Shown here piece by piece: positions 1-64,000 of a stretch of DNA of 64,000 nt. The stretch covers positions 2,418,001 through 2,482,000 of the forward strand of contig NZ_LGRO01000001.1 of the NCBI RefSeq assembly GCF_001280565.1, in the 5' to 3' direction. How positions within the stretch are numbered: the stretch's first letter is position 1; the number at the start of each line of letters is the position of its first letter. The notes below the pieces were generated by a model that worked only from the letters and a program-made list of their open reading frames with translations, was not told the DNA's origin and did not search any database. The position numbers and the translations under genes were made by a program. Source of the stretch: Sulfobacillus thermosulfidooxidans (GTDB taxonomy: Bacteria; Bacillota; Sulfobacillia; Sulfobacillales; Sulfobacillaceae).

Positions 1-3000
1 AGCCAGTGCTCCCGCCGTGGTTAGCGTGAGCTTAAGCTCCGAACAAGGTACTGTGGCGGTAGGCAATACGGTATCATTCACGGCAACCACTCAACAAACC
101 GGTTCTGGCACGCCTTTATTCCAATTCTGGTACGAAGGGCCCCATGGAAACTGGCATGGATCCAGTTGGAGCACCAGCAACACCTTCCAGTTACCTCCTT
201 TGGAGCAAGGAAGCTATGAAGTTGTCGTCTACGCAAAAGACAAGGGGCAAAGCGTTCCGGTCGACTCAGAAGCCACCAACACTAACCAGTTTGTGAACGT
301 GGACTCCAGCGCTACCTTAACCGCTCCGAGTCTTACCAACGTAGCACCTGGAACGACCTTGAACTTCACCGCCAGCTCCAAGAACCTCACTAATCCGGTC
401 TATCAACTCTGGATTCAAAAACCTGACGGCACATGGTTCTCAAGCGGTCCTTACCAGTCCTCACCAGACTTCTCCGTAACCGCAGATGTGGCGGGTGATT
501 ATAAAGCCGTCTTGTTTGCTAAAGACCTTAATGCACCTCAAGACGCACAATTCTCGGAATTCTCCAAAGCCACATTTGACGCGTTTGGTCAAGCAGCGGC
601 CGTGAAACTCTCGGCTGCGTCGTCGAGCCTCGTTGCCGACGGTCAAGCGACCGACACCATCACCGCGACGGTTGTCGATGCGAACGGGAACCCGGTGGCC
701 AACTTTAATGGCACGGTCACCATTGCCAGTTCCGGCAGTGGGGTCAAGTTTGCTCCCGCCACGGGTCAAGCCAGCGACTTCACCTTTAGCGGGACTAGCG
801 GCACCCTCACGCTCAGCCAAGGCAAGGGGTCCTTCGTGGTGGACGCGGGGACTGTGGCCGGATTGAGCGACACCTTTACCGCCAGTGACCTAACGCCGAC
901 TGCGGGCAGCCCCGTGTCGGGCGTGGCGACGGGTACCGCCACCGTGAAAACCATTCCGCAGGTGGCAACCAAAATCATCGTGACTCCGAGCACCCAACGG
1001 GTGGCGGTGAACCAATCCAGTGCCGATCCGGTACAAGCCGAAGTGGTTGACCAATTAGGCAATCCGATGCTCAGCGGCACCTATCCGCTGACCTTTACCG
1101 TAGTGGGCCGGGAACGGTTAATGGCGCAACATCGGCGACGACCACGTTTTCGGGCAATGGCACAACCAGTCCCACGGCGGCCAGTGCGACGGTGGATTCG
1201 GTCACCGGAGAAAGCGGGACCATCTATGTCGACGTCTCCTCCCCGAACTTGCCGACCACCTACACGGCCATCCAAGCGGTGGTTGCAGGGAACCCGGCAG
1301 CCATTCAATTGACCGATAAGACTCCCTCCTTTGCCCAAGGATCTAGTGGCACCGTGGTGACGGCGGTGGTCACGGATGCCAATGGGACGCCCGTGGTGGA
1401 CAGCAACGGCACCGTGAACGTCACCGTGACGCACAATGGACAGACGGCGACGAACATTTTGGTGAATGGCACGGCCTTGACCAGTGGAGCGCCGAGTGTC
1501 TCCGTGCCGTTGACTACCGTGAATAACGCCTCCGAAGCCACGTTGACCCTCAGTAATACTGGAACCAGCGCGGACGCCGGAACCTATGTCGTTACCGTGA
1601 CGAGCCCCAGCGGTGCCACGTACGCCTTAAGCAGTGCCAGTCTGACCGTGACGGAAACGGCAGCAGCCCCAAGCCAATTGGTGGTGAGCAGCACGGCGCA
1701 AGAAGTACCCGAAGCGAACGCGGCGACGGTAGTGAAGGCCCAGTTGGAAGACCAATATGGCAATCCGGTGGCGTTGAGTGGCGTGCCGGTGGTGTTCTAT
1801 TATTCCGCCACGGGGGGATCGGGAACCGCCACGATTAATGGCACGAGCGGGGCCACCACGGCCACATCCGGTGTGACCGTTGATACCAATAGCCAGGGCA
1901 CCGCCTCAGCAACGGTAAGCATGCAGCCCTATGTGGGTGAGCAATTTACCATCACCGGCATGATTCCGTCGACGTATACCGCCGTGAGTGGATTGGCAAG
2001 TACGTCAGGCGCGACCACGGTTACCGTTACCTCCACGGTGCCGACCACGGCAGCTATTACGCTGACCGATGCCACTTCCGGGAGTGTGGATTACGGCAGT
2101 CCCAGCTACGCGCAAGCGGGTAACACGGTCGACGGGACCGTGACGTTTAAAGACCAGTATGGGAACCCGGTGGGAGTCAGCAGTGCGACAGTTACCGTTT
2201 CGGGCGGGTTGACGTTAACAACTGGATCTGTAACGGGCGGAACTCTGGCGGCGGGTTCGACGACGGGAACCTACGTGTTTACGGCGACCTCGGGGACGAC
2301 CGCGAGCAGCTTTGACTTTGTGGCGACGGCCGGCAAAGAAGGCACCGCGACGGTGACGGCCACAGATAGCGCGGTGTCGCCGGCCGCCTCGGGCAGTGCC
2401 AGTATTTCCGTGGTGCCGGGATCGTATAGCACCATGGCTCTGTTTGAGAATGGCACCGCGGTCACGAGCCCGGTGACGGTGGCGGCCAACACGCCTGTGG
2501 CGTTCACGGTGACGCCGGTGGATGCGGGAGGCAATCCGGTGGTGGCGCCGACTACCATCACGGTCGACTTGACCGCCAATCCCTCGGGGACCACGGCCAT
2601 TACTACCGGCGCGTTCCGTTTGACGCCGACCGGGGCCGACATCGAGCAAGTTCAGGTGCCGGCAGGCTCCACGGGTGTGACCGTGTACTACGTGAATGGC
2701 ACGAGTGGATCGTATACCGTGGGAGATGCGACGCAGACACTGGCATCGTACGCCATTTCTGGATTTGTGGGTACGGCCGCGGGAACAACTAGCACGGTGA
2801 CGGTCACCACACTGGATCAATATGATTACCTGATCACCACCGTACCCAGTGCTACTGTGTCATTCAGTTCCACCAATGATGGAGGAACCGGGGATGTTGA
2901 TGAGAGCGGCTCGATTTCGGGGTCGGATTTGTCGTCGGGCACTCTCACCTTCTCGAGCGGCGAGGCGACGTTGACCTACACGGCGGGGAATGAGACGCTA

Positions 3001-3099
3001 TCAAGCGCCACGGGATCAGCACCAGACTACGATGTGACAGATACCTTGACGATCAGTGGAGACGGGGTGACCGATACCGCCGTGAACTCGGGATTATAA
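1..3099 (+). CDS. Large surface protein with Y_Y_Y and Ig-like repeats (5' partial, frameshifted)
   Basis: The reading frame is open from the first base, so the gene starts upstream. About 1030 codons are visible. The first 190 residues hold two triple-tyrosine (Y_Y_Y-type) modules with the pattern YQ-hydrophobic-W, G-W, and VVYAKD or VLFAKD. Several bacterial Ig-like modules follow, recognisable by repeated 'DANGNPV' or 'DQYGNPV' strands, and they are very rich in Thr, Ser, Gly and Val. Near 2895-2935 the stretch DVDESGSISGSD resembles a calcium-binding loop. No LPXTG or SLH anchor is seen at the C terminus. The frame changes near 1105-1107. Ahead of that point it reads ...YPLTFTVVG in frame 2, and after it GPGTVNGATS in frame 1; one extra G in the GGG run restores a continuous Ig-like domain. 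It is probably an exported adhesin or S-layer-like protein and a likely substrate of the neighbouring glycosyltransferases. Function is inferred from domains only. Confidence 0.8.
1100..1115 (+). other. Frameshift site in a G tract inside the surface protein gene
   Basis: The upstream frame and the downstream frame both encode good Ig-like sequence and meet at GTGGGCCGGG. Adding one G (GTG GGG CCG GGA) gives VGPG and joins the two. It may be a real mutation, phase variation or a sequence error. Confidence 0.75.
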
Positions 3100-3155
3100 G
3101 ATCGGAGGATCATTTCCACTTAATCCGAAGGCATTGTCGGTAGCATGGGGGCAGG

Positions 3156-3187
3156 GGCCGGTCCGGTGACGGGCCGGCCTTTGTTTG
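3156..3187 (+). terminator. Rho-independent terminator after the surface protein gene
   Basis: A 9-bp stem, GGCCGGTCC with GGGCCGGCC (one G-T pair), has a 6-nt loop and is followed by TTTTGTTT. It lies between the surface protein stop and the next gene. This argues against the longer start at 3145 for that gene. Confidence 0.75.
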
Positions 3188-3225
3188 AGCTTGGTGATTG
3201 GGCGACACAAGGGGGCCACAAGGGC

Positions 3226-4698
3226 ATGGAGAAGACCACATTGCAGCAGTATGAAGTGACGACGGCGGAGTTATTGCGGGCGGGACGGTGGTCGGCGGCG
3301 CAAGCGCGGGCTGTGGAAGGCCTCATGCACTTTCCCGCGGGCGCGCAGTTGTGGGTTTATCTGGGGGAGAGTCTCGAACACTTAGGACAACGAGGCCCGG
3401 CCCGAACGGCCTACGATCGCGCCTGGATGCTGGATCCTGCGGCGGCGTGGGTACCGGCGACCTGGGCACGCCTGCAGCACGTCGCCCCCACGGTGCCGGA
3501 CTGGCTGGAGCGGGTGTTGGCCGTGCCCGCCGTCACCGTCACCGCCGCTCTCATCGCTCGCGATGAGGAAGACACCATCGGCACGGCGGTGGCCCGGTTA
3601 ATCCCGGCTGTGGACGAAGTCCTGGTGGTGGACACGGGCAGTACGGATGCGACCGTGGCACGGGCCCGGGAGGCGGGGGCGCGTGTTGTGGCGTATGAGT
3701 GGACGGATGATTTTAGTGCAGCACGCAACTTTGGTTTGGAGCAGGTGCGCACGGATTGGGTCTTATGGGTGGATGCCGACGAATGGCTGTTTCCTGAGGA
3801 TGTGGCCGTCCCGCGCGTGGTAGCGGGCCTGTTCCACGCGGCTGACCCGCCGCCCATTCTCCGGATTGTCCAAATGAACCGGATTGGCTCGGTGGTCGAT
3901 CCCAATTACGATTCGTCGCGCATGTTTCGCGTGGGACAAGGATTTCGCTGGGTGGGGCGGATTCATGAACAGATTGCGCCGCCGTCGGCGGGGGCCTCCC
4001 TCATACCCTGGCCGCGCCCGGTGGTCCGCATTCGCGTCGACCATGCCGGCTATGACCCCGCCGTGGTGCAACGCAAAGGCAAATGGGATCGGAATATTCG
4101 GTTGTTGCGGCAAGCGGTGGCGGAGGCGCCCCATGATGTGGTCCCGCTCGGATTTCTCGGGCGCGATCTCTTTCTCGCTGGGCATACCGAGGAGGCCGTT
4201 GAGGTCTTGCGGCAGGCGGAAACCCTGGCGGTGGCCACGCCGGGTTATGGGCGGTTGGCGGAACTGCGGCAGGTGTTGGCCGAAGCCTTGTGGCGGCTAG
4301 GACGCTTGGACGAGGCATTGGCGGTGACCGAGCGGCAAACCACGGACGCCCCGACCTTTCCGGGAGGCTGGTACTTGCGGGCGCAACTCCAACTGGCGCA
4401 GGCGGTGACACTCTTGGATGCCGCCGCGGAAGGATTTCAGACGGCGTTGCAGCACGCGCCCACGTACCGGGGCGTAGTCTCGTTTGATAGTCAAATTGCG
4501 ACGTGGAAGGCCCTCGTCGGGTTGGCGGACGTGGCGAAGCTCAAAGGACGTTGGGACGAGGCGTTGCGCTTGTACGAACAAGCGCGGACGGTGGTGCCGG
4601 ATAACGCCGCAATTTCGCAACAAATTCGGTATCTGCAGACGCAAGCCGCCTGGGTCCACGACCACGTCACGTCTCAGAGACTCGGAACCGCCCGCTAG
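3226..4698 (+). CDS. GT2 glycosyltransferase with TPR repeats (SunS-like)
   Basis: The protein has 490 residues from the ATG at 3226, chosen because the longer ORF start (3145) runs through a terminator. A short helical N-terminal part is followed by a GT-A family 2 domain with the usual N-terminal strand (ALIARDEEDTIG), the DTGSTDAT nucleotide-binding motif, the conserved DDFSAARNFGLE segment and a metal-binding WVDADEW (DxD). The C-terminal half is made of TPR-like helices (for example LRQAETLAVATPGYG, LAEALWRLGRLDEAL). This architecture is shared with the gene at 29506 beside flagellin and is typical of SunS-type protein glycosyltransferases, where the TPR part binds the acceptor. It probably modifies the surface protein or flagellin; the acceptor is inferred. 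Confidence 0.88.
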   Translation: MEKTTLQQYEVTTAELLRAGRWSAAQARAVEGLMHFPAGAQLWVYLGESLEHLGQRGPARTAYDRAWMLDPAAAWVPATWARLQHVAPTVPDWLERVLAVPAVTVTAALIARDEEDTIGTAVARLIPAVDEVLVVDTGSTDATVARAREAGARVVAYEWTDDFSAARNFGLEQVRTDWVLWVDADEWLFPEDVAVPRVVAGLFHAADPPPILRIVQMNRIGSVVDPNYDSSRMFRVGQGFRWVGRIHEQIAPPSAGASLIPWPRPVVRIRVDHAGYDPAVVQRKGKWDRNIRLLRQAVAEAPHDVVPLGFLGRDLFLAGHTEEAVEVLRQAETLAVATPGYGRLAELRQVLAEALWRLGRLDEALAVTERQTTDAPTFPGGWYLRAQLQLAQAVTLLDAAAEGFQTALQHAPTYRGVVSFDSQIATWKALVGLADVAKLKGRWDEALRLYEQARTVVPDNAAISQQIRYLQTQAAWVHDHVTSQRLGTAR

Positions 4699-4882
4699 GG
4701 GGGACCCAGACTCCCCAGTTCACCCGTCTTGAGTCGCGCTCTTAGTCGGGCACATCTCACCCGCGATCGGGCGTCCTTGGGCCGCAAACAGAAAATGCCC
4801 GATTTATAGGGTGCGATCGCAGGGATTGAACCGGGTGCGCTCGGCCCCCAGAGAACACGCCAAGAAAAGGGAGGAACGACCT

Positions 4883-6088
4883 GTGCGGATTTTGATTTGG
4901 TCGGATGCCGGGGCCAATACCGGGTACGGCACCGTGACCGCCAATTTGGCAGCGCGGTGGGCGCGCCGCGGCGCGGAATTGGCCGCGTTGGCCACCAATT
5001 ATTTCGGCGATCCCTGGCCCGGCCCCATTGCCCTCTACCCGGCGACGAAAGTCGACCGGGGGGATGGGTTTGGGATCCGGCGCCTTCCGGAATTGCTATC
5101 CAAGGTGAAACCCGATGTGTTGTTTATCCTCCAAGACCTGTATACGGTCGTGGACGGGTTGAAAGTGTTGCAAGGGCGATTTCCCGTTCCAACGGTGATC
5201 TATGCGCCCATTGATGGTACACCCTTGCCGCGGGAGTGGGTGGACGCGGCAAGGGCGGCACACGCTGTGGTGGCCATGTCGCATCATGGGGCGCGCGCCT
5301 TAAAGGCCGAGGCCGGTCTGGATGTGCCAGTCTTGTGGCATGGCGTCGAGCACGAGGTGTTGTATCCCGCGTCGCCTGACCGTCCGATTTATATCAACCA
5401 CCACGGCACGAAACAGGCGCTCACCTCGAAAGCGGCCTGCAAAGAGGTGCTGGGACTCTCCGGACGCTTTGTCATTGTCGCGGTTAACCGCAATACCATT
5501 CGCAAAAACTATCCCGACACGGTGCGGGTTTTTGACCGCTTCCGGCGGCGTCATCCAGAGGCTTTTTTGCTGATGCATGCCATGCCGCGCGGGCAAGGCG
5601 GAGACTTGCGGGTATTGTTGCAACGGTATGGCTTGACGGAGCAGCAGGCTCGCATTCATAATCCCGGTGATCCGTTTTTAGGGTCGGAAAAAGCGTACTT
5701 GACGCTCATGTATAATGCCGCGGATGTCAAGTTGTCGACGGCCATGGCGGAGGGCTTCGGCCTCACGGATGCCGAAGCGTTAGCGTGTGGGACGCCCGTG
5801 GTGGCGCAGGACTATAGTGCGACGACGGAGGTTGTGGGACCGGGCGGGATCTTGGTTCCCGCCCAGCGACACTTTACGACGGCCCGGATGGTCGATTTTG
5901 CGTTGCCGGATCTGGATGCGATGGATGCGGCCCTTGAGACGTTGTATCAAGATCCTGACCAGCGAGCGATGTTGCAAGCCCAGGCGATTCGGCATGCGCA
6001 ACGCTTTAACTGGGACCAGACGGCCCAAGGGTTTTGGCAACTGTTTGAGCAAATTCGTGCCTATTCGGGTGTCGCCATGGACGAGTGA
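4883..6088 (+). CDS. GT-B glycosyltransferase, family 4/1
   Basis: The GTG start at 4883 has an AAGGGAGGA ribosome binding site 5-8 nt upstream; the longer frame to 4811 has none. The protein is about 401 residues. It opens with a Rossmann-type glycan-transferase N domain (VRILIWSDAGANTGYGT) and ends with a GT-B C domain carrying the E-x7-E nucleotide-sugar motif (AEGFGLTDAEALACGTPVV). It should transfer a sugar from an NDP donor to a glycan or protein in the cytoplasm. It is the second gene of a run of glycosyltransferases, so a role in the same surface glycan is likely. Donor and acceptor cannot be told from sequence. Confidence 0.88.
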   Translation: MRILIWSDAGANTGYGTVTANLAARWARRGAELAALATNYFGDPWPGPIALYPATKVDRGDGFGIRRLPELLSKVKPDVLFILQDLYTVVDGLKVLQGRFPVPTVIYAPIDGTPLPREWVDAARAAHAVVAMSHHGARALKAEAGLDVPVLWHGVEHEVLYPASPDRPIYINHHGTKQALTSKAACKEVLGLSGRFVIVAVNRNTIRKNYPDTVRVFDRFRRRHPEAFLLMHAMPRGQGGDLRVLLQRYGLTEQQARIHNPGDPFLGSEKAYLTLMYNAADVKLSTAMAEGFGLTDAEALACGTPVVAQDYSATTEVVGPGGILVPAQRHFTTARMVDFALPDLDAMDAALETLYQDPDQRAMLQAQAIRHAQRFNWDQTAQGFWQLFEQIRAYSGVAMDE

Positions 6089-6207
6089 GAGTCGCCGGGG
6101 ATCCTCGGCACGTTTGCTCGGGCAGCCAATCTCAGTGCTTGCCCCCGGGGTGACGGCATAAGGCGTTCACTTCCGGTCCGGGGGGCTGTGAAGGAGGGGC
6201 CATTACG

Positions 6208-6333
6208 ATGCATGCCACCGGACACCGGGGCACCGCGTTCGGTTGTGCCGATCCCTATGGGGACTCGTTCATCACGATCAGTGCCCACGCAAATCTAGAA
6301 GAAGGGGAAGACCGATGCGGATTGCGTTTGTGA
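6208..6333 (+). CDS. Possible 41-residue leader ORF overlapping the next glycosyltransferase
   Basis: An ATG at 6208 follows an excellent ribosome binding site (GAAGGAGGGG, 8 nt spacing). It opens a 41-codon frame that ends 19 nt inside the next gene at 6315. The peptide starts MHATGHRGTAFGCADPYGDS and matches nothing I recognise. It could be a translated coupling or leader peptide, or a remnant of a longer gene. Confidence 0.35.
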   Translation: MHATGHRGTAFGCADPYGDSFITISAHANLEEGEDRCGLRL

Positions 6334-7409
6334 CGGCTCATATGAGTGGTCAAGGCGGCGTGGAAATCTTGTTGAAGACATTGGTGCCCGGATTAGTGCG
6401 GAAAGGCCATGAGGTAACCACGTGGCTGCCGGAGCGTTCTGATGATTCGACGTGGGAGTCCCGGGTCAACGCCCGTTATTTTGTGGGCGAAGAGTCGCCG
6501 GAGGATCGTCGGTTAATTGGGGTGGACGGTGCCTGGGGTCAGGCGGTGTGCTTGCAAAAAAAGTGGCGCGACGACATGCCTGAGGTGGTCGTGGCTGCGG
6601 CTCCCTATCTTTGTGCGGTGACACGTGTCGCAGCAGGACACACGCGGCCGCGACCGCCGATTGTTAGTTGGGTTCAAGCGTCACTTCGGGCCTTTCCGGG
6701 GAGCGCGCATCTCATTGGATTGGCTGATGCCCATGTGGCGATCGGTAAGGGGTTGTATGATGAAGTGCGGCGAACCGTTGGCTCAGGTACCATCTACCTG
6801 GTGCGAAATGGGGTGTCTCTGCACGTCGAGATCTTAAGACGTCCTTCCATACCGACCTTTCTTTACGTTGGACGATTGGCCAACCGTCAAAAGCGTTTGG
6901 ACAAGCTCTTTTACGCCCTGCAGGGATTAACTGCGCTTCCGTGGCAGGTGAAAATAGTGGGCGATGGTCCTGACCGGTCTTTGTTGCAGGAGTTAGCAAA
7001 CCAGTTAGGGATGGGGGATCGCATCCATTGGTTGGGATTTCAGGACAATCCGTTTGACGCGGCGGGGGAAGCGACGGCTTTAGTGCTTCCCTCGGACTGG
7101 GAAGGATTCGGGCTGGTGCTCGTCGAAGCGTTGGCGCACGGAATCCCCGTGATTGCGAGTCATTGCCCTGTTGGACCCGCGGAGATCGTCCAGCATGGCG
7201 TTAACGGTTGGCTGTTTCCGCCGCAGGATATCGTGGGTCTGCGGCGAGTGTTGGAGGGCATAATCCGAGAATCCGTGGCATTGCCAAGCGCCGACACCTG
7301 TCGGGCATCGGTGCAGCACTATTCAGATCAGACCATGATTGACGAATTTGATCGGGCGCTGACGAGTCTTGTGGCTCAGGGGCCGCACGAGAATTATCGT
7401 GGGTTGTAG
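6315..7409 (+). CDS. GT-B glycosyltransferase, family 4
   Basis: The start at 6315 is preceded by GAAGGGGAAG and gives MRIAFVTAHMSGQGGVE, a typical GT4 opening; the protein is 364 residues. The N domain ends near residue 175. The C domain begins at FLYVGRLANRQKRLDKL, binds the sugar nucleotide (IVGDGPDRSLL) and carries the E-x7-E motif in WEGFGLVLVEALAHGIPVI. Close relatives include lipopolysaccharide and exopolysaccharide galactosyl/glucosyltransferases. It follows the GT at 4883 in the same direction, so a shared transcript is plausible. The exact sugar is unknown. Confidence 0.88.
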   Translation: MRIAFVTAHMSGQGGVEILLKTLVPGLVRKGHEVTTWLPERSDDSTWESRVNARYFVGEESPEDRRLIGVDGAWGQAVCLQKKWRDDMPEVVVAAAPYLCAVTRVAAGHTRPRPPIVSWVQASLRAFPGSAHLIGLADAHVAIGKGLYDEVRRTVGSGTIYLVRNGVSLHVEILRRPSIPTFLYVGRLANRQKRLDKLFYALQGLTALPWQVKIVGDGPDRSLLQELANQLGMGDRIHWLGFQDNPFDAAGEATALVLPSDWEGFGLVLVEALAHGIPVIASHCPVGPAEIVQHGVNGWLFPPQDIVGLRRVLEGIIRESVALPSADTCRASVQHYSDQTMIDEFDRALTSLVAQGPHENYRGL

Positions 7410-7617
7410 CCCTTGTCGCCATCGACTGCCACAAGGGCGTTCCGTGGCTCTCCCAGGATAGCGCGCCCTGGCCCGTAATGCGCCGATCCTAGCGCCATGG
7501 TCGCGACTGGTACGAGCTCTGGTCAGAAAGACCGGACGGAAGGGCTGGGGAGCGGTTTGAGGTGCTGGGTATCGGTTGCGTTGAGGGCCCTGTGCGCATT
7601 CGAGGCCCGTGACGGTC

Positions 7618-7644
7618 CTGAGCGTCCCGTTAGGGGACGCTCAG
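7618..7644. terminator. Hairpin overlapping the sulfotransferase 3' end
   Basis: An 11-bp perfect stem (CTGAGCGTCCC with GGGACGCTCAG, 5-nt loop) overlaps the last codons and stop of the minus-strand sulfotransferase and lies between convergent genes. No T tract follows on either strand. Confidence 0.5.
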
Positions 7645-8592
7645 TTCGATTTTCGTTAACAGCGTGGTGGGCAGCGCGGTGCAGGATCGTGGGGGGCGGG
7701 CGGTATGGGCGGCGTCGGAGGCCAGCAAGCGGGTAACGACGTGATGGTTAATGGCCTTAAAGGGCACGGGGCCGCCCTCTATAGGATACTGGGAGACCCG
7801 ACAATCCGTCACATCGAGTGGAAGACTCGTCAGCGCTGTGAGTTGCGCTGTAATAAACTGCCGATAGGCAGCGGACGCCGATAAGACGTCTATGTCGATC
7901 ACGAGATCGGCGTCGAGGAGGGCGGCAAGGGTGCTGGCCGCATAAACGTGCAGAAACACTTCATACACGGTGGCAATAGGGACGGAGGGCGCTGTGATTT
8001 GTTCCCGGAACTCCTGCGCGATGAGGTGCATATACGGGTTATCGCCAGGATACTGAGCAATCAGAAGAGGACGTGTCAGGAAATAGGGGTTTTGAGTCTG
8101 GGTATAAAATTGCCAGCCGGACAGCCACTGATAGACGGGATTACGGATTAACACAAGATGCACGGCATCGGGGAACTGGGTTTTCAGCCACGCCGTGCGT
8201 CCCAGCGATCGACAAAACCCCAACACCGGGACGGTCTGAGCCGCCTCGGCCTGCGCCAGTAAAGACGCAAGGTAGGCGCGTTGTGCCGGGAGTTCCTGTT
8301 GCGTGACAAAATAGTTGGCATAACTGAATTCGGATGCAAATCCGTGAACACCCCCGCTCGGACGCAGGAGCGGTTCATACTCGAGATAGTACGGGGCGGT
8401 TGGCGCGTGTCCCGAGCGCCACGTGTCGGGGCCATGATGACGTAAAAATGTGGGCGACATCCGACCGAGGTCCTCGCTAAACGGCTCATAAAACGCCATT
8501 ACCCCTGGGAGCTCTCGGAATTTAGCCCACAGGTATGTGGATCCGGATCGCATGCCCGCATGCAGAAAAATCGGTCGACGAATTGTTCTCAC
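7630..8592 (-). CDS. PAPS-dependent sulfotransferase
   Basis: I place the start at the GTG at 8592, 9 nt after AGGGGGAAG; longer starts at 8622 or 8667 lack a good site. The protein (about 320 residues) opens PIFLHAGMRSGSTYLWAKF, whose RSGSTY (residues 15-20) is the 5'-phosphosulfate loop. Further on, CRSLGRTAWLK and LIRNPVYQWLSG resemble the 3'-phosphate-binding RxxxxxxxS strand-helix. It aligns along its length with the sulfotransferase at 22398-23417 (shared YEPF, FCRSLGR, NPxxQWLSG). It would move sulfate from PAPS to a hydroxyl or amine of a glycan or protein. PAPS can be made by the sat and cysC genes in the same island. Acceptor not determined. Confidence 0.8.
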   Translation of the reverse strand: MRTIRRPIFLHAGMRSGSTYLWAKFRELPGVMAFYEPFSEDLGRMSPTFLRHHGPDTWRSGHAPTAPYYLEYEPLLRPSGGVHGFASEFSYANYFVTQQELPAQRAYLASLLAQAEAAQTVPVLGFCRSLGRTAWLKTQFPDAVHLVLIRNPVYQWLSGWQFYTQTQNPYFLTRPLLIAQYPGDNPYMHLIAQEFREQITAPSVPIATVYEVFLHVYAASTLAALLDADLVIDIDVLSASAAYRQFITAQLTALTSLPLDVTDCRVSQYPIEGGPVPFKAINHHVVTRLLASDAAHTARPPRSCTALPTTLLTKIELSVP

Positions 8593-8721
8593 CTCGCATT
8601 TCTTCCCCCTAATATACCACATAGCATTACTCCATCGGTCCTCGGCCCGAGCCCGTGCGCCCCCCAAGCGGTGGGGTCTGGGAACGTACTGGATAAATCG
8701 GGGATGATGGGCGAGAAACGC

Positions 8722-9378
8722 CTATATTGGCATTCGCCATCCATAGTTTGGAATAGCCTGATGAAGCGCGTCTTCAAAATCGAGAAATGACGCATCTTGT
8801 AACACAGCAGAGCAAAAGTCCTCCTCGACGTTGCATAGGTCTTCCTTCGAGCGTCGGATGTTTTCGTAAGACTTTATCAGTTGGTGTCCTCCACGCTGAA
8901 CGCTATTGAATGGCTGACGATTGACGATCGGCTTTATCGCGATTCCTCGCTGCGGCCAATTGATAAGTGCCCGTGGCATTCGACGTATGTAGCCACCACG
9001 ATAAATCTGGATAAAGTCGTCGTGCACCAAGATCGGCAACACCCAACTCAACTGATACAAGATGACGCTCAAAGAAAGCGGATTGGCGTTGAATGAGGAC
9101 GTCATCGTCACGATACCATTAGCCTGAAAAGTCACATCCATGTCGAGAATATCCCATGAAGCAGACGATGCGGTAAATGCCAAAACTCCGACGCTACTGC
9201 GGACCGAAGGACGGTGGTCTCGTTCTTTTAAAAATGTTTCCGCTAAACCGATAAGCGTCCTTCTTGTCGCACTGTCGAAGGATGTAGCGGACTGTGGCAA
9301 TAATACGGCACAACTTAAACAGGTTCCATGACTCTCGACCACGGCCAAATGCCTCGCTGGTTGTTCATATTCTTGCAT
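8722..9378 (-). CDS. Hypothetical protein paired with an AlbA_2 gene
   Basis: The 218-residue frame starts at 9378 after AAGGAG and sits 21 nt downstream of the AlbA_2-domain gene, so the two form an operon. It has an N-terminal mixed alpha/beta part (CLSCAVLL, DSATRRTLIGLAETFL), a central beta-rich part and a charged tail. No family is recognised. The pairing suggests a shared job, perhaps in defence or regulation. Confidence 0.65.
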   Translation of the reverse strand: MQEYEQPARHLAVVESHGTCLSCAVLLPQSATSFDSATRRTLIGLAETFLKERDHRPSVRSSVGVLAFTASSASWDILDMDVTFQANGIVTMTSSFNANPLSLSVILYQLSWVLPILVHDDFIQIYRGGYIRRMPRALINWPQRGIAIKPIVNRQPFNSVQRGGHQLIKSYENIRRSKEDLCNVEEDFCSAVLQDASFLDFEDALHQAIPNYGWRMPI

Positions 9379-9399
9379 CAGTGGTGAAATAACTCCTTC

Positions 9400-9891
9400 T
9401 CAGCTGAAGAGTCGGCGCAAAATCTCTAAAGGAGCTGGTCGGTTTGCGTCGCCAAATCGGTATAAGACGCCTTTTTCATCATGCCACAACGGGCGGGGGA
9501 CTGTTTGCGGGTCAATTCGAATGAGTAATATCGCCTTATCGGGATGGTCGGGGATGGTAACCAGGTGATGTTCCGGTAAGTAAACGGGTTGAATGTGTTG
9601 ATAGCAGTGATTCTGCAACGTGTCGAAAGCCGAACTCGTGGGCACGCCAACTGGCGGCCACTTCATCGTTTTGGACGTTCCGCTGCCTTTCTCTTTCTGC
9701 TCGTCGACGCCAATGACAATGACTCCACCTGCATGATTAGCCATCGCGACAATAGAAGCCGTGACTTTCGATGAAAATTCGCGTTTAAAATCTAACCGCT
9801 CATTTTCTTGAGGATACGGAACCGTGGTAGCCCATTGTTCTAAATCGGTGTACGTAATATCGGTTAACGGGTCTCTGAAAATGTTAGCCAT
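9400..9891 (-). CDS. AlbA_2 (Schlafen-like, divergent AAA) domain protein
   Basis: The start at 9891 follows GAAGGAGA by 8 nt and gives 163 residues. The core ENERLDFKREFS...AMANHAGGVIVIGVDEQ is the signature of the AlbA_2 domain (Pfam PF04326), and the end (VLYRFGDANRPAPLEILRRLF) is the usual domain tail (YxRxGxxxxxA). Such domains occur in transcription regulators and in some phage-defence proteins. There is no C-terminal winged helix, so this is a minimal single-domain form. It is the first gene of a pair with 8722-9378. Its molecular role is not known. Confidence 0.8.
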   Translation of the reverse strand: MANIFRDPLTDITYTDLEQWATTVPYPQENERLDFKREFSSKVTASIVAMANHAGGVIVIGVDEQKEKGSGTSKTMKWPPVGVPTSSAFDTLQNHCYQHIQPVYLPEHHLVTIPDHPDKAILLIRIDPQTVPRPLWHDEKGVLYRFGDANRPAPLEILRRLFS

Positions 9892-10089
9892 TGTGCGATC
9901 TCCTTCACACAAAGACTGTGTGTTATCCTCGATCACTCGTGGTGTCAGCGTTCGATACCATTGAATGACATGCTGTTCCATCGTCGTAACAGCCCAATGG
10001 GCTGGGACTCTGGGGGCGCGTCCAGCTCCTACGGATGCCGACGCGTCCCCAGAGTAATCCCTCAAAATAAGACCAAAAAAGCGAGGGAC

Positions 10090-10760
10090 AGTCTCACACC
10101 TTAGGGCCAAAAATTTGTCTGGCCAAAGGAGTCCACCTTACTTTCGCCTCATCTCCGGTCATCTCGATCTTGGGCGGGATGGTAAAGGATACCCAATCCG
10201 GTGGCCGTGATGGCACGTTCAGAATCCTTGGAAACTTTGCCGTTCGGCAAAACCATGCCATGAACGATTGCCCTTTTCTTTTAATACAACCGCTCCCAAT
10301 GCTGCTCACTCCGCGTCAATAAGACTGGGTTGAAGGTCAAGACGTCCGACACGTCGGGGACGGGAACCAACAGATTGCGTCGGAAATAGCCCGCTTTGTT
10401 TTCCATAGTGCCCCTTTCGTATCCAGCATAAGGAGAAAGTGCTCTCAAAGCCATAGTGGGCTTGAAATCGAGCCAATAGGTCTGTTATCCGAATCTGTTC
10501 CCCTATGCATCCTGGCATTGTCGAACACGAAGCGGCGTGGGACGCCGCCGATATGGGTAAACAGGTCCACTAATTCGTGCACCACGCATTCGGCATTCTC
10601 TCCGCGGAAGAGTTGTAGATATCCCCATAACTATAGGGAAGACTCAGACAGAGCGCGTGAATACGCACCATGGTGTCGTGTTTCACGATGTTAGCCTGTT
10701 CAAAATCACATAGAGCTTTTCCGTGGTACCACTCCATTGGACTGGGCATACATATCAAAA
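10090..10760 (-). pseudogene. Decayed IS21-family istA transposase fragment
   Basis: Read from about 10757 on the minus strand, the frame-broken translation gives EWYHGKALCDFEQANIVKH, then FTHIGGVPRRFVFDNA, then FQAHYGFEST, all typical IstA core segments in the right order. At least three frame changes separate them. No inverted ends or istB were found here. A separate istA/istB remnant lies at 31940-32617. Confidence 0.75.
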
Positions 10761-10827
10761 ATGACCTTTTCTCCTTATCCCTTCTGACATCAACAGAAGG
10801 GATAAGAGGAGTAGACTATGAAATACT

Positions 10828-10862
10828 CTTCCGTTCCTGTTCTTGCTCTTGCTCTTGCTATG
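10828..10862. repeat. Short hexamer-like tandem repeat
   Basis: The sequence TTCCTG-TTCTTG-CTCTTG-CTCTTG-CTATG is a degenerate 6-bp repeat in a non-coding stretch between IS21 debris and the Doc module. Confidence 0.6.
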
Positions 10863-10944
10863 TATCCATGTATATTTATCTAAACACGAGAAAATACTAG
10901 AGTACTTTACCGAGACACTGACGGGCAGAGGAAGGTGACTCATA

Positions 10945-11154
10945 ATGAAGCTACATGTTGTGCGAAAGAAGGTGCCGACAATGTGTTCGACAAAAGTACC
11001 AGCATCTATGATTCTTCGGGTGCAGCAACCGCAACGAGGCCAGACAAACTCTTCGGTTAATGAACGGCTCCAAACTTTGGGACGCAGAATGGTCAAGAGC
11101 ACTTGGAGGCATTTAAGAGATTGGCAGACAAATAAAAGACTGGCCGAATTATGA
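10945..11154 (+). CDS. Small ORF upstream of doc, possible antitoxin (uncertain)
   Basis: A 69-codon frame starts at 10945 after a good site (AGAGGAAGGTG). The peptide is basic and opens MKLHVVRKKVPTMCSTKVPA; it ends RDWQTNKRLAEL, 13 nt before the doc ATG. The position fits an antitoxin, but I recognise no Phd or AbrB motif. A second frame through the same DNA gives EHLEAFKRLADK, which looks more protein-like, so the gene may be frameshifted. Confidence 0.35.
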   Translation: MKLHVVRKKVPTMCSTKVPASMILRVQQPQRGQTNSSVNERLQTLGRRMVKSTWRHLRDWQTNKRLAEL

Positions 11155-11167
11155 TGATGCGGTCGCG

Positions 11168-11521
11168 ATGCAACGTTATGTGATTGACGTGACAGAAATC
11201 GGTCGCATGGGCGATAAATACCCCGCCTATTTGGAGGCCGCTCTTGCACGACCGTCTCAAGCCGGTTTTGGGCAGGAATTTTATCCAACTGTCGCGGATA
11301 AAATCGCGGTTTTGATTCATAGTTCCACTACTACCCATGCCTTTGAGGATGCCAATAAACGGACAGCGATGGCACTCGGATTAGCGGTAGCAGAAGCCAA
11401 TGGACAGCGTATCCAACCGATTGATGATCGTGAGATCAAAGACATCGCCAGCGGAATCGCAATTCATACCTATGACGTTGGCGATATCGTAAAATGGCTT
11501 ACGCTACACTATCAATTTTAG
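11168..11521 (+). CDS. doc: Doc/Fic-family toxin
   Basis: The 117-residue protein carries HAFEDANKRTA, the Fic/Doc motif HxFxDxNKRT. In Doc proteins this motif phosphorylates EF-Tu; true Fic proteins transfer AMP. The YPAYLEAALARPSQAGFGQE segment and the YPTVADKIAVLIHS helix are also typical of Doc. The ATG at 11168 lacks a clear ribosome binding site; the frame is open further back to a GGAGG at about 11105, so a non-ATG start (for example ATT at 11116) giving EIGRQIKDWPNYDD is possible. No intact partner antitoxin is certain upstream. Confidence 0.85.
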   Translation: MQRYVIDVTEIGRMGDKYPAYLEAALARPSQAGFGQEFYPTVADKIAVLIHSSTTTHAFEDANKRTAMALGLAVAEANGQRIQPIDDREIKDIASGIAIHTYDVGDIVKWLTLHYQF

Positions 11522-11875
11522 GGCATCTCGGCCTCTACTTCTTTTCCCCTGCTGTGCCCCAATGGTGTTGGAGAATATATCCCGCTGGCCGAAGTCCAGC
11601 GCGGCGGTCGTGATGGCCTCGTGCCATCTGCGTGCAGCGTCATCCTAGGTGCCGACGGTCTGGTAGGCGCGAAGCACGTGACTGCGCCGCGCCATTTTTT
11701 GTTATTCTTTGCCCCTTGCCAATCTCAAAACCAAACCCAACACCAACGCCCGATCTCTCGTATCCATTTTGTCCCATTCAACAAGTAGCAAAGACGGATC
11801 GAGCATGGCATGGATATTGTTGGGATTCATCAGTGTGAATTAAGGGAGTAATAACGACACCACTTGATTATAATC
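11522..11875. other. Gap without a recognisable gene
   Basis: About 350 bases after doc show only short, unsupported frames. The composition is mixed, as in decayed mobile DNA. No terminator with a T tract was found. Confidence 0.5.
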
Positions 11876-11956
11876 CGAAATTTGGCCTACAGGTAGGTAC
11901 TGCCGGACCACATGCCCGCAACCACAAAATCGGTCGACGAATTGTTCTTTCCTCGT
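11876..11956 (-). pseudogene. Relic 5' end of a third sulfotransferase gene
   Basis: This stretch closely matches 8524-8597, the 5' end of the first sulfotransferase gene (shared AAATCGGTCGACGAATTGTT and flanks). On the minus strand it reads RTIRRPI, then after a frame change AGMWSGSTYL, a stop in place of the Trp codon (TAG for TGG), and AKFR. So the PAPS loop is visible but the gene is broken and truncated. It lies just upstream of cysC. Confidence 0.8.
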
Positions 11957-12143
11957 GCGCTTGATATGAGTTCTTCCACCATGGCGCACTGGCCCCTGGT
12001 GACAGGTTGTGAGTATAACCTTCGGGGGCCCGTGGTGGACGAACGATGTCGAAAAATGGTGGACGGGGTACAGCCTGTTTGGTATCATACCCATAAACGT
12101 GCCGACGCGGTTCGCAGCTTTTCAGATCGAAGGGGGCATGTTC

Positions 12144-12830
12144 ATGGCGACCACTCCGCGTCCCTTTGTGGTATGGTTTACGGGCTTGTCGGGCGGCGGC
12201 AAGTCGACATTAGCGAATGGGCTATCGCAGCGACTGCAGGCTTGCGAGCTGGCTCATACGGTGTTAGACGGGGACGTCTTGCGTACCGGTTTGTGTGCGG
12301 ATTTGGGGTTTTCGGTGGCGGACCGCCATGAAAATATCCGGCGGGCAGGGCACGTGGCGAAAATTCTTGTCGAGGCCGGGCTCATCGTGCTGGCGGCTTT
12401 CATTACCCCGTTAGAGCGGGATCGGCGGATGGTGCGGAACCTTTTTGCTCCAGGGCAATTTGTGGAAGTCCATGTGGATTGTCCCTTGGCGGTGTGTCAG
12501 CGCCGGGATCCCAAATTGCTCTATCAAAAAGCCCGTGCCGGCTTGGTGCCGGCGATGACTGGTCTCGCCTCGCCGTACGAACGACCGGAACAGCCCGACT
12601 TGCGCATTCCCACAGATCAGTGGGATCTCGAGACCAGCGTGGCGTATCTCTGGAATTTTTTGGCCGCTCGTTATGCGATCGACCCAGCCCCTTCGCTCAC
12701 GAGGAATCCGAAGGGGCGTGATCGTGTGAGGAGCCGGGACGTTGAAGAACCTGAGAGCGCGGACGGGACCCGATTGACGTCCAAACATCCCCCAGGCGGG
12801 GTCGATCTCCCCCTGTTTCGCCATCCGTGA
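12144..12830 (+). CDS. cysC: Adenylylsulfate (APS) kinase
   Basis: The ATG at 12144 follows GAAGGGGGC with good spacing; an ATG at 12138 is too close. The 228-residue protein has the P-loop GLSGGGKST (residues 14-22), the APS-binding DGDVLRTGL (42-50) and FSVADRHENIRR (56-67), and FITPLERDR, where most family members have ISPYxxDR; the usual Ser is Thr here. It phosphorylates APS to PAPS. A tail of about 35 residues after the kinase domain is unusual and basic/acidic. No reductase genes flank it. With sat at 18788 it completes PAPS synthesis for the two sulfotransferases in the same island. Confidence 0.9.
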   Translation: MATTPRPFVVWFTGLSGGGKSTLANGLSQRLQACELAHTVLDGDVLRTGLCADLGFSVADRHENIRRAGHVAKILVEAGLIVLAAFITPLERDRRMVRNLFAPGQFVEVHVDCPLAVCQRRDPKLLYQKARAGLVPAMTGLASPYERPEQPDLRIPTDQWDLETSVAYLWNFLAARYAIDPAPSLTRNPKGRDRVRSRDVEEPESADGTRLTSKHPPGGVDLPLFRHP

Positions 12831-13311
12831 TGCCGGACGTGCCACTCCAGCTAACTCACACACGCGGATGGGAGGCTATCCTCGCAGAATCCATCGGTGG
12901 GCTCCTGCACATCGGGCAGAGGGGACCGGGGGACTTTTTTAGGAGATCCTGTAAAATGGCCGTCGCTGAAGGGCAAGCAACATGGGTGCCCGTCGGAGTG
13001 TAGAATGGCCAGATACTTGTTCACTGGGGGACAACGCCCTGGCTCCTGTCCCCCAGTCCCAGCCCACAGGGCTGAAAAATCGCGTCCGATGCGCCTCAGC
13101 GCAAAAGAGATCGCCAATGTACAAAATTGAGGGGCGGAATCGCATGATTCAGGACACATTAACAAGGCCAGCCCCATTTTGAAATTAGAAGACAGGCCCT
13201 TTGATTCGTGCCTGTCCTCTTGATTATGAAACCGGAAGAAACATCGAACAAATGAGAAATGGTTGTGGCAATCTCTAGCCGATACTTAATATCAGCTGAT
13301 GGAATGCGCGG
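12831..13311. other. Gap with hairpin, no gene seen
   Basis: About 480 bases between convergent genes. A 7-bp hairpin (GACAGGC with GCCTGTC, 12-nt loop) lies at about 13190-13215, downstream of the minus-strand surface gene, and may act at its 3' end. Only short unsupported frames were found. Confidence 0.5.
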
Positions 13312-14361
13312 TTAGTTATGGACTGTAATAGTTGATTCAGGACTCGCCACTTCTAGACTAATTCTCTGGGTTGACGTTTCATTTGAAGGGGCATTTAAAG
13401 GCCTGGCATAGACGACGACATGCCAAGGGCCTGGCACCGTCGCCGGAATGACAAAGGTATTTGTCGCCTTGTATTCTCCACTGCTTTGCCACCCATTGGT
13501 GGGCGATTCAAACCAAAATTGATAAAGGGGATTGGTAATGCCCGTGGCACTTGCGGTTAACGTCATATTGTTACCCACTGCCACTTCATTAGTAAAACTT
13601 AACGAGACAAAACTGTTGGCGTTGATTGGACTTCCGGGGTTCTCTGCATTATCGCCAATATCAACCACGCTGGTATCCGATTTGGCTTCATAGATGGCTT
13701 GTTGATCGGCGTTTTCATTGTGGGGTGCACTGAATTCCCGGGCATAGACCAAGACCGACAGGAAGCCATTACGGAGTGGATTAATCGTATACGAGTTGGC
13801 GAAACTAAAGGGGCCACTCGAATGCCACTGCCCACCTTGCATCGCCCACCAAAATTGATAAACGGGTTCTTTAAACCCGGTGGGTTCTGCCGTCACAGTA
13901 AAATTGATACCGGAAATAGCCGTGGTCGGAGCGACTAAAGCCACGGATTGGCCGGCGGCATTTTGATAACCGGCATTGTTGCCAATGGGGCGTGCCACCC
14001 AACTCACGGCCAAAGGCCTACTGTCTTTGGTGAGAACTGCCACGAACTTATCCGTTTGGGGATAATGATGGATGATCGTAGTGCTCACCGTGGTACCTGA
14101 CGTGACTTGATTGAGAATTTGTCCGGTGGTGGCGTTCATAATGGCTAAGGATTCGCCCGTCGATAAAGGCGTGTTGGTGGCTGCCATCAAGGTCACACTT
14201 TGTCCGGTGCGGGCTTGCGGTGTAGTCGCAAACAGTGCTACAGGTCTTGTCGTAGCGGCCTTGGCTGTCGCTAGCGTTCTATGGGGAATGGCTGCGGTCA
14301 GGGCGGCTAATCCGAAGGTCGCAACAGCCGAAAACCATAAAGGTCGTGTTTTCATCATCAT
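13312..14361 (-). CDS. Secreted protein with triple-tyrosine (Y_Y_Y-type) modules
   Basis: The protein has 349 residues and starts at one of three consecutive ATG codons after GAGGGATTAC. Residues 1-36 form a signal peptide (basic MMMKTR, hydrophobic core, AKA/A cleavage). Two C-terminal modules repeat the pattern PVYQFWWAMQGGQWHSSG...VLVYAREFSAPHNE and PLYQFWFESPTNGWQSSG...VVVYARPLNAPSNE, matching the two modules at the start of the surface gene at 1-3099. No membrane anchor or wall-sorting signal is present. It is probably a secreted or wall-bound partner of the larger protein. It is divergent from the glycosyltransferase at 14566. Confidence 0.82.
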   Translation of the reverse strand: MMMKTRPLWFSAVATFGLAALTAAIPHRTLATAKAATTRPVALFATTPQARTGQSVTLMAATNTPLSTGESLAIMNATTGQILNQVTSGTTVSTTIIHHYPQTDKFVAVLTKDSRPLAVSWVARPIGNNAGYQNAAGQSVALVAPTTAISGINFTVTAEPTGFKEPVYQFWWAMQGGQWHSSGPFSFANSYTINPLRNGFLSVLVYAREFSAPHNENADQQAIYEAKSDTSVVDIGDNAENPGSPINANSFVSLSFTNEVAVGNNMTLTASATGITNPLYQFWFESPTNGWQSSGEYKATNTFVIPATVPGPWHVVVYARPLNAPSNETSTQRISLEVASPESTITVHN

Positions 14362-14565
14362 TGGAACAGTAATCCCTCACTTTGCAAAAGAACAATCGTC
14401 TCTTTTAATAATTCTCGTCATGATTGGTAATGTCCTGCCGATATTTCCAAGATTTTGATGAAAAAGAGCACATGTTGTCTCAATGGGAACGGTTCAGGTA
14501 TACTCGGTGAGTATAAAACTGCTGTTGGACGTTATGTAACTATACGTGATTAAAGGATGCCTTGC

Positions 14566-16674
14566 ATGAAACATATCGTAATTACAAGCCGTGAATTAGC
14601 TGGATACAATCTATCAGGAGGGATTGGCGTCTATGTCGACCATCACGCAGCCTCTTTGGCTGCGCAGGGATATCAAGTCACGGTCCTCACAGCCGCTAAG
14701 TTTCTTGAAGACCGTGACGAAATTGCTCCACCGCCCGAACGCCCATACCATATTATTCCGCTTCGGGCTGTCAAGGGATTTCGCACCGCTGAACATAATT
14801 TTTCGTACGCTGTTTATGTGACACTCAAGACACTCCAAGAGACACAGCCTTTTGATATTGTGGAATTTCCCGATTACAACGGGGAAGGGTACTTTAGTAT
14901 TAAAGCCAAGCGGTTATTAGGCGAATTTTCCGAGATCACCCTGTGGGTCCATGGGCATATGACCCTTCATCTGTGTGACACCTTAAATGAGGAACCCCCG
15001 TCGTTATACCGGCAAGCAATTTATAATATGGAGCAGTATTGTTTGCGTTATGCTGATGTGGTCAGTGTACCCAGCCGAGATTTAGCGGCCGTTTACGAAA
15101 AAGACGTTCCCCGGAATTATGATCTTATGCGCCATCCCATTCCAGCATTTACCCATCCCCTGTTAGATCAAAACGCCCCTAATTCTTCTACGGATATATC
15201 TGCTGTTCAGGTGTTATATGTGGGCCGTTTAGAACACCGCAAGGGCGTTGACTTACTAATTGAGGCCATAATTCGACAAATAGACCGGGGACAAAACGTG
15301 TCGCTACGCTTAATTGGGGGCGATACGTGGTGGAAAGAGGGATCATACCGATCTTATCTTTTGTCCTTAATTCCTCCTCAGCACCAGCAGGCCTTTGAGT
15401 TTATGGGTCCGGTAACCCGGGAAAATCTTCAACGCGAGTACCTAGATGCGGATATTGTGGTCTTTCCCAGCCGTTTTGAAAATTGGCCCAATGTCTGCCT
15501 CGAAGCCATGTCATTGGGCAAGCCGATCATTGCCAGTCGTTTTGGCGGCATGAGGGAAATGTTAGACGAGGGCGCTGGCTTTTTGATTGATCCCTTTGAT
15601 GCTGATGAGTTTGATGACGCCCTCACTACACTTATCGTCCATCCCGAGAAACGCCAAATACTAGGTGAAACGGCGCGGAACACGATAAAGAGAATGGCAC
15701 AAGCTCCTATCGAGCTTCCCACATGGTTTACCAATCCGCCAAAACTTGACGACAAAGTCTCCCAAGACGAGCCCCTTGTCAGTATTATTGTCCCTTGTTA
15801 TAACGCGAGCCAAACGATAGAGGAGACGCTTGAGAGCCTCTTACACCAGGACTATCCCCGCATCGAAATTATTTTGGTCGATGATGGGTCAACAGAACCT
15901 GGCTTTCCTGCTCTCTTAGACCGCTTAGGACAAGCCCATCATCATGTCCGCGTCTTTCATAAGGCCAACAGCGGGCTCCCTGGAGCCCGCAATTACGGGG
16001 CGAAACGAGCGCAGGGTGAATATTTGGCTTTTTGTGATGCGGATGATCTACTGGCTCCTATGACCATACGGCACAGTGTACAGGCTTTGATGCGGCATCA
16101 AGATCTTTCGTTGGTCTATCCCATTATTCATTATTTTGAGGGAGCCCATGGTTTTTGGGGACCCCAGGATCTCTATGCCCCTACGTTATTGGCGGAGAAT
16201 CAAGCCCATGCGGGTATCGTGATTCGTCGAGACCGGTTTTTTGCCCATGGGGGTTATGACGAATCGTTCCGCTATGGCTGGGAAGATTGGGAACTATTAC
16301 TTCGCCTGGCTAAATCTGGTGAACACGGTGAAGTGCTCCCCTACCCCCATTACCAGTACCGGGTCCGTCCGAATTCGATGGTGCGGACGACCTCTGCCCA
16401 GAATCGGCAACGTATCCAGAAGCAAATGTGGGCCAAACATCAAGATCTTCTGGGATTGCCTGCCTATTATGTGCTGGAAAAAGAGGTCTTGCAGGCGAAT
16501 TGGGCGGGTGGTGGATCCATTGAGAGCCACCGCGAATGGTTAAGACGCATCATTTTAGACTCTAAAGGTATGCGTTTAGTTATTACGGTATCGCGTATTC
16601 TCCCGGGCTTTATCCGGCGCCCGGTGAGACGGTGGTTAAAAGAGGTGGTATTGCGGCGCTTTAATTTAAGTTAG
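14566..16674 (+). CDS. Two-domain glycosyltransferase (GT4 + GT2)
   Basis: ATG at 14566 (702 residues) is preferred over 14557 because AAAGGATG precedes it. Residues 1-390 are a GT-B family 4 domain: N part HIVITSRELAGYNLSGGIGV, C part VLYVGRLEHRKGVDLLIEAI, and the E-x7-E motif in FENWPNVCLEAMSLGKPII. From about residue 412 a GT-A family 2 domain starts with SIIVPCYNASQTIEETLESL, followed by VDDGST and CDADDLL (DxD). A single chain can thus add two successive sugars. The basic C-terminal helix may touch the membrane. It sits alone between two secreted-protein genes in the glycan island. Confidence 0.88.
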   Translation: MKHIVITSRELAGYNLSGGIGVYVDHHAASLAAQGYQVTVLTAAKFLEDRDEIAPPPERPYHIIPLRAVKGFRTAEHNFSYAVYVTLKTLQETQPFDIVEFPDYNGEGYFSIKAKRLLGEFSEITLWVHGHMTLHLCDTLNEEPPSLYRQAIYNMEQYCLRYADVVSVPSRDLAAVYEKDVPRNYDLMRHPIPAFTHPLLDQNAPNSSTDISAVQVLYVGRLEHRKGVDLLIEAIIRQIDRGQNVSLRLIGGDTWWKEGSYRSYLLSLIPPQHQQAFEFMGPVTRENLQREYLDADIVVFPSRFENWPNVCLEAMSLGKPIIASRFGGMREMLDEGAGFLIDPFDADEFDDALTTLIVHPEKRQILGETARNTIKRMAQAPIELPTWFTNPPKLDDKVSQDEPLVSIIVPCYNASQTIEETLESLLHQDYPRIEIILVDDGSTEPGFPALLDRLGQAHHHVRVFHKANSGLPGARNYGAKRAQGEYLAFCDADDLLAPMTIRHSVQALMRHQDLSLVYPIIHYFEGAHGFWGPQDLYAPTLLAENQAHAGIVIRRDRFFAHGGYDESFRYGWEDWELLLRLAKSGEHGEVLPYPHYQYRVRPNSMVRTTSAQNRQRIQKQMWAKHQDLLGLPAYYVLEKEVLQANWAGGGSIESHREWLRRIILDSKGMRLVITVSRILPGFIRRPVRRWLKEVVLRRFNLS

Positions 16675-16821
16675 TCCGTCTTCTTTCATAATTATTAGCA
16701 CGATAAAAGTCAAAAGGCCCAGGGAATTTTTCTCGGGGTTGATTTACATATTTATGTGACTATTTGCCAGAATAAAGCGTTGTTAACAGTATGATGTGAC
16801 ACATTTGGAGGCTGACGCATT

Positions 16822-17673
16822 ATGTGGAAGCAAATGGGACATTGGGGATTACCAGTAGTTTTGTCAAGTGGGCTGTTAGTTCTATCGCCTTTGGGAGGCC
16901 ATGATCTTAACCTCTCGCCCATGGCTGCGACAAATGTGACGGCGGCAGTCTATCGTCCAGTTCCCCGGTATCCTCATAGTGATGTGGTGACAGCTCCCCC
17001 TATCTCCTCGCCATTTGCCGCCCCGCTCGTGATGGGAGCAAAGAATCATCTTTCAAAGCTTTGGCAACTGCCGACGTCGTATGACCACGCGGAAAATTGG
17101 TATATTCATGAGATGAAAAAAGAGGGATATCATCTCATAAGCAAGGCGATGTCAAGCCTGGCTCATAGTGAATCCTTTACACACGGTCTGTTATTTGCTC
17201 AGGGACCACAAGAGACTACGCAAGTGGCCATTAATTTTCTCCCCGTGAATGCTCACACGACCAATATGCAATATATTTTGGCCGAATTGCCGATGTCTTC
17301 AAGACCTCAGAGCAGTCTCATTGTCCCGGTCACGGCTGTTCGCGAGATCAGGGTGCACTACAGAGCATGGCGTTATGGGAGTTCGGTTAAGTCGTTTAAT
17401 CTGAACACCCCCAAAACCATTGCCCCGGTAGTGACTTTGCTGAATCAGCTACCTGTATTGCCCCCAGAACTTTTTCACTGTGCGGCCGACTTTGGTCAGG
17501 GTGCGACCCTGATTGTACATTTTCGCAACGGGACACAGTGGGTCATTAGGGAAAATGCAGCGTGTGATAGTGTGCAGATACCTCATGCCCCGACTTTGCA
17601 AGATGTGCATGATGCTCTGTATCACTTGCTCGGTGAAGATGCGAAGAAATTCGCCTCGAAGGGCAAGTTTTGA
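16822..17673 (+). CDS. Secreted protein of unknown function
   Basis: The 283-residue protein starts after TTTGGAGG. It has an N-terminal signal sequence (MWKQMGHWGLPVVLSSGLLVLSPL) followed by a Pro-rich stretch, then a mixed globular part with a late CAADFGQGATLIVHFRNGTQWVIRENAAC segment that has two Cys which could pair. No family is recognised. It may be an exported helper of the nearby surface proteins. The gene stands alone, with about 1.1 kb of poor coding potential after it. Confidence 0.65.
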   Translation: MWKQMGHWGLPVVLSSGLLVLSPLGGHDLNLSPMAATNVTAAVYRPVPRYPHSDVVTAPPISSPFAAPLVMGAKNHLSKLWQLPTSYDHAENWYIHEMKKEGYHLISKAMSSLAHSESFTHGLLFAQGPQETTQVAINFLPVNAHTTNMQYILAELPMSSRPQSSLIVPVTAVREIRVHYRAWRYGSSVKSFNLNTPKTIAPVVTLLNQLPVLPPELFHCAADFGQGATLIVHFRNGTQWVIRENAACDSVQIPHAPTLQDVHDALYHLLGEDAKKFASKGKF

Positions 17674-18787
17674 ACAACTTGGGCACATCATGTGAAAATT
17701 TTGGGGATAAGTCTGTGGACAATTGTGGATATCTTTTGCTCAAACTGCAATTATTGTGAAGAAATACAAGTCGACGGGGAATAGTTCGTGTAGTAGAGAT
17801 CAGTCAAAGGACCTTTGTGATAATTCACATCGTGGGGGTTGCGGACATTGACCAGCGTTTACTGCGCAACCGTGAGGATAAAGGGCCGTTCAATCGTTGT
17901 CAATAAGACCATATCACAACAAATCGCGAATACCTACCCAGAATGAGTACCAGTTAAACCCGACTATGAACCAACCGGATTACTTTACATCAAAACCCCA
18001 GGCAGGTCCCGCTCTAAAACGGATATAAAAAGCGTTGAGTTCGTACTTATGCCGTGACACAGTCCGGTTCATCATCTTCCGCGAGTTTTGGCGGATCTTG
18101 CCGCGGTTGATGACTGGTCGCCCGATGATCCGCTTTAATCCTCATGCGCCACAGTTTGTGTCACGAATGACCACACCAAAGATGAATTTTAATAGGCTTT
18201 TTCGCTCTAAAAGCGGTGAAGCCTCTACGACCGTCGGTTCTTTCTCGAAACATCTTAGACGAATTCGTTTTCCAAGGAACGGCACCATCCCATCATTGAT
18301 CGCATCTGCTACTGTATACAGCAGATGAGTCACGTCCGCCTGAAAATGCTTTCGGAAACCGACTCAGCACGTTGCGGATTTTATGTGCCCCATCCTCGGC
18401 CGTTGCATGGCTTCAGCAACATCGGAATCCCGTCAGATAATTGACAGTTAAGGGCAGTTCCAAGTTCTACAGACTAGATCGTGTAGAAAGTCCTGCCATG
18501 CTACATTCGTGTATGCATGACCCACACTTAAACCAGCCTATTCAGACAAAGTGGCTGCTCCCGAATTTTTCCGACACACAAAAAAGGAAATAGGTAGGAC
18601 TATGTAGAACAAATTATTGTACTGGCAAAAGGTGTTCGCACGGAACCAAAAAATTTGCATGTAAGCTAGGATTTAAAAATTGGTGTTTTCTGCTATTTCT
18701 CTTATTCGTGAGAGTAATGCTGCATTGAGCTGCTGGTTACTTATAAACGGATTCAATTTCACTACGCAATTAGGAGTTAATCAATCT
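17674..18787. other. Long gap with decayed ORF debris
   Basis: About 1.1 kb lacks an intact gene. A minus-strand frame at 18142-18333 (63 residues, GKRIRLRCFEKEPTVVEASP) has protein-like composition and continues upstream only through stops, so it is probably a mobile-element relic; I could not name its family. Two near-consensus DnaA-box-like words occur near 17700-17735, and CAAAGG-A-CCTTTG is a 13-bp palindrome at 17805-17817. No confident promoter was found. Confidence 0.5.
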
Positions 18788-19915
18788 ATGACTACATTAT
18801 TTCCTCGTGACAAATTTAACGATATATCTCGCCCTCTGCCATCACATCAACTCGTTGTTGATGAAATTGCCACCGCGGATGTTTATGCACTAGGAGTTGG
18901 GGCATTCGCGCCGCTTACTGGATTCATGGATGAAGTTACGTATGACACGGTTTGCCACGAAATGCGCCTCCCAGACGGTCTGATATGGCCTGTGCCTGTC
19001 ACTTTATCTGTTTCGGAGAACGATGCCTGTTGTCTTAAAGAGGGAATGGACATTCTGTTGAAGGGAACAGATCTTGCTCCGTATGCTATTCTTCATCTCA
19101 CGTCTATTTACCGTCCTAATCGCGAGCAAGAGGCAGACCTTGTCTATGGAACACATGATCCTCATCATCCTGGGGTGAAACGCTTGTTGCAGCGAGGGCC
19201 CGTATATTTGGGCGGGGAATTGGATGTTCTGCATATCCCACGTTTTCCTTTGATGGATCAGCCTTTCATGAGGGTGATGACACCTTCCCAAGTCCGTTCG
19301 CATATTAAATCGCGTGGGTGGCAAACGGTTGCTGGTTTCCAAACTCGCAATCCTATTCATCGTGCCCATGAATACATTCAAAAATGTGCGTTGGAAATAG
19401 TTGATGCTCTCTTTATCCACCCATTAGTAGGCCCAACTAAGGCCGACGATGTTCCATCATCTGTTCGTATTCAAACCTATGAGGTATTGTTGGAGAATTA
19501 TTATCCACCAGACCGCGTGCTATTCAGCGCGTATTATGCAGCCATGCGTTATGCCGGACCGCGCGAAGCCGTTTTCCATGCTTTGGTACGAAAAAATTAT
19601 GGCTGTACTCACTTTATTGTTGGTCGAGACCATGCTGGTGTGGGTAACTATTACGGACCCTATGATGCCCATAAGATTTTCAATCGGTTTTCACCCAAAG
19701 AGCTTGGCATTACACCATTGTTCTTTGAACAAGCCTTCTTCTGCCGACGTTGTGATGGAATGGCCACAAGCAAAACTTGTCCACATGCGCCAGAACATCA
19801 TGTTTATCTATCTGGAACTCAGGTGAGAACAATGCTTAGAAGGGGCGAAGACTTGCCTAAGGAGTTTAGTCGACAAGAAGTCGCTGAAATTCTTAAACGC
19901 TATTATCGCGGTTGA
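18788..19915 (+). CDS. sat: ATP sulfurylase (sulfate adenylyltransferase)
   Basis: The ATG at 18788 follows TTAGGAG by 11 nt; the longer ORF start at 18680 has no site. The 375-residue protein has FQTRNPIHRAHE (QTRNPxHRAHE, residues 185-195) and VGRDHAG (278-284), the ATP/sulfate-binding motifs of the single-subunit Sat family (PF01747). A C-terminal Cys cluster (C319, C322, C331) fits the zinc-binding knuckle of bacterial Sat. It makes APS from sulfate and ATP. There is no cysH, aprAB or cysN neighbour; instead it precedes gmd and rmd and shares the island with cysC and sulfotransferases. I infer a role in PAPS supply rather than sulfide formation. Confidence 0.92.
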   Translation: MTTLFPRDKFNDISRPLPSHQLVVDEIATADVYALGVGAFAPLTGFMDEVTYDTVCHEMRLPDGLIWPVPVTLSVSENDACCLKEGMDILLKGTDLAPYAILHLTSIYRPNREQEADLVYGTHDPHHPGVKRLLQRGPVYLGGELDVLHIPRFPLMDQPFMRVMTPSQVRSHIKSRGWQTVAGFQTRNPIHRAHEYIQKCALEIVDALFIHPLVGPTKADDVPSSVRIQTYEVLLENYYPPDRVLFSAYYAAMRYAGPREAVFHALVRKNYGCTHFIVGRDHAGVGNYYGPYDAHKIFNRFSPKELGITPLFFEQAFFCRRCDGMATSKTCPHAPEHHVYLSGTQVRTMLRRGEDLPKEFSRQEVAEILKRYYRG

Positions 19916-20167
19916 ATGTGGGAACGGGCATTCGTTTCAAAGTCAGCGATTTAATTAAGGAGGGGAGTAGTCGGAGGAGTTAATAAGCACAAAGGGATCA
20001 ACCTCAGTGGTGAAACAAATCGATTTCGATAAGAGGATTTTGTTGTGATGAGTCGAATGGATACAGTCAATACGATCACGCATGGAGTATTAAACTCATT
20101 CCGGCGTAATCGTTTTAAGATAGAAAGGAGCAGCGGGAACTGGTGTAATGTCTAAGTTTAACGATGA

Positions 20168-21198
<1,031 letters not shown>

Positions 21199-21199
<1 letters not shown>

Positions 21200-22125
21200 T
21201 GCGAAAAATAGTTGTGACGGGAGCGAACGGATTTGTTGGACGTCATGTGTGTCGTATGTTACAAGAGAACGGGTACGAAGTTATTCCTGTTGGGGGGCCT
21301 ACTTCAAGCCCCTCGGCGTCTTCTTATTCGATGGACTTAACACGTAGTGACGTGCGTTTTGAGAATTTCTTTCGAACTGCGCGACCTTACGCGGTGCTTC
21401 ATCTCGCAGGGATCAGCTCTGTTTCTAAATCATGGCGTATGCCGGCTTCGGTAATAGGAGTCAATACTGTCGGTGCCGTCAAACTTTTTCAAGCAGCTCA
21501 GGCGTCAGGCGTGAAACGGTTTATTTTTGTGAGTTCAGCAGAAATCTATGATCCACTTGCTGGTCAGGATGGAGAACCATTAGATGAAGATGCGCCGATC
21601 AATCCCGTTAATCCTTACGGCGTATCAAAATGGGGTGCAGAACGCCTTCTTGCGCTTCTACGGAAGCCTAACCTCGATTTAATTATTTTTCGTCCATTTA
21701 ACCATGTTGGCCCGGGGCAATCAACCGGATTTGTTGTGCCGGATCTCGTTGCTCAAATCCATAGCATATGGAAAAAGCAAAGTCCACCTATTATTACTGT
21801 AGGCAATCTAAGAGTTATTCGCGACTTCTTAGATGTTCGGGATATTGCCCGGGCGTATGTGATGGCACTGAGTCCACCAGTTCGTCCGGGGACATATAAT
21901 TTAGCATCCGGGCGGGGACGGAGACTTGAAGACATTTTGCATGCGTTAATAGCGAAATCCCATTTAGACCATATCCAAGTCATTCAAGATCCGAATAGAT
22001 TTCGTCCCCGAGAACGCATGGTGCTTGTCGGTAACGCGAGTCGATATCGCGAGGTTTCAGGTTGGGAGCCTTTAATTCCATGGGATCGCACTGTGAACGA
22101 TATACTTGTGAACAATACGTTCTGA
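21199..22125 (+). CDS. rmd: NAD-dependent sugar epimerase/reductase, probably GDP-4-keto-6-deoxymannose reductase
   Basis: The ATG at 21199 overlaps the gmd stop and follows GGGAGCAAGG; a GTG one codon earlier is also possible. The 308-residue SDR has GANGFVGRHV (NAD(P) site), SSAEIYDP (S/T before E) and NPYGVSKWGAE (Y-x3-K). The Rmd type makes GDP-D-rhamnose; the GMER type makes GDP-L-fucose. I lean to Rmd because the coupling with gmd is the usual Rmd arrangement, but this is inference. The product would be the donor for a 6-deoxyhexose in flagellin or surface glycans. Confidence 0.8.
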
Positions 22126-22397
22126 GCACATTGATCTGTTGTCATTCCAATCACTTTAAGTCAATGAATGAAAGCGAACTTGCATCCATGGGTCAAAGAT
22201 AATTGTCAAAAATGGCTAAACAACCCATCTAGCTAAGGTCGCGAAGGGTAGAATCCTATACTAGTAACCAACGACACGATCCATAGCATGGCTTGAAGTA
22301 TCTAGTCACAACCAGTGTGATATAGTCTACAAGAGAGGGAGCCGATTCATGGTCGCCGGGTGAGTTGACAACTGGAAAAATGAATAGAACTCATATT

Positions 22398-23417
22398 TTA
22401 CCAGCGGATTCGCGGTTCCAAGAGAGGGTCTTCACGAACTTTGTGAATTATGTAATTAATATGTTCTGGCTGCAACTCTGGAATTGAGCGGTACATCTCA
22501 GGTAACCACTGATTCTCCATACGTTGCAACGCGTTGATAATCACGTTTTGCCAATGCGGCGGTCGATTACCCAGACCGTAGTGCGTTATGTGCACGTCAT
22601 CGAATGGTAAGGAGAGGCTCAAGGTTTCACGAAGAATATTCGATACTTCCTGCCTATATGAAGGGGAAAGATCCAATTCATCCATGTCAATAACAATATC
22701 TACAAAAGGTAGTGCCATTAACGTGGAATATAAATACAAATCCAAAAAGATTCCAAACGACTGCGTAGTTGAGTAGCTTGTGACAAGTGGTCTAATCTGG
22801 TGATAAGCATCAAAAAATGCTATGTTGCTTGGGTATTGAGGGAGCTTCCAGTACTGAGCCAAGGTTCGAATACCTGGCGGGACTTCCTTTTGACCCATTA
22901 CTAGATGTGGCATGATTTCAAAATAGGGATTTCCTTTGCGTAGTTGGGCACGACCTGATAGCCATTGGTCTATCGGATTACGGAGTAACAAAATATGGAT
23001 TCCGGGAAAGGTTTGTCGTAACCACCGGATTCGTCCTAGTGACCGGCAAAAATTGAAAACGGGACGTCGATGACTCTGATAACTAACATGCATAAGCATG
23101 GCCAAATAGGCAGCTTGATCCCAAAGGCACTCTTGCTCATTGCGAAAGTAGTTCTTAATGGTAAAATTTGGGTTAAAACCTTGTACTCCTGTAGAAATCA
23201 AAGAACCATATTCAGAAAAATATGAGGTCGTGACTACTGGATGGTGGGAATCCCAATTGGACGGCTGAAATGACGGTAACATATCATGAGTAATATGAAC
23301 CAAAACTTCATTAAATGGTTCATAAAATGGCATGCAATCACCCTGCAAACGAAACTTACTCCATATATAGGTGCTACCTGTTCGCCAACCGCTATGCACA
23401 AATATTGGCTTATTCAT
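22398..23417 (-). CDS. PAPS-dependent sulfotransferase (second copy)
   Basis: I start at 23417 (MNKPIFVHSGWRTGSTY) because TGGAG lies 9 nt upstream; the ATG at 23432 overlaps that site. The 339-residue protein has the phosphosulfate loop RTGSTY and shares YEPF, FCRSLGR and NPxDQWLSG with the sulfotransferase at 7630-8592; the rest is diverged, so acceptors may differ. It reads against the gmd-rmd operon and stands directly upstream, on the other strand, of the tandem glycosyltransferase that precedes flagellin. This places sulfation beside flagellin modification. Substrate is inferred. Confidence 0.82.
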   Translation of the reverse strand: MNKPIFVHSGWRTGSTYIWSKFRLQGDCMPFYEPFNEVLVHITHDMLPSFQPSNWDSHHPVVTTSYFSEYGSLISTGVQGFNPNFTIKNYFRNEQECLWDQAAYLAMLMHVSYQSHRRPVFNFCRSLGRIRWLRQTFPGIHILLLRNPIDQWLSGRAQLRKGNPYFEIMPHLVMGQKEVPPGIRTLAQYWKLPQYPSNIAFFDAYHQIRPLVTSYSTTQSFGIFLDLYLYSTLMALPFVDIVIDMDELDLSPSYRQEVSNILRETLSLSLPFDDVHITHYGLGNRPPHWQNVIINALQRMENQWLPEMYRSIPELQPEHINYIIHKVREDPLLEPRIRW

Positions 23418-23975
23418 GTATAAATTCTCCATTGGTTAATGTAATTTCCTACTAATTAAGATAATTCCTATTAAGATTATAAGAAACTTTGTCTGAATAT
23501 GCTACGTTCTAATAAAATTTAACAATTTCGCCTGAGGCGATGTTGGCATAAACTTGCGGGTCATGTGGGTCTGACACTATTGTCGGCTTCCGTCATGGAA
23601 CTGTTCGGCTACGGCGTTGGTGAGGTCACGATGATCATCGCACACAGCTGATACCATCCCGTGGACCCCCTGGTCTCTCAAGTGAAGACGGTCGTCCATA
23701 GCCATGGGACCATCCTCCTGCGAATTTGATTGTTTGATCGCTTTCAAATTTACAAGGGGACTCCCCAATGGATTGTGAACTTTTTAAGTTTTTTTACATA
23801 CAAGACTGACTCGACTCCCACGACCTGACACGTAATTTTATCACCAAAATTCGCGACTAAAATTTGCAATAGGTAATTTCGCAGGATTATATTGGTTTTG
23901 AGAATAAAGGTGGCGTTGCGCCTTTAGTTCTCAGTCTAAGGGAATAGACGCTAAGCGAGGAAGTAGGCGACTGAC
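23418..23975. other. Intergenic region with a regulatory hairpin and possible relic
   Basis: A near-perfect stem, GAGAATAAAGG with CCTTTAGTTCTC (one bulge, 10-nt loop), lies at 23900-23932, upstream of the tandem glycosyltransferase gene at 23976, and could act as an operator or leader structure. A minus-strand frame at 23577-23768 may be a mobile-element remnant, but I could not name it. The rest shows nothing clear. Confidence 0.5.
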
Positions 23976-26156
23976 ATGGATGTCTTTTGGGATGGACCAT
24001 TTTTTCGTGCGGCAAGTTTTGATCACGTGAATCGCGCGTTATCTCGATCCCTGGCCGCTCGAAATATTAATGTGGTTGTTCATTCATGGGACGCTGTGCC
24101 CAATCCAGTTCCGGAAGATTGGAAATGGTTTTTAGCGCACCGAGCCGGATTTAAAACGGTAGACGCGCACGTCCGCCATGGATGGCCACCAACCTTTTCT
24201 TCTCGCATGGGTCCCTTTTTTCTATTGCAACATTGGGAAGCCGGTGCCGTTCCCAAAAGCTGGATCAATCCGATTCGTCGGTATGTTCGTCGCGTTTTGG
24301 TTGTCAGTGAGGCTGTTCGTGACATGTTTGTTGCGGGAGGCATCCCGGGCGAGATGATAAGCGTTATTCCCTTAGGTATCAATCCCGATCATTTCTATGC
24401 GGGTGGTCCACGATGCGAACGGTGGGATCGTTATGCAACGCGCTTTCTGTTCGTTGGTGGATTAATCTCGCGTAAAGGTATAGACATTTTGTTGAGTGCT
24501 TATCAAAAAGCTTTTGACGCGGATAACTCGGTAATTTTAATTATTAAAGCAGTGGGAAGTCAATTCGCCTACGATGATGCCTCTATTCTAGATGCCCTTG
24601 AGGCCTTTCGCTCCGATCCGAAAAATCCGGCTATTGATTGGATCACTGATAATTTGACTGAAGAGGCAATGGCCTCATTATATCGGTCGGCATCCGTTTT
24701 GGTTCACCCATACCGCGGCGAAGGATTTGGTCTCCCACTCTTGGAAGCTATGGCTTGCGGTATTCCAATTATCGTTAGCGATTTCGGCCCGGCTAGGGAG
24801 TTCGTGCCGCGTGAGAATGCTTTGTGGATTTCAGGAAACGTTCGGTACTTTACACCTGAATCGTATGAAAGCCAAGGACCAGGCTGGTATTTCGAACCTA
24901 ATGAAGACCACTTGGTAACTTTACTAAGGCAGGCCACTGAAAATCTACCTGTTGTTCATTCGGTTGCCGAATGGAGACAAGCATGGTCATGGGACCACGC
25001 AGCGGAAGAACTTGAGGCTATTTTGAAGAGCGAAGTTATGCCACGGGAAGGAACGAGGAGAGTCTATCCTGAGAGAGCCGTTCTGTTGCGTGCTCCCGGT
25101 CGAAGCCCTTCCGGGTACGGACAAGCGACGCGATTATGGCTTAAGGCTTTTCAACATCATGATGTGGCTGTCCGGTTGCTTGACATTGATGATCCTGTCG
25201 TATATGCAGGGCACGAAGGCATTGATGTGGCCGCATGGGAGGACGTTGTCGTACGCTCTGGTACGCCCGCAGTGCAATTTGCCCCTGGTTTTGCTCTGCA
25301 ATCCGACTATCGTGGTCCAAATATTGTATATACGATGTGGGAAACAGACGAATGGCCACAAACTTGGAAATTGCAATTGGATCAGGCAGATCATGTGATT
25401 GTGCCATCGACATGGGACTATGAAAAAGCCCTCCGAATAGGCGTTGCGTCGGAGCATTTAAGCGTTGTTCCTCTGCCACTTGACACGGATAGATTCCATC
25501 CCGATGGACCGAAACTCTGGCCAATGGACCATCGTTTTCGTTTCTTAAGCGTTTTCGATTGGCAAACGCGAAAGGGATGGGATATATTGCTTCGGGCGTG
25601 GGCACAAGCTTTTCGGTCTACTGATCCCGTTGTTCTCATTTTAAAGGTTACGAAAATTGCTACAGCCTCCCAAGCACAACAAGAGCAGTGGAGAGCTCTG
25701 CGCAAAGACCTGTCAAATACGGCTCCCGTCGTACTTTTAGATTCTGTTGTCTCAGCGACTGAGATGGCTGCGTTGTACCGTTCGGTTCACGCGTTTGTAC
25801 TACCCACACGAGGAGAAGGATGGGGATTGCCCATTTTAGAAGCTATGGCGAGTGGTCTGCCAGTCATTGCAACTGATTGGTCGGGATCCTCTGTGTTTAT
25901 GAATCGTAAAAACAGTTTACCATTAGCCATAGACGGGCTTGAACCCGTTCCTGATTCCGAACCTTTTTCATTATTTCGCGGTCAACAGTGGGCGAAGCCA
26001 TCTCTCGAGGACCTTATTGAGAAATTACGTTGGGTTTTTGGTCATTATCAAAGTTTAGATGCCCTGCGGAATGAGGCTCGGCGTACAGCTGAGGATTATC
26101 ATCCCGACCGTGTGGCATCAGCACTTTTGTCAGTGTTAGAGCCCTTTTGGGCATGA
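23976..26156 (+). CDS. Tandem GT-B glycosyltransferase (two GT4 domains)
   Basis: The 726-residue chain starts at 23976 after GAGGAAGTAGG. Residues 1-355 are a GT4 domain ending in VHPYRGEGFGLPLLEAMACGIPII (E-x7-E). A linker (ESEVMPREG) and a second GT4 domain follow, which opens LLRAPGRSPSGYGQATRLW and repeats the motif as TRGEGWGLPILEAMASGLPVI. Two active sites in one chain suggest stepwise addition of two sugars. It lies directly upstream of flagellin, a frequent place for flagellin glycan genes, and opposite the sulfotransferase at 22398. The acceptor is inferred. Confidence 0.87.
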   Translation: MDVFWDGPFFRAASFDHVNRALSRSLAARNINVVVHSWDAVPNPVPEDWKWFLAHRAGFKTVDAHVRHGWPPTFSSRMGPFFLLQHWEAGAVPKSWINPIRRYVRRVLVVSEAVRDMFVAGGIPGEMISVIPLGINPDHFYAGGPRCERWDRYATRFLFVGGLISRKGIDILLSAYQKAFDADNSVILIIKAVGSQFAYDDASILDALEAFRSDPKNPAIDWITDNLTEEAMASLYRSASVLVHPYRGEGFGLPLLEAMACGIPIIVSDFGPAREFVPRENALWISGNVRYFTPESYESQGPGWYFEPNEDHLVTLLRQATENLPVVHSVAEWRQAWSWDHAAEELEAILKSEVMPREGTRRVYPERAVLLRAPGRSPSGYGQATRLWLKAFQHHDVAVRLLDIDDPVVYAGHEGIDVAAWEDVVVRSGTPAVQFAPGFALQSDYRGPNIVYTMWETDEWPQTWKLQLDQADHVIVPSTWDYEKALRIGVASEHLSVVPLPLDTDRFHPDGPKLWPMDHRFRFLSVFDWQTRKGWDILLRAWAQAFRSTDPVVLILKVTKIATASQAQQEQWRALRKDLSNTAPVVLLDSVVSATEMAALYRSVHAFVLPTRGEGWGLPILEAMASGLPVIATDWSGSSVFMNRKNSLPLAIDGLEPVPDSEPFSLFRGQQWAKPSLEDLIEKLRWVFGHYQSLDALRNEARRTAEDYHPDRVASALLSVLEPFWA

Positions 26157-26164
26157 CGCTGATG

Positions 26165-26207
26165 GGGCGGAAAATCCGCCCGACCTCAACTCAGGATGAG
26201 AGAGGTC
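26165..26207 (+). promoter_or_regulatory. Two back-to-back hairpins in front of flagellin
   Basis: GGGCGGA-AAA-TCCGCCC (26165-26181) is followed at once by GACCTC-aa-CTCA-gga-TGAG-a-GAGGTC (26182-26207). They fill the short gap between the tandem glycosyltransferase and flagellin genes. Possible roles are transcript processing, 5' stabilisation of the flagellin mRNA, or partial termination. No sigma-28 promoter was recognised. Confidence 0.55.
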
Positions 26208-26237
26208 AATACTTAACCTTCAAGGAGGAAACCTTCA

Positions 26238-27452
26238 ATGTACGTCAACACTAATATTACCGCGTTGTTTGCTGAAAACGCCTACTCTAACACGCTTGCT
26301 AAAGTGAACCAACTGTCCAATGAAATGTCTACGGGGCTTCAGATTAATTCGCCAGCAGACAATCCCGCAGGATTAGCTATTGCTAATATTATGCAGGGAG
26401 AGCTGAATGGACTCACTCAGGCCTCAGCAAACGTATCTCAAGCAACCAATTTGGTGCAAACGGCTGTGGGTGGTGTCAACAACGATATGCAAATTCTGCA
26501 ACAATTGCAGTCCCTAGCCACACAAGCGGCTCAAAACACGAATTCATCGTCTCAGTTGCAGGCTATTCAGCAAGAAATAAATTCACTTGTCAACGTTGTA
26601 AACCAGAGCGCTCAAACTACCAATTACAATAACCTTAAAGTACTTAGCGGCGATTACGGAGCTTCTGTTACGAATGGAACAGGAGTCGGAACCGGGGCTA
26701 CTATTAGTGCGGTCTACCTTGGAGCAGATTCAGGAAGTGCGTTTACACAGAATGTCAAGAATGCACAATTTACAGTTTCGGTGCAGGCACTTAATACTAC
26801 TACAGGAGAAGATCAGGCTACCATTCAGGGTACAATGGTCGTTAACGGTGTAACTGTTACGATCCAACCTACCACAGTGACTGTTACTACCGGTGCAACT
26901 AGTGGGACCGTGGATATCCAATTCAATAACCTGTCAGGAAGTAATGGTTCAGTATCTGTTGCTCCATTTTCGATGATTATGACCGTCAACCAGGCATCGG
27001 TGTCCACTACCGCCACGTCTGGTACGGTTACCATAGACCCACCAACAGATAAAAGTACGCTGTCGTTCCAAGTAGGGCCATCTCAAAGCAGTGCTGACAT
27101 CGTAAATGCCAATTTCGCAGCAGTAGATGCGAATTCTTTAGGTATTGGAAACCTAAACGTTACCACTTCTACGCAAGCACAATATGCTATTACCCAGGTG
27201 CAACACGCTATATCTTCCTTGTCGGCATTACAAGGTTACACGGGTTCCTTGCTCAATCAGTTCCAATATACTGCCAGCAACCTGCAGTCGGAAAATACGA
27301 ATCTTACGCAGTCAAGGGCAACGATTATGGATGCCAATATGCCAGCTGTCTCTTCGGAGTTCGTGAAGGAACAAACCTTGTTGCAATCGAACCTGGCAGC
27401 GCTTCAAAGTGCTAATCAGTTGCCATCCCTGATCCTAAAATTACTCGGATAA
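26238..27452 (+). CDS. hag: Flagellin
   Basis: The protein has 404 residues; AAGGAGGAA precedes ATG 26238. The N-terminal D0/D1 coiled coil (MYVNTNITALFAENAYS, STGLQINSPADNPAGLAIA) and the C-terminal D0/D1 (AITQVQHAISSL...LLQSNLAALQSANQLPSLIL) are classic. Residues 140-290 are a flexible middle (D2/D3) rich in Thr, Ser and Val with TTGATSGTVD-type strings, as expected for O-glycosylated exposed loops. It is flanked by glycosyltransferases upstream and downstream and a sulfotransferase nearby. The gene is exported unfolded through the flagellar type III path with FliS. Confidence 0.95.
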   Translation: MYVNTNITALFAENAYSNTLAKVNQLSNEMSTGLQINSPADNPAGLAIANIMQGELNGLTQASANVSQATNLVQTAVGGVNNDMQILQQLQSLATQAAQNTNSSSQLQAIQQEINSLVNVVNQSAQTTNYNNLKVLSGDYGASVTNGTGVGTGATISAVYLGADSGSAFTQNVKNAQFTVSVQALNTTTGEDQATIQGTMVVNGVTVTIQPTTVTVTTGATSGTVDIQFNNLSGSNGSVSVAPFSMIMTVNQASVSTTATSGTVTIDPPTDKSTLSFQVGPSQSSADIVNANFAAVDANSLGIGNLNVTTSTQAQYAITQVQHAISSLSALQGYTGSLLNQFQYTASNLQSENTNLTQSRATIMDANMPAVSSEFVKEQTLLQSNLAALQSANQLPSLILKLLG

Positions 27453-27462
27453 TGTGAATGGA

Positions 27463-27495
27463 GTAAGGCATGGCCTTTAAGAGGCTGTGCCTTAC
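27463..27495 (+). terminator. Hairpin downstream of flagellin
   Basis: A stem of about 14 bp (GTAAGGCA TGGCCT with AGGCTG TGCCTTAC, loop TTAAG) follows the flagellin stop. No T tract follows. It could limit read-through to fliD or protect the 3' end of the abundant flagellin mRNA. Confidence 0.6.
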
Positions 27496-27537
27496 TTACC
27501 AATGCCAGACAACTTTAGATTAGGAGGCATGCGTTTG

Positions 27538-29094
27538 ATGAGTACGAATCCTTTACTGACCTTGAGTCCGAGTCAAATTTGGGGTAATCAAGCCAACAAC
27601 CCCATAAGTTCCCTGATGCTGACGTATTCGCCGAATGTCATCGAAAGTCTAGCTTTGGCCCCCATATCGCTACAAGAAAAGCAACTTAACCAGACTCTCT
27701 CCCAAGTGCAGGCTGCCAGTAGCGCATGGAGCCAACTTCAGGCGGACGCAAGTGCTGTCATGAGCCAGTTGACCACATTAAGTAGTGGATTGCCGTTTGA
27801 CGCTCAAAGTGCGAGTAGTAGTTCACCGAGTGTGGCTACCGCTGCTGCTAGCTCCGAGGCCGCGTCGGGCAGTTTCGGGTTGACGGTGAACCAATTGGCT
27901 CAAGCTGAGGTCGACCATAGCGCGGTGTTCAGTTCAGCGACACAAGCTGCAAATATCAGCGGAACCTTCACCATTGCACTAGGACCAACATCCGGAACAT
28001 CCCCGACTACTACCAGCGCGTCGGTAACGATAACGTCGGGTATGACCTTAGAACAGATAGCGTCCGCGATAAATTCGTCAGCCGGACAGTACGTGAAGGC
28101 TGCTGTGCAGGATACCGCAAACGGCTATCAGTTGGTCGTTCAAGCCAATCAACCGAATCAGTTCATTTATTACGGAGAAAGTAGCAGCACCTCTATTCTT
28201 AATAATGGAAGCGGCGAACTAGGTCTTGTAAATGCGTCGTCAGGAGGTACTGTTATCAGCAGCGGTACAAGTAATAACAATACGGAGGCTGTAGCCCAGC
28301 CGGCAGAGTACACGCTTGGCAACACTACTTTGCAAGCTAACAGTAATACGATCTCCAACATTGTCCCTGGCGTTACGGCGCAACTCCTAAGCGTTGGGAC
28401 GACTACCATTACTGTGGGGCCAAACGTTTCCCAAATGGAATCATCGATAACAAAGTTCCAAAAGGATTGGAATCAATTGGTTCAAGATGTCAATACGCTG
28501 ACACTCCCTGTCAATGCTGGACCTCCTGAGTCTTCGTCATCTAGTTCGAGCTCCTCATCATCCTATAAATCAAACTCGCATCAGGTGATTTCTTCGCCCC
28601 AGCCCTTAGCGTTCGTGCAGCAGGCTCAGACGGCTCTTGGGGAAACTGTCGCGCAAACGGCTGCCGGACCATTAACTATGGCAGATGTGGGATTGCAATG
28701 GAACTATAGCGCACAAGATGGTACATTGTCGTGGGATCCTAATGGTTCAAGTCAAATTTCTGCTAACCTCAGCACGTTGTTGACGACACACCCGCATTCT
28801 GTAGCATCTTACTTCCAAAAATTATCGAAAAAACTGATGCCTATTCTTCAGGTTTTTGCGCAAGGATCAACAAGCGTGTCGCAAACCGCGCAAAGTTCAT
28901 TGGAAACTGAGATAAACAGTCTGACCCTTCAAAAGCAAAATCTTGCGGCAGAAGCTCAGAGCGTAGCTAAAACGGCCCGGCAGGAATATCTCGCCATGGC
29001 TAACTCGATAACTGGAGCTCTGGGAGTTTATAATTACTTCCAAAATGTTGTGTTAGGTGGACCGTCGTCATCAGGAGGAGGATTTGCCACGTAA
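27538..29094 (+). CDS. fliD: Flagellar cap protein FliD
   Basis: The ATG at 27538 has TAGGAGG 10 nt upstream; an ATG at 27529 is too close and 27487 has no site. The protein is 518 residues. The N-terminal part (VIESLALAPISLQEKQLNQTLSQVQA) and the FliD_N core (AASGSFGLTVNQLAQAEV) match FliD, as does the C-terminal coiled coil (SLTLQKQNLAAEAQSVA...YLAMANSITGAL). A poly-Ser run near residue 340 breaks the middle. FliD caps the growing filament and lets flagellin fold. It lies after flagellin and before fliS. Confidence 0.9.
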   Translation: MSTNPLLTLSPSQIWGNQANNPISSLMLTYSPNVIESLALAPISLQEKQLNQTLSQVQAASSAWSQLQADASAVMSQLTTLSSGLPFDAQSASSSSPSVATAAASSEAASGSFGLTVNQLAQAEVDHSAVFSSATQAANISGTFTIALGPTSGTSPTTTSASVTITSGMTLEQIASAINSSAGQYVKAAVQDTANGYQLVVQANQPNQFIYYGESSSTSILNNGSGELGLVNASSGGTVISSGTSNNNTEAVAQPAEYTLGNTTLQANSNTISNIVPGVTAQLLSVGTTTITVGPNVSQMESSITKFQKDWNQLVQDVNTLTLPVNAGPPESSSSSSSSSSSYKSNSHQVISSPQPLAFVQQAQTALGETVAQTAAGPLTMADVGLQWNYSAQDGTLSWDPNGSSQISANLSTLLTTHPHSVASYFQKLSKKLMPILQVFAQGSTSVSQTAQSSLETEINSLTLQKQNLAAEAQSVAKTARQEYLAMANSITGALGVYNYFQNVVLGGPSSSGGGFAT

Positions 29095-29108
29095 GGAGCG
29101 AAATCGGG

Positions 29109-29498
29109 ATGAGAATGGCTGAAAACCCCTATTACAATATGCATCTACAAACTTTGAGTCCCGGGGGCATGCTCGAAGAGTTATGGCGGTATGGACGGAG
29201 GCACTGTGTGGGCGCCCAAGAAGCATTGAGCGCCCAGCGATGGGATGCGTTGGCTCACCATGCCAGCGCATTGCAAGAACTATGGGCGGGATTGCATGAT
29301 ACGGTCAATTCCGAGGCTCCTGGTACCCAGACTCTTCGAGGGCTTTACTTTGGCCTATGGCGTTTGGCACTGCGTGTTGCAGTAGAGCACGACGCCGACG
29401 CGTTACATCTGATGCAAACCACGATGGATATTCTTGAACCGCTGACGAAAGGACGTACTCTTTTAGATGAAAGACCTGCAACAGAACAAACGTACTAG
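29109..29498 (+). CDS. fliS: Flagellin export chaperone FliS
   Basis: A 129-residue helical protein with NPYYNMHLQTLSPGGMLEELW (Y..xx..T.SP..L..) and the later LRGLYFGLWRLALRVAVEHDADALHLMQTTM, the FliS bundle. It binds the C-terminal end of flagellin before export. It lies 14 bases after fliD, so it is in the same operon. The central ELWAGLHDTVN replaces the usual EL...LD segment but keeps its spacing. Start 29109 follows AAGGAG by 11 nt. Confidence 0.85.
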   Translation: MRMAENPYYNMHLQTLSPGGMLEELWRYGRRHCVGAQEALSAQRWDALAHHASALQELWAGLHDTVNSEAPGTQTLRGLYFGLWRLALRVAVEHDADALHLMQTTMDILEPLTKGRTLLDERPATEQTY

Positions 29499-29505
29499 GG
29501 ACGGT

Positions 29506-30738
29506 ATGGGGCAATTGACTCTGGCTATGATTGTTCGTGATGAAGCCCGATGGTTACCTTCGTGTCTGCAATCTGTCAAGGGAATTGTTGATGAAATGGT
29601 CGTGGTGGATACGGGTTCTCGTGATGATACGCCAAGAATTGCGCGGCAATTTGGAGCGCGTGTCATAGAAATACCGTGGCGTCATGATTTTGCGCGAGCC
29701 CGAAACGTTGCTCTTGATTACGTGAAAACGCCGTGGGTATTAGTTTTGGATGCGGACGAGCAACTGCACCCCGATGATGCCCCTCTTATCCGCGCGGCAT
29801 TGCAGACTGACAAGTTTCACGCCTATGATTTATGGCAAGTATCTTTGCTGTCTGATGCTCAAGATGTAGCTTGGGCCCGGGTTACTCGACTCTTTCGGCA
29901 ATTGCCTGGTATTCGCTACGAAGGCCGAATTCATGAACAGGTTGCTGGTAGCGTTGTCCGCCATGGTTATCAATTGGCATCGTTGGATGCGCGATTGTGG
30001 CATTTTGGTTACTTACGCGATATATGGACGGAAAAGGCCAAGGCCGACAGAAATTATAATCTTCTTAAAAGGGCAGTACGAGAAGAACCGGGCAATGGGT
30101 ATCTCTGGTGGCAACTAGCCCAGAGTGCTATTTCACTTGAAGCGTGGCACATGGTGCAAGAAGCCACCAAAAAGGCATTGGATTCGGGCACTCTTCCGGA
30201 CTCTCTAGTGCCGGTGGCTTGGTTGACTTTAGGGAAGGGAGCAGCGGGCCAAGGAGTGTGGGCAGTAGCGGCAGCAGCTTTTTCACGGGCTGAACAAACC
30301 GCTTCGCCACACCCGTTTGCTGATGCGGTGTTCTATCGAGGAGAGGTTCATCGTGCTAACCGAGCTTGGGCGGCTGCTGAACAGTCATTTTCACAGGCCT
30401 TATCTATCGGCGATACAACGCCCATCCCTTTGCATGAGCAAGGAACGGGATCATACCGGGCTTGGCATGGATTGGCATCCACGTTTTGGGCTCGAGGAGA
30501 GAATGGTCGGGCAGCGGCAACTGCCCTTGTTGCTTATCGCCATTATCCGGCATATCGTCCTCTATGGTTACTGATTCGTCAAATTTTCGGGAATTATACC
30601 CCTCATGAATTTGCGGAAGTAATCCCTAATCTGGCAGCGGATCTTCCCGGATTAGTGAGAAGTCAGGCATGGTTCCCTGGCGATTTGGTTGATCAAGAAA
30701 TTGCTCTCGGATGGGAGAACAGGAAGGTTCTCCCATAG
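29506..30738 (+). CDS. GT2 glycosyltransferase with TPR repeats beside fliS
   Basis: I choose the ATG at 29506 (410 residues), which follows AGGGACGG and comes after the fliS stop; 29467 would overlap fliS. The GT-A core has LTLAMIVRDEARWLPSCLQS, VVDTGSRDDTP, WRHDFARARNVALDY and VLDADEQ (DxD). The C-terminal 200 residues are TPR-like helices. The closest relative in the window is 3226-4698. Its place after flagellin, fliD and fliS makes flagellin, or exported flagellar protein, the likely acceptor. Known SunS-type enzymes glycosylate Cys or Ser/Thr. Confidence 0.87.
   Translation: MGQLTLAMIVRDEARWLPSCLQSVKGIVDEMVVVDTGSRDDTPRIARQFGARVIEIPWRHDFARARNVALDYVKTPWVLVLDADEQLHPDDAPLIRAALQTDKFHAYDLWQVSLLSDAQDVAWARVTRLFRQLPGIRYEGRIHEQVAGSVVRHGYQLASLDARLWHFGYLRDIWTEKAKADRNYNLLKRAVREEPGNGYLWWQLAQSAISLEAWHMVQEATKKALDSGTLPDSLVPVAWLTLGKGAAGQGVWAVAAAAFSRAEQTASPHPFADAVFYRGEVHRANRAWAAAEQSFSQALSIGDTTPIPLHEQGTGSYRAWHGLASTFWARGENGRAAATALVAYRHYPAYRPLWLLIRQIFGNYTPHEFAEVIPNLAADLPGLVRSQAWFPGDLVDQEIALGWENRKVLP
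30711..30736 (+). terminator. Perfect hairpin at glycosyltransferase gene end
   Basis: ATGGGAGAAC and GTTCTCCCAT are a 10-bp perfect stem with an AGGAAG loop, overlapping the last codons of the glycosyltransferase before a convergent gene. No T tract follows. Confidence 0.55.
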
Positions 30739-30767
30739 GAGGTTGAATCATACCAATCTACAAGATT

Positions 30768-31295
30768 TTAAAGAAATTTTCTTAGCCAAATTTCGTCGAT
30801 TGGTTCATTGTCAAGCCAGTACTGGCGGGGGAGTCTAGCTTCCTCAGTGTAGCCTAAGCGTTGATAAAATCGGAGAGCGGTGTCATTTATAGCCAGAACA
30901 GCAATACTAATTTTTCGGATGCCTTGAATACGCGCCCAGTGCTCGGCACGTTCAACCAAGGGCTGTCCAATTCCTCTGCCGCGCCATGCGGGAAGAAGGG
31001 CCATTCCGAAAGTTGCTGTGAATTGGCTTTTCCGAAACGTGCCGCGCACTATTTCTAACGATCCAACAACCCCGACTGCTGGTACTTCTGCTACTAAAAG
31101 TAAGTAGTTCTTTCCCATGTGCCGTATGGTTTGTTTTTGATCTTCAACGCTTCGAGTTACCGTGTCATGTAGCATGTAGGTTTGTTCTCGTCCTACGATA
31201 TCCATTTGGACTAGAATGCTTTCCGTATCATCTGGAGTGGCTTGTCGGACAATAAAAGGCTCACCTCTCCGATCTTTAATATTCAATGGATCCAT
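30768..31295 (-). CDS. GNAT-family N-acetyltransferase
   Basis: The 175-residue protein has the acetyl-CoA-binding LLPAWRGRGIGQPLVERAEHWA (R/Q-x-x-G-x-G/A) and the C-terminal VLAINDTALRFYQRLGYTEE typical of GNAT enzymes related to RimL/PhnO. It could acetylate an amino sugar or a protein terminus. It lies at the edge of the flagellar cluster on the opposite strand, so a role in flagellin modification is only possible. The substrate is unknown. Confidence 0.85.
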   Translation of the reverse strand: MDPLNIKDRRGEPFIVRQATPDDTESILVQMDIVGREQTYMLHDTVTRSVEDQKQTIRHMGKNYLLLVAEVPAVGVVGSLEIVRGTFRKSQFTATFGMALLPAWRGRGIGQPLVERAEHWARIQGIRKISIAVLAINDTALRFYQRLGYTEEARLPRQYWLDNEPIDEIWLRKFL

Positions 31296-31850
31296 GGTAT
31301 TTTGAACTCCTTCCTAACCTAATTTCAGAGCCACTACGACCTTCTCGATATGGGTAACCATAGGGTAAAACTAGTGAAAATACTGGTCGATTATGCAACC
31401 CTGCATAAATGTACTGCGTTTTGGCTTTTGTGTACAAATTTTAATGGACCATTGTCAGTCATATCAAAGAAATGGCTATAAGTTGGGAACGTGATCCTCC
31501 CTTTTTACGGGAGGATCACGTTCCCAAGCGACTTGCTGGTAAACAGTCAGGAAGATAGAGTATTTTGTCCTTCGCGGTTTTCGTTGAGGGTTTGGTGCCG
31601 ACCGTTGGCAACTATCAGTTTCGGCTGGTAACCTTGCGCTGTAACACTTTTTTTATCAATCAAGGGTTTCTTTTGCACAGTTTCCAACAGAACTGCCCGA
31701 AGAATTCCAAGAATCCGGGCTTTTCGATATAGACCTAACCGTTCAGTCATCAACTGGGAAATACTAATACTGCCAGTCTGGGATAGAACATAGCACTAAG
31801 CTCCTTTGGTGAAAATATGGTTGCGCGTGAGGGAAAGGTCTGATTCGGAT
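31296..31850. other. Gap with long inverted repeat
   Basis: Between the GNAT gene and the IS21 remnant the main feature is the inverted repeat at 31483-31527. A 68-codon minus-strand frame at 31547-31753 has no recognised motif and is probably chance or a relic. Confidence 0.45.
31483..31527. repeat. Perfect 19-bp inverted repeat (hairpin)
   Basis: TTGGGAACGTGATCCTCCC pairs with its exact reverse complement across a TTTTTAC loop. No T tract follows. It may be a transcription end signal, a mobile-element end or a recombination site. Confidence 0.7.
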
Positions 31851-31939
31851 TAAACATTGAAACGTCTTAATCGTGGCCTTCGTCGATTAAGTGGCGAGTA
31901 CTGCATATTGTGGTGTGATTTACCAGGGAGATCGGAAAG

Positions 31940-32617
31940 TCGTTACCAGGTGGATCGGAAATCTTGCCCGTCGCGTCCGGAAATTCTTGACCCTTCCCAC
32001 AGGATTACTCCGTTACGTTTGATGTATCGCGTTCGGCTGGGCTTGACAAGACTTTGCGCATAGATTCGCCTTGAATGCTCACGCGATAGGCCCCATGAAT
32101 GAGCCGATCGCGAATCGCTGCGTGGGCTCTGAAACAGGGCATGCCACGGATCTATGGGGACTTGGCTTGCCATGGCGATCCCCTTGGCTTGATGGCGGTC
32201 ATCCACGATTTCAAACAAATCCTGACTTTCGACCAACGTGAGCGTGGTCAAGCCCCAATCATCCCCGGGCAAGAGGTCCCAGCGGGCCGCCGTAATCTCA
32301 CGCGTGTTCAGAATATCGGTGTGCAGAGCCCGCTCTACCGCCTGTTCTCATATCGCCGGGGCAAACAGATCCTGTAATCGAATCAAGCCCTGTAATCGCG
32401 GATACATTTGTTCCGGAACCGGCGCGCTGTCAAAGCGTGTTGAAGAGCTGGGTCCACGTCGGCCCAATGCGTCGAGCCTGCTGCAGAAAAGCTTCGGGAG
32501 ACCATCCGTGGGCCTTGCTTGATGATTCGGCGGCATATGGTCACGCAGGGTCTGGTAGGTTCCGGGTCGTTCGGCCCGGGGATGAATGGCCACTCGCTGG
32601 TGATCCGTAAGCGTCAA
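31940..32617 (-). pseudogene. Decayed IS21-family remnant (istA 3' end and istB)
   Basis: Minus-strand frames 32348-32617 read VAIHPRAERPGTYQTLRDH..., the conserved end of IstA. Further on, frames 31943-32272 read DDWGLTTLTLVESQDLFEIVDDRH and ASQVPIDPWHALF, the ATPase helper IstB (usual LLLDDWGL, ITSQLPVxxWH). The istB 3' end is frame-broken and ends near 31950. It is separate from the istA fragment at 10090-10760. Confidence 0.8.
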
Positions 32618-32649
32618 ACCATTCCCGCTGTCAAGGTGGGAATGGTTTG
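32615..32649. repeat. 12-bp inverted repeat
   Basis: CAAACCATTCCC and GGGAATGGTTTG form a perfect 12-bp stem with an 11-nt loop, next to the start of the IS21 remnant. It may be an element end. Confidence 0.55.
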
Positions 32650-32677
32650 ATGCTTACCTTAATACAGCACTTCAAGA

Positions 32678-32709
32678 CGTCAGACCCCTACAAAGGCCTG
32701 ACGTTTTTT
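32678..32709 (+). terminator. Intrinsic terminator with T tract
   Basis: CGTCAG pairs with CTGACG (plus two inner G-C pairs) and TTTTTT follows. It ends transcripts coming from the left before the MFS gene. Confidence 0.65.
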
Positions 32710-32864
32710 GAATCCATACGGGTTTTTAGAAATCAGGCATGCTGAAATGAGAAAAACGGACGTAGGGTGAGTCGGGTTCATAGGCCATGATGGGGGAAAA
32801 TAAGTTTAGTGCGGTCATGGACAGGTTTCGTTGTTTTTTATTGTCAAACTTATGACCGGGAGAA

Positions 32865-34094
32865 GTGGTGAAAAGGATGCGATTAAAACCCCTAAAACCG
32901 TCTCAGATACTCATCATCGCTTTTATCGACCAACTGGCCATAACCATGTCTCAGCAAGGGCTGTCTATCTTAAGTGAGGCCTTTAAAAACTATGCGCACT
33001 TAGGCGTTACCCAAATGGGTATTTTATTTGCGACAGTGGCTTTGGGTGCTGTGGTCGGGATGATTCCGGCCGGTTTAGCCCTAGACCGCTATGGGGTGAA
33101 AACCATTGCGTTCGTATCTGGTGCATCCATTTTAATCATTATGCTCCTTTTAGCCGCGTTGTTGCCGAAGACATTTGTTCCATTGATTGTGCTCTTGGCC
33201 CTTGTGGGATTTTTTCTGCCTGCTTTGTTCTTAACGGGTGCGACCGCTATCACAAAAATGTACGCCGGATCGCCAAATGAAGGGATGGCGATTGGCCTTC
33301 GGCAAGCAGCGACGCCGCTTGGAGGGATTCTTGCCGCGAGTTTGTTTCCTTTGTTGGTCAAAAGCTGGAGCCTTCAGCTTGTTCTTGTGCTGATTGCCTT
33401 AAGTGCCGGTGGCTGGACCATGTTATTTGGTGGGGTCCTTAAAGCCCCTTCTAAGCGCGCTAAACAGCCTGCCAGGTCGGCGGCGCACTCCATGAATGTC
33501 CCTCAACTCAAACGCCAGCTAATTTTTTTGAAAAATCCCTTGCTCGTGAGTTTCTTGCTCTCTCCTGGTCAATATGCTTTATTAACTTATGCCATTTTGG
33601 ATTTGCATGACCGCTGGCATATTCATATGACGATTGCCGGTCCCATTATTGCCTTAGCCTTACTCGGTGGTTTTATTGCCCGAATATATTTGGGCAAACT
33701 GAGTGACCATGGTATCGCGATTCCGAGGCTTTTGATGTGGACAGCGGCTTTAGGTTTGCTGTCTTTGATACTCTGGGCCCTTGTGCCCTCCGTCACCCCG
33801 GAGTGGATGTTGCTTTTCATTTTTATAGGATTAGGCGCGGGATTGGATGGATGGAATGCCCTACTCACTAATTGGGTTGCCCAGATAACCACGGAGAAGG
33901 AACGGGGTATGGCACTGGGCCTTATCGGGATGAGCGGTTTTATTGGCATCGTGTTGTTTCTCCCTCTGTTCGGTCTGATGATCCGCATTTTCTCATCATA
34001 TCGTCCAGCATGGCTCTTATTAGCCCTCATTTATTTTCTCGGCATTGGGGTGATACGCCAGTCAGTCTCTAAGACTGTGGAGATCCATCCCTAA
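32865..34094 (+). CDS. Major facilitator superfamily transporter
   Basis: The GTG at 32865 follows GGGAGAAG; the protein has 409 residues and about 12 hydrophobic segments. The loop 2-3 motif GLALDRYGVK is the MFS signature (GxxxDRxGxR/K). The closest style is the anion/drug MFS group, but the substrate cannot be given. It precedes the chrA pair on the same strand, with a gap of about 170 bases. Confidence 0.85.
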   Translation: MVKRMRLKPLKPSQILIIAFIDQLAITMSQQGLSILSEAFKNYAHLGVTQMGILFATVALGAVVGMIPAGLALDRYGVKTIAFVSGASILIIMLLLAALLPKTFVPLIVLLALVGFFLPALFLTGATAITKMYAGSPNEGMAIGLRQAATPLGGILAASLFPLLVKSWSLQLVLVLIALSAGGWTMLFGGVLKAPSKRAKQPARSAAHSMNVPQLKRQLIFLKNPLLVSFLLSPGQYALLTYAILDLHDRWHIHMTIAGPIIALALLGGFIARIYLGKLSDHGIAIPRLLMWTAALGLLSLILWALVPSVTPEWMLLFIFIGLGAGLDGWNALLTNWVAQITTEKERGMALGLIGMSGFIGIVLFLPLFGLMIRIFSSYRPAWLLLALIYFLGIGVIRQSVSKTVEIHP

Positions 34095-34266
34095 GACCAT
34101 GAGCTACCCCGATTCAAATAATGAGCCCATCGCCTGAAGGTGATGGAAACGACACAGGAAATGCCAACATGTCATGGAAAATCGGTTAGGATAGAAGATG
34201 AAATACCAAGATAGTGTAATCGACTTAATCATTTTGAGAAAACAGAAGGAGTTGATCACAGGACAT

Positions 34267-34791
34267 ATGAGCACACTCCTTCTGTTGTTTTGGAATTTTC
34301 TTTGGGTGGGAGCTCTCGGTTTTGGTGGTGGGTTTGGCATGATCCCCTTGATGAAATCCATCAGCTTATCCCATCACTGGGTTTCCCTTGAGACATTTGA
34401 TCAAGCCATCGCGATGGGACAGGTGACTCCGGGACCTGTGGCGATTAGTGCTACTTTTATTGGTGAACGTGTTATGGGACCTTTGGGAGCCTGAGTGGCC
34501 ACTTTGGGGGTTTTTGCGCCGTCACAAATTTTTATCGCTTTGCTGACCCATTGGTATGAACGATTCAAATCCGTGGCTGCGATAAAAAATGTGATGGTGA
34601 TGACTTTAGCGGCGGTGACGGGTTTGATCGCTGGGGTCAGTGTGACCCTCGGCATTTCCCTTATTCACACGGTATTGGGTGCGCTTTTGGCCGTTGTGGT
34701 GGCGATCTTAGCATTACGGGTGAAAAAGATTCCCTATTGGGCCTTTATTTTAGGAGCGGCACTATTTGGGACAATTAGGTTAAAACCTTAA
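34267..34791 (+). pseudogene. chrA: ChrA N-terminal half with in-frame TGA
   Basis: Translation from 34267 gives a short-chain chromate transporter (CHR) domain: LWVGALGFGGGFGMIPLM and GQVTPGPVAISATFIG (PGPV motif). After 75 codons a TGA (34492-34494) interrupts GPLGA / VATLGVFAPSQIF, and the frame continues to 34791. A GTG directly follows the TGA, so reinitiation could give two pieces. Homologues have no Cys here, so selenocysteine is unlikely. The next gene (34813) is the second CHR half. CHR pairs export chromate or related oxyanions. The gene may be a recent pseudogene. Confidence 0.75.
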
Positions 34792-34812
34792 CGGTTTTAG
34801 AGAGGACGTCAG

Positions 34813-35418
34813 ATGGCGATGATAGAGAAATCGACCTCATCAAGTCCTGTAACCCTGTGGGAACTGATGAAAATCTATACCAAGATTGGGATCTTAGGGT
34901 TTGGTGGCGGTTTTGCAGTATTAGCCTTTATTCGGGCTCAAATTGTTACGCAAAAAGGATGGCTGACTCAGACCCAATTTGACCATGTGGTGGAAATGTC
35001 CGCTTTTGCCCCCGGTCCCACAACGACTAATGTTTTAGCGGCAATCTCCTATAGACTTCTCGGGTGGCGTGGCATCGTTTTGGGCAGTATTGCGGCCCTA
35101 TGGCCGTCTTTTCTACTGATTCTCGTGTTGGCGAAGTTGACGGATGTCTTGCATAGTGTCTGGGTAACCGGCGCATTAAGGGGAATGGAGGTCGCGGTTG
35201 TTGGACTCTTAGTCGATGTCGTCTGGACTTTATGGAAGGATGTGCCTCACCGTATTGCTACTGGCGTTGTCGCCATTTTTGCCTTGGTTCTGACCATCAT
35301 CGGCGTCAATCCCGTCGTAATCGTTTTTGCTGCAGCCCTCTTTGGTCTTCTTGAATATCTTATCCGCCTTAAATCCTCTCAGCCTGGTCATAAGGCAGGT
35401 TCCAGAGGCTCTGATTGA
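34813..35418 (+). CDS. chrA: ChrA second half (short-chain chromate transporter)
   Basis: The 201-residue membrane protein has the CHR repeat: IGILGFGGGFAVLAFI, SAFAPGPTTTNVLAAISYRLLGW and IAALWPSFLLILVLAKL. It follows the first half by 21 bases. In pairs of this kind both halves are needed for activity, so a broken partner may leave it non-functional. Function is known from the family; the substrate may be chromate or sulfate-like anions. Confidence 0.85.
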   Translation: MAMIEKSTSSSPVTLWELMKIYTKIGILGFGGGFAVLAFIRAQIVTQKGWLTQTQFDHVVEMSAFAPGPTTTNVLAAISYRLLGWRGIVLGSIAALWPSFLLILVLAKLTDVLHSVWVTGALRGMEVAVVGLLVDVVWTLWKDVPHRIATGVVAIFALVLTIIGVNPVVIVFAAALFGLLEYLIRLKSSQPGHKAGSRGSD

Positions 35419-35639
35419 TATCGCAGAGAAAAAGAACTGAGATGCGCAGCCATACGATTGCCAAGACTTTGTTGTGAGCGCTGTGTTGGGAGAGATTAAC
35501 TCACGTAGTGATGGTACTACGGCATTGTAATAACATGCCTTTATGGATGCCTGCCACTAGCGTTGTTGCGGCGAACAAGCCTGAACTTCTAATTTCCTCG
35601 GAGTACCCCTTAATAGTCAAACCATAATTTGACTTATGA
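35419..35639. other. Gap without a gene
   Basis: About 220 bases after chrA show no supported feature. The next part is the methyltransferase relic. Confidence 0.4.
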
Positions 35640-36015
35640 TTCCTTCTTTATACATAACGGTTCTAGAGTTCCACATCTCGCAATAAGGCATAGTTTATAA
35701 TAGTCATGGTCTGCACCAATATATAATAGTCCAATAGCCCGGACAAACCTTGCTTCTTTCGACGATTGTGGTCCTTAACGAAGCGATTTCAGTCTCGAAG
35801 TCCTAATTGGTCCATGTTTTGCAAATATTCATGTCAGAATTCATCAGAATAATTATCGCCGAGGAGGTCCGTATGTTGTGTCAGTCGGAGTGCCTTGCAT
35901 TTTTCCACACAAATAATTTTCATGGTCACCTAGGCTGCGGTGTGAAACGGCCTTTCCACCATCCTAATTCTACGAAAGCAGGTACACGAATCGTGTTCCG
36001 CACCAAATGATTGAG
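35640..36015 (-). pseudogene. Decayed duplicate of the methyltransferase gene
   Basis: The stretch runs parallel to 36975-37350 within the intact methyltransferase gene. Shared pieces include CTAATAGGTCCATATTGTGTAAAAATTC versus its mutated copy at 35800-35830 and CGGAGTGCCTTGC. The copy carries many substitutions, small gaps and stops. It is an older duplicate of a paralogue, or the second gene of an ancient pair. Confidence 0.75.
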
Positions 36016-36018
36016 CTG

Positions 36019-36054
36019 CTCTTGCGCACGTGGTGAATGACACGTGCGCAAGAG
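36019..36054. repeat. Perfect 14-bp inverted repeat
   Basis: CTCTTGCGCACGTG and CACGTGCGCAAGAG form a perfect stem with an 8-nt loop. It lies beyond the methyltransferase relic, between it and the Abi gene. No T tract follows. Confidence 0.65.
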
Positions 36055-36241
36055 GACATTGCATCAAGGAAGAGGAGTTAGAAAATCTTATTTATTATTT
36101 TTCTAATTTGAGATCGCTAATATAGACTAGGGATCGCTCAGTGTGTGATAATAATAACAACAGAGCCCACCACGCCTCTCACTATTACAGTGAAGCGGAC
36201 CAGGGTGGGACTTTTTAATTTATGATTTAGGTGAATCAATC

Positions 36242-36799
36242 ATGTCGCAACCAAGTGATGTAGAGGAACCTGCTATCGTTAAAAATGCAAAGTCTTTTGA
36301 AGAACAATTGGAAATTCTACGCAATCGAGGGCTTGTCATTTCAGATACCGAACAAGCTTTAGAAATTTTGACGCGAATAAAATATTATCGGTTAACCGGA
36401 TATGCTTTGTTCTTTATGGATAATACCCGGCAACGATTTCGTGATAGCACTACCTTTGATCAAATCATCAAACTTGCTGATTTTGATCAAAAGTTTCGAA
36501 GTCTCTTAACAGGGATTTTGGAACCTATAGAAATAGCCTTTCGCACACGTATTGCCTATGAATTAGCCCACCGATACGGACCATTAGGCTACAAGAATCC
36601 TGACAACTTCACCTCGCGAACTTACCATGATGAATTCATAAAAGTATTTACTGGGGTTTTTATATTACGTGAGCTCTATCCAAATCGCCAGGATTGGAAG
36701 AATTTTTTAATTCATTTAGAAGCCTTATTGTCAGAGTATGAATCCATTATCGATCTCGATAAGATTGGATTTCCTCCAGACTGGCAAAGTTTGTTGTAG
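36242..36799 (+). CDS. Abi_2 family abortive-infection protein with internal deletion
   Basis: The 185-residue protein has the Abi_2 start (SFEEQLEILRNRGLVISDTEQALEIL, then IKYYRLTGYALFF) and the family's end (LYPNRQDWKNFLIHLEALLSEYESIIDLDKIGFPPDWQ). Full family members have about 90 more residues between these parts, with the LRNxCAHHxRLWNR motif needed for activity. Here FTSRTYHDEFIKVF runs directly into TGVFILRELYPN. So an internal in-frame deletion seems to have removed the motif region. An upstream hairpin with T5 (36165-36215) may end earlier transcripts. Confidence 0.75.
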   Translation: MSQPSDVEEPAIVKNAKSFEEQLEILRNRGLVISDTEQALEILTRIKYYRLTGYALFFMDNTRQRFRDSTTFDQIIKLADFDQKFRSLLTGILEPIEIAFRTRIAYELAHRYGPLGYKNPDNFTSRTYHDEFIKVFTGVFILRELYPNRQDWKNFLIHLEALLSEYESIIDLDKIGFPPDWQSLL

Positions 36800-36833
36800 T
36801 GCAACTAATTGTTCTTCAGACTTTCTTATGATA

Positions 36834-37463
36834 TTAGGTGGTTTTCATGACAATCCATTGGTTATCCGAATAGCCGACATGCTTCCACCATGAGGGTAAT
36901 TCAGAAATCAATCGTGTCGGTCCAGGCCAGTTGGGGACGTCATCAAAGACAATAATCCCCCCTTCTTTTACGTAACCGCTCCAGAGTTCGAAATCCCGGC
37001 GTACAGCATAGTATTCGTGATCAGCATCAATAAATAATAATCCAATAGGTTGGTCAATTGGCCACGCCTTGGCCCCTTCGGCGGTTGTCATTCTTAAGGG
37101 AACAATCCAGTCCCGAAGACCTAATAGGTCCATATTGTGTAAAAATTCTTGGTAGAGTTGATCGGGACCATAATGGGCGAGAAGTTCGGTATGTTCTTTT
37201 TCACTCGGAGTGCCTTGCCAGGTATCGACGCAAATGACTTTTCCAACGGATTGCTGATCGGCTAAGGCTGCGGCCATCCATGCAGTGGACCGCCCTTTCC
37301 ATGACCCTAACTCCACAACAACAGGTACGGGAATTTTATTCTGGACCAAATGATACAAAGTTATGCCAGCAACAGGAGAGCACCATCCTTGAATGGGTTC
37401 AATTTGTTTTTGCCAATACTGAAGTCGTTGCTGAATCTCAGGAGGCAATTCATGAAAATTCAT
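36834..37463 (-). CDS. Class I SAM methyltransferase (Methyltransf_24/CmcI-like)
   Basis: The 209-residue protein has motif I VVELGSWKGRSTAWMAAAL, VICVDTWQG, LLFIDADHEYYAVRRDFELW and VFDDVP. These fit the Methyltransf_24 family, whose members modify sugars, O- or N-groups in glycans or antibiotics. It could methylate a glycan of the surface island, but that island is 6 kb away. Start at 37463; the upstream site is weak. A decayed copy lies at 35640-36015. Confidence 0.82.
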   Translation of the reverse strand: MNFHELPPEIQQRLQYWQKQIEPIQGWCSPVAGITLYHLVQNKIPVPVVVELGSWKGRSTAWMAAALADQQSVGKVICVDTWQGTPSEKEHTELLAHYGPDQLYQEFLHNMDLLGLRDWIVPLRMTTAEGAKAWPIDQPIGLLFIDADHEYYAVRRDFELWSGYVKEGGIIVFDDVPNWPGPTRLISELPSWWKHVGYSDNQWIVMKTT

Positions 37464-37554
37464 GGATTAACCGTTCTTTTTTGAAAATTTCCTATCGCAT
37501 TTTCCAGAAATAATGCTAGCATACAATCATTAATTTCCCTGCAAAATTAGCGAT

Positions 37555-38165
37555 TAATCTAGGAAAATCGTGCGGTGCGAGAAAACTCAAACCGAGGTGC
37601 CGTTTCGACTTGAGCCACGGTCAGATTGAAATCCTCCGAAATCTGATGAGGGGAACTTTTTGCTTTAAAATGTTCCCGAATAATTTCCGGCTGGACGCTT
37701 TTCCCGGAGATGATCGGCCATTCAAATCTAACGCGGGGCGAGAACTACGCCTCCTGGTGGCCTCATAATCAATGTCCTTCAAAAACGGGCCAAACACCTC
37801 GGCCTAGGCTTGTTTCCCACGCTCCCGTCCTACCTCGACCAATACGTCCTGACGCGAGACAAAAATCTCGCGGCCTCCGACCTTTAAGGGGCAACGAGAC
37901 GAAAGGCCGCTCTACCTGACAATTGTTGACAATTCTTGTGGATGCGTTGAATCAACTGCAGTGAAAAGCCCTCTTTTCTCAACTCTCCTACCACAATAAC
38001 CTCGATCAAGTCCCAAAACGATACCCCATTGAGCGAACTGAAGGACGACACGGGAGGACGGAAGACCACAGCGTCTTCTGTCTTTCCATTACGATAACCG
38101 ACAAGCCATCGCTTGGCAGTGCCGACTTGTACATTGGCGAGCCGAGTGGCACAGTAAAAAGCGTC
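37555..38165 (-). pseudogene. DUF433-type antitoxin pseudogene
   Basis: Read on the minus strand with two frame changes, the pieces are YKVGTAKRWLVGY, then SLNGVSFWDLIEVIVVGELRKEGFSLQLIQRI (the HTH of DUF433-type antitoxins), then FVSRQDVLVEVGRERGKQ, FGPFLKDIDYEAT, and finally EIIREHFKAKSSPHQISEDFNLTVAQVETA (DUF433). The order is that of full-length antitoxins. The cognate PIN-like toxin is not seen. So this is a dead antitoxin locus. Confidence 0.7.
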
Positions 38166-38817
38166 TTCACAAAGGCGGACACGATTTTCCTCGGTTTAAT
38201 AGAATCGTATGATTTTGTGTGCATAGAAAACATAACAACGTGGAGCATCGCAAGCACATTATGATTGATTATATTTTTCGAGATGAAAAATAGGTGGCCG
38301 TTGAGACGGTCTTTAGACACCGACATTTGGCGGCCATGATGGGATAGACGTGGACGATGCCGGAGCAAAATGCTGATCAGGTTTTTGCCATTATCTGGGT
38401 TCTTTCACATTGTGGTCAATCCGCGATTCCTTATCGGTTGACGTTACTCGGAGGGTGAGGGCGAGCGCAAATAGGCACTCTGAAATATCCGGTATTGTCG
38501 TCGAATAATTACATGGAAAAGAAACAAAAACCGAACCATAGGACGATTAAGGGGACGTAAAGCAAATTCATGTCGTTATCGTGTCGTTGTTGTTGACCTT
38601 TTTTGCAGAGTCCGGTAATGTTTGGCTAGTGTGAATTGAGGGACGTTTTTCTGTCTGAGATCGACATAGTATGTCCAGGTGCCGCGTCACGCTGGGGTGC
38701 CGGAAACTCCGATATGCACGGAATGAGTACCGAGATCGACGATCTGCAGTGTTCAATGGTGTACTTCGACAAGACCCTTTGTCATTAAACACTGCACGGT
38801 GGCTGGAGGAAATTTGT
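38166..38817. other. Gap without a clear gene
   Basis: About 650 bases with no supported ORF. Short frames here have no motif. The region probably contains the promoter for the amidohydrolase at 38818. Confidence 0.4.
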
Positions 38818-39930
38818 ATGAGTTGGATGGACGGAATTCCATTATGGGACCATCATTGTCATGCGTTAATCGACCCCAGCTTAGCTGGGGATATGGAACT
38901 GTTTGCTTATGCGTTAACCGAGGCGCCACGTTCGTATCCCTTGAAAGATATCCAACAAACCGTCACCTATTGGCAAGCATTGAGCATTGCGGCGCAAGAA
39001 TTAGGGACCCGCTGTGATGCCAAGGAGATAGAAATGTCTTTGCGCCAAACGGATTTTGGATCCTATTCCCGCTCTTTGTTTCACAAAGCAGGATATGAGC
39101 GCCTGTTGATTGACACCGGATTTACGCCGCAAGGCGGCTGGCCCTTATCCGAGCTAGAAAGTGTCTTGGCGATACCGATTATGAAGATTTTACGGCTAGA
39201 AACCACGGCCCAGGAACTGTTGTATCAATTTGCCGATGTGCGAGATTGGATTTTGGCGGTAAAGGACCGTGTGAAACACGCCCGGAGCCAGGGCTATGTA
39301 GGAATGAAATCGATTATAGCGTACCGTTCAGGTTTAGAGGTTTATCCTGTCCATTCAGAAGATGCGCAGGCGGCCTTTGCTGAGATGAAAAAGCAAGGCC
39401 AAACGCGGTTGACCGATCCGCGTTTACTCAACTATCTATTATGGGAATTGGCCCCGGTATTCATTGAAGAAGCTTTGCCTCTTCAGTTTCATACCGGCCT
39501 TGGTGATCCTGATACCAATTTGTATAAGGGCAATCCCTTGTTATTGCGAGATTTCCTCGAAACCTTTATTCCCCAAGGACTGCAAGTGACGTTGCTTCAT
39601 ACTTATCCCTATCACCGCGAAGCCGGATTCTTGGCGTCTGTCTATCCTAACGTTTATTTTGATGTGTCCTTAGCGCTGCCATTGGCAGCGAGTGGGGCCA
39701 AACGCATTGTGGCCGAAGCCTTGGAATTGGCTCCGGCCACTCGCGTGCTGTTTGCTTCCGATTCTCATACTCGTCCGGAAAGTTTCTATTTATCCGCAAC
39801 GCTTTGGAAACAGGGATTAGAAGCCTATTGCGATAGGATTACCCAAGACCATCATATTTTGCCTGAAGTGGCTGAACGTTGGATGAACCTGATTGCCTGG
39901 GAAAATTGTCGCCGCGTCTATCAACTTTAA
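38818..39930 (+). CDS. Amidohydrolase (FluG N-domain-like)
   Basis: The ATG at 38818 is 7 nt after GGAGGA; the ORF extends further but without a site. The 370-residue protein has IPLWDHHCHALID (first metal His pair), QFHTGLGDPDT, LHTYPYHREAGFLASVYPNVYFDVS and FASDSHTRPESFY (last metal Asp), the amidohydrolase_2 (PF04909) pattern. In fungi FluG fuses such a domain to a glutamine-synthetase-like domain; here the two are separate, convergent genes whose stops overlap by 4 bp. It may hydrolyse a gamma-glutamyl or aromatic amide. Substrate unknown. Confidence 0.82.
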   Translation: MSWMDGIPLWDHHCHALIDPSLAGDMELFAYALTEAPRSYPLKDIQQTVTYWQALSIAAQELGTRCDAKEIEMSLRQTDFGSYSRSLFHKAGYERLLIDTGFTPQGGWPLSELESVLAIPIMKILRLETTAQELLYQFADVRDWILAVKDRVKHARSQGYVGMKSIIAYRSGLEVYPVHSEDAQAAFAEMKKQGQTRLTDPRLLNYLLWELAPVFIEEALPLQFHTGLGDPDTNLYKGNPLLLRDFLETFIPQGLQVTLLHTYPYHREAGFLASVYPNVYFDVSLALPLAASGAKRIVAEALELAPATRVLFASDSHTRPESFYLSATLWKQGLEAYCDRITQDHHILPEVAERWMNLIAWENCRRVYQL

Positions 39931-41261
39931 TAGCGAAACCTGTGCCATGCGGCAATCTCTTCCGGAGATTTGTTCTGATAAAAAGCGACTTCGGAATGTT
40001 TGACGGCTAAGTAGCTTTGCATGAGCAATTCCCCCATGGCATCGTGCAACACGGCATTTTGCGCTAAATGACTCAGTGCTTGATCTAATGATGAAGGTAA
40101 GCGGATAATCCCCCGGATTTCCCGTTCATCCGCGGGAATATCATCAGGATTACTGAGGACGGGATCTTTGGGATCAAGCTTCTTGGTAATACCATCAAGA
40201 CCGGCGGCGATAAGTCCGCCTAAAGCTAAGTAGGGATTACTACTTAAATCTGCCGGTTTAAACTCCACATTCACGCTTTGTTGTTCTTGCGATTTAATCG
40301 GGGAAGCGATGCGTAAGGGCGCTTCCCGGTTATCCGGGCCCCAACAGGCGTAACTAGAACTCCAGGCATTAGGCACAAGACGCTGGTATGAATTGACACT
40401 CGGCGTCGTCAGCGCCAGTAAAGCGGGCAGATGGTGAAGAATGCCAGCCATGAACTGATAACCCATCGTGCTGAGTCGGTAGGGATCACGTGCGTCGTAA
40501 AACAGATTATTCCCTTCATCATCGAGGGCACTAAAGTGAATATGTCCTCCGTTTCCAGCTTGATCTAACCACGGTTTGGGGGCAAAGGACACTTGAAGTC
40601 CGTGACGTTTAGCGATGGCGCGGATAGTTTCTCGAATATAGAGTTGTTGACTGGCGGCCTCCATGATGGGGCGGTGGCGGACGGAAATTTCGTGTTGACC
40701 ATGCGCGAGCTCTGGATAATATTGCTCCAGAATAATCCCTTGCTGTTCGAGGTTCGTGGCGAGATCATCCAGAAAATCTTGGGAAATTAACATGCCTTGC
40801 GACGAGAAACATAACGTCTCATCCCATGGTTTCCCATCTTGGACGAGACTAAATTCGTTTTCAATACTGGCTTGGATCGTGATCCCCATAGCCTTCGCTT
40901 GTTGATCCATGCGTGCTAGAAAATGACGGGGACAGGCGTCCCATGGTTTTCCGTCAAGGGTTGTCATGACGGTGAGGACGGCTCCTGTGTGGGGCGCATA
41001 CGGCAAGATTTGAAAAGTCGATAAATCAGGGACGAGACGCACTTCCCCGACGGGCCCCATGCCTTCTACCGTTTGCAGTTGATCAAGACTATTCATTGCT
41101 TGCATGGCGACGGTAAGTCCAATCCCGCTGGATAATCTGGCGGGAAGGGTGGGAGCATAGGCCGATTTGCCACGAATAATGCCGCCGTTATCGCAATAGA
41201 GAAACCGGACAAAGCGAATATCTTGCTCCTGAACTTTCTCAAGCACATCGTCGAGTTCCAT
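39927..41261 (-). CDS. Glutamine-synthetase-family ligase (FluG C-domain-like)
   Basis: Start at 41261, after AAAGGAGT by 7 nt; 444 residues. The N domain has RFLYCDNGGIIRGKS, and the C domain has ASIENEFSL (metal E-x-E), NGGHIHFSAL (metal His), SYQRLVPNAWSS, and NVEFKPADLSSNPYLALGGLIAAGLDG. It lacks the tightly conserved glutamine-synthetase RIPxxxxxxxxxRxE spacing and aligns better with gamma-glutamyl-amine ligases. It probably joins glutamate to an amine at the cost of ATP. It sits back to back with a second family member (41543), with a shared regulatory region. Confidence 0.83.
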   Translation of the reverse strand: MELDDVLEKVQEQDIRFVRFLYCDNGGIIRGKSAYAPTLPARLSSGIGLTVAMQAMNSLDQLQTVEGMGPVGEVRLVPDLSTFQILPYAPHTGAVLTVMTTLDGKPWDACPRHFLARMDQQAKAMGITIQASIENEFSLVQDGKPWDETLCFSSQGMLISQDFLDDLATNLEQQGIILEQYYPELAHGQHEISVRHRPIMEAASQQLYIRETIRAIAKRHGLQVSFAPKPWLDQAGNGGHIHFSALDDEGNNLFYDARDPYRLSTMGYQFMAGILHHLPALLALTTPSVNSYQRLVPNAWSSSYACWGPDNREAPLRIASPIKSQEQQSVNVEFKPADLSSNPYLALGGLIAAGLDGITKKLDPKDPVLSNPDDIPADEREIRGIIRLPSSLDQALSHLAQNAVLHDAMGELLMQSYLAVKHSEVAFYQNKSPEEIAAWHRFRY

Positions 41262-41319
41262 AAAGTACTCCTTTTCACTGAGAGTTGTGATCATCTCATT
41301 TCATTATGGCGATCTTCTT

Positions 41320-41385
41320 CGGCAAAAAAATTTGGTATTCCGCCTAAAAATTCTCCCGATACACAAAAAATTTCGGGAATTGTGT
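41320..41385. promoter_or_regulatory. Candidate operator pair between the two ligase genes
   Basis: Two similar words, GGCAAAAAAATTTGGTATTC (41321-41340) and ACACAAAAAATTTCGGGAAT-TGTGT (41361-41385, also a palindrome ACACAA-N13-TTGTGT), resemble the reverse of a third, ATTTCCAAGAATTTTTGGCA (46203-46222), in front of the IclR gene. They may be sites for that regulator. Confidence 0.4.
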
Positions 41386-41542
41386 CACATTCAGCAGGAA
41401 AAATGCCTGGCAATCACGAATTAAAAATGAAATTTACATTCCATTTCTCTTGTTATTCTATCTCACCATATTTTCCCATGCCACAGAGTTGAGACATATT
41501 TGTTCTTAAATTTGTTCTTAAGATGATCAGGAGGCGTGATAC

Positions 41543-42880
41543 GTGACATATGAAGACATCAACCGGTTGATTGCGGACAACGATATCGAAGTGATCCGGG
41601 TCGTGTTTAATGACATCACCAATGTATCCCGGGCCCGCAACATCCCGGTGAAATATTTTCAGGAAACCGTGATGCAAAAAGGTGTGCAATATCCTTCTGC
41701 GATGTTATCGGTCGATACCTCCGCCAACTTTGTCTTAGCGGCGGGCGCAGGATTTGCCGGAGGTTATGGGAGCTGGCTATTAAAAATCGATCCGGAAACC
41801 TTCCACATCATCCCTTGGGCGAAAAAGAGTGCGCGGGTGATTGCGGATCTGTACACGTTAGATGAAGTGCCCGTTCCGGTGGCACCCCGGTCAGTCTTGC
41901 AGCGCGTCCTTAAGGAATTCGATAAAGAAGGATTGGGTACTTATGGTGCGGCTGAGCTCGAATTTTACATCTTTAAGCAATATGATGAACACGGCTTTGA
42001 ACCGACGTGGACTGGTCTTCAATGCTATTCCGAAATTAAACAGGGAGAAATTGACGAAATTTTGTATCAAATCGTCAGCGGCCTAGCGGCTGTAGGGATT
42101 CACGTCGAAGCCGCTAATACCGAGTATGGCCCAGGGCAATTTGAAATATCGATTAATCCGCAATGGGGTATTGCCCAAGCGGATGTGGCCTTCACTCTCA
42201 AGACGGCAATTAAAGAAATGATGGCCCAACGGGGGCTCTTGGCGACTTTTATGACGAAGCCGTTAACAGGGCTCAGTGGCAGTGGCAGTCATTTCCATCA
42301 TTCGCTCTATCACAAGGCCACCGGTCAAAATGCCTTGTTTGACCCAGAAGGTGACTATGGGCTAAGTGACTTGGCTAAACATTTTATCGCCGGGCAATTG
42401 CACCACGCCAAGGCCATATCGGCTTTGGCTAATCCGACCATCAATTCCTATCACCGCTTGCGTCCTTATACTTTTGCACCGAGTAATGTGACGTGGGGCC
42501 TGGAAAATCGGATGTGTATGATTCGTATTCCTGGCGCAAGGGGACAAGGAACCCACATTGAGAACCGCTTACCGGGAGCGGACAATAATCCCTATTTGAT
42601 GATGGCTGCCATGTATGCCGCGGGATTAGATGGCATAAGACGGCAATTGCCGGTACCTCCACCCGTAGAGAATGAAGATGCTTACGCTAAATCGGATGCA
42701 TCGTCCCTTCCGAAAACTCTTGGGGAGGCTCTTGACGCCTTAAATGAGGATGAGGTGCTAGTTAGTCTGTTAGGGCCTGAATTTGTCCAAGCCTTTACGG
42801 CACTCAAAACAAACGAAATTAACCGCTTTATGGATCATGTTTCTGACTGGGAAGTCAAAGAATACCGTGAACTCTTTTAG
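41543..42880 (+). CDS. Glutamine-synthetase-family ligase, probably gamma-glutamyl-amine synthetase
   Basis: The 445-residue protein starts at the GTG at 41543 behind AGGAGG. It has GAAELEFYIFKQYD (E-x-E), NTEYGPGQFEIS, LSGSGSHFHHSLY (GxGxHxHxSL), NSYHRLRPYTFAPSN, and ENRLPGADNNPYLMMAAMYAAGLDG. This pattern fits PuuA/GlnT-type ligases more than the house-keeping GlnA. It is followed after 11 bases by the AhpD-like gene, so they are one operon with the permease. It probably adds glutamate to an amine taken up by that permease. Confidence 0.86.
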   Translation: MTYEDINRLIADNDIEVIRVVFNDITNVSRARNIPVKYFQETVMQKGVQYPSAMLSVDTSANFVLAAGAGFAGGYGSWLLKIDPETFHIIPWAKKSARVIADLYTLDEVPVPVAPRSVLQRVLKEFDKEGLGTYGAAELEFYIFKQYDEHGFEPTWTGLQCYSEIKQGEIDEILYQIVSGLAAVGIHVEAANTEYGPGQFEISINPQWGIAQADVAFTLKTAIKEMMAQRGLLATFMTKPLTGLSGSGSHFHHSLYHKATGQNALFDPEGDYGLSDLAKHFIAGQLHHAKAISALANPTINSYHRLRPYTFAPSNVTWGLENRMCMIRIPGARGQGTHIENRLPGADNNPYLMMAAMYAAGLDGIRRQLPVPPPVENEDAYAKSDASSLPKTLGEALDALNEDEVLVSLLGPEFVQAFTALKTNEINRFMDHVSDWEVKEYRELF

Positions 42881-42891
42881 GAGGAGAGTCG

Positions 42892-43311
42892 ATGAGCTTA
42901 GTCGAGGGTGTCGCTGAAGATAAGGCGGTCGGAATAGTTAAAGAGATTTATGAAGAAATGAAGCAGGTTCGGGGATGGAACCGCATTCCCGCTATTTGGC
43001 GGGTGATGGCTCTAAAACCCGAATATCTCAAGGTCAACTGGGAGCGCTACAAGAAAATCATGATGCAAGGCCAGATCGACGCCAAGACCAAGGAGATGTT
43101 GGCCTTGGCAGTCAGCATGGTGAATGGTTGCAGCTACTGAATTGACAGCCATTCTTTCGCGTTGCGAAAGATGGGAATGACCGATGAGGAATTGGTTGAG
43201 TTGGTTTCAGTTATTGACTTTTTTTCGGGGACGAATGCCATGTCGACAGCTTTAAAGATTGCCTTTGAATGGCCATCGCTACCATCACACCCAGATGAAT
43301 CAGCCCATTGA
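42892..43311 (+). CDS. AhpD-like carboxymuconolactone decarboxylase family protein, candidate selenoprotein
   Basis: Start at 42892 follows GGAGGAGAG. The frame runs 82 codons to a TGA (43138-43140) and then stays open for 56 more codons to 43309-43311; 139 residues in all. Downstream residues IDSHSFALRKMGMTDEELVELVSVIDFF are typical of AhpD-like proteins. The UGA sits at residue 83 in C80-S-Y-U83, with E68 twelve residues before C80 and H87 four after U83. This is the spacing of AhpD E118, C130, C133 and H137, so UGA replaces the second redox Cys. A SECIS-like hairpin follows. It likely acts as a CxxU redox or peroxidase-type protein. If UGA is not read, the product is truncated. It is 11 bases after the ligase gene. 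Confidence 0.8.
43149..43174 (+). promoter_or_regulatory. Candidate bacterial SECIS hairpin
   Basis: CCAU pairs with AUGG, a single U bulges, then CUUUCGC pairs with GCGAAAG across a GUU loop. The loop starts with G and is 20 nt after the UGA; bacterial SECIS elements have at least one G in the first two loop bases and 16-37 nt spacing. An E. coli-type bulged U is also present. Confidence 0.7.
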
Positions 43312-43405
43312 TTCGAACGGCTTCGTTTATTTGGGCCCGCACAAAATTGGGGTGGGTTTAAAGAGGAATCTTGAATATCGATATAAGAAGGGAGCGTTAT
43401 GCACC

Positions 43406-45004
43406 GTGAAGTCTGATTTGGATTATGCCAATCAATCCGCTGACCCTAAACAAAGCAGCTATAAAAAAGAATTAGGTTTTTGGACCGTCGTGTTTTTAGC
43501 CACGGGCGGCATATTGGGACCTGCCGTTGGGTTCACGCCCGTGTCTGTGCTAGCTTTGGCCGGACCATCTGGCATTTTGTCGTGGATTATTGCTTTTCTC
43601 TTAATCATGGCGGTTGCCATGGCTTATGTGGAACTGGGAACCATGTGGCCCAAGGCAGGAGGTGTGGCCTACTATCCTGCCAAAAGTAGTGGGTCCATTG
43701 TCGGCGTGATGAATGCTTGGGGGTCTTTTGTGGGTTATGCTTTAGCGGTTCCGTCGATTGTTGTGGCCTTCGTGGAATACTTGAGTTATTGGTTCCCGGG
43801 TTTATATAAAGGTGGGACCTTAACCACTACTGGCATCGTTTCCGCCATCGCCGTGACTGTTGTCATCTTTTGGATTAATACTTTGCGTATTCGATATATG
43901 GGTCAGTTAAATAACATTTTTACGGTATTAACTATTATTGGCCTTGTTGTGGTCAGTTTGGTGCTGTTGGCGCATATGCATCCCAGTAACTTTCACCATT
44001 TTCACGGGTTTGTTCCTTTTGGAACCTCGGGTCTGTTTCTCGCTATCTCTGCAACGATTTATGGATATGGTGGCTTTCGGCAGCCGATCGATTATGCCGA
44101 AGAAGTTAAGGACCCAGGGACAACCATTCCAAAAGCGGTCTTTTTGACCATGATTATTACGCTGGTCATCTATTTTCTCGAAAGTCTTTCCTATCTTGGC
44201 GCCATCAACTGGAACGGGATTGGCGTCCAAGCGGGAAATTGGTCTGGATTATCAAGTTTGGCCTATCCCTTTGTTTCTATTGGTCATGGTATCGGGCTTC
44301 CAATTATCGGGCTCATTGCCATGATTACCATGCTTATTGCCTCGTTTAAAGATGGTTATATCTATTTTGGTGGCGCAAGCCGGGTGGGATATTCGCTGAG
44401 TTACTATGATGGGTACTTGCCCAAAATCTTTACGCATATGACCAAAAATGGGATTCCGTTGCCGTCCGTTCTATTAGTGTTGGTGGTGTCGTCGTTATAT
44501 ATTATTTTGTTACCATCTTTCTCGTCTCTTTTTCCATTAGTGGCGAGTGCCTTATTGTTGTCTTATGCTCCGGGTCCTTTGAGTTTGGCGATTTTTCGCG
44601 CAAAATATCCTCGTGAACCAAGACCTTACGTATTGCCAGCGTACAAGATCCTCGCTCCTTTTGCCTTTATGATCAGTACGTTAATGATTTATTGGTCAGG
44701 ATGGGCCTCCGTACACATTTTGATTCCTTCAGTGTTTATTGGTTTATTGCTCCTGCTCTTTTATCGTAAACATAGCCGCATTACTCAAGGTGACTGGCGC
44801 ATGGGTCTATGGTTCCCCATCTTTCAGATTGTGTTGATGGGTCTATCTTACATGGGGAGCAAGAATTTTGGTGGTCACAATCTCATTTCCTCACCTTGGG
44901 ACACGGTAGTGGTAGGACTTGTCGCGTTAGTATTTTACTATTGGGGATTATCGTCGGGATTAAGATGGCAAGAACATGACACATTTGTTGAGTCTCCGCA
45001 CTAA
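43406..45004 (+). CDS. Amino acid/amine permease (APC superfamily)
   Basis: I start at the GTG at 43406, 11 nt after AAGGGAG; the upstream frame to 43259 overlaps the AhpD-like gene. The 532-residue protein has about 12 membrane segments. Helix 1 FLATGGILGPAVGF, the TM2-3 stretch GPSGILSWIIAFLLIMAVAMAYVELGTMWPKAGGVAYYP and YAEEVKDPGTTIPKAV are typical of APC transporters (GABA/polyamine-like group). It probably imports the amine used by the ligases upstream. No other gene follows for 440 bases. Confidence 0.87.
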   Translation: MKSDLDYANQSADPKQSSYKKELGFWTVVFLATGGILGPAVGFTPVSVLALAGPSGILSWIIAFLLIMAVAMAYVELGTMWPKAGGVAYYPAKSSGSIVGVMNAWGSFVGYALAVPSIVVAFVEYLSYWFPGLYKGGTLTTTGIVSAIAVTVVIFWINTLRIRYMGQLNNIFTVLTIIGLVVVSLVLLAHMHPSNFHHFHGFVPFGTSGLFLAISATIYGYGGFRQPIDYAEEVKDPGTTIPKAVFLTMIITLVIYFLESLSYLGAINWNGIGVQAGNWSGLSSLAYPFVSIGHGIGLPIIGLIAMITMLIASFKDGYIYFGGASRVGYSLSYYDGYLPKIFTHMTKNGIPLPSVLLVLVVSSLYIILLPSFSSLFPLVASALLLSYAPGPLSLAIFRAKYPREPRPYVLPAYKILAPFAFMISTLMIYWSGWASVHILIPSVFIGLLLLLFYRKHSRITQGDWRMGLWFPIFQIVLMGLSYMGSKNFGGHNLISSPWDTVVVGLVALVFYYWGLSSGLRWQEHDTFVESPH

Positions 45005-45188
45005 GGACAATAATTCCTGTTAACGTATCTCTTCTAAAAGGCAAGGCCTATGGTTCAAAGGCACTAACCTTTCATTGGCGGATGTTGCAGATTGATTTCG
45101 CAACCGTCTTGTTACAGGAACTGGCATAGCCAACCTATACAGATCACAATAGAAGAACTTGGGTGGCTATGCCCAGTTATTGAAAATA

Positions 45189-45231
45189 ACTCCCACTGCA
45201 AAGCCTCCTAAGGCAGGCTTGCAGTGGGAGT
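45189..45231 (+). terminator. Long hairpin downstream of the permease
   Basis: ACTCCCACTGCAA-A-AGCCT pairs with AGGCT-TGCAGTGGGAGT; 17 bp with one bulged A and loop CCTAAGGC. A CTCTTTTTTAG run starts about 10 nt later. It is probably the operon's 3' end. Confidence 0.6.
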
Positions 45232-45439
45232 CTTACGCTTCTCGCTCTTTTTTAGCCATTCCAAGGTCGTTCAGCAAGGGTTCCGGAAAAAGATCGATTC
45301 GTCAGACTTTCATCCTTGTATGCGGTGTGGCAATCCTGTTTATCAACACGTGCTATTACAACATATAAAACTATATCATGAAGGGACCCAGTATCCAGGT
45401 GGCCCCTTCAGTGATTATATTCAGATGGTCATAGATTAA
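45224..45439 (+). CDS. Possible small zinc-ribbon/zinc-finger protein
   Basis: A 71-codon frame has FHPCMRCGNPVYQHVLLQHIKLYHEG, with a CxxC and two or three spaced His, as in a zinc finger. Its GTG start lies inside the hairpin and no ribosome binding site is visible, so the true start may differ. No homologue recognised. Confidence 0.35.
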   Translation: MGVLRFSLFFSHSKVVQQGFRKKIDSSDFHPCMRCGNPVYQHVLLQHIKLYHEGTQYPGGPFSDYIQMVID

Positions 45440-45444
45440 CGGAC

Positions 45445-46128
45445 TTATGAGATTTCCATGGCCTTTGCATAAGGAATTGGTTCGATGGATGTTGCCTGGG
45501 GAAAAATCACCTCGAATACATAATCATCGAGACTATGTAAGCTGGTTGTCACCAGTTGCATGGAGGCGATGCGGAAAAGGTAACACGGATTTTCTTCATT
45601 GCCCGCATAGACGGCCAATCTTCCCTGTGATGTTAATGCCATGAAATTCGCCCGTCCTTCTAAATGCTGGTGGGTGTCAATAAGAGCCTCGGTGATGGTG
45701 CGGCCTTGTTGCATTTGCTGGAGCCAATAATAATAGCCAACTTCACTGTCGGATGTTCCTTCTAACTGTCCGGCAAATTCTTGCCGGTAGGCCTTATGAC
45801 GACTTAAGAAGCCGTTGTGGGCAAATGCATAGGTTCTCAGAGGATCGCAATAGGGCTGGGCATTAAGGGGACTTTGTGTCGTCATCAGGCTCGGCCGTCT
45901 TAAGTGAATAAACGTACGGCGCGTCTTAACCGCCCTAAGTGCATCGTCCGCATAGGGATCGTTCCGTAAGCCATATAAAGACCTATACCGGTGAAGCCCC
46001 ATCTCATCAACCCAGGCCATACCCCAGCCATAACCTGCAACGCCTAGTTCTTCGAGGTTCCTGGCCCATGCCAAGAGTTCTGATATATTGATAAAATCAG
46101 GGGATGAAACGGCTAACATTTCGCACAT
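45445..46128 (-). CDS. Class II glutamine amidotransferase (YafJ-like)
   Basis: The 227-residue protein starts behind AGGAGGATCG. It begins MCEMLAVSS, so Cys2 is the Ntn nucleophile after Met removal. VAGYGWGMAW, FIHLRRPS, YAFAHNGFL, EGTSDSEVGYY and VTTSLHSLDDY are the GATase_6 core (YafJ/DUF family, EgtC-related). It would hydrolyse a gamma-glutamyl amide. In the cluster it could release glutamate from a gamma-glutamyl amine, as PuuD does with an unrelated fold. Opposite strand to the permease. Confidence 0.85.
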   Translation of the reverse strand: MCEMLAVSSPDFINISELLAWARNLEELGVAGYGWGMAWVDEMGLHRYRSLYGLRNDPYADDALRAVKTRRTFIHLRRPSLMTTQSPLNAQPYCDPLRTYAFAHNGFLSRHKAYRQEFAGQLEGTSDSEVGYYYWLQQMQQGRTITEALIDTHQHLEGRANFMALTSQGRLAVYAGNEENPCYLFRIASMQLVTTSLHSLDDYVFEVIFPQATSIEPIPYAKAMEIS

Positions 46129-46202
46129 GGCGATCCTCCTACACGTTCAATTTTGACAAAATGAATTCGTTTAGTTCCCTCTGGTTTCCTGCCTGTTCGG
46201 GC

Positions 46203-46222
46203 ATTTCCAAGAATTTTTGGCA
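46203..46222. promoter_or_regulatory. Candidate IclR operator copy
   Basis: ATTTCCAAGAATTTTTGGCA resembles two words between the ligase genes (41320-41385). It contains a CCAA-N6-TTGG palindrome. It is located in front of the regulator gene, where auto-regulation would be expected. Confidence 0.4.
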
Positions 46223-46345
46223 ATCTATCCAGGTCAAGAAGGAATTTTTGCTGAGATGACGAAGTTATCTTAAGAAATGGAATATAGATTTCATTTTACC
46301 GAATTGGTCTTGAAATGTCAGGGGGGAATGAAGAAGGGGGAGGTC

Positions 46346-47113
46346 ATGGCACCACAACAAGAAGAATCCCGCATGCCATCACTGCGGGCCTTAGAACGAG
46401 GTCTTCAATTATTAGACTACCTCATCCGGGTTAAAGAAGCCCGCTTGCATAAAATTGCGGAAGAGACTTTTTTGCCTTCGTCAACCACGCACCGTTTATT
46501 ACAAGCTTTAGAACGCCATGGCTACGTGACAGAGACCCAGCATGGACTCTATAAGCTAGGGATGAAAGGATTTTTGTTAACCGGAGTTCGGGAAAGCATT
46601 CGCCATGTCTTAGAAGATTTGCAGAAGAAAACGGGAGAAACGGTCAACTTGGCCATGCTCGTGCAAGATGAAATGGAGTATGTGGAGCGTGCGGTCTCTG
46701 ATCATGCTTTGTCTTTTGTGGTGTCCGTCGGACAGCGCATTCCGCTTAATTGTAGTGCGCTCGGCAAAGCAGTCCTGGCGTATCAACCAGGTCTCCTTGA
46801 ACATCTGAGCCTTGAGAAAAGAACCTCTCATTCCATTACCGACCTGATTGAATTGAAGGCCGAATTAGAAGTCGCCAGGCACCGCGGCTTTACCCTGGAT
46901 AACGAGGAATATTTTGATGGGGTGTTTTGTGTGGCAGTGCCGGTGTTTGATCACAGTGGGGACGCCATTGGGGGCGTGTCCATTTCAGGTCCCACGGTGC
47001 GCTTTTCCCGCGAACAAGCCTTTCAATTTGCGCCGTTGTTAAAAGCATCGGGAGAACGGATTAGCCAATTACTGCAAACCCACGAGGAAGGAGAAGCCAA
47101 ACATGGCCAATGA
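46346..47113 (+). CDS. IclR-family transcription regulator
   Basis: I start at 46346 (MAPQQEES), behind AAGGGGGAGG; starts at 46277 and 46328 are possible. The 255-residue protein has an N-terminal HTH (SLRALERGLQLLDYL...STTHRLLQALERHGYV) and the IclR effector domain (LNCSALGKAVLAYQP, GFTLDNEEYFDGVFCVAVPVFD, GGVSISGP). It likely controls the amine cluster. It overlaps the next gene by 11 bases. Confidence 0.88.
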   Translation: MAPQQEESRMPSLRALERGLQLLDYLIRVKEARLHKIAEETFLPSSTTHRLLQALERHGYVTETQHGLYKLGMKGFLLTGVRESIRHVLEDLQKKTGETVNLAMLVQDEMEYVERAVSDHALSFVVSVGQRIPLNCSALGKAVLAYQPGLLEHLSLEKRTSHSITDLIELKAELEVARHRGFTLDNEEYFDGVFCVAVPVFDHSGDAIGGVSISGPTVRFSREQAFQFAPLLKASGERISQLLQTHEEGEAKHGQ

Positions 47114-47549
47114 CACATCGTCTCAAGATAATAAATATTTTGCCCAACCACAAAATCGGGTAGTAGAGGTCTTGGAAGATTTTCTACCCCAATACATCAA
47201 TATTGATCAACTCCCCATTTCCATCGTAGCGGAAGGAGTGGGGCTTAAAGGAGTATTTGGCCAAAATCTTCTGTTGTCTTTTGTCTATATGAAGCCCCAT
47301 TCGGTGGCCGCTATCCATAGCCATCCGGAAGAGCAAATCGGTCTTGTTTTAGAGGGGGAATACGAATTTGAGCTTAACGGCGTGAGGAAATTGATTGGAA
47401 AAGGGGATGTGTATATTGTGCCCCCGAATGTGCCTCATGGAGCCATCACTCACGACAAAGCGTGCCTGGCTCTGGACATTTTTGCCCCGCCGCGCTCGGG
47501 TTACCGGGAAATGCTCGAAAACACGCATAAAGTCATGACCTTTGATTAA
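47103..47549 (+). CDS. Cupin domain protein
   Basis: A 148-residue single-domain cupin with HSHPEEQIGLVLEGEYEFEL (metal site H-x-H-x-E) and GDVYIVPPNVPHGAI (second cupin motif, His). It starts inside the IclR gene (11-base overlap), behind AAGGAGAAG, so it is co-translated. It may be an enzyme (isomerase or dioxygenase) or a small-molecule sensor. Its substrate is not known. Confidence 0.85.
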   Translation: MANDTSSQDNKYFAQPQNRVVEVLEDFLPQYINIDQLPISIVAEGVGLKGVFGQNLLLSFVYMKPHSVAAIHSHPEEQIGLVLEGEYEFELNGVRKLIGKGDVYIVPPNVPHGAITHDKACLALDIFAPPRSGYREMLENTHKVMTFD

Positions 47550-47633
47550 GCCCCAAAGACTGACGAAGGATCGTCGTTAGACCAGGAAATTAATTACCAA
47601 GTGCGAACATTATCTTTAAGGGAGCGAGATGAC

Positions 47634-48374
47634 GTGGATTTAGGACTGCATGATCAAGTGGCCATTGTCACCGGAGGATCGCGCGGTGTTGGTCAAGCCA
47701 TTGTGAAAGAACTACTGGATGAAGGGGTGAAGGTTGCAACGGGAAGTCGCCATCCTGAGGATTTTGATCCGGACCTCGTAGATGCCAAGAATGTGATGAG
47801 CCGTTATCTGGATGTGACAGATCCCGCTAGCATTGATGCCTTTGTTACCGAAGTGACTGAGCGGTTTGGAAAGGTCGATATGCTCGTCAATAATGCGGGA
47901 AAAGCCTATCCCGGCTCTTTTGCTACCTTAAGCGATGACGATTGGCAGCGCGATATCAATGTTAAACTGATGGCGCAGGTGCGGATGGCACGCCGGGTTC
48001 TGCCGGTGATGCCAGATGGTGGACGCATTATTAATATGTCAGCCGTCTTTGGCAAGCAGCCGGATCCTCGCTTTTTTGCGTCCAGCGTCAATCGTGCTTC
48101 GTGCTTGTCATTCACGAAAACCTTAGCGAAAGAACTCGCGCCTCGTCTTATCCGAGTCAATGCGGTCAATATTGGCTTTGCCTATTCCGGTCAATGGGAG
48201 GGGAAAACCCCAGAATTTTTTGCGGAATTATGTGAGGCATTTGATGTTCCCTTAAGACGGTTTGGCGAGCCGGAAGAAGTGGCGGCTGTTGTCGTCTTTC
48301 TTCTCTCCCAACGGGCATCTTACGTCACAGGGACCATTGTCGATGTGGACGGGGGACTGGCAAAGTATTTGTAG
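47634..48374 (+). CDS. SDR-family oxidoreductase with altered active site
   Basis: I start at the GTG 47634 behind AAGGGAG; 246 residues. The NAD(P) site is TGGSRGVG, then NNAG (residue 79-82), and IRVNAVNIG. The Ser (INMSAVFG) is present. The usual Y-x3-K is replaced by F-A-S-S-V in PDPRFFASSVNRASC, so both the catalytic Tyr and Lys are missing. This variant (with VNRA) occurs in a small SDR subgroup; activity may be different or absent. It follows the cupin by about 80 bases. Confidence 0.85.
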   Translation: MDLGLHDQVAIVTGGSRGVGQAIVKELLDEGVKVATGSRHPEDFDPDLVDAKNVMSRYLDVTDPASIDAFVTEVTERFGKVDMLVNNAGKAYPGSFATLSDDDWQRDINVKLMAQVRMARRVLPVMPDGGRIINMSAVFGKQPDPRFFASSVNRASCLSFTKTLAKELAPRLIRVNAVNIGFAYSGQWEGKTPEFFAELCEAFDVPLRRFGEPEEVAAVVVFLLSQRASYVTGTIVDVDGGLAKYL

Positions 48375-48480
48375 CGCCTATGATGAAAGGGACTCAGGGA
48401 ACCTGAGATGTCATGACGGCTTGACCCGTTCCGGTATGATGGATTTAGAAGCCCAAGTGCCGCGTCATAGGGGGACAATA

Positions 48481-49155
48481 GTGAAACTCTTGGTGGTCGA
48501 AGATGAAAATTCGCTTGCGCGTTTAATGCAATTAGAACTCAGTCACGCGGGATTTTCGGTCGACGTCGTGCATAATGGTCATGATGCCTTGCGCTATTTT
48601 GTGGAACATCAGTATGACTGTATTTTGTTGGATGTGATGCTGCCCGATTTGAGTGGTTTTGAGATTTGCCGGCGTATCCGGCTTCAGGCATCCATTCCCA
48701 TCATTATGGTGACCGCTCGCGGACAGACTCCGGATATTGTGGCAGGACTCGAACTGGGTGGGGACGATTATATCGTTAAGCCGGTGAATTTCGAAGAATT
48801 GACCGCCCGAATTCGCGCGGTGACACGCCGAAACCACATGCTGCAGCATGATGCCGAGAAACTTGTGATGAAGAACCTCGTCTTGGTCATTGATGAATTC
48901 CGGGCAGAGGTGGCGGGAAAGCCCTTGACTCTCAGTGCGCTGGAATTTCGTCTGCTAGAGCATTTTGTTCGCAATCACAAATTGGTGCAGACCCGAGAGG
49001 TCTTACTGGAACATGTTTGGGGTATCGATTTTCGGGGCGAGAGCAACATGGTTGATGTAAGTGTGGGCCGATTGCGCCGTAAATTACGCCGTGCAGGCAG
49101 TGATGTTGACATTGAGACCATTCGAGGTGTGGGCTATGTTTTGCGAAACGGGTAA
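48481..49155 (+). CDS. OmpR-family response regulator
   Basis: I start at the GTG at 48481 (VKLLVVEDENSLARLMQ), 225 residues. The receiver has EDE (Asp pocket), LLDVMLPD with phosphoacceptor Asp, VTAR and KPVNFEEL (Lys). The DNA-binding winged helix (LTLSALEFRLLEHFV...VDVSVGRLRRKL) is the OmpR/PhoB type. The partner histidine kinase follows after 6 bases. It probably regulates the downstream secreted and redox genes. Confidence 0.92.
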   Translation: MKLLVVEDENSLARLMQLELSHAGFSVDVVHNGHDALRYFVEHQYDCILLDVMLPDLSGFEICRRIRLQASIPIIMVTARGQTPDIVAGLELGGDDYIVKPVNFEELTARIRAVTRRNHMLQHDAEKLVMKNLVLVIDEFRAEVAGKPLTLSALEFRLLEHFVRNHKLVQTREVLLEHVWGIDFRGESNMVDVSVGRLRRKLRRAGSDVDIETIRGVGYVLRNG

Positions 49156-49161
49156 GAAAAA

Positions 49162-50544
49162 ATGGGATTAGCTGGTCGCCTCACCGTCTCTCTTATTGCC
49201 GCGTTACTGGTTGTGTTTGGTCTTCTAGGGGGCAGTCTTGTGTTGAATCTCAGCCATCATTTGGTGATGCAGGCGCAGGAGGAAGCACAAACTGTAGCCC
49301 GTCAATCGGCCCAGTTAGCGTCAAACGGCGGGGTCAAGGGACAACATCTATCCCTTAATGATCCGGGAATGATTGCTGCGGCTGAAGGTCGGTCCACGCT
49401 TTATCTTCAAGTGTCCCAAGGTAACAACATTGTGCAACGTTCCAGCGATCTGGGTAGAGCCATTTTGCCCATTCAACCCTTGTCGCCCCGGTTGCTGTAT
49501 TGGGCTCATATACCGCTTTGGGGATCGTCAGCTCCTCTAATGACCCTTCCCCGTGGTCGCGTTGTCCTTGCTTGGGCCCCGATTTGGCAACAAGGACACA
49601 AAATTGGTGAAATTGAGGCGGCGGTATCACTTCGGGGGACATTAAATGCCATTCAAACCGTGGGACAAGGCTTATTAGTCGTTGGTATCACGGCCTTAGT
49701 CTTGGCTTCTTTGGTGAGTGCTTTGTTGGTCTACCGATCCTATTCTCGGGTTCGCTGGCTTAAAAACGCGGTGGCTCAAATTCGATCCGGCAACGATTTG
49801 GCCCAGCGCTTGAATATTGAGGGACCACGTGATGAAGTGTATGACCTGGCCCAGGCCTTTAATCACATGGTCAATCAATTAGACGAGAGTTTTCAACGCC
49901 AGAGGCTTGTCGTGGCCCACGCCTCTCATCAACTGCGGACACCTATTGCCACAGCCATTGGTTATGCCAATATGTTAAGAAATTGGGGGCAATCCGAACC
50001 GGACTTGGTCGCAGAAGGGCTCGAAGTCATTCATGAACAACTCGAACGGCTTCACCGGACTATTGAAGCGATTCTCAAATTGGCTGAAACCGACGAGGCA
50101 AAGGACCTAAAAACTGAGGCTATTGTCCTGAAATCCTACCTGGCAACATGGGTTCTGTCACAAACGATCCCGGTAGAATTGGATGGACAACCTAACGTCA
50201 CGGTGCGTTTTCACCCGGACATGTTCGCCGAACTATTGAATATCTTTGGGGAAAATGCCCGGCGATATGGCGGGGGCCGTCCGCAATTGCGAATTCATTG
50301 GGTATTAGACGACACAACCTCTCGTGTTATATTGACGCTAACAGATAACGGACCGGGATTTCCTGCCGATTTGTTGCCGCATCTTTTTCATCCCTTTGTG
50401 AAACATACGGAAAGTCCGGGATCGGGTTTGGGTTTGGCGCTGGCCCGAACTATAGTAGAGCGTCATGGAGGACGCATTTTTGCCGCCAACAGTCCGCAAG
50501 GCGGGGCTCAAATTACTATTGTCTTACCCCAACTGGCGTCATAA
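49162..50544 (+). CDS. Sensor histidine kinase
   Basis: The 460-residue protein has two membrane helices (residues 7-32 and about 168-192) around an extracytoplasmic sensor domain, then HAMP, HisKA (HASHQLRTPIATAIGYANML, His at the QLRTP box), and HATPase_c (NIFGENARRYG N box, DNGPGFP G1, GSGLGLALA G2). It pairs with the regulator upstream. The signal is unknown; because it is next to exported redox proteins it may be envelope redox or acid stress. Confidence 0.92.
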   Translation: MGLAGRLTVSLIAALLVVFGLLGGSLVLNLSHHLVMQAQEEAQTVARQSAQLASNGGVKGQHLSLNDPGMIAAAEGRSTLYLQVSQGNNIVQRSSDLGRAILPIQPLSPRLLYWAHIPLWGSSAPLMTLPRGRVVLAWAPIWQQGHKIGEIEAAVSLRGTLNAIQTVGQGLLVVGITALVLASLVSALLVYRSYSRVRWLKNAVAQIRSGNDLAQRLNIEGPRDEVYDLAQAFNHMVNQLDESFQRQRLVVAHASHQLRTPIATAIGYANMLRNWGQSEPDLVAEGLEVIHEQLERLHRTIEAILKLAETDEAKDLKTEAIVLKSYLATWVLSQTIPVELDGQPNVTVRFHPDMFAELLNIFGENARRYGGGRPQLRIHWVLDDTTSRVILTLTDNGPGFPADLLPHLFHPFVKHTESPGSGLGLALARTIVERHGGRIFAANSPQGGAQITIVLPQLAS

Positions 50545-50712
50545 GGGCGTATTGAGAGTTAACGCACCCCATCAGGATTTCAACATCCTTTCGCTGCACT
50601 GTGCTTGCTTTGTCATGAGATTGTCATGTTCCCTTCACTTTCGTGTTAACCAGGAAGGATACCCTGTGGATGTGGGAGCCACAAGGTTTTCCCACAATAA
50701 GGAGGGCAATGC

Positions 50713-51021
50713 ATGGCTATATGGTATGTCAAGCCGATGATAGGGCTTATCGCAACAGCAGGACTGCTTGGGGCTGCAACAACTATAGCGAGTGCTCATT
50801 CTTTGCCGTCTCAAGTGGTGCCAGCTCAGACTAAGGCGCTGGTGACGGCGGATACGAATGAGACAGATGGCATCGATCAGGGCGTGAATGATCAGAAGGG
50901 TGCCGATGTACAGTCTGGTCCCAATGTGAACTCAGGCCCTAATGCACAGTCGGGTGTGCAAAGTGTAGGGGGCGGACCGGACAATCAAGCCGCAACGTCT
51001 TTACAAGAAAAGGGTCAATAA
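50713..51021 (+). CDS. Small secreted Asn/Gln/Gly-rich protein
   Basis: A 102-residue protein behind TAAGGAGGGC. Residues 1-30 are a signal peptide (MAIWYVKPMIGLIATAGLLGAATTIASA-HS). The mature part is rich in Asp, Asn, Gly, Gln, with repeats such as VQSGPNVNSGPNAQSGVQS. No Cys. No family is known. It could be an envelope filler or a target of the two-component system. Confidence 0.6.
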   Translation: MAIWYVKPMIGLIATAGLLGAATTIASAHSLPSQVVPAQTKALVTADTNETDGIDQGVNDQKGADVQSGPNVNSGPNAQSGVQSVGGGPDNQAATSLQEKGQ

Positions 51022-51506
51022 CCTCTAGGAGGCGAGGTGTAAGAGTGAATACATAAATGACACTCTTGCAGCTCGCCGTATTGTTTAATCTAACCTGTAA
51101 TAAACCTCGAGCCGTCATCTGGCTTATAAAAATGTTCCCGCAACTATGATTATGACCATGCTGATATTTTGAGGAGTTTGACGTGGTCGTGCCCTGCGTT
51201 ATGATAACCATGAAGCCAAAATAATTTTTGGACTGCCTTCGCCCATATGAACGGATTTTGTTTCTTCACACGCCCGTACTTTTTTGATCCGGCATGCTAT
51301 ACAATCCCTAGTGTCTATATAATAAAGTGATTAATATTGGCTTTGTTTAGGTGTCTTCCCTATACTAAAAGAAAATATGATGCATTTTTGGTAATGAACC
51401 ATTAGTGACAATAATGATGTCATTCTCTCTTCTATTCCCTCAGAACATGTGTTATGGATGAACAAGACATCGAGCAGCACAACAAAGGCGGCAGCGAGGA
51501 GAATAC
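51022..51506. other. Gap before the redox genes
   Basis: About 485 bases with no supported gene. It likely contains the promoter for the membrane reductase operon. I saw no clear terminator. Confidence 0.4.
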
Positions 51507-52193
51507 ATGAAATCGGTAACAAAATTGTGGGGTCCCATCGTTTGGTTGGAACTGCTAGCGGGTATTTTGGGATTTTTGGCCTATCGCTGGATTATGGTTC
51601 ATCCGGCCTTACGTCCCTTATGGACGTGGTTGCTGGCACGGGCCACAGGAATTGGGGCATATGCCCTTTTAACGGTTGTGGTCATCATGGGTATAGGGAT
51701 GAGTCATCCGATATGGAAACGGCATCTCAACCGTCGGTTTTTTATGTGGCACAGGGGACTGGCCTTAAGTGTTCTAGCTTTAATTGCCTTACATGGCACG
51801 ACATTGGCATTAGACCACTATGCTCATGTGGGGTGGATGGGGCTTTTGGTGCCGGGTTTTTCCCATTATCGTCCTTATGGTGTGGCCTTTGGCGTGATTG
51901 CGGCGGAAGGGCTTGTCTTAGTTGCCTTGTCAGCCTATCTCGCTCAAAATTTTGGACGCCTCAAATGGATGACGGTTCACCGGGGAGCCTTATTGATGTG
52001 GGTATTAGTACTTATTCATGGGTTGTGGAGCGGTTCTGATACGCGGGCACTAGCCTTATTTTATGAAATATCCGCTGCACTTGTGGGGATGGCTGTGATA
52101 TTGCGTTATGGTATGGACCGGATGACTCATGCCAAGACTGTGGTCGAGTACCCGGGGAACCGGCAAATCCATGAGAAAAAGAAGGACATTTAA
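51507..52193 (+). CDS. Ferric-reductase-like heme membrane protein
   Basis: ATG 51507 follows GCGAGGAG. The 228-residue protein has about six membrane helices. FFMWHRGLALSVLALIALHGTTLAL and WMTVHRGALLMWVLVLIHGLW each hold two His spaced 13-17 apart, as in b-heme ferric-reductase transmembrane domains (PF01794; MsrQ/YedZ-like). It lacks a cytoplasmic FAD/NADPH part. It likely passes electrons across the membrane to a partner. It opens an operon with two small exported proteins and apbE. Confidence 0.85.
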   Translation: MKSVTKLWGPIVWLELLAGILGFLAYRWIMVHPALRPLWTWLLARATGIGAYALLTVVVIMGIGMSHPIWKRHLNRRFFMWHRGLALSVLALIALHGTTLALDHYAHVGWMGLLVPGFSHYRPYGVAFGVIAAEGLVLVALSAYLAQNFGRLKWMTVHRGALLMWVLVLIHGLWSGSDTRALALFYEISAALVGMAVILRYGMDRMTHAKTVVEYPGNRQIHEKKKDI

Positions 52194-52232
52194 AGAAGAA
52201 ATTTAACGTGTGAAGATTAAGGAGAGAACATT

Positions 52233-52676
52233 ATGAATATCTGGGGCAAAAGAGGATTAACCAGTCTTGGTACAGTTGCTTCTCTGCTCGGAATTCACTG
52301 GGCAGCGAGTGCGGCGCCGCCCCCTCTTTCTCCAGCGGTGCCGTCCCAGCAGGTGTATGCCAATGCCGATGTCACAACCCGGCAAGAAGACACGGCACTA
52401 CAGTCAGCGGTCCGCCAGGCCTCTCAACGTGATGCGGAGATAACCGCTAGTACTGCATCTTTGCAAGCCGAATTAAATCAGGCCCAGAAGACCTTAGCCC
52501 AATTGCAAGCCCTTCAAAGCGCGGATCAAACCCGGTTAAGTGCTGTGAAAGCGGCAATACGAGCAGCACAGACCGTGTCTCAGCCTCCTGTCGTGCATAC
52601 GGTAACAGGGGCATCCGGGAAGCCCAGTGATGATAATGGCGGGAGCGATGACAGCAATGGCGGAACCGACGACTAA
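52233..52676 (+). CDS. Small exported coiled-coil protein with HTVTGASGKP element
   Basis: The 147-residue protein starts behind AAGGAGAG, with an N-terminal signal peptide (about 27 residues, ASAAPPP). Residues 40-110 form a Gln/Ala-rich coiled coil (LQAELNQAQKTLAQLQALQS). The tail contains VVHTVTGASGKP, then an Asp/Gly/Ser-rich end (SDDNGGSDDSNGG). TGAS matches the [ST]GA[ST] part of ApbE flavinylation sites (Dxx[ST]GA[ST]); the Asp is replaced by His. The same element ends the next protein. It may be a flavin-bearing electron carrier. Confidence 0.7.
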   Translation: MNIWGKRGLTSLGTVASLLGIHWAASAAPPPLSPAVPSQQVYANADVTTRQEDTALQSAVRQASQRDAEITASTASLQAELNQAQKTLAQLQALQSADQTRLSAVKAAIRAAQTVSQPPVVHTVTGASGKPSDDNGGSDDSNGGTDD

Positions 52677-53157
52677 ATTATCTGGCCCCTATTTAGGTAA
52701 CAAAACACCGTGGAGTACGGTCCTGGCTATGTCTGTCATCACAATGACCAGCATCGCCGTGCCTCTTATTTGGGTGGCACAGAAAGTTTCTGCCCAAATT
52801 GCTTTACAAGATCGCCATGTGCAAAATATCCGTGCAGCGTGGGAAGCCGATGCACACCAGGCCGAGAAATTGCGCAAGCAATTGACGGAGTTATTAGCGA
52901 AAGGTCGGGCTGAAAAGGCTCAACATGATGCGGCCGTGAAGGCATTAACTCAAACCAATAATCAAGTTATAGCCACCGAAAAAGCAATTAATCACACCGT
53001 AGAACAAATGGATCGTCTGACAGGTTCTCCGGTTACTAATTTGTTACCACTTTCCCCAGCATTATCGTCTAATCAGCTAACTCCCATAAGCTTGCCAGCG
53101 ATGCCCACGACTCCGCCGACCATCCATACTGTAACCGGAGCCTCTGGCAAACCGTAA
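52657..53157 (+). CDS. Small membrane-anchored coiled-coil protein with C-terminal HTVTGASGKP
   Basis: I choose the ATG at 52657 (166 residues), behind GGGAG and overlapping the previous gene by 20 bases; 52627 is an alternative. A hydrophobic helix (VLAMSVITMTSIAVPLIWVAQ) anchors it. A long coiled coil follows (RHVQNIRAAWEADAHQAEKL...). It ends in IHTVTGASGKP and then the stop, so the element is at the extreme C terminus. That matches the element of the preceding protein and is probably the ApbE target. ApbE is the next gene. Confidence 0.7.
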   Translation: MAEPTTKLSGPYLGNKTPWSTVLAMSVITMTSIAVPLIWVAQKVSAQIALQDRHVQNIRAAWEADAHQAEKLRKQLTELLAKGRAEKAQHDAAVKALTQTNNQVIATEKAINHTVEQMDRLTGSPVTNLLPLSPALSSNQLTPISLPAMPTTPPTIHTVTGASGKP

Positions 53158-53201
53158 ATTCTCGAAAAATATCACGTTCTTCATTCAGAGAGAAGGCGTC
53201 T

Positions 53202-54134
53202 GTGTTGATTGAAAGATGCTGGCGACAAATGGCCTCTCCGGTCCAGTGGCTTATCGATGGGGACACCTTCGAGGGCATGGAGCAACTGGAAAATGACTTG
53301 CGCATATTATTCCGGACTGTGGAACGCCGACTGTCACGGTTTCAGGAGAACAGTGAAGCCGTTTGGCTAAACCGAAACTTGGGACAATGGGTCAGCGTTT
53401 CGGACGTGCTGTATGCGGCCCTAGCGGTGAGTCATCGTGCCTGGCGCCTCACCGGAGGGTTATTTGATCCCCGGGTCATTATAGATCTTGAACGATTAGG
53501 ATATGTGGGGGCTCAGATCCCCTTTGGGTCCCATGCGGAAGCCCAGTGGCTTGAACGCAGACCTCGATTACGTCAAGTCCGGTTACATTCACCCGTAGAT
53601 TTTGGAGGCATTGGAAAAAGTTTAGTGGTATTTTGGGGCGCCCGACTCATTACCCGCTATTTTATGGCCATAAATCGACCCCTTCCTCCCATGCTTCTGA
53701 ATGCGGGCGGCGACATGCAAATGCTAGGATCTTCTGTTCCGGAGCCGGGGGGATGGCAGGTAGGGGTTGAGCATCCGGTCGCGTCCGATCAGATGGGAAT
53801 GGTCTTAACCTTTCCTGTTGCCATGGCGGTGTGTACCTCGTCCATCCGCATTCACCAGTGGTTCCACCAGGGAAGAAATGTTCACCATCTCATTAATCCC
53901 TTGACGCATGAACCCGGTGGGGAGGGCCTTCTCAGCGTCACTGTTGCTCACCAAAGGCCTACCTGGGCTGAAGTGTGGAGCAAGGCTTTGTTTCTACAGG
54001 GTACTACAGGAATTGCGGATTTTGCACATAGGCACCGTCTGAATGCCTGGTGGTTTACCGATGACGGCAAAGTTGGCGCCACTCAAGATGCATGGCATTA
54101 TATAACATGGCTTCATCCAACGTTTGTTATTTAA
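53202..54134 (+). CDS. apbE: FAD:protein FMN transferase
   Basis: The GTG 53202 start follows AGAGAGAAGG; 310 residues. It has FRTVERRLSRFQENSEAVWLN (ApbE start), GGLFDPRV, VDFGGIGKS (the DxGGIxKG-type site), LLNAGGDMQMLG and the late VHHLINPLTHEP. This is the ApbE fold that attaches FMN from FAD to a Ser/Thr of target proteins outside the membrane. No obvious lipoprotein Cys or signal peptide is seen, so its side of the membrane is uncertain. It closes the operon with the two HTVTGASGKP proteins. Confidence 0.87.
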   Translation: MLIERCWRQMASPVQWLIDGDTFEGMEQLENDLRILFRTVERRLSRFQENSEAVWLNRNLGQWVSVSDVLYAALAVSHRAWRLTGGLFDPRVIIDLERLGYVGAQIPFGSHAEAQWLERRPRLRQVRLHSPVDFGGIGKSLVVFWGARLITRYFMAINRPLPPMLLNAGGDMQMLGSSVPEPGGWQVGVEHPVASDQMGMVLTFPVAMAVCTSSIRIHQWFHQGRNVHHLINPLTHEPGGEGLLSVTVAHQRPTWAEVWSKALFLQGTTGIADFAHRHRLNAWWFTDDGKVGATQDAWHYITWLHPTFVI

Positions 54135-54386
54135 ATTCGCAAGACGTGATAACACCACACTGCATCATTGATATTGTTGTCAAGAATGAAAAATCAAGTC
54201 CCAACGACAAAACTGGCGTTGTTCGTTTTGCCGGGGGCGACCCAATATGCACGTTCATGGATAAAGTGTAACACATTGCGTGGCTCTGGCAGTTTGAATG
54301 CGTACCAGGCTGTCATACTTACGTATACTCTATTCGGACGTCAGTGTCAGGCATCTAGAGCCACAGATAAGGGAAGGAAGAACACT

Positions 54387-54749
54387 ATGGGTTCTAACAA
54401 ACTCTATAATTACTTTAACGGGGAGGGCTATCTGGAGAGTGAATATCTCCGCATTAAAAAGTATCGGAGAACTCTTAAAAACTTTTTACAACAAGCTAAA
54501 GAGATAATTAGGGTTTTTGAGACCCAATGGCCCGAAGGAGAAGGATATTGGCTCCCGCTAGTTCAACAATTACGTTTTGATGACATTCAAGTGCCAGAAT
54601 CGATTAATACATTTTGGTTCCAAGACCAGCGGGAACAACTTAACGCGTTCATTTGTGAAATCGTTCAGGAATCTGAACACTTTACCCATATGGTTCATCA
54701 TCCCGATGATGGTCCAATTCCACCGCATAAATGGCAACCCGAGCCATAA
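54387..54749 (+). CDS. Hypothetical protein
   Basis: ATG 54387 behind GGGAAGGAAG gives 120 residues; a frame start at 54168 has no site. The protein is hydrophilic, helical at first (YLRIKKYRRTLKNFLQQAKEII), and ends HMVHHPDDGPIPPHKWQPEP, with several His. No family is known. It stands alone between the redox operon and the metallo-beta-lactamase gene. Confidence 0.55.
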   Translation: MGSNKLYNYFNGEGYLESEYLRIKKYRRTLKNFLQQAKEIIRVFETQWPEGEGYWLPLVQQLRFDDIQVPESINTFWFQDQREQLNAFICEIVQESEHFTHMVHHPDDGPIPPHKWQPEP

Positions 54750-55089
54750 AGGGGTCTGCTGAGGGGCCCTCGGCGTCAAGGCCAATGATTACGGTCGAGG
54801 ATTCATTTGTTTGATCACACACTGACCATGTACATGTTTCCCATGTACACCATATGGCATCAGATTGATATGGCATCGGATGTTATGATTTCTGTCATGA
54901 AAAGAAGAAGTTTAATTTCACTTTTGTAAGATGAGCGCAAGATACTTCTTCTAGTCTTCTCGTACTTTACTTACTTTCCGCAAAGAATGGAATATTTTAG
55001 TTAATTTCCATGAAGCGAGTTCTGAAGCATGGTATTATTGGCACAAAACAAACGGGACCGCATCTGATAAAAAGGGAGAATAAACGGCC
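54750..55089. other. Gap with short repeats
   Basis: About 340 bases without a gene. CATGTACATG and CCATGTACA words and two ATATGGCATC words lie near 54825-54880 and may be regulatory sites for the next gene. Confidence 0.4.
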
Positions 55090-55749
55090 ATGTTTCGACC
55101 TGTATTGCCAAAAATTTGGCGATGGGAAACACCGGACCCGGAAGATCACTGGCTGATGGTTGGCCATTTAATACAGCAAGATGACCGCGTAATCGTGATC
55201 GATCCACCCATGACACCCACATTGCCGAGTGATTTGTGGACTTTAGGTGGCATTGAGGCCATTATTCTGACGACACATGATCATACCAGGGGAGCTCGGT
55301 ATTTGGCAGAATATTTTCAGTGTCCAGTTTATGTGCCCGAACAGGCGAGAGCGGAAACACTACATCAAAGTGGCCTACACCATGTGCAGTTTTATGGAGA
55401 AGGCGATGGATTGCCAGGAAATATTTCTGCCCTCAGGTGCCGAATACCCTATCCCATATGGCAAAATGAAGAGGCTCCCTATTTGGATGAAATGTCTTTG
55501 ATCTTGCCGTGCCACGTGGTTGTCAGCGGTGATATAGCCATGGGCTCTCCAAACGGGCATCTATGGGTCTGCCCTGAAGGATTTAATGATCCAGCTGATA
55601 TCCAGAAAGTTCAGGCCGTTTTTGATGTGTTTCAGCGCATTTTGCCTGCTAACGTGACAACATTGCTAGCGGGGCACGGCACAGATTTGGTGGGAACCTT
55701 GCTTCAAGAAATGTTGAACCGAAAAAGTATAGGCTTTTCATCCAGCTAA
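55090..55749 (+). CDS. Metallo-beta-lactamase-like protein with degenerate metal motif
   Basis: The 219-residue protein starts after AAAGGGAG. VIVIDPP, IEAIILTTHDHTRGARYLAEYFQCPVYVP, GDIAMG and LAGHGTDL mark the MBL fold. The HxHxDH box reads H63-D64-H65-T-R-G, so the box's Asp and third His are missing; the later GD and GH are present. It may bind one metal or have another role. The substrate is not known. Confidence 0.75.
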   Translation: MFRPVLPKIWRWETPDPEDHWLMVGHLIQQDDRVIVIDPPMTPTLPSDLWTLGGIEAIILTTHDHTRGARYLAEYFQCPVYVPEQARAETLHQSGLHHVQFYGEGDGLPGNISALRCRIPYPIWQNEEAPYLDEMSLILPCHVVVSGDIAMGSPNGHLWVCPEGFNDPADIQKVQAVFDVFQRILPANVTTLLAGHGTDLVGTLLQEMLNRKSIGFSSS

Positions 55750-56369
55750 TTGCGCAACACTGTCATTTAGGCAAATATCCAAGCTTTTTCACTTTTAGAT
55801 GCACCAAATTTGTACTTGAAAGACCACGGCGTTCCACCTTCGCCTTAATTTGGTGAAATGCGTTGATTCGTACTGGAAATGGTCATTATATATCATTAAC
55901 TGAAAAATGCATGAACAAATTCGATTCTCAGTGAGTTGTGTCATTAATGAGTTGGCATTATGATAAGTAAGACATCAGATGTCAGAGGATACCATCAACT
56001 GTCTGTACATTCAATTTGGCAGGGAATGTCCACCGCTCCGCATAAAGCCAGTTCACTACCGATAACTGGGAGGAAACAAGATAGCTGAGACAAATCCGGT
56101 ACTCAGAGAAAAACGGTGGACGCCCGAAGAAACCGGCATCCTTTTATGGATGAGCGAAATCTTATCTGGTCTCACATGTAAAACCCCGTTCTTTGGTTGC
56201 GGATTTTTGCCGCTATCGTAGCTGCAGGATGTTATGGTCTATAAAGACTGGGAAGCTTTCACTGTGAAATAACGGTACAGGAAAAACGGTGTGACGATGT
56301 AATGAAAGCTTTTGATGTCTTAAGGTGTTGTAAAGAATTACGAAGAAGCCAGATGTAAAGGGGATTTTT
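55750..56369. other. Gap with a broken small ORF and stem structure
   Basis: About 620 bases. GGGAGGA at 56068-56074 precedes ATAGCTGAG, and the frame reads AETNPVLREKRWTPEETGILLWMSEILSGL, then ends; a one-base shift gives NPVLWLRIFAAIVAAGCYGL. This looks like a small membrane protein gene with a lost ATG and a frameshift. GTCCACCG (56028) pairs with CGGTGGAC (56114), possibly by chance. The deoC promoter should lie here. Confidence 0.45.
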
Positions 56370-57137
56370 ATGACACTCATTGACAATGCCGTTCAACAAA
56401 TTCGGCCCGTATTGTATGAGGAAGAATGGGAGAGAATCCAAGCCATTCAGTCCCTTTATCCTCATATGACAGATAAGAAAAGCGCGAACAATGATTTGGC
56501 TTCTTTCATTGATCACACTTTATTAAACCCGGATGCCACGCCTGAACAGATTCGACAGCTATGTGAGGACGCGTTAAAATGGCAGACTTATGCGGTCTGT
56601 ATTAACTCCTGGCTCGTGCCAACCGCCCATGAGGTCTTAGCGGGTACGGCAGTGAAGCTGGCAACGGTTGTGGGTTTTCCTTTAGGGGCTTGCGCGTCGA
56701 CGGCTAAAGCTTATGAAAGTACGTGGGCGATGGAGCAAGGAGCAGATGAAATTGATATGGTCATCAACCGAGGGGCGTTAAAAGCCCGCGCCTTTCGCTA
56801 TGTGCTCGACGACATCTTATTGGTGCGACAAGCAGCTCCTGCTCCCATCATTTTAAAGGTCATTGTGGAATCGCAGGCTTTAAGCGATGTGGAAAAGGTC
56901 ATGGCTGCCTTGCTCAGCGTGGCTGCGGGAGCGGATTTTGTGAAAACCTCAACGGGATTTGACAAAAAAGGCGCTACGGTCGCAGATGTGCAGTTGCTTC
57001 GCTCGGTTGTGGGCGCAGGCACTGGAGTCAAAGCCGCTGGGGGTATCCATAGCCGCGAAGAGGCATGGGCGATGGTCGCTGCCGGTGCTAACCGCATTGG
57101 CGCGAGCCGCACCCGTGACATTTTACAGGAAGAATAA
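56370..57137 (+). CDS. deoC: Deoxyribose-phosphate aldolase
   Basis: The 255-residue protein has FIDHTLLNPDATPEQI, YAVCINSWLV, VVGFPLGA, DEIDMVINRG, ILKVIVES (Schiff-base Lys), VKTSTGF and VKAAGGI, all DeoC hallmarks. A 45-residue N-terminal extension precedes the usual start. It splits deoxyribose-5-phosphate to acetaldehyde and glyceraldehyde-3-phosphate. It is the first gene of the deoC-pdp-deoB set. Confidence 0.94.
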   Translation: MTLIDNAVQQIRPVLYEEEWERIQAIQSLYPHMTDKKSANNDLASFIDHTLLNPDATPEQIRQLCEDALKWQTYAVCINSWLVPTAHEVLAGTAVKLATVVGFPLGACASTAKAYESTWAMEQGADEIDMVINRGALKARAFRYVLDDILLVRQAAPAPIILKVIVESQALSDVEKVMAALLSVAAGADFVKTSTGFDKKGATVADVQLLRSVVGAGTGVKAAGGIHSREEAWAMVAAGANRIGASRTRDILQEE

Positions 57138-57153
57138 CCGCAAAGCGAGGGAT

Positions 57154-58446
57154 ATGATGATTCCTTTGATAATGAAAACGCGCGATGGGCATGCGCTTAC
57201 TCCCTTGGAGATTCAAGATCTGGTAAACGGCATTGTGGATCAGTCTTGGCCTGACTATCAGCTTGCAGCCTGGCTGATGGCAGTCTATTGCCGCGGATTA
57301 ACCGAAGACGAGATATTTGCTTTAACCGGTGCGATGGCATTTACCGGTGCCCCTCTTTTAGAACCCTTAGGAATTGTCGATAAGCATTCCACGGGGGGCG
57401 TGGGCGATAAGACGACGCTCGTGTTAGCCCCGGTGATGGCGGCTTTAGGATTTCCCATGGCGAAGATGTCGGGACGAGGACTTGGGCATACGGGTGGCAC
57501 CCTCGATAAGCTCGAAAGCATTCCGGGATTTCGCACAGAACTTACCATCCAAGAACTGCGGCAACAAATAGACAATATTGGCGTCGCCGTTGTTGCTCAA
57601 TCCGCCCAACTCGCCCCCGCCGATAAGCGCCTTTATGCCTTGCGTGACGTCACGGGTACCGTTGATTCCATTCCCTTGATTGCCTCTTCGGTGATGTCTA
57701 AAAAATTAGCGGCGGGGACGAAGCATTTGGTGTTGGATGTGAAAGTGGGCAATGGGGCATTTATGGCCCATGTGGAAGAGGCGATGCAATTAGCTCAACT
57801 GATGGTCAAAATCGGACAACACCATCATCGCCGGGTCAGTGCAATATTAACGACGATGAATCAGCCGCTAGGATTTGCTGTGGGCAATGCCATTGAAGTC
57901 AATGAAGCAGCCTTATGTCTTCAAGGTCAAGGACCTGAGGATCTCCATGAAGAAGTTGTGACGCTCGCGACCGAACTCGTGCATTTGGTTACAAAAGAGT
58001 CCCTCACGGAAGCGCGGAAACAGGTTCTAGCGGTTCTTGATCAGGGGAAAGCATGGGATATGTTTGGGCGCTGGATTGACGCGCAAGGAGGAGAATTTCA
58101 TGCCGTGGCCAAAGGCTTGCCATTAGCACCAGTGGTCTTAGTGTGGGAAGCACAAGATGAGGGAACCGTACGCGCTATGGATACCCGGAAAATTGGGGAC
58201 GTGGCGTTAAATCTGGGAGCAGGGCGCCACCGCTTAGAAGATCATGTGGATCCGGCGGTGGGGTTGATGTGCTATGCCAAGATCGGGCGCCGTTTTGAAC
58301 CGGGTGAGGTGGTGGCCGAGGTATTTGCCCGCTCAAAAGAGAGTGCCGAAGAGGCCCTTCGCAATCTGAAATCCGCGATTTCTTGGGGAGAGCCCACCGA
58401 AACCGATGCCCATTTAGTGCTTGGGACTGTTCGTCCGGATTTCTAA
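57154..58446 (+). CDS. pdp: Pyrimidine-nucleoside phosphorylase
   Basis: ATG 57154 (or 57157) behind GCGAGG; 430 residues. It has MAVYCRGLTEDEIFALT, VDKHSTGGVGDKTTLVLAP (phosphate loop), KMSGRGLGHTGGTLDKLES, and DVKVGNGAF. This is the class II phosphorylase family (DeoA/Pdp), splitting thymidine or uridine. It follows deoC by 17 bases. The earlier frame start at 56959 overlaps deoC and has no site. Confidence 0.94.
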   Translation: MMIPLIMKTRDGHALTPLEIQDLVNGIVDQSWPDYQLAAWLMAVYCRGLTEDEIFALTGAMAFTGAPLLEPLGIVDKHSTGGVGDKTTLVLAPVMAALGFPMAKMSGRGLGHTGGTLDKLESIPGFRTELTIQELRQQIDNIGVAVVAQSAQLAPADKRLYALRDVTGTVDSIPLIASSVMSKKLAAGTKHLVLDVKVGNGAFMAHVEEAMQLAQLMVKIGQHHHRRVSAILTTMNQPLGFAVGNAIEVNEAALCLQGQGPEDLHEEVVTLATELVHLVTKESLTEARKQVLAVLDQGKAWDMFGRWIDAQGGEFHAVAKGLPLAPVVLVWEAQDEGTVRAMDTRKIGDVALNLGAGRHRLEDHVDPAVGLMCYAKIGRRFEPGEVVAEVFARSKESAEEALRNLKSAISWGEPTETDAHLVLGTVRPDF

Positions 58447-58494
58447 ATGGTTGCGGTATAGGACAGCAGATTTCGGAATAAGGGGAGAAAGCTT

Positions 58495-59664
58495 GTGCGC
58501 ATCACATTGATTATTATCGATTCCGGGGGCATTGGTGCGGCACCGGATGCCGCCCGCTTTGGCGATGAGGGAGCCAATACTATTGGCCATGTAGCGCGTT
58601 ACACGCCGAATTTTTCTGTGCCGCATCTAGCTGCTATGGGATTACACCGCTTGGTCCCCTTGCCAAACGATCAAGCTGTGCCATTACAAGGGATCTCTTT
58701 TCCGGTCATTCCCCTAGCCAATGGCAAAGATACGCTAGCCGGTCATTGGGAAATGATGGGGATCCGCATTCAAGAACCCTTTCAGACATTTCCCCAGGGA
58801 TTTCCTGAACCCATCCTGACCCTGTTAAAACAGGTCATCAAACGACCCATCTTAGGCAATGAAGTCGCTTCGGGCACGGAAATTATTGATCGGCTTGGCC
58901 GCACACATTTACAAACCGGCTATCCTATTGTCTATACCTCAGCCGATAGTGTATTGCAAATTGCGGCACATGAAGAAATTATTGCGCCAGAATTGTTATA
59001 TCAATGGTGTAAAACCTTGCGGGATGTGCTGGATGAAAAGCAGTACCGCATTGGACGCATTATTGCACGACCCTTTACCGGAAAGCCCGGACAGTTTGCC
59101 CGGACGCCTAGGCGCCATGATTTTGCGGTGAAACCGCCTGGACCAACGGTAATCGATCACTTGGCGGCTCATGGTATTCAGACGACGGCCATCGGCAAAA
59201 TTGGAGATATTTTTTCGGGACAGGGATTTTCTCGCCACCTCGTCACTCGATCAAACTACGATGGACTAGAAAAGACGTTAGCAGCACTAGACAAAAATAT
59301 AGATGCCAATGAATTTATCTTCACCAATTTGGTCGAATTTGACTCCCATTTTGGGCACCGTCGTGATGTGTTAGGATATGCTCAGGCGTTACAAGAACTC
59401 GATGCCTTTCTTCCTGAGTTATGGAAGAGATTGGGTCCGGACGACCAGCTCTGGATTAGTGCGGATCACGGATGTGATCCCACATTTACTGGTACCGATC
59501 ATACCCGGGAAATGGTACCGTGGTTGGTTTATGGTCCCCGTTTACGTCCGGCTGTGGGTTCGTCCCGCTCGGGGCTTGGGGATATCGGAGCCACACTCAT
59601 GGCCCTGTGGCAAATCCCCCCAGCATTTCCAGGGAATGTCGCAAAGCCATTACTTCAGCGTTAA
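58495..59664 (+). CDS. deoB: Phosphopentomutase
   Basis: The GTG 58495 follows GGGGAGAAAG. The 389-residue protein opens with a metal-binding stretch (IIIDSGGIGAAPDA), then NTIGHVA, KDTLAGHWEMMGI, SADSVLQIAAHEE, NLVEFDSHFGHRRD and SADHGCDPTF-TGTDHTRE, the alkaline-phosphatase-like core of DeoB. It converts (deoxy)ribose-1-phosphate to the 5-phosphate. It completes the operon. Confidence 0.94.
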   Translation: MRITLIIIDSGGIGAAPDAARFGDEGANTIGHVARYTPNFSVPHLAAMGLHRLVPLPNDQAVPLQGISFPVIPLANGKDTLAGHWEMMGIRIQEPFQTFPQGFPEPILTLLKQVIKRPILGNEVASGTEIIDRLGRTHLQTGYPIVYTSADSVLQIAAHEEIIAPELLYQWCKTLRDVLDEKQYRIGRIIARPFTGKPGQFARTPRRHDFAVKPPGPTVIDHLAAHGIQTTAIGKIGDIFSGQGFSRHLVTRSNYDGLEKTLAALDKNIDANEFIFTNLVEFDSHFGHRRDVLGYAQALQELDAFLPELWKRLGPDDQLWISADHGCDPTFTGTDHTREMVPWLVYGPRLRPAVGSSRSGLGDIGATLMALWQIPPAFPGNVAKPLLQR

Positions 59665-59789
59665 GGAAAAGGAGAGCGAAGCGTGTGTCCTGTGCCGACA
59701 ACCATGCACCTGATCACGGAGTTAAGGCCCAAAACACCCGGCGCGGAAAGAGCATGACGGTCAGCAGCGGAAGCGGAAAGGAAAGAAAT

Positions 59790-60515
59790 ATGACGAGTTT
59801 ACCTGCGCGCCTGCCTTTGCCCATGCAAGTGGCCTCAGCGATTCGCTCCCGGATTATCCGCCGAGAGTGGGAACCGGGCGATCAAATTCCCCCTGAAGAC
59901 GAATTGGCTAAACTTTTTGCGGTGAGCCGTGCCACGATTCGCGAAGCCGTCTCCCTGCTTAGTGTGCAGGGGTATTTAATTAAAAGACGGGGGATTGGAA
60001 CGTTTGTCGCCGAATCTCAAACGATTTCAGGCGGCCTTGAATCATTAATTAGTATTACCGAATGGATTGAGCGGCATGGCTACCAAGCTGGCACAAGTTA
60101 TATCGATATGATATCGCGAACTCCGACTCCCAAAGAACGAGAATTATTTAAGGCTTGGGAGATGGAAGAGGTCATGGAAATTCACCGGGTGCGGACCGCC
60201 AATGGCGTTCCAGTATTATATTGCATTGATGTTTTACCCAAAGAGTTCGCCCCGGAGAGCCCGCAGCTTCTTGATGAGTCGCTTTTTCAATATTTGGAAC
60301 GGCAATGGGGACAAGTGGTCATCTTTGCCCAGACAGAAATTGATGTGGCTCCGGCGACCCGGACCATGGCTCATTATTTGCAAGTGGCGGAAAATACCCC
60401 GTTATTGCGTTTGCGTCAAGCGCATTCCAATCAGAAATCTCTGCCCATATTGTGGTCGCAGGATCATTTTGTGACCGATCGATTTCGTTTTGAGGTGATG
60501 CGCCACCGGGAATAA
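59790..60515 (+). CDS. GntR/HutC-family regulator with UTRA domain
   Basis: ATG 59790 follows GGAAAGGAAAG; 241 residues. The HTH is PMQVASAIRSRIIRREWEPGDQIPPEDELAKLFAVSRATIREAVSLL, followed by RGIGTFV and a UTRA ligand domain (EIHRVRTANGVPVLYCIDVLP...LLRLRQAHSN...ILWSQDHFVTD). It lies after deoB and probably regulates the deoxynucleoside operon. Ligand unknown, but a nucleoside or sugar phosphate is likely. Confidence 0.88.
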   Translation: MTSLPARLPLPMQVASAIRSRIIRREWEPGDQIPPEDELAKLFAVSRATIREAVSLLSVQGYLIKRRGIGTFVAESQTISGGLESLISITEWIERHGYQAGTSYIDMISRTPTPKERELFKAWEMEEVMEIHRVRTANGVPVLYCIDVLPKEFAPESPQLLDESLFQYLERQWGQVVIFAQTEIDVAPATRTMAHYLQVAENTPLLRLRQAHSNQKSLPILWSQDHFVTDRFRFEVMRHRE

Positions 60516-60557
60516 CGTTTGCGGTGATCTGATTATGGGATCCATCGTTAAATGATG

Positions 60558-60580
60558 AACGCCAGATGGAATCTGGCGTT
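60558..60580 (+). terminator. Perfect hairpin after the GntR gene
   Basis: AACGCCAGAT and ATCTGGCGTT form a 10-bp stem with a GGA loop. It follows the GntR stop by about 40 bases. There is no T tract. Confidence 0.55.
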
Positions 60581-60670
60581 GTTACATGCCCGCGTGCTGC
60601 ACCTATGAACCTGAGCCATAAAGAGGCATGAAGGAGTTGTAGGCTAGTTTGCTGCCCTGTGCCTAAAAGA

Positions 60671-60901
60671 TCATATTTCTAATGGCTCGTAGAGAATGCG
60701 TAAGATGGATGTCGTTTTTGGCCATGCATAACGGTGGCAAATCACCACGTACTCATCATCATAACGAATACGGATGCTTTCTCCTTCCTGACAGGGATAG
60801 GTTTGCAGAACCTCTTCTAACTGGATCTTCAAGGCTTGGGCTTCAAAGGCATCAAATTGTTTTAAGTCACGCAAAGCAAAGTCCGACCAAGAAATATGCA
60901 T
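60671..60901 (-). CDS. Small conserved-looking protein
   Basis: Start 60901 follows AGGAGG by about 12 nt; 76 residues. The pattern MHISWSDFALRDLKQFDAFEAQ... and DDEYVVICHRYAWPKTTSILRILYEPL is like ParE/RelE-fold toxins (a helix followed by beta strands). No antitoxin gene is adjacent. The assignment is tentative. Confidence 0.5.
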   Translation of the reverse strand: MHISWSDFALRDLKQFDAFEAQALKIQLEEVLQTYPCQEGESIRIRYDDEYVVICHRYAWPKTTSILRILYEPLEI

Positions 60902-61407
60902 GAACGATCATGGCCTCCTGTTGAAAAATGGTGGTGCATAGCAAATGATTGGGGTGGTGTGTCTCTGGCCAGATTGTGACCGGAAAAACATTTTGCATCC
61001 GCAACATTTGTCGAACGATGACGATTGTAACCTCTAGGCAACACAAATGCTATTGAAAATAAATGGAAAAACCGGATAAAACAGAAATTACATACATCTC
61101 AATAAATATAGGCCTTATAAGCGTTTAAGCCATGTTATCGCCGTGAAGATGTTGGTAGAAGTTTCTTAATGCAACACAATTTGTCGAAAGCATTTTGTGG
61201 ATAAGTTCCCTTTAACCGAAGACAACTTTAAGCAACGGATTGGCGGTATAATCAACATAGAAAGAGAGTAACGAACACGAAAGAACGACAGTGTTCGAGA
61301 CCTCTTTTGGGATGTCGATGCGTATGAAACAATCGTAGTGGTCTGTGATTTCGGAACCGTAAAGACATTTAAAGGACCCGAAATGAACCGAAAGGAAGCG
61401 ACCCATT
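60902..61407. other. Gap before tatA
   Basis: About 500 bases without a gene. TTGTGGATAAG (61195-61205) is a single DnaA-box match. The tatA promoter should lie in it. No CRISPR or RNA gene seen. Confidence 0.4.
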
Positions 61408-61623
61408 ATGGACGATTTGTTGGCTCCCATGCACATTATCTTGTTATTAGTCGTCGCCCTCTTAGTATTTGGTCCCAAAAGACTGCCGCATTTGGGTTCG
61501 GATTTAGCCAAAGGCATTAAAGCCTTCCAACAAGAATTACACGGCTCAACTTCGTTATCAGCAGATGCTTCTTCCGAGAGGGATCACAATACGCATCAGT
61601 CTTTAGACGATTCTGGCTCATGA
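61408..61623 (+). CDS. tatA: Twin-arginine translocase subunit TatA
   Basis: The 71-residue protein starts after AAAGGAAG. It has one membrane helix (APMHIILLLVVALLVFGPKRLP, with the FGPKRLP hinge) and an amphipathic helix (DLAKGIKAFQQEL), then a polar tail. It forms the protein-conducting part of the Tat path. No tatC is adjacent. Confidence 0.9.
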   Translation: MDDLLAPMHIILLLVVALLVFGPKRLPHLGSDLAKGIKAFQQELHGSTSLSADASSERDHNTHQSLDDSGS

Positions 61624-61673
61624 TGGGATTATGATTTGCCATTTTCATGTCATAGGATCGAAAGGACAGAGCG

Positions 61674-62894
61674 ATGCCCACGTGTGCCATTACCGGTTTG
61701 GGGATAATTTCTTCGTTAGGATTCAGCGTTGATGAGTTTTGGTCTAAGTTGTTAGCAGGACGTCATGCGATAGAACCGGTGGTTATTCCTGGCGAATCAT
61801 TGCGGATCTGGCAATCTCCTGTAGGAGATGATTTTCATCCCGAACAATTTGTCCAGGATCCGAAAGTTTTGCGTAATGCCAGCCGTTTTAGTTTATATGC
61901 TTTAGCAGCCGCCCATGATGCACTGCGTGATGCGGGGTTAGGGGAACTTGATAGTCAACGCACCGGTGTCATTTTAGGGACATCCATGGGCGGCGTTCCA
62001 GAACTCGTGGATGCCCAAAGCCGTTATGAGAGCCAGGGAGTTCATAAGGTGCCGGCGCGACTGATGGCCGCGGTCATTCCCAACATGGCGGCGTCTCAAA
62101 TTGCGATGCAATATCATTTGCATGGTCCCCAATTGACGCTCAGCACAGCGTGTGCCTCAAGCATTGATAGCATAGGTCTGGCGACGTCACTCATTACATC
62201 CGGGGCCATAGATGTGGCCATTTGTGGAGGAATGGAAAACCTTCTCACTCCCGTGGTGAGTGCGAGTTTATGGCATGCCCATGCGTTGTCACAAGCTGAG
62301 CGAGCAAACGAAGCCTCCATGCCCTTTGATCAACACCGCACCGGTTTCGTCATGGGCGAAGGAGCCGCCGTCGTGATCATTGAATCATTAATCCATGCTA
62401 AGGCCCGTAAGGCGCCCATCTTGGCGTATGTTCATGGCTATAGCTCGTTGGCTGATGCCTATCATGTGACAGCACCCGAGCCGTCAGGAATATGGGAAGC
62501 GATGGCAATGGAACGCGCTTTAAAATCGTGTGGTTTTTCACCTTCGGATATTGATCTGGTGATGGCTCACGGAACTAGTACCCCCGTTGGCGACCGGGCC
62601 GAAATTCGAGCCTTAAATCAAGTGTATGCGCACGCCGACCCCGTTGTTACCTCGATTAAGGGGCATATTGGCCATAGTATGGGAGCATCCGGCGCCATGT
62701 CGGTAATTGCCACGGTTAAAGCGATGCATGAAGGCCGGATTCCTGAGACTTTAGGGACCCGGGAGCTCGATGAGGAGGTTAACTTTGATGTGGTGTTACA
62801 TGAGCCCCGGGCCAAGACGGTTAAGACCGCGCAAGTGAATGCGTTTGGATTTGGTGGCCAAAATGCTTCGCTAATCATTGCGAGTTTTAGCTAA
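61674..62894 (+). CDS. fabF: 3-oxoacyl-ACP synthase II-like ketosynthase
   Basis: The 406-residue protein has the catalytic Cys in STACASSIDS, His in MAHGTSTPVGD and His in KGHIGHSMGASG, with GFGGQNASLI at the end. This is the FabF type. There is no acpP or fabD nearby. It is 50 bases after tatA and convergent with an acyl-CoA synthetase, so it may act in a special lipid or polyketide path. Confidence 0.88.
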   Translation: MPTCAITGLGIISSLGFSVDEFWSKLLAGRHAIEPVVIPGESLRIWQSPVGDDFHPEQFVQDPKVLRNASRFSLYALAAAHDALRDAGLGELDSQRTGVILGTSMGGVPELVDAQSRYESQGVHKVPARLMAAVIPNMAASQIAMQYHLHGPQLTLSTACASSIDSIGLATSLITSGAIDVAICGGMENLLTPVVSASLWHAHALSQAERANEASMPFDQHRTGFVMGEGAAVVIIESLIHAKARKAPILAYVHGYSSLADAYHVTAPEPSGIWEAMAMERALKSCGFSPSDIDLVMAHGTSTPVGDRAEIRALNQVYAHADPVVTSIKGHIGHSMGASGAMSVIATVKAMHEGRIPETLGTRELDEEVNFDVVLHEPRAKTVKTAQVNAFGFGGQNASLIIASFS

Positions 62895-62908
62895 AATGAT
62901 TTGTTTCC

Positions 62909-64000
62909 TTAATCGTAACGATGCGGCATCTCTTTAGGTGCGCCATCATGGATCCATTCACGCAGCCGAAACTTTTGGATTTTCCCACTGGGGGTTTTGG
63001 GCATTTCGTCAATAATCTCGAGGCGTTCGGGCCAAAATTGCTTGGTTAACCGGCAGCGGTCGAGATAGCTGGTGAGTTCTGCCAAACTCAAATGCGCTCC
63101 GGGTTGCAAAACCACGACAGCACAGGCCCGTTGGCCGAGACGGGGGTCGGGAACGCCCACGAGTGCGGCTTCTTTGATGGCAGGATGGCGATATAATAAT
63201 TCTTCGACATCCGCAATGGGAATTTTTTCACCACCACGGTTAATCATATCGCGGGCGCGTCCGGTAATACGAATATACCCCTCGTCATCCATGATGGCGA
63301 GATCGCCTGTTCGAAGCCATCCTCCCGGTTTAAATAGATTTTGCGTCGTCTCAGGGTCATCGAAGTACCCCAGAAAGTTTTGGGGTCCTTTGACTTCCAA
63401 CTCCCCTTCTGTTCCTGGCGGTACAATTTCCCCTGCTTCGTCGACAATGCGGCAAGACATGTGGGGCACAGGCCGCCCATCGGTCGTATAGGTCTTCTCC
63501 AATTCGTCTTCAGGCCGAACCAGTGTCACTAAGGAATTTTCTGACATGCCCCACCCGGCCAAAACATGGACGCCAAGCTGGGTGTGGGCTTTTTCTACCA
63601 AAATTCGGGGAATGGGGGCACCCGCACTGATAAAAATCTTTAAGGCTGACAAGTCATGTTGACCGGGATGATAACGGCTCGTTAAGTCACTCAAAAATGG
63701 GGTTGCTCCCATCGAAAAGGTGACGCGCCAGCGGGAGAGCAACGAGAGGGCCACGTCGGGATCCCAAATATCTTGATAAACCGCGGGGATTCCTAGAAGA
63801 AGAGGAAATAAGACGCCATAGAGGAATCCTGTTTGATGGGCAAAGGGGGATGGCATGAAAATGACGTCGCCATCACCTAAATGCAAAAAATCCTTTTGCA
63901 ATAAAAGGCCCGTCAACAACGTTCTATGCGAGTGCATGACCCCTTTAGGACGACCGGTTGTGCCCGAAGTGAAGACGATTTCCGCTAAGTCATCTATCGC
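62909..64000 (-). CDS. AMP-forming acyl-CoA synthetase (5' end cut off)
   Basis: The frame is open to the window end; 363 residues are visible. FTSGTTGRPKG (the A3 phosphate loop) lies near its visible start, then AGWGMSENS (A5), WLRTGDLAIMDDEGYI (A7), ITGRARDMINRGGEKI (A8) and TPSGKIQKF (A10). It adenylates a fatty or aromatic acid and loads CoA. The N-terminal part is outside the window. It converges on the ketosynthase gene with a 14-base gap. Confidence 0.9.
   Translation of the reverse strand, partial: AIDDLAEIVFTSGTTGRPKGVMHSHRTLLTGLLLQKDFLHLGDGDVIFMPSPFAHQTGFLYGVLFPLLLGIPAVYQDIWDPDVALSLLSRWRVTFSMGATPFLSDLTSRYHPGQHDLSALKIFISAGAPIPRILVEKAHTQLGVHVLAGWGMSENSLVTLVRPEDELEKTYTTDGRPVPHMSCRIVDEAGEIVPPGTEGELEVKGPQNFLGYFDDPETTQNLFKPGGWLRTGDLAIMDDEGYIRITGRARDMINRGGEKIPIADVEELLYRHPAIKEAALVGVPDPRLGQRACAVVVLQPGAHLSLAELTSYLDRCRLTKQFWPERLEIIDEMPKTPSGKIQKFRLREWIHDGAPKEMPHRYD

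Follow-up and report, generated by a model that had tools for sequence, protein, structure and literature searches.

Selenoproteins with an AhpD-like or CMD-like domain and a CxxU active site are listed families from the Sargasso Sea and GOS data (PMC1088965, PMC2398784, PMC13188914). These families, defined from marine metagenomes, carry a CMD/AhpD domain with Sec second in CxxU and a bacterial SECIS element (bSECIS) just downstream, and the peroxidase-related model TIGR01926 is the listed home of AhpD-like CxxU selenoproteins (PMC13188914). In Sulfobacillus, two papers have reported PrxU and formate dehydrogenase as Sec proteins. A further described system is the pairing of a glutamine synthetase (GS)-like ligase with an amidotransferase-like hydrolase in aniline and naphthylamine pathways, namely AtdA1/AtdA2 and NpaA1/NpaA2 (PMC11335346). 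We found no paper that describes the AhpD-like gene studied here, or that connects selenoproteins of the AhpD-like type to gamma-glutamyl-amine genes. What is new at this locus is a very probable AhpD-like selenoprotein gene that always accompanies a cluster predicted to degrade an amine.

The window, a stretch of 64,000 nucleotides from Sulfobacillus thermosulfidooxidans, contains an open CMD/AhpD-fold gene of 139 codons at 42892-43311 (plus strand), read as MSLV...NGCSY-U-IDSHSFALRKMG... and ended by a TGA at 43309-43311. Its start lies 11 nt past the stop codon of a GS-like ligase gene and is preceded by AGGAGGAG. The frame holds one internal UGA, codon 83 (43138-43140, plus strand), at the second redox position of the C-S-Y-U motif, that is, at the second Cys of a CxxC site. 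The earlier note had described AhpD-like sequence beyond this UGA, as well as the C-S-Y-UGA context and the spacing of E68, C80, U83 and H87, the candidate relay residues; all of this was reproduced in our reading. Ordinary gene callers end at the UGA, so that annotations can easily lack such a protein or show it truncated.

We then considered the Sec machinery, on which the earlier note had made its proposal depend. All four genes were present in the genome above curated cut-offs: selA (557 bits), selB (361 bits), selD (362 bits) and selC, a tRNA-SeC with anticodon tca (UCA) that scored 64.5 bits. The selD gene carries an in-frame UGA of its own (KSG-U-GCKL), with a compact hairpin whose 3-nt GGA loop lies 17 nt downstream and which is comparable to that of the AhpD-like gene. 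This selD (L017:1501-2436; C1:2149778-2150713 in its own genome) has a single in-frame UGA and is itself a predicted selenoprotein. The full pathway speaks against a reading of codon 83 as Cys or Trp, or its leaky readthrough, without selenium. Misincorporation of Cys would yield a working protein, given that Cys is the aligned residue in relatives, but UGA also appears to terminate some of the genes near by, and the hairpin described below follows the SECIS rules and is conserved in UGA forms only; we consider decoding without selenium very improbable. An alternative genetic code was rejected because UGA apparently ends neighbouring genes and the aligned residue is Cys.

Orthologues were searched in 42 genomes of the order, and eight were found, the window gene included; the others are 63-90% identical to the window protein. 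Seven of the eight, again counting the window gene, have TGA at codon 83, and the eighth, in G036, has TGC. Wider searches added two Cys forms, one in G152 and one in Alicyclobacillus mengziensis, and an extra contig search gave the Alicyclobacillus match and one short doubtful match only. The alignment of homologues that the earlier note had proposed thus places a Cys codon (TGC or TGT) at the UGA position in three orthologues. Both selA and tRNA-Sec were present in all three genomes with a Cys form. For the UGA-bearing G037, whose assembly is fragmented, selA was found, and no tRNA-Sec match was obtained at E <= 1e-8 among the 150 of 362 candidates that were scored.

These orthologues bear directly on the possibility that the UGA stems from a mistake in sequencing or from recent nonsense mutation in a pseudogene. 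One related locus lends this idea some colour: L040 (G116), an AhpD-like relative elsewhere in the phylum, contains a TAG in frame within the open stretch that matched, and is possibly decaying. Seven genomes, however, share UGA at the same codon, the frame beyond it is conserved, and synonymous conservation is in excess just 3' of it. Error and pseudogene were accordingly rejected on the strength of the orthologues with the same UGA, and we regard either as scarcely credible.

The hairpin downstream of the UGA was examined in both the window sequence and its orthologues. The bSECIS hairpin spans 43149-43174 (plus strand), and its conserved core consists of CUUUCGC (43154-43160), a GUU loop (43161-43163) and GCGAAAG (43164-43170). 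The earlier note had placed, 20 nt downstream, an 11-bp stem with a bulged U and a GUU loop. The hairpin and its GUU loop were confirmed, but the 11-bp stem with its bulge was overstated, as only the 7-bp core is conserved: the window does have the lower CCAU/AUGG stem (43149-43152 with 43171-43174) and the bulged U, and two of the four lower pairs are broken in some orthologues. The distance of 20 nt holds for the loop, not for the stem. Published bSECIS rules ask for a loop of 3-9 nt with G in one of its first two positions, a distance of 16-37 nt from the UGA, a stem of 4-16 bp and an MFE <= -7.5 (PMC13188914). The hairpin here has a 3-nt loop (GUU) at 20 nt, a 7-bp core and an energy of -13.7 kcal/mol, which bears out on every point the earlier statement that it fits bacterial SECIS rules. 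A search of 36000-51000 against Rfam families returned no match.

Folding of the 61-nt stretch from the UGA gave -20.4 kcal/mol (z -3.5), and none of 200 shuffles was equally stable; the best ViennaRNA fold has 8 bp, an internal loop and two further pairs. When codons were redrawn according to local usage while the amino acids were kept, 322 of 20,000 trials (1.6%) reached the native hairpin energy and 30 of 20,000 reproduced the exact stem. Because recoding reaches the native energy at this rate, the hairpin of one sequence is moderate evidence by itself. Conservation among the orthologues makes the hairpin evidence decisive, and it is this conservation, not the single fold, that bears the argument.

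We compared codon identity among the UGA forms, counting only comparisons with the same amino acid and taking the codons outside 83-96 as background. Codons 88-93 were codon-identical in 114 of 120 comparisons (95%), compared with 676 of 1496 (45%) in the background, and they formed the best 6-codon identity window of the whole gene. The 7-bp core stem was paired in 49/49 cells of the UGA forms, where the single core change, from U-A to U-G, keeps the pairing. In the three Cys forms, by comparison, 5/7, 2/7 and 3/7 core pairs remained (10/21 in total), indicating that the stem is broken. No pair was altered on both sides in the UGA orthologues, whose core is nearly invariant; covariation was therefore dropped as proof of the SECIS element, and synonymous-codon conservation was used in its place.

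The conserved hairpin might also have a regulatory purpose, such that scarce selenium would limit the protein through termination at the UGA and the hairpin would mainly control expression of the downstream permease. The position of the gene between the ligase and the permease, whose GTG start lies about 95 nt past the AhpD-like stop, would suit such an arrangement. Against it, the sequence 3' of the UGA is conserved at the protein level, and the Cys form of G036 occupies the same cluster position without an intact hairpin, which makes this explanation highly unlikely. Taken together, the exchange of UGA and Cys codons, the conservation of the SECIS element and the presence of the Sec machinery strongly support the reading that codon 83 encodes selenocysteine and that the gene is a selenoprotein gene of the CMD/AhpD superfamily, to which we assign a probability of roughly 0.93.

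The direction of the exchange was approached through trees. When the neighbouring ligase and amidotransferase genes were used for a tree, G036 stood beside a UGA form with 98/95 support; the tree of the AhpD protein alone has weak forks and does not settle the order of the Sec and Cys changes. The simplest reading of these sequences is that Sec was replaced by Cys in G036. Since the genomes with Cys forms still hold selA and tRNA-Sec, the Cys was not imposed by pathway loss. The G036 orthologue (L028) retains a partly broken SECIS stem. The family offers a natural experiment: one relative carries Cys instead of Sec within the same cluster, and its genome keeps selA and tRNA-Sec.

Profile searches placed the protein in the CMD/AhpD superfamily. 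Pfam CMD (PF02627) was passed with 74.3 bits against a cut-off of 23, and the AhpD core domain model TIGR00778 with 64.9 bits against 27.8. TIGR01926 fell short (67.9 against 81.8 bits), and the protein passed no NCBIfam model that bears a selenoprotein name. NF041047 (GSU3128; 26.2 against 110 bits), NF041238 (CFYUT; 34.2 against 175 bits) and NF053654 (YciW-related; 28 against 310 bits) likewise stayed below their cut-offs. Because no NCBIfam selenoprotein model was passed and the TIGR01926 cut-off was missed, the protein looks like an unnamed subgroup of the known AhpD-like CxxU kind, and the earlier note was right that this kind is already known. Set beside the Sargasso Sea and GOS families by description, it differs as a single-domain subgroup of about 130-139 aa in a putative gamma-glutamyl-amine cluster.

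The AlphaFold2 model, built from an alignment of 19 sequences with C at codon 83, showed an all-helical AhpD-core fold (pLDDT 86.7). The best solved match was 2OUW, the AhpD-core protein YP_425393.1 of Rhodospirillum rubrum (TM 0.75, sequence E 1.3e-22), which has the same length and a CSYC motif but carries Cys where the window protein has Sec. Compared with AhpD of Mycobacterium tuberculosis (1KNC/1GU9), E68, C80, U83 and H87 correspond with identical spacing to E118, C130, C133 and H137 (residues from PMC3141380). The M. tuberculosis protein differs in having 177 aa, differently placed active-site helices and His132 where Tyr82 stands here, and the sequence match between the two is weak (E 4e-5). 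Canonical AhpD (TIGR00777) was missed at 34.8 against 191.95 bits, with four of the five relay residues present and His132 replaced by Tyr, a substitution also seen in most of the AhpD-like structures compared in PMC3141380.

We next examined the genes around the AhpD-like gene. Directly upstream lies the GS-like ligase, a putative gamma-glutamyl-amine ligase (41543-42880, plus strand), and the conserved downstream neighbour is an APC-family amino acid/amine permease with a GTG start (43406-45004, plus strand). Further along are a class-II glutamine-amidotransferase-like hydrolase (45445-46128, minus strand), which occurs in all larger orthologous cluster regions examined, an IclR-family regulator (46277-47113, plus strand), a cupin-domain protein (47103-47549, plus strand) and a short-chain dehydrogenase/reductase (SDR; 47601-48374, plus strand). 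Together with the AhpD-like gene, these genes make up the conserved cluster. An Amidohydro_2 family hydrolase (38671-39930, plus strand), which lies close to the ligases in the majority of orthologous clusters, and a second, divergently oriented GS-like ligase (39927-41294, minus strand) accompany the cluster in many genomes. Both GS-like proteins matched the GS and gamma-glutamylputrescine synthetase models below the cut-offs. Around the Alicyclobacillus Cys form the cluster is rearranged and again contains the ligase, amidotransferase-like, IclR, cupin and SDR genes. In two relatives a class-IV aminotransferase is located between cupin and SDR (L051, 4138-5103; L055, 11202-12170); in other relatives the cupin and SDR are separated by comparable distances. 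The window lacks the aminotransferase gene at that place (47549-47601). An Abi_2-family (abortive infection) protein is encoded near the cluster at 36242-36799 of the window.

The arrangement resembles the AtdA1/AtdA2 and NpaA1/NpaA2 clusters in that a GS-like ligase stands beside a glutamine-amidotransferase-like hydrolase, and differs from them in its extra members, namely the selenoprotein, APC permease, amidohydrolase, SDR and cupin. In the cluster genes that were scanned, no Rieske dioxygenase turned up. Of the 42 genomes, the eight that contain the ligase are precisely those that contain the AhpD-like gene, and the two adjoin in all eight. If these were independent draws, such co-occurrence would have a chance of about 1e-8 (1 over 42-choose-8), a figure that is only indicative given the relatedness of the genomes and the adjacency of the genes.

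On this basis a mechanism can be proposed. SelB and Sec-tRNA-Sec would recode the UGA of codon 83, guided by the hairpin with its GUU loop 20 nt downstream. The product would be an all-helical protein of 139 residues, whose C80-S-Y-U83 centre together with E68 and H87 would form the AhpD proton-relay set with Tyr for His132. By analogy with AhpD chemistry, the U83 selenolate, activated via E68, H87 and possibly Y82, may act as the nucleophile that attacks or reduces a hydroperoxide or another electrophile; C80 would then resolve the selenenyl-sulfide, and a thiol system would recycle the protein. In the cell it probably serves amine catabolism, either as a redox relay or by removing a by-product that is reactive or oxidised.

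The earlier note had left a choice between amine use and peroxide defence. The pattern of co-occurrence links the gene with the amine cluster, and general defence is the less favoured part of that proposal. A true selenoprotein could nevertheless be a general antioxidant AhpD that partners AhpC and is unrelated to amine use, as the fold and the active-site residues would allow. Its restriction to genomes with the ligase cluster (8/42 of the order), its absence from most near relatives and the distance of its score from the NCBIfam ahpD cut-off make this unlikely. The linkage to the amine cluster makes a pathway-specific role likelier than general defence, and we moderately favour a thiol or selenol peroxidase or redox relay dedicated to the cluster; here we infer the role, the substrate and the identity of the amine alike. 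A peroxide role in particular is a guess, because no amine oxidase or other source of H2O2 was identified in the cluster. A tentative and rather doubtful suggestion is that one particular step of gamma-glutamyl-amine degradation is catalysed or protected by the selenoprotein; selenium chemistry would then serve amine catabolism, with a natural Sec-to-Cys replacement in the same cluster. Functions have been predicted for single-domain AhpD-like selenoproteins, and the strict linkage of this gene to a cluster putatively degrading an amine offers a concrete way to approach the substrate of one of them.

A distant second AhpD-like protein of the order was also observed in G001 (L034, about 1501-1761), with a UGA in H-C-E-P-UGA-A-V-S-H. 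A hairpin of -14.7 kcal/mol lies just downstream of this UGA and the genome has selA, so this may be another AhpD-like selenoprotein.
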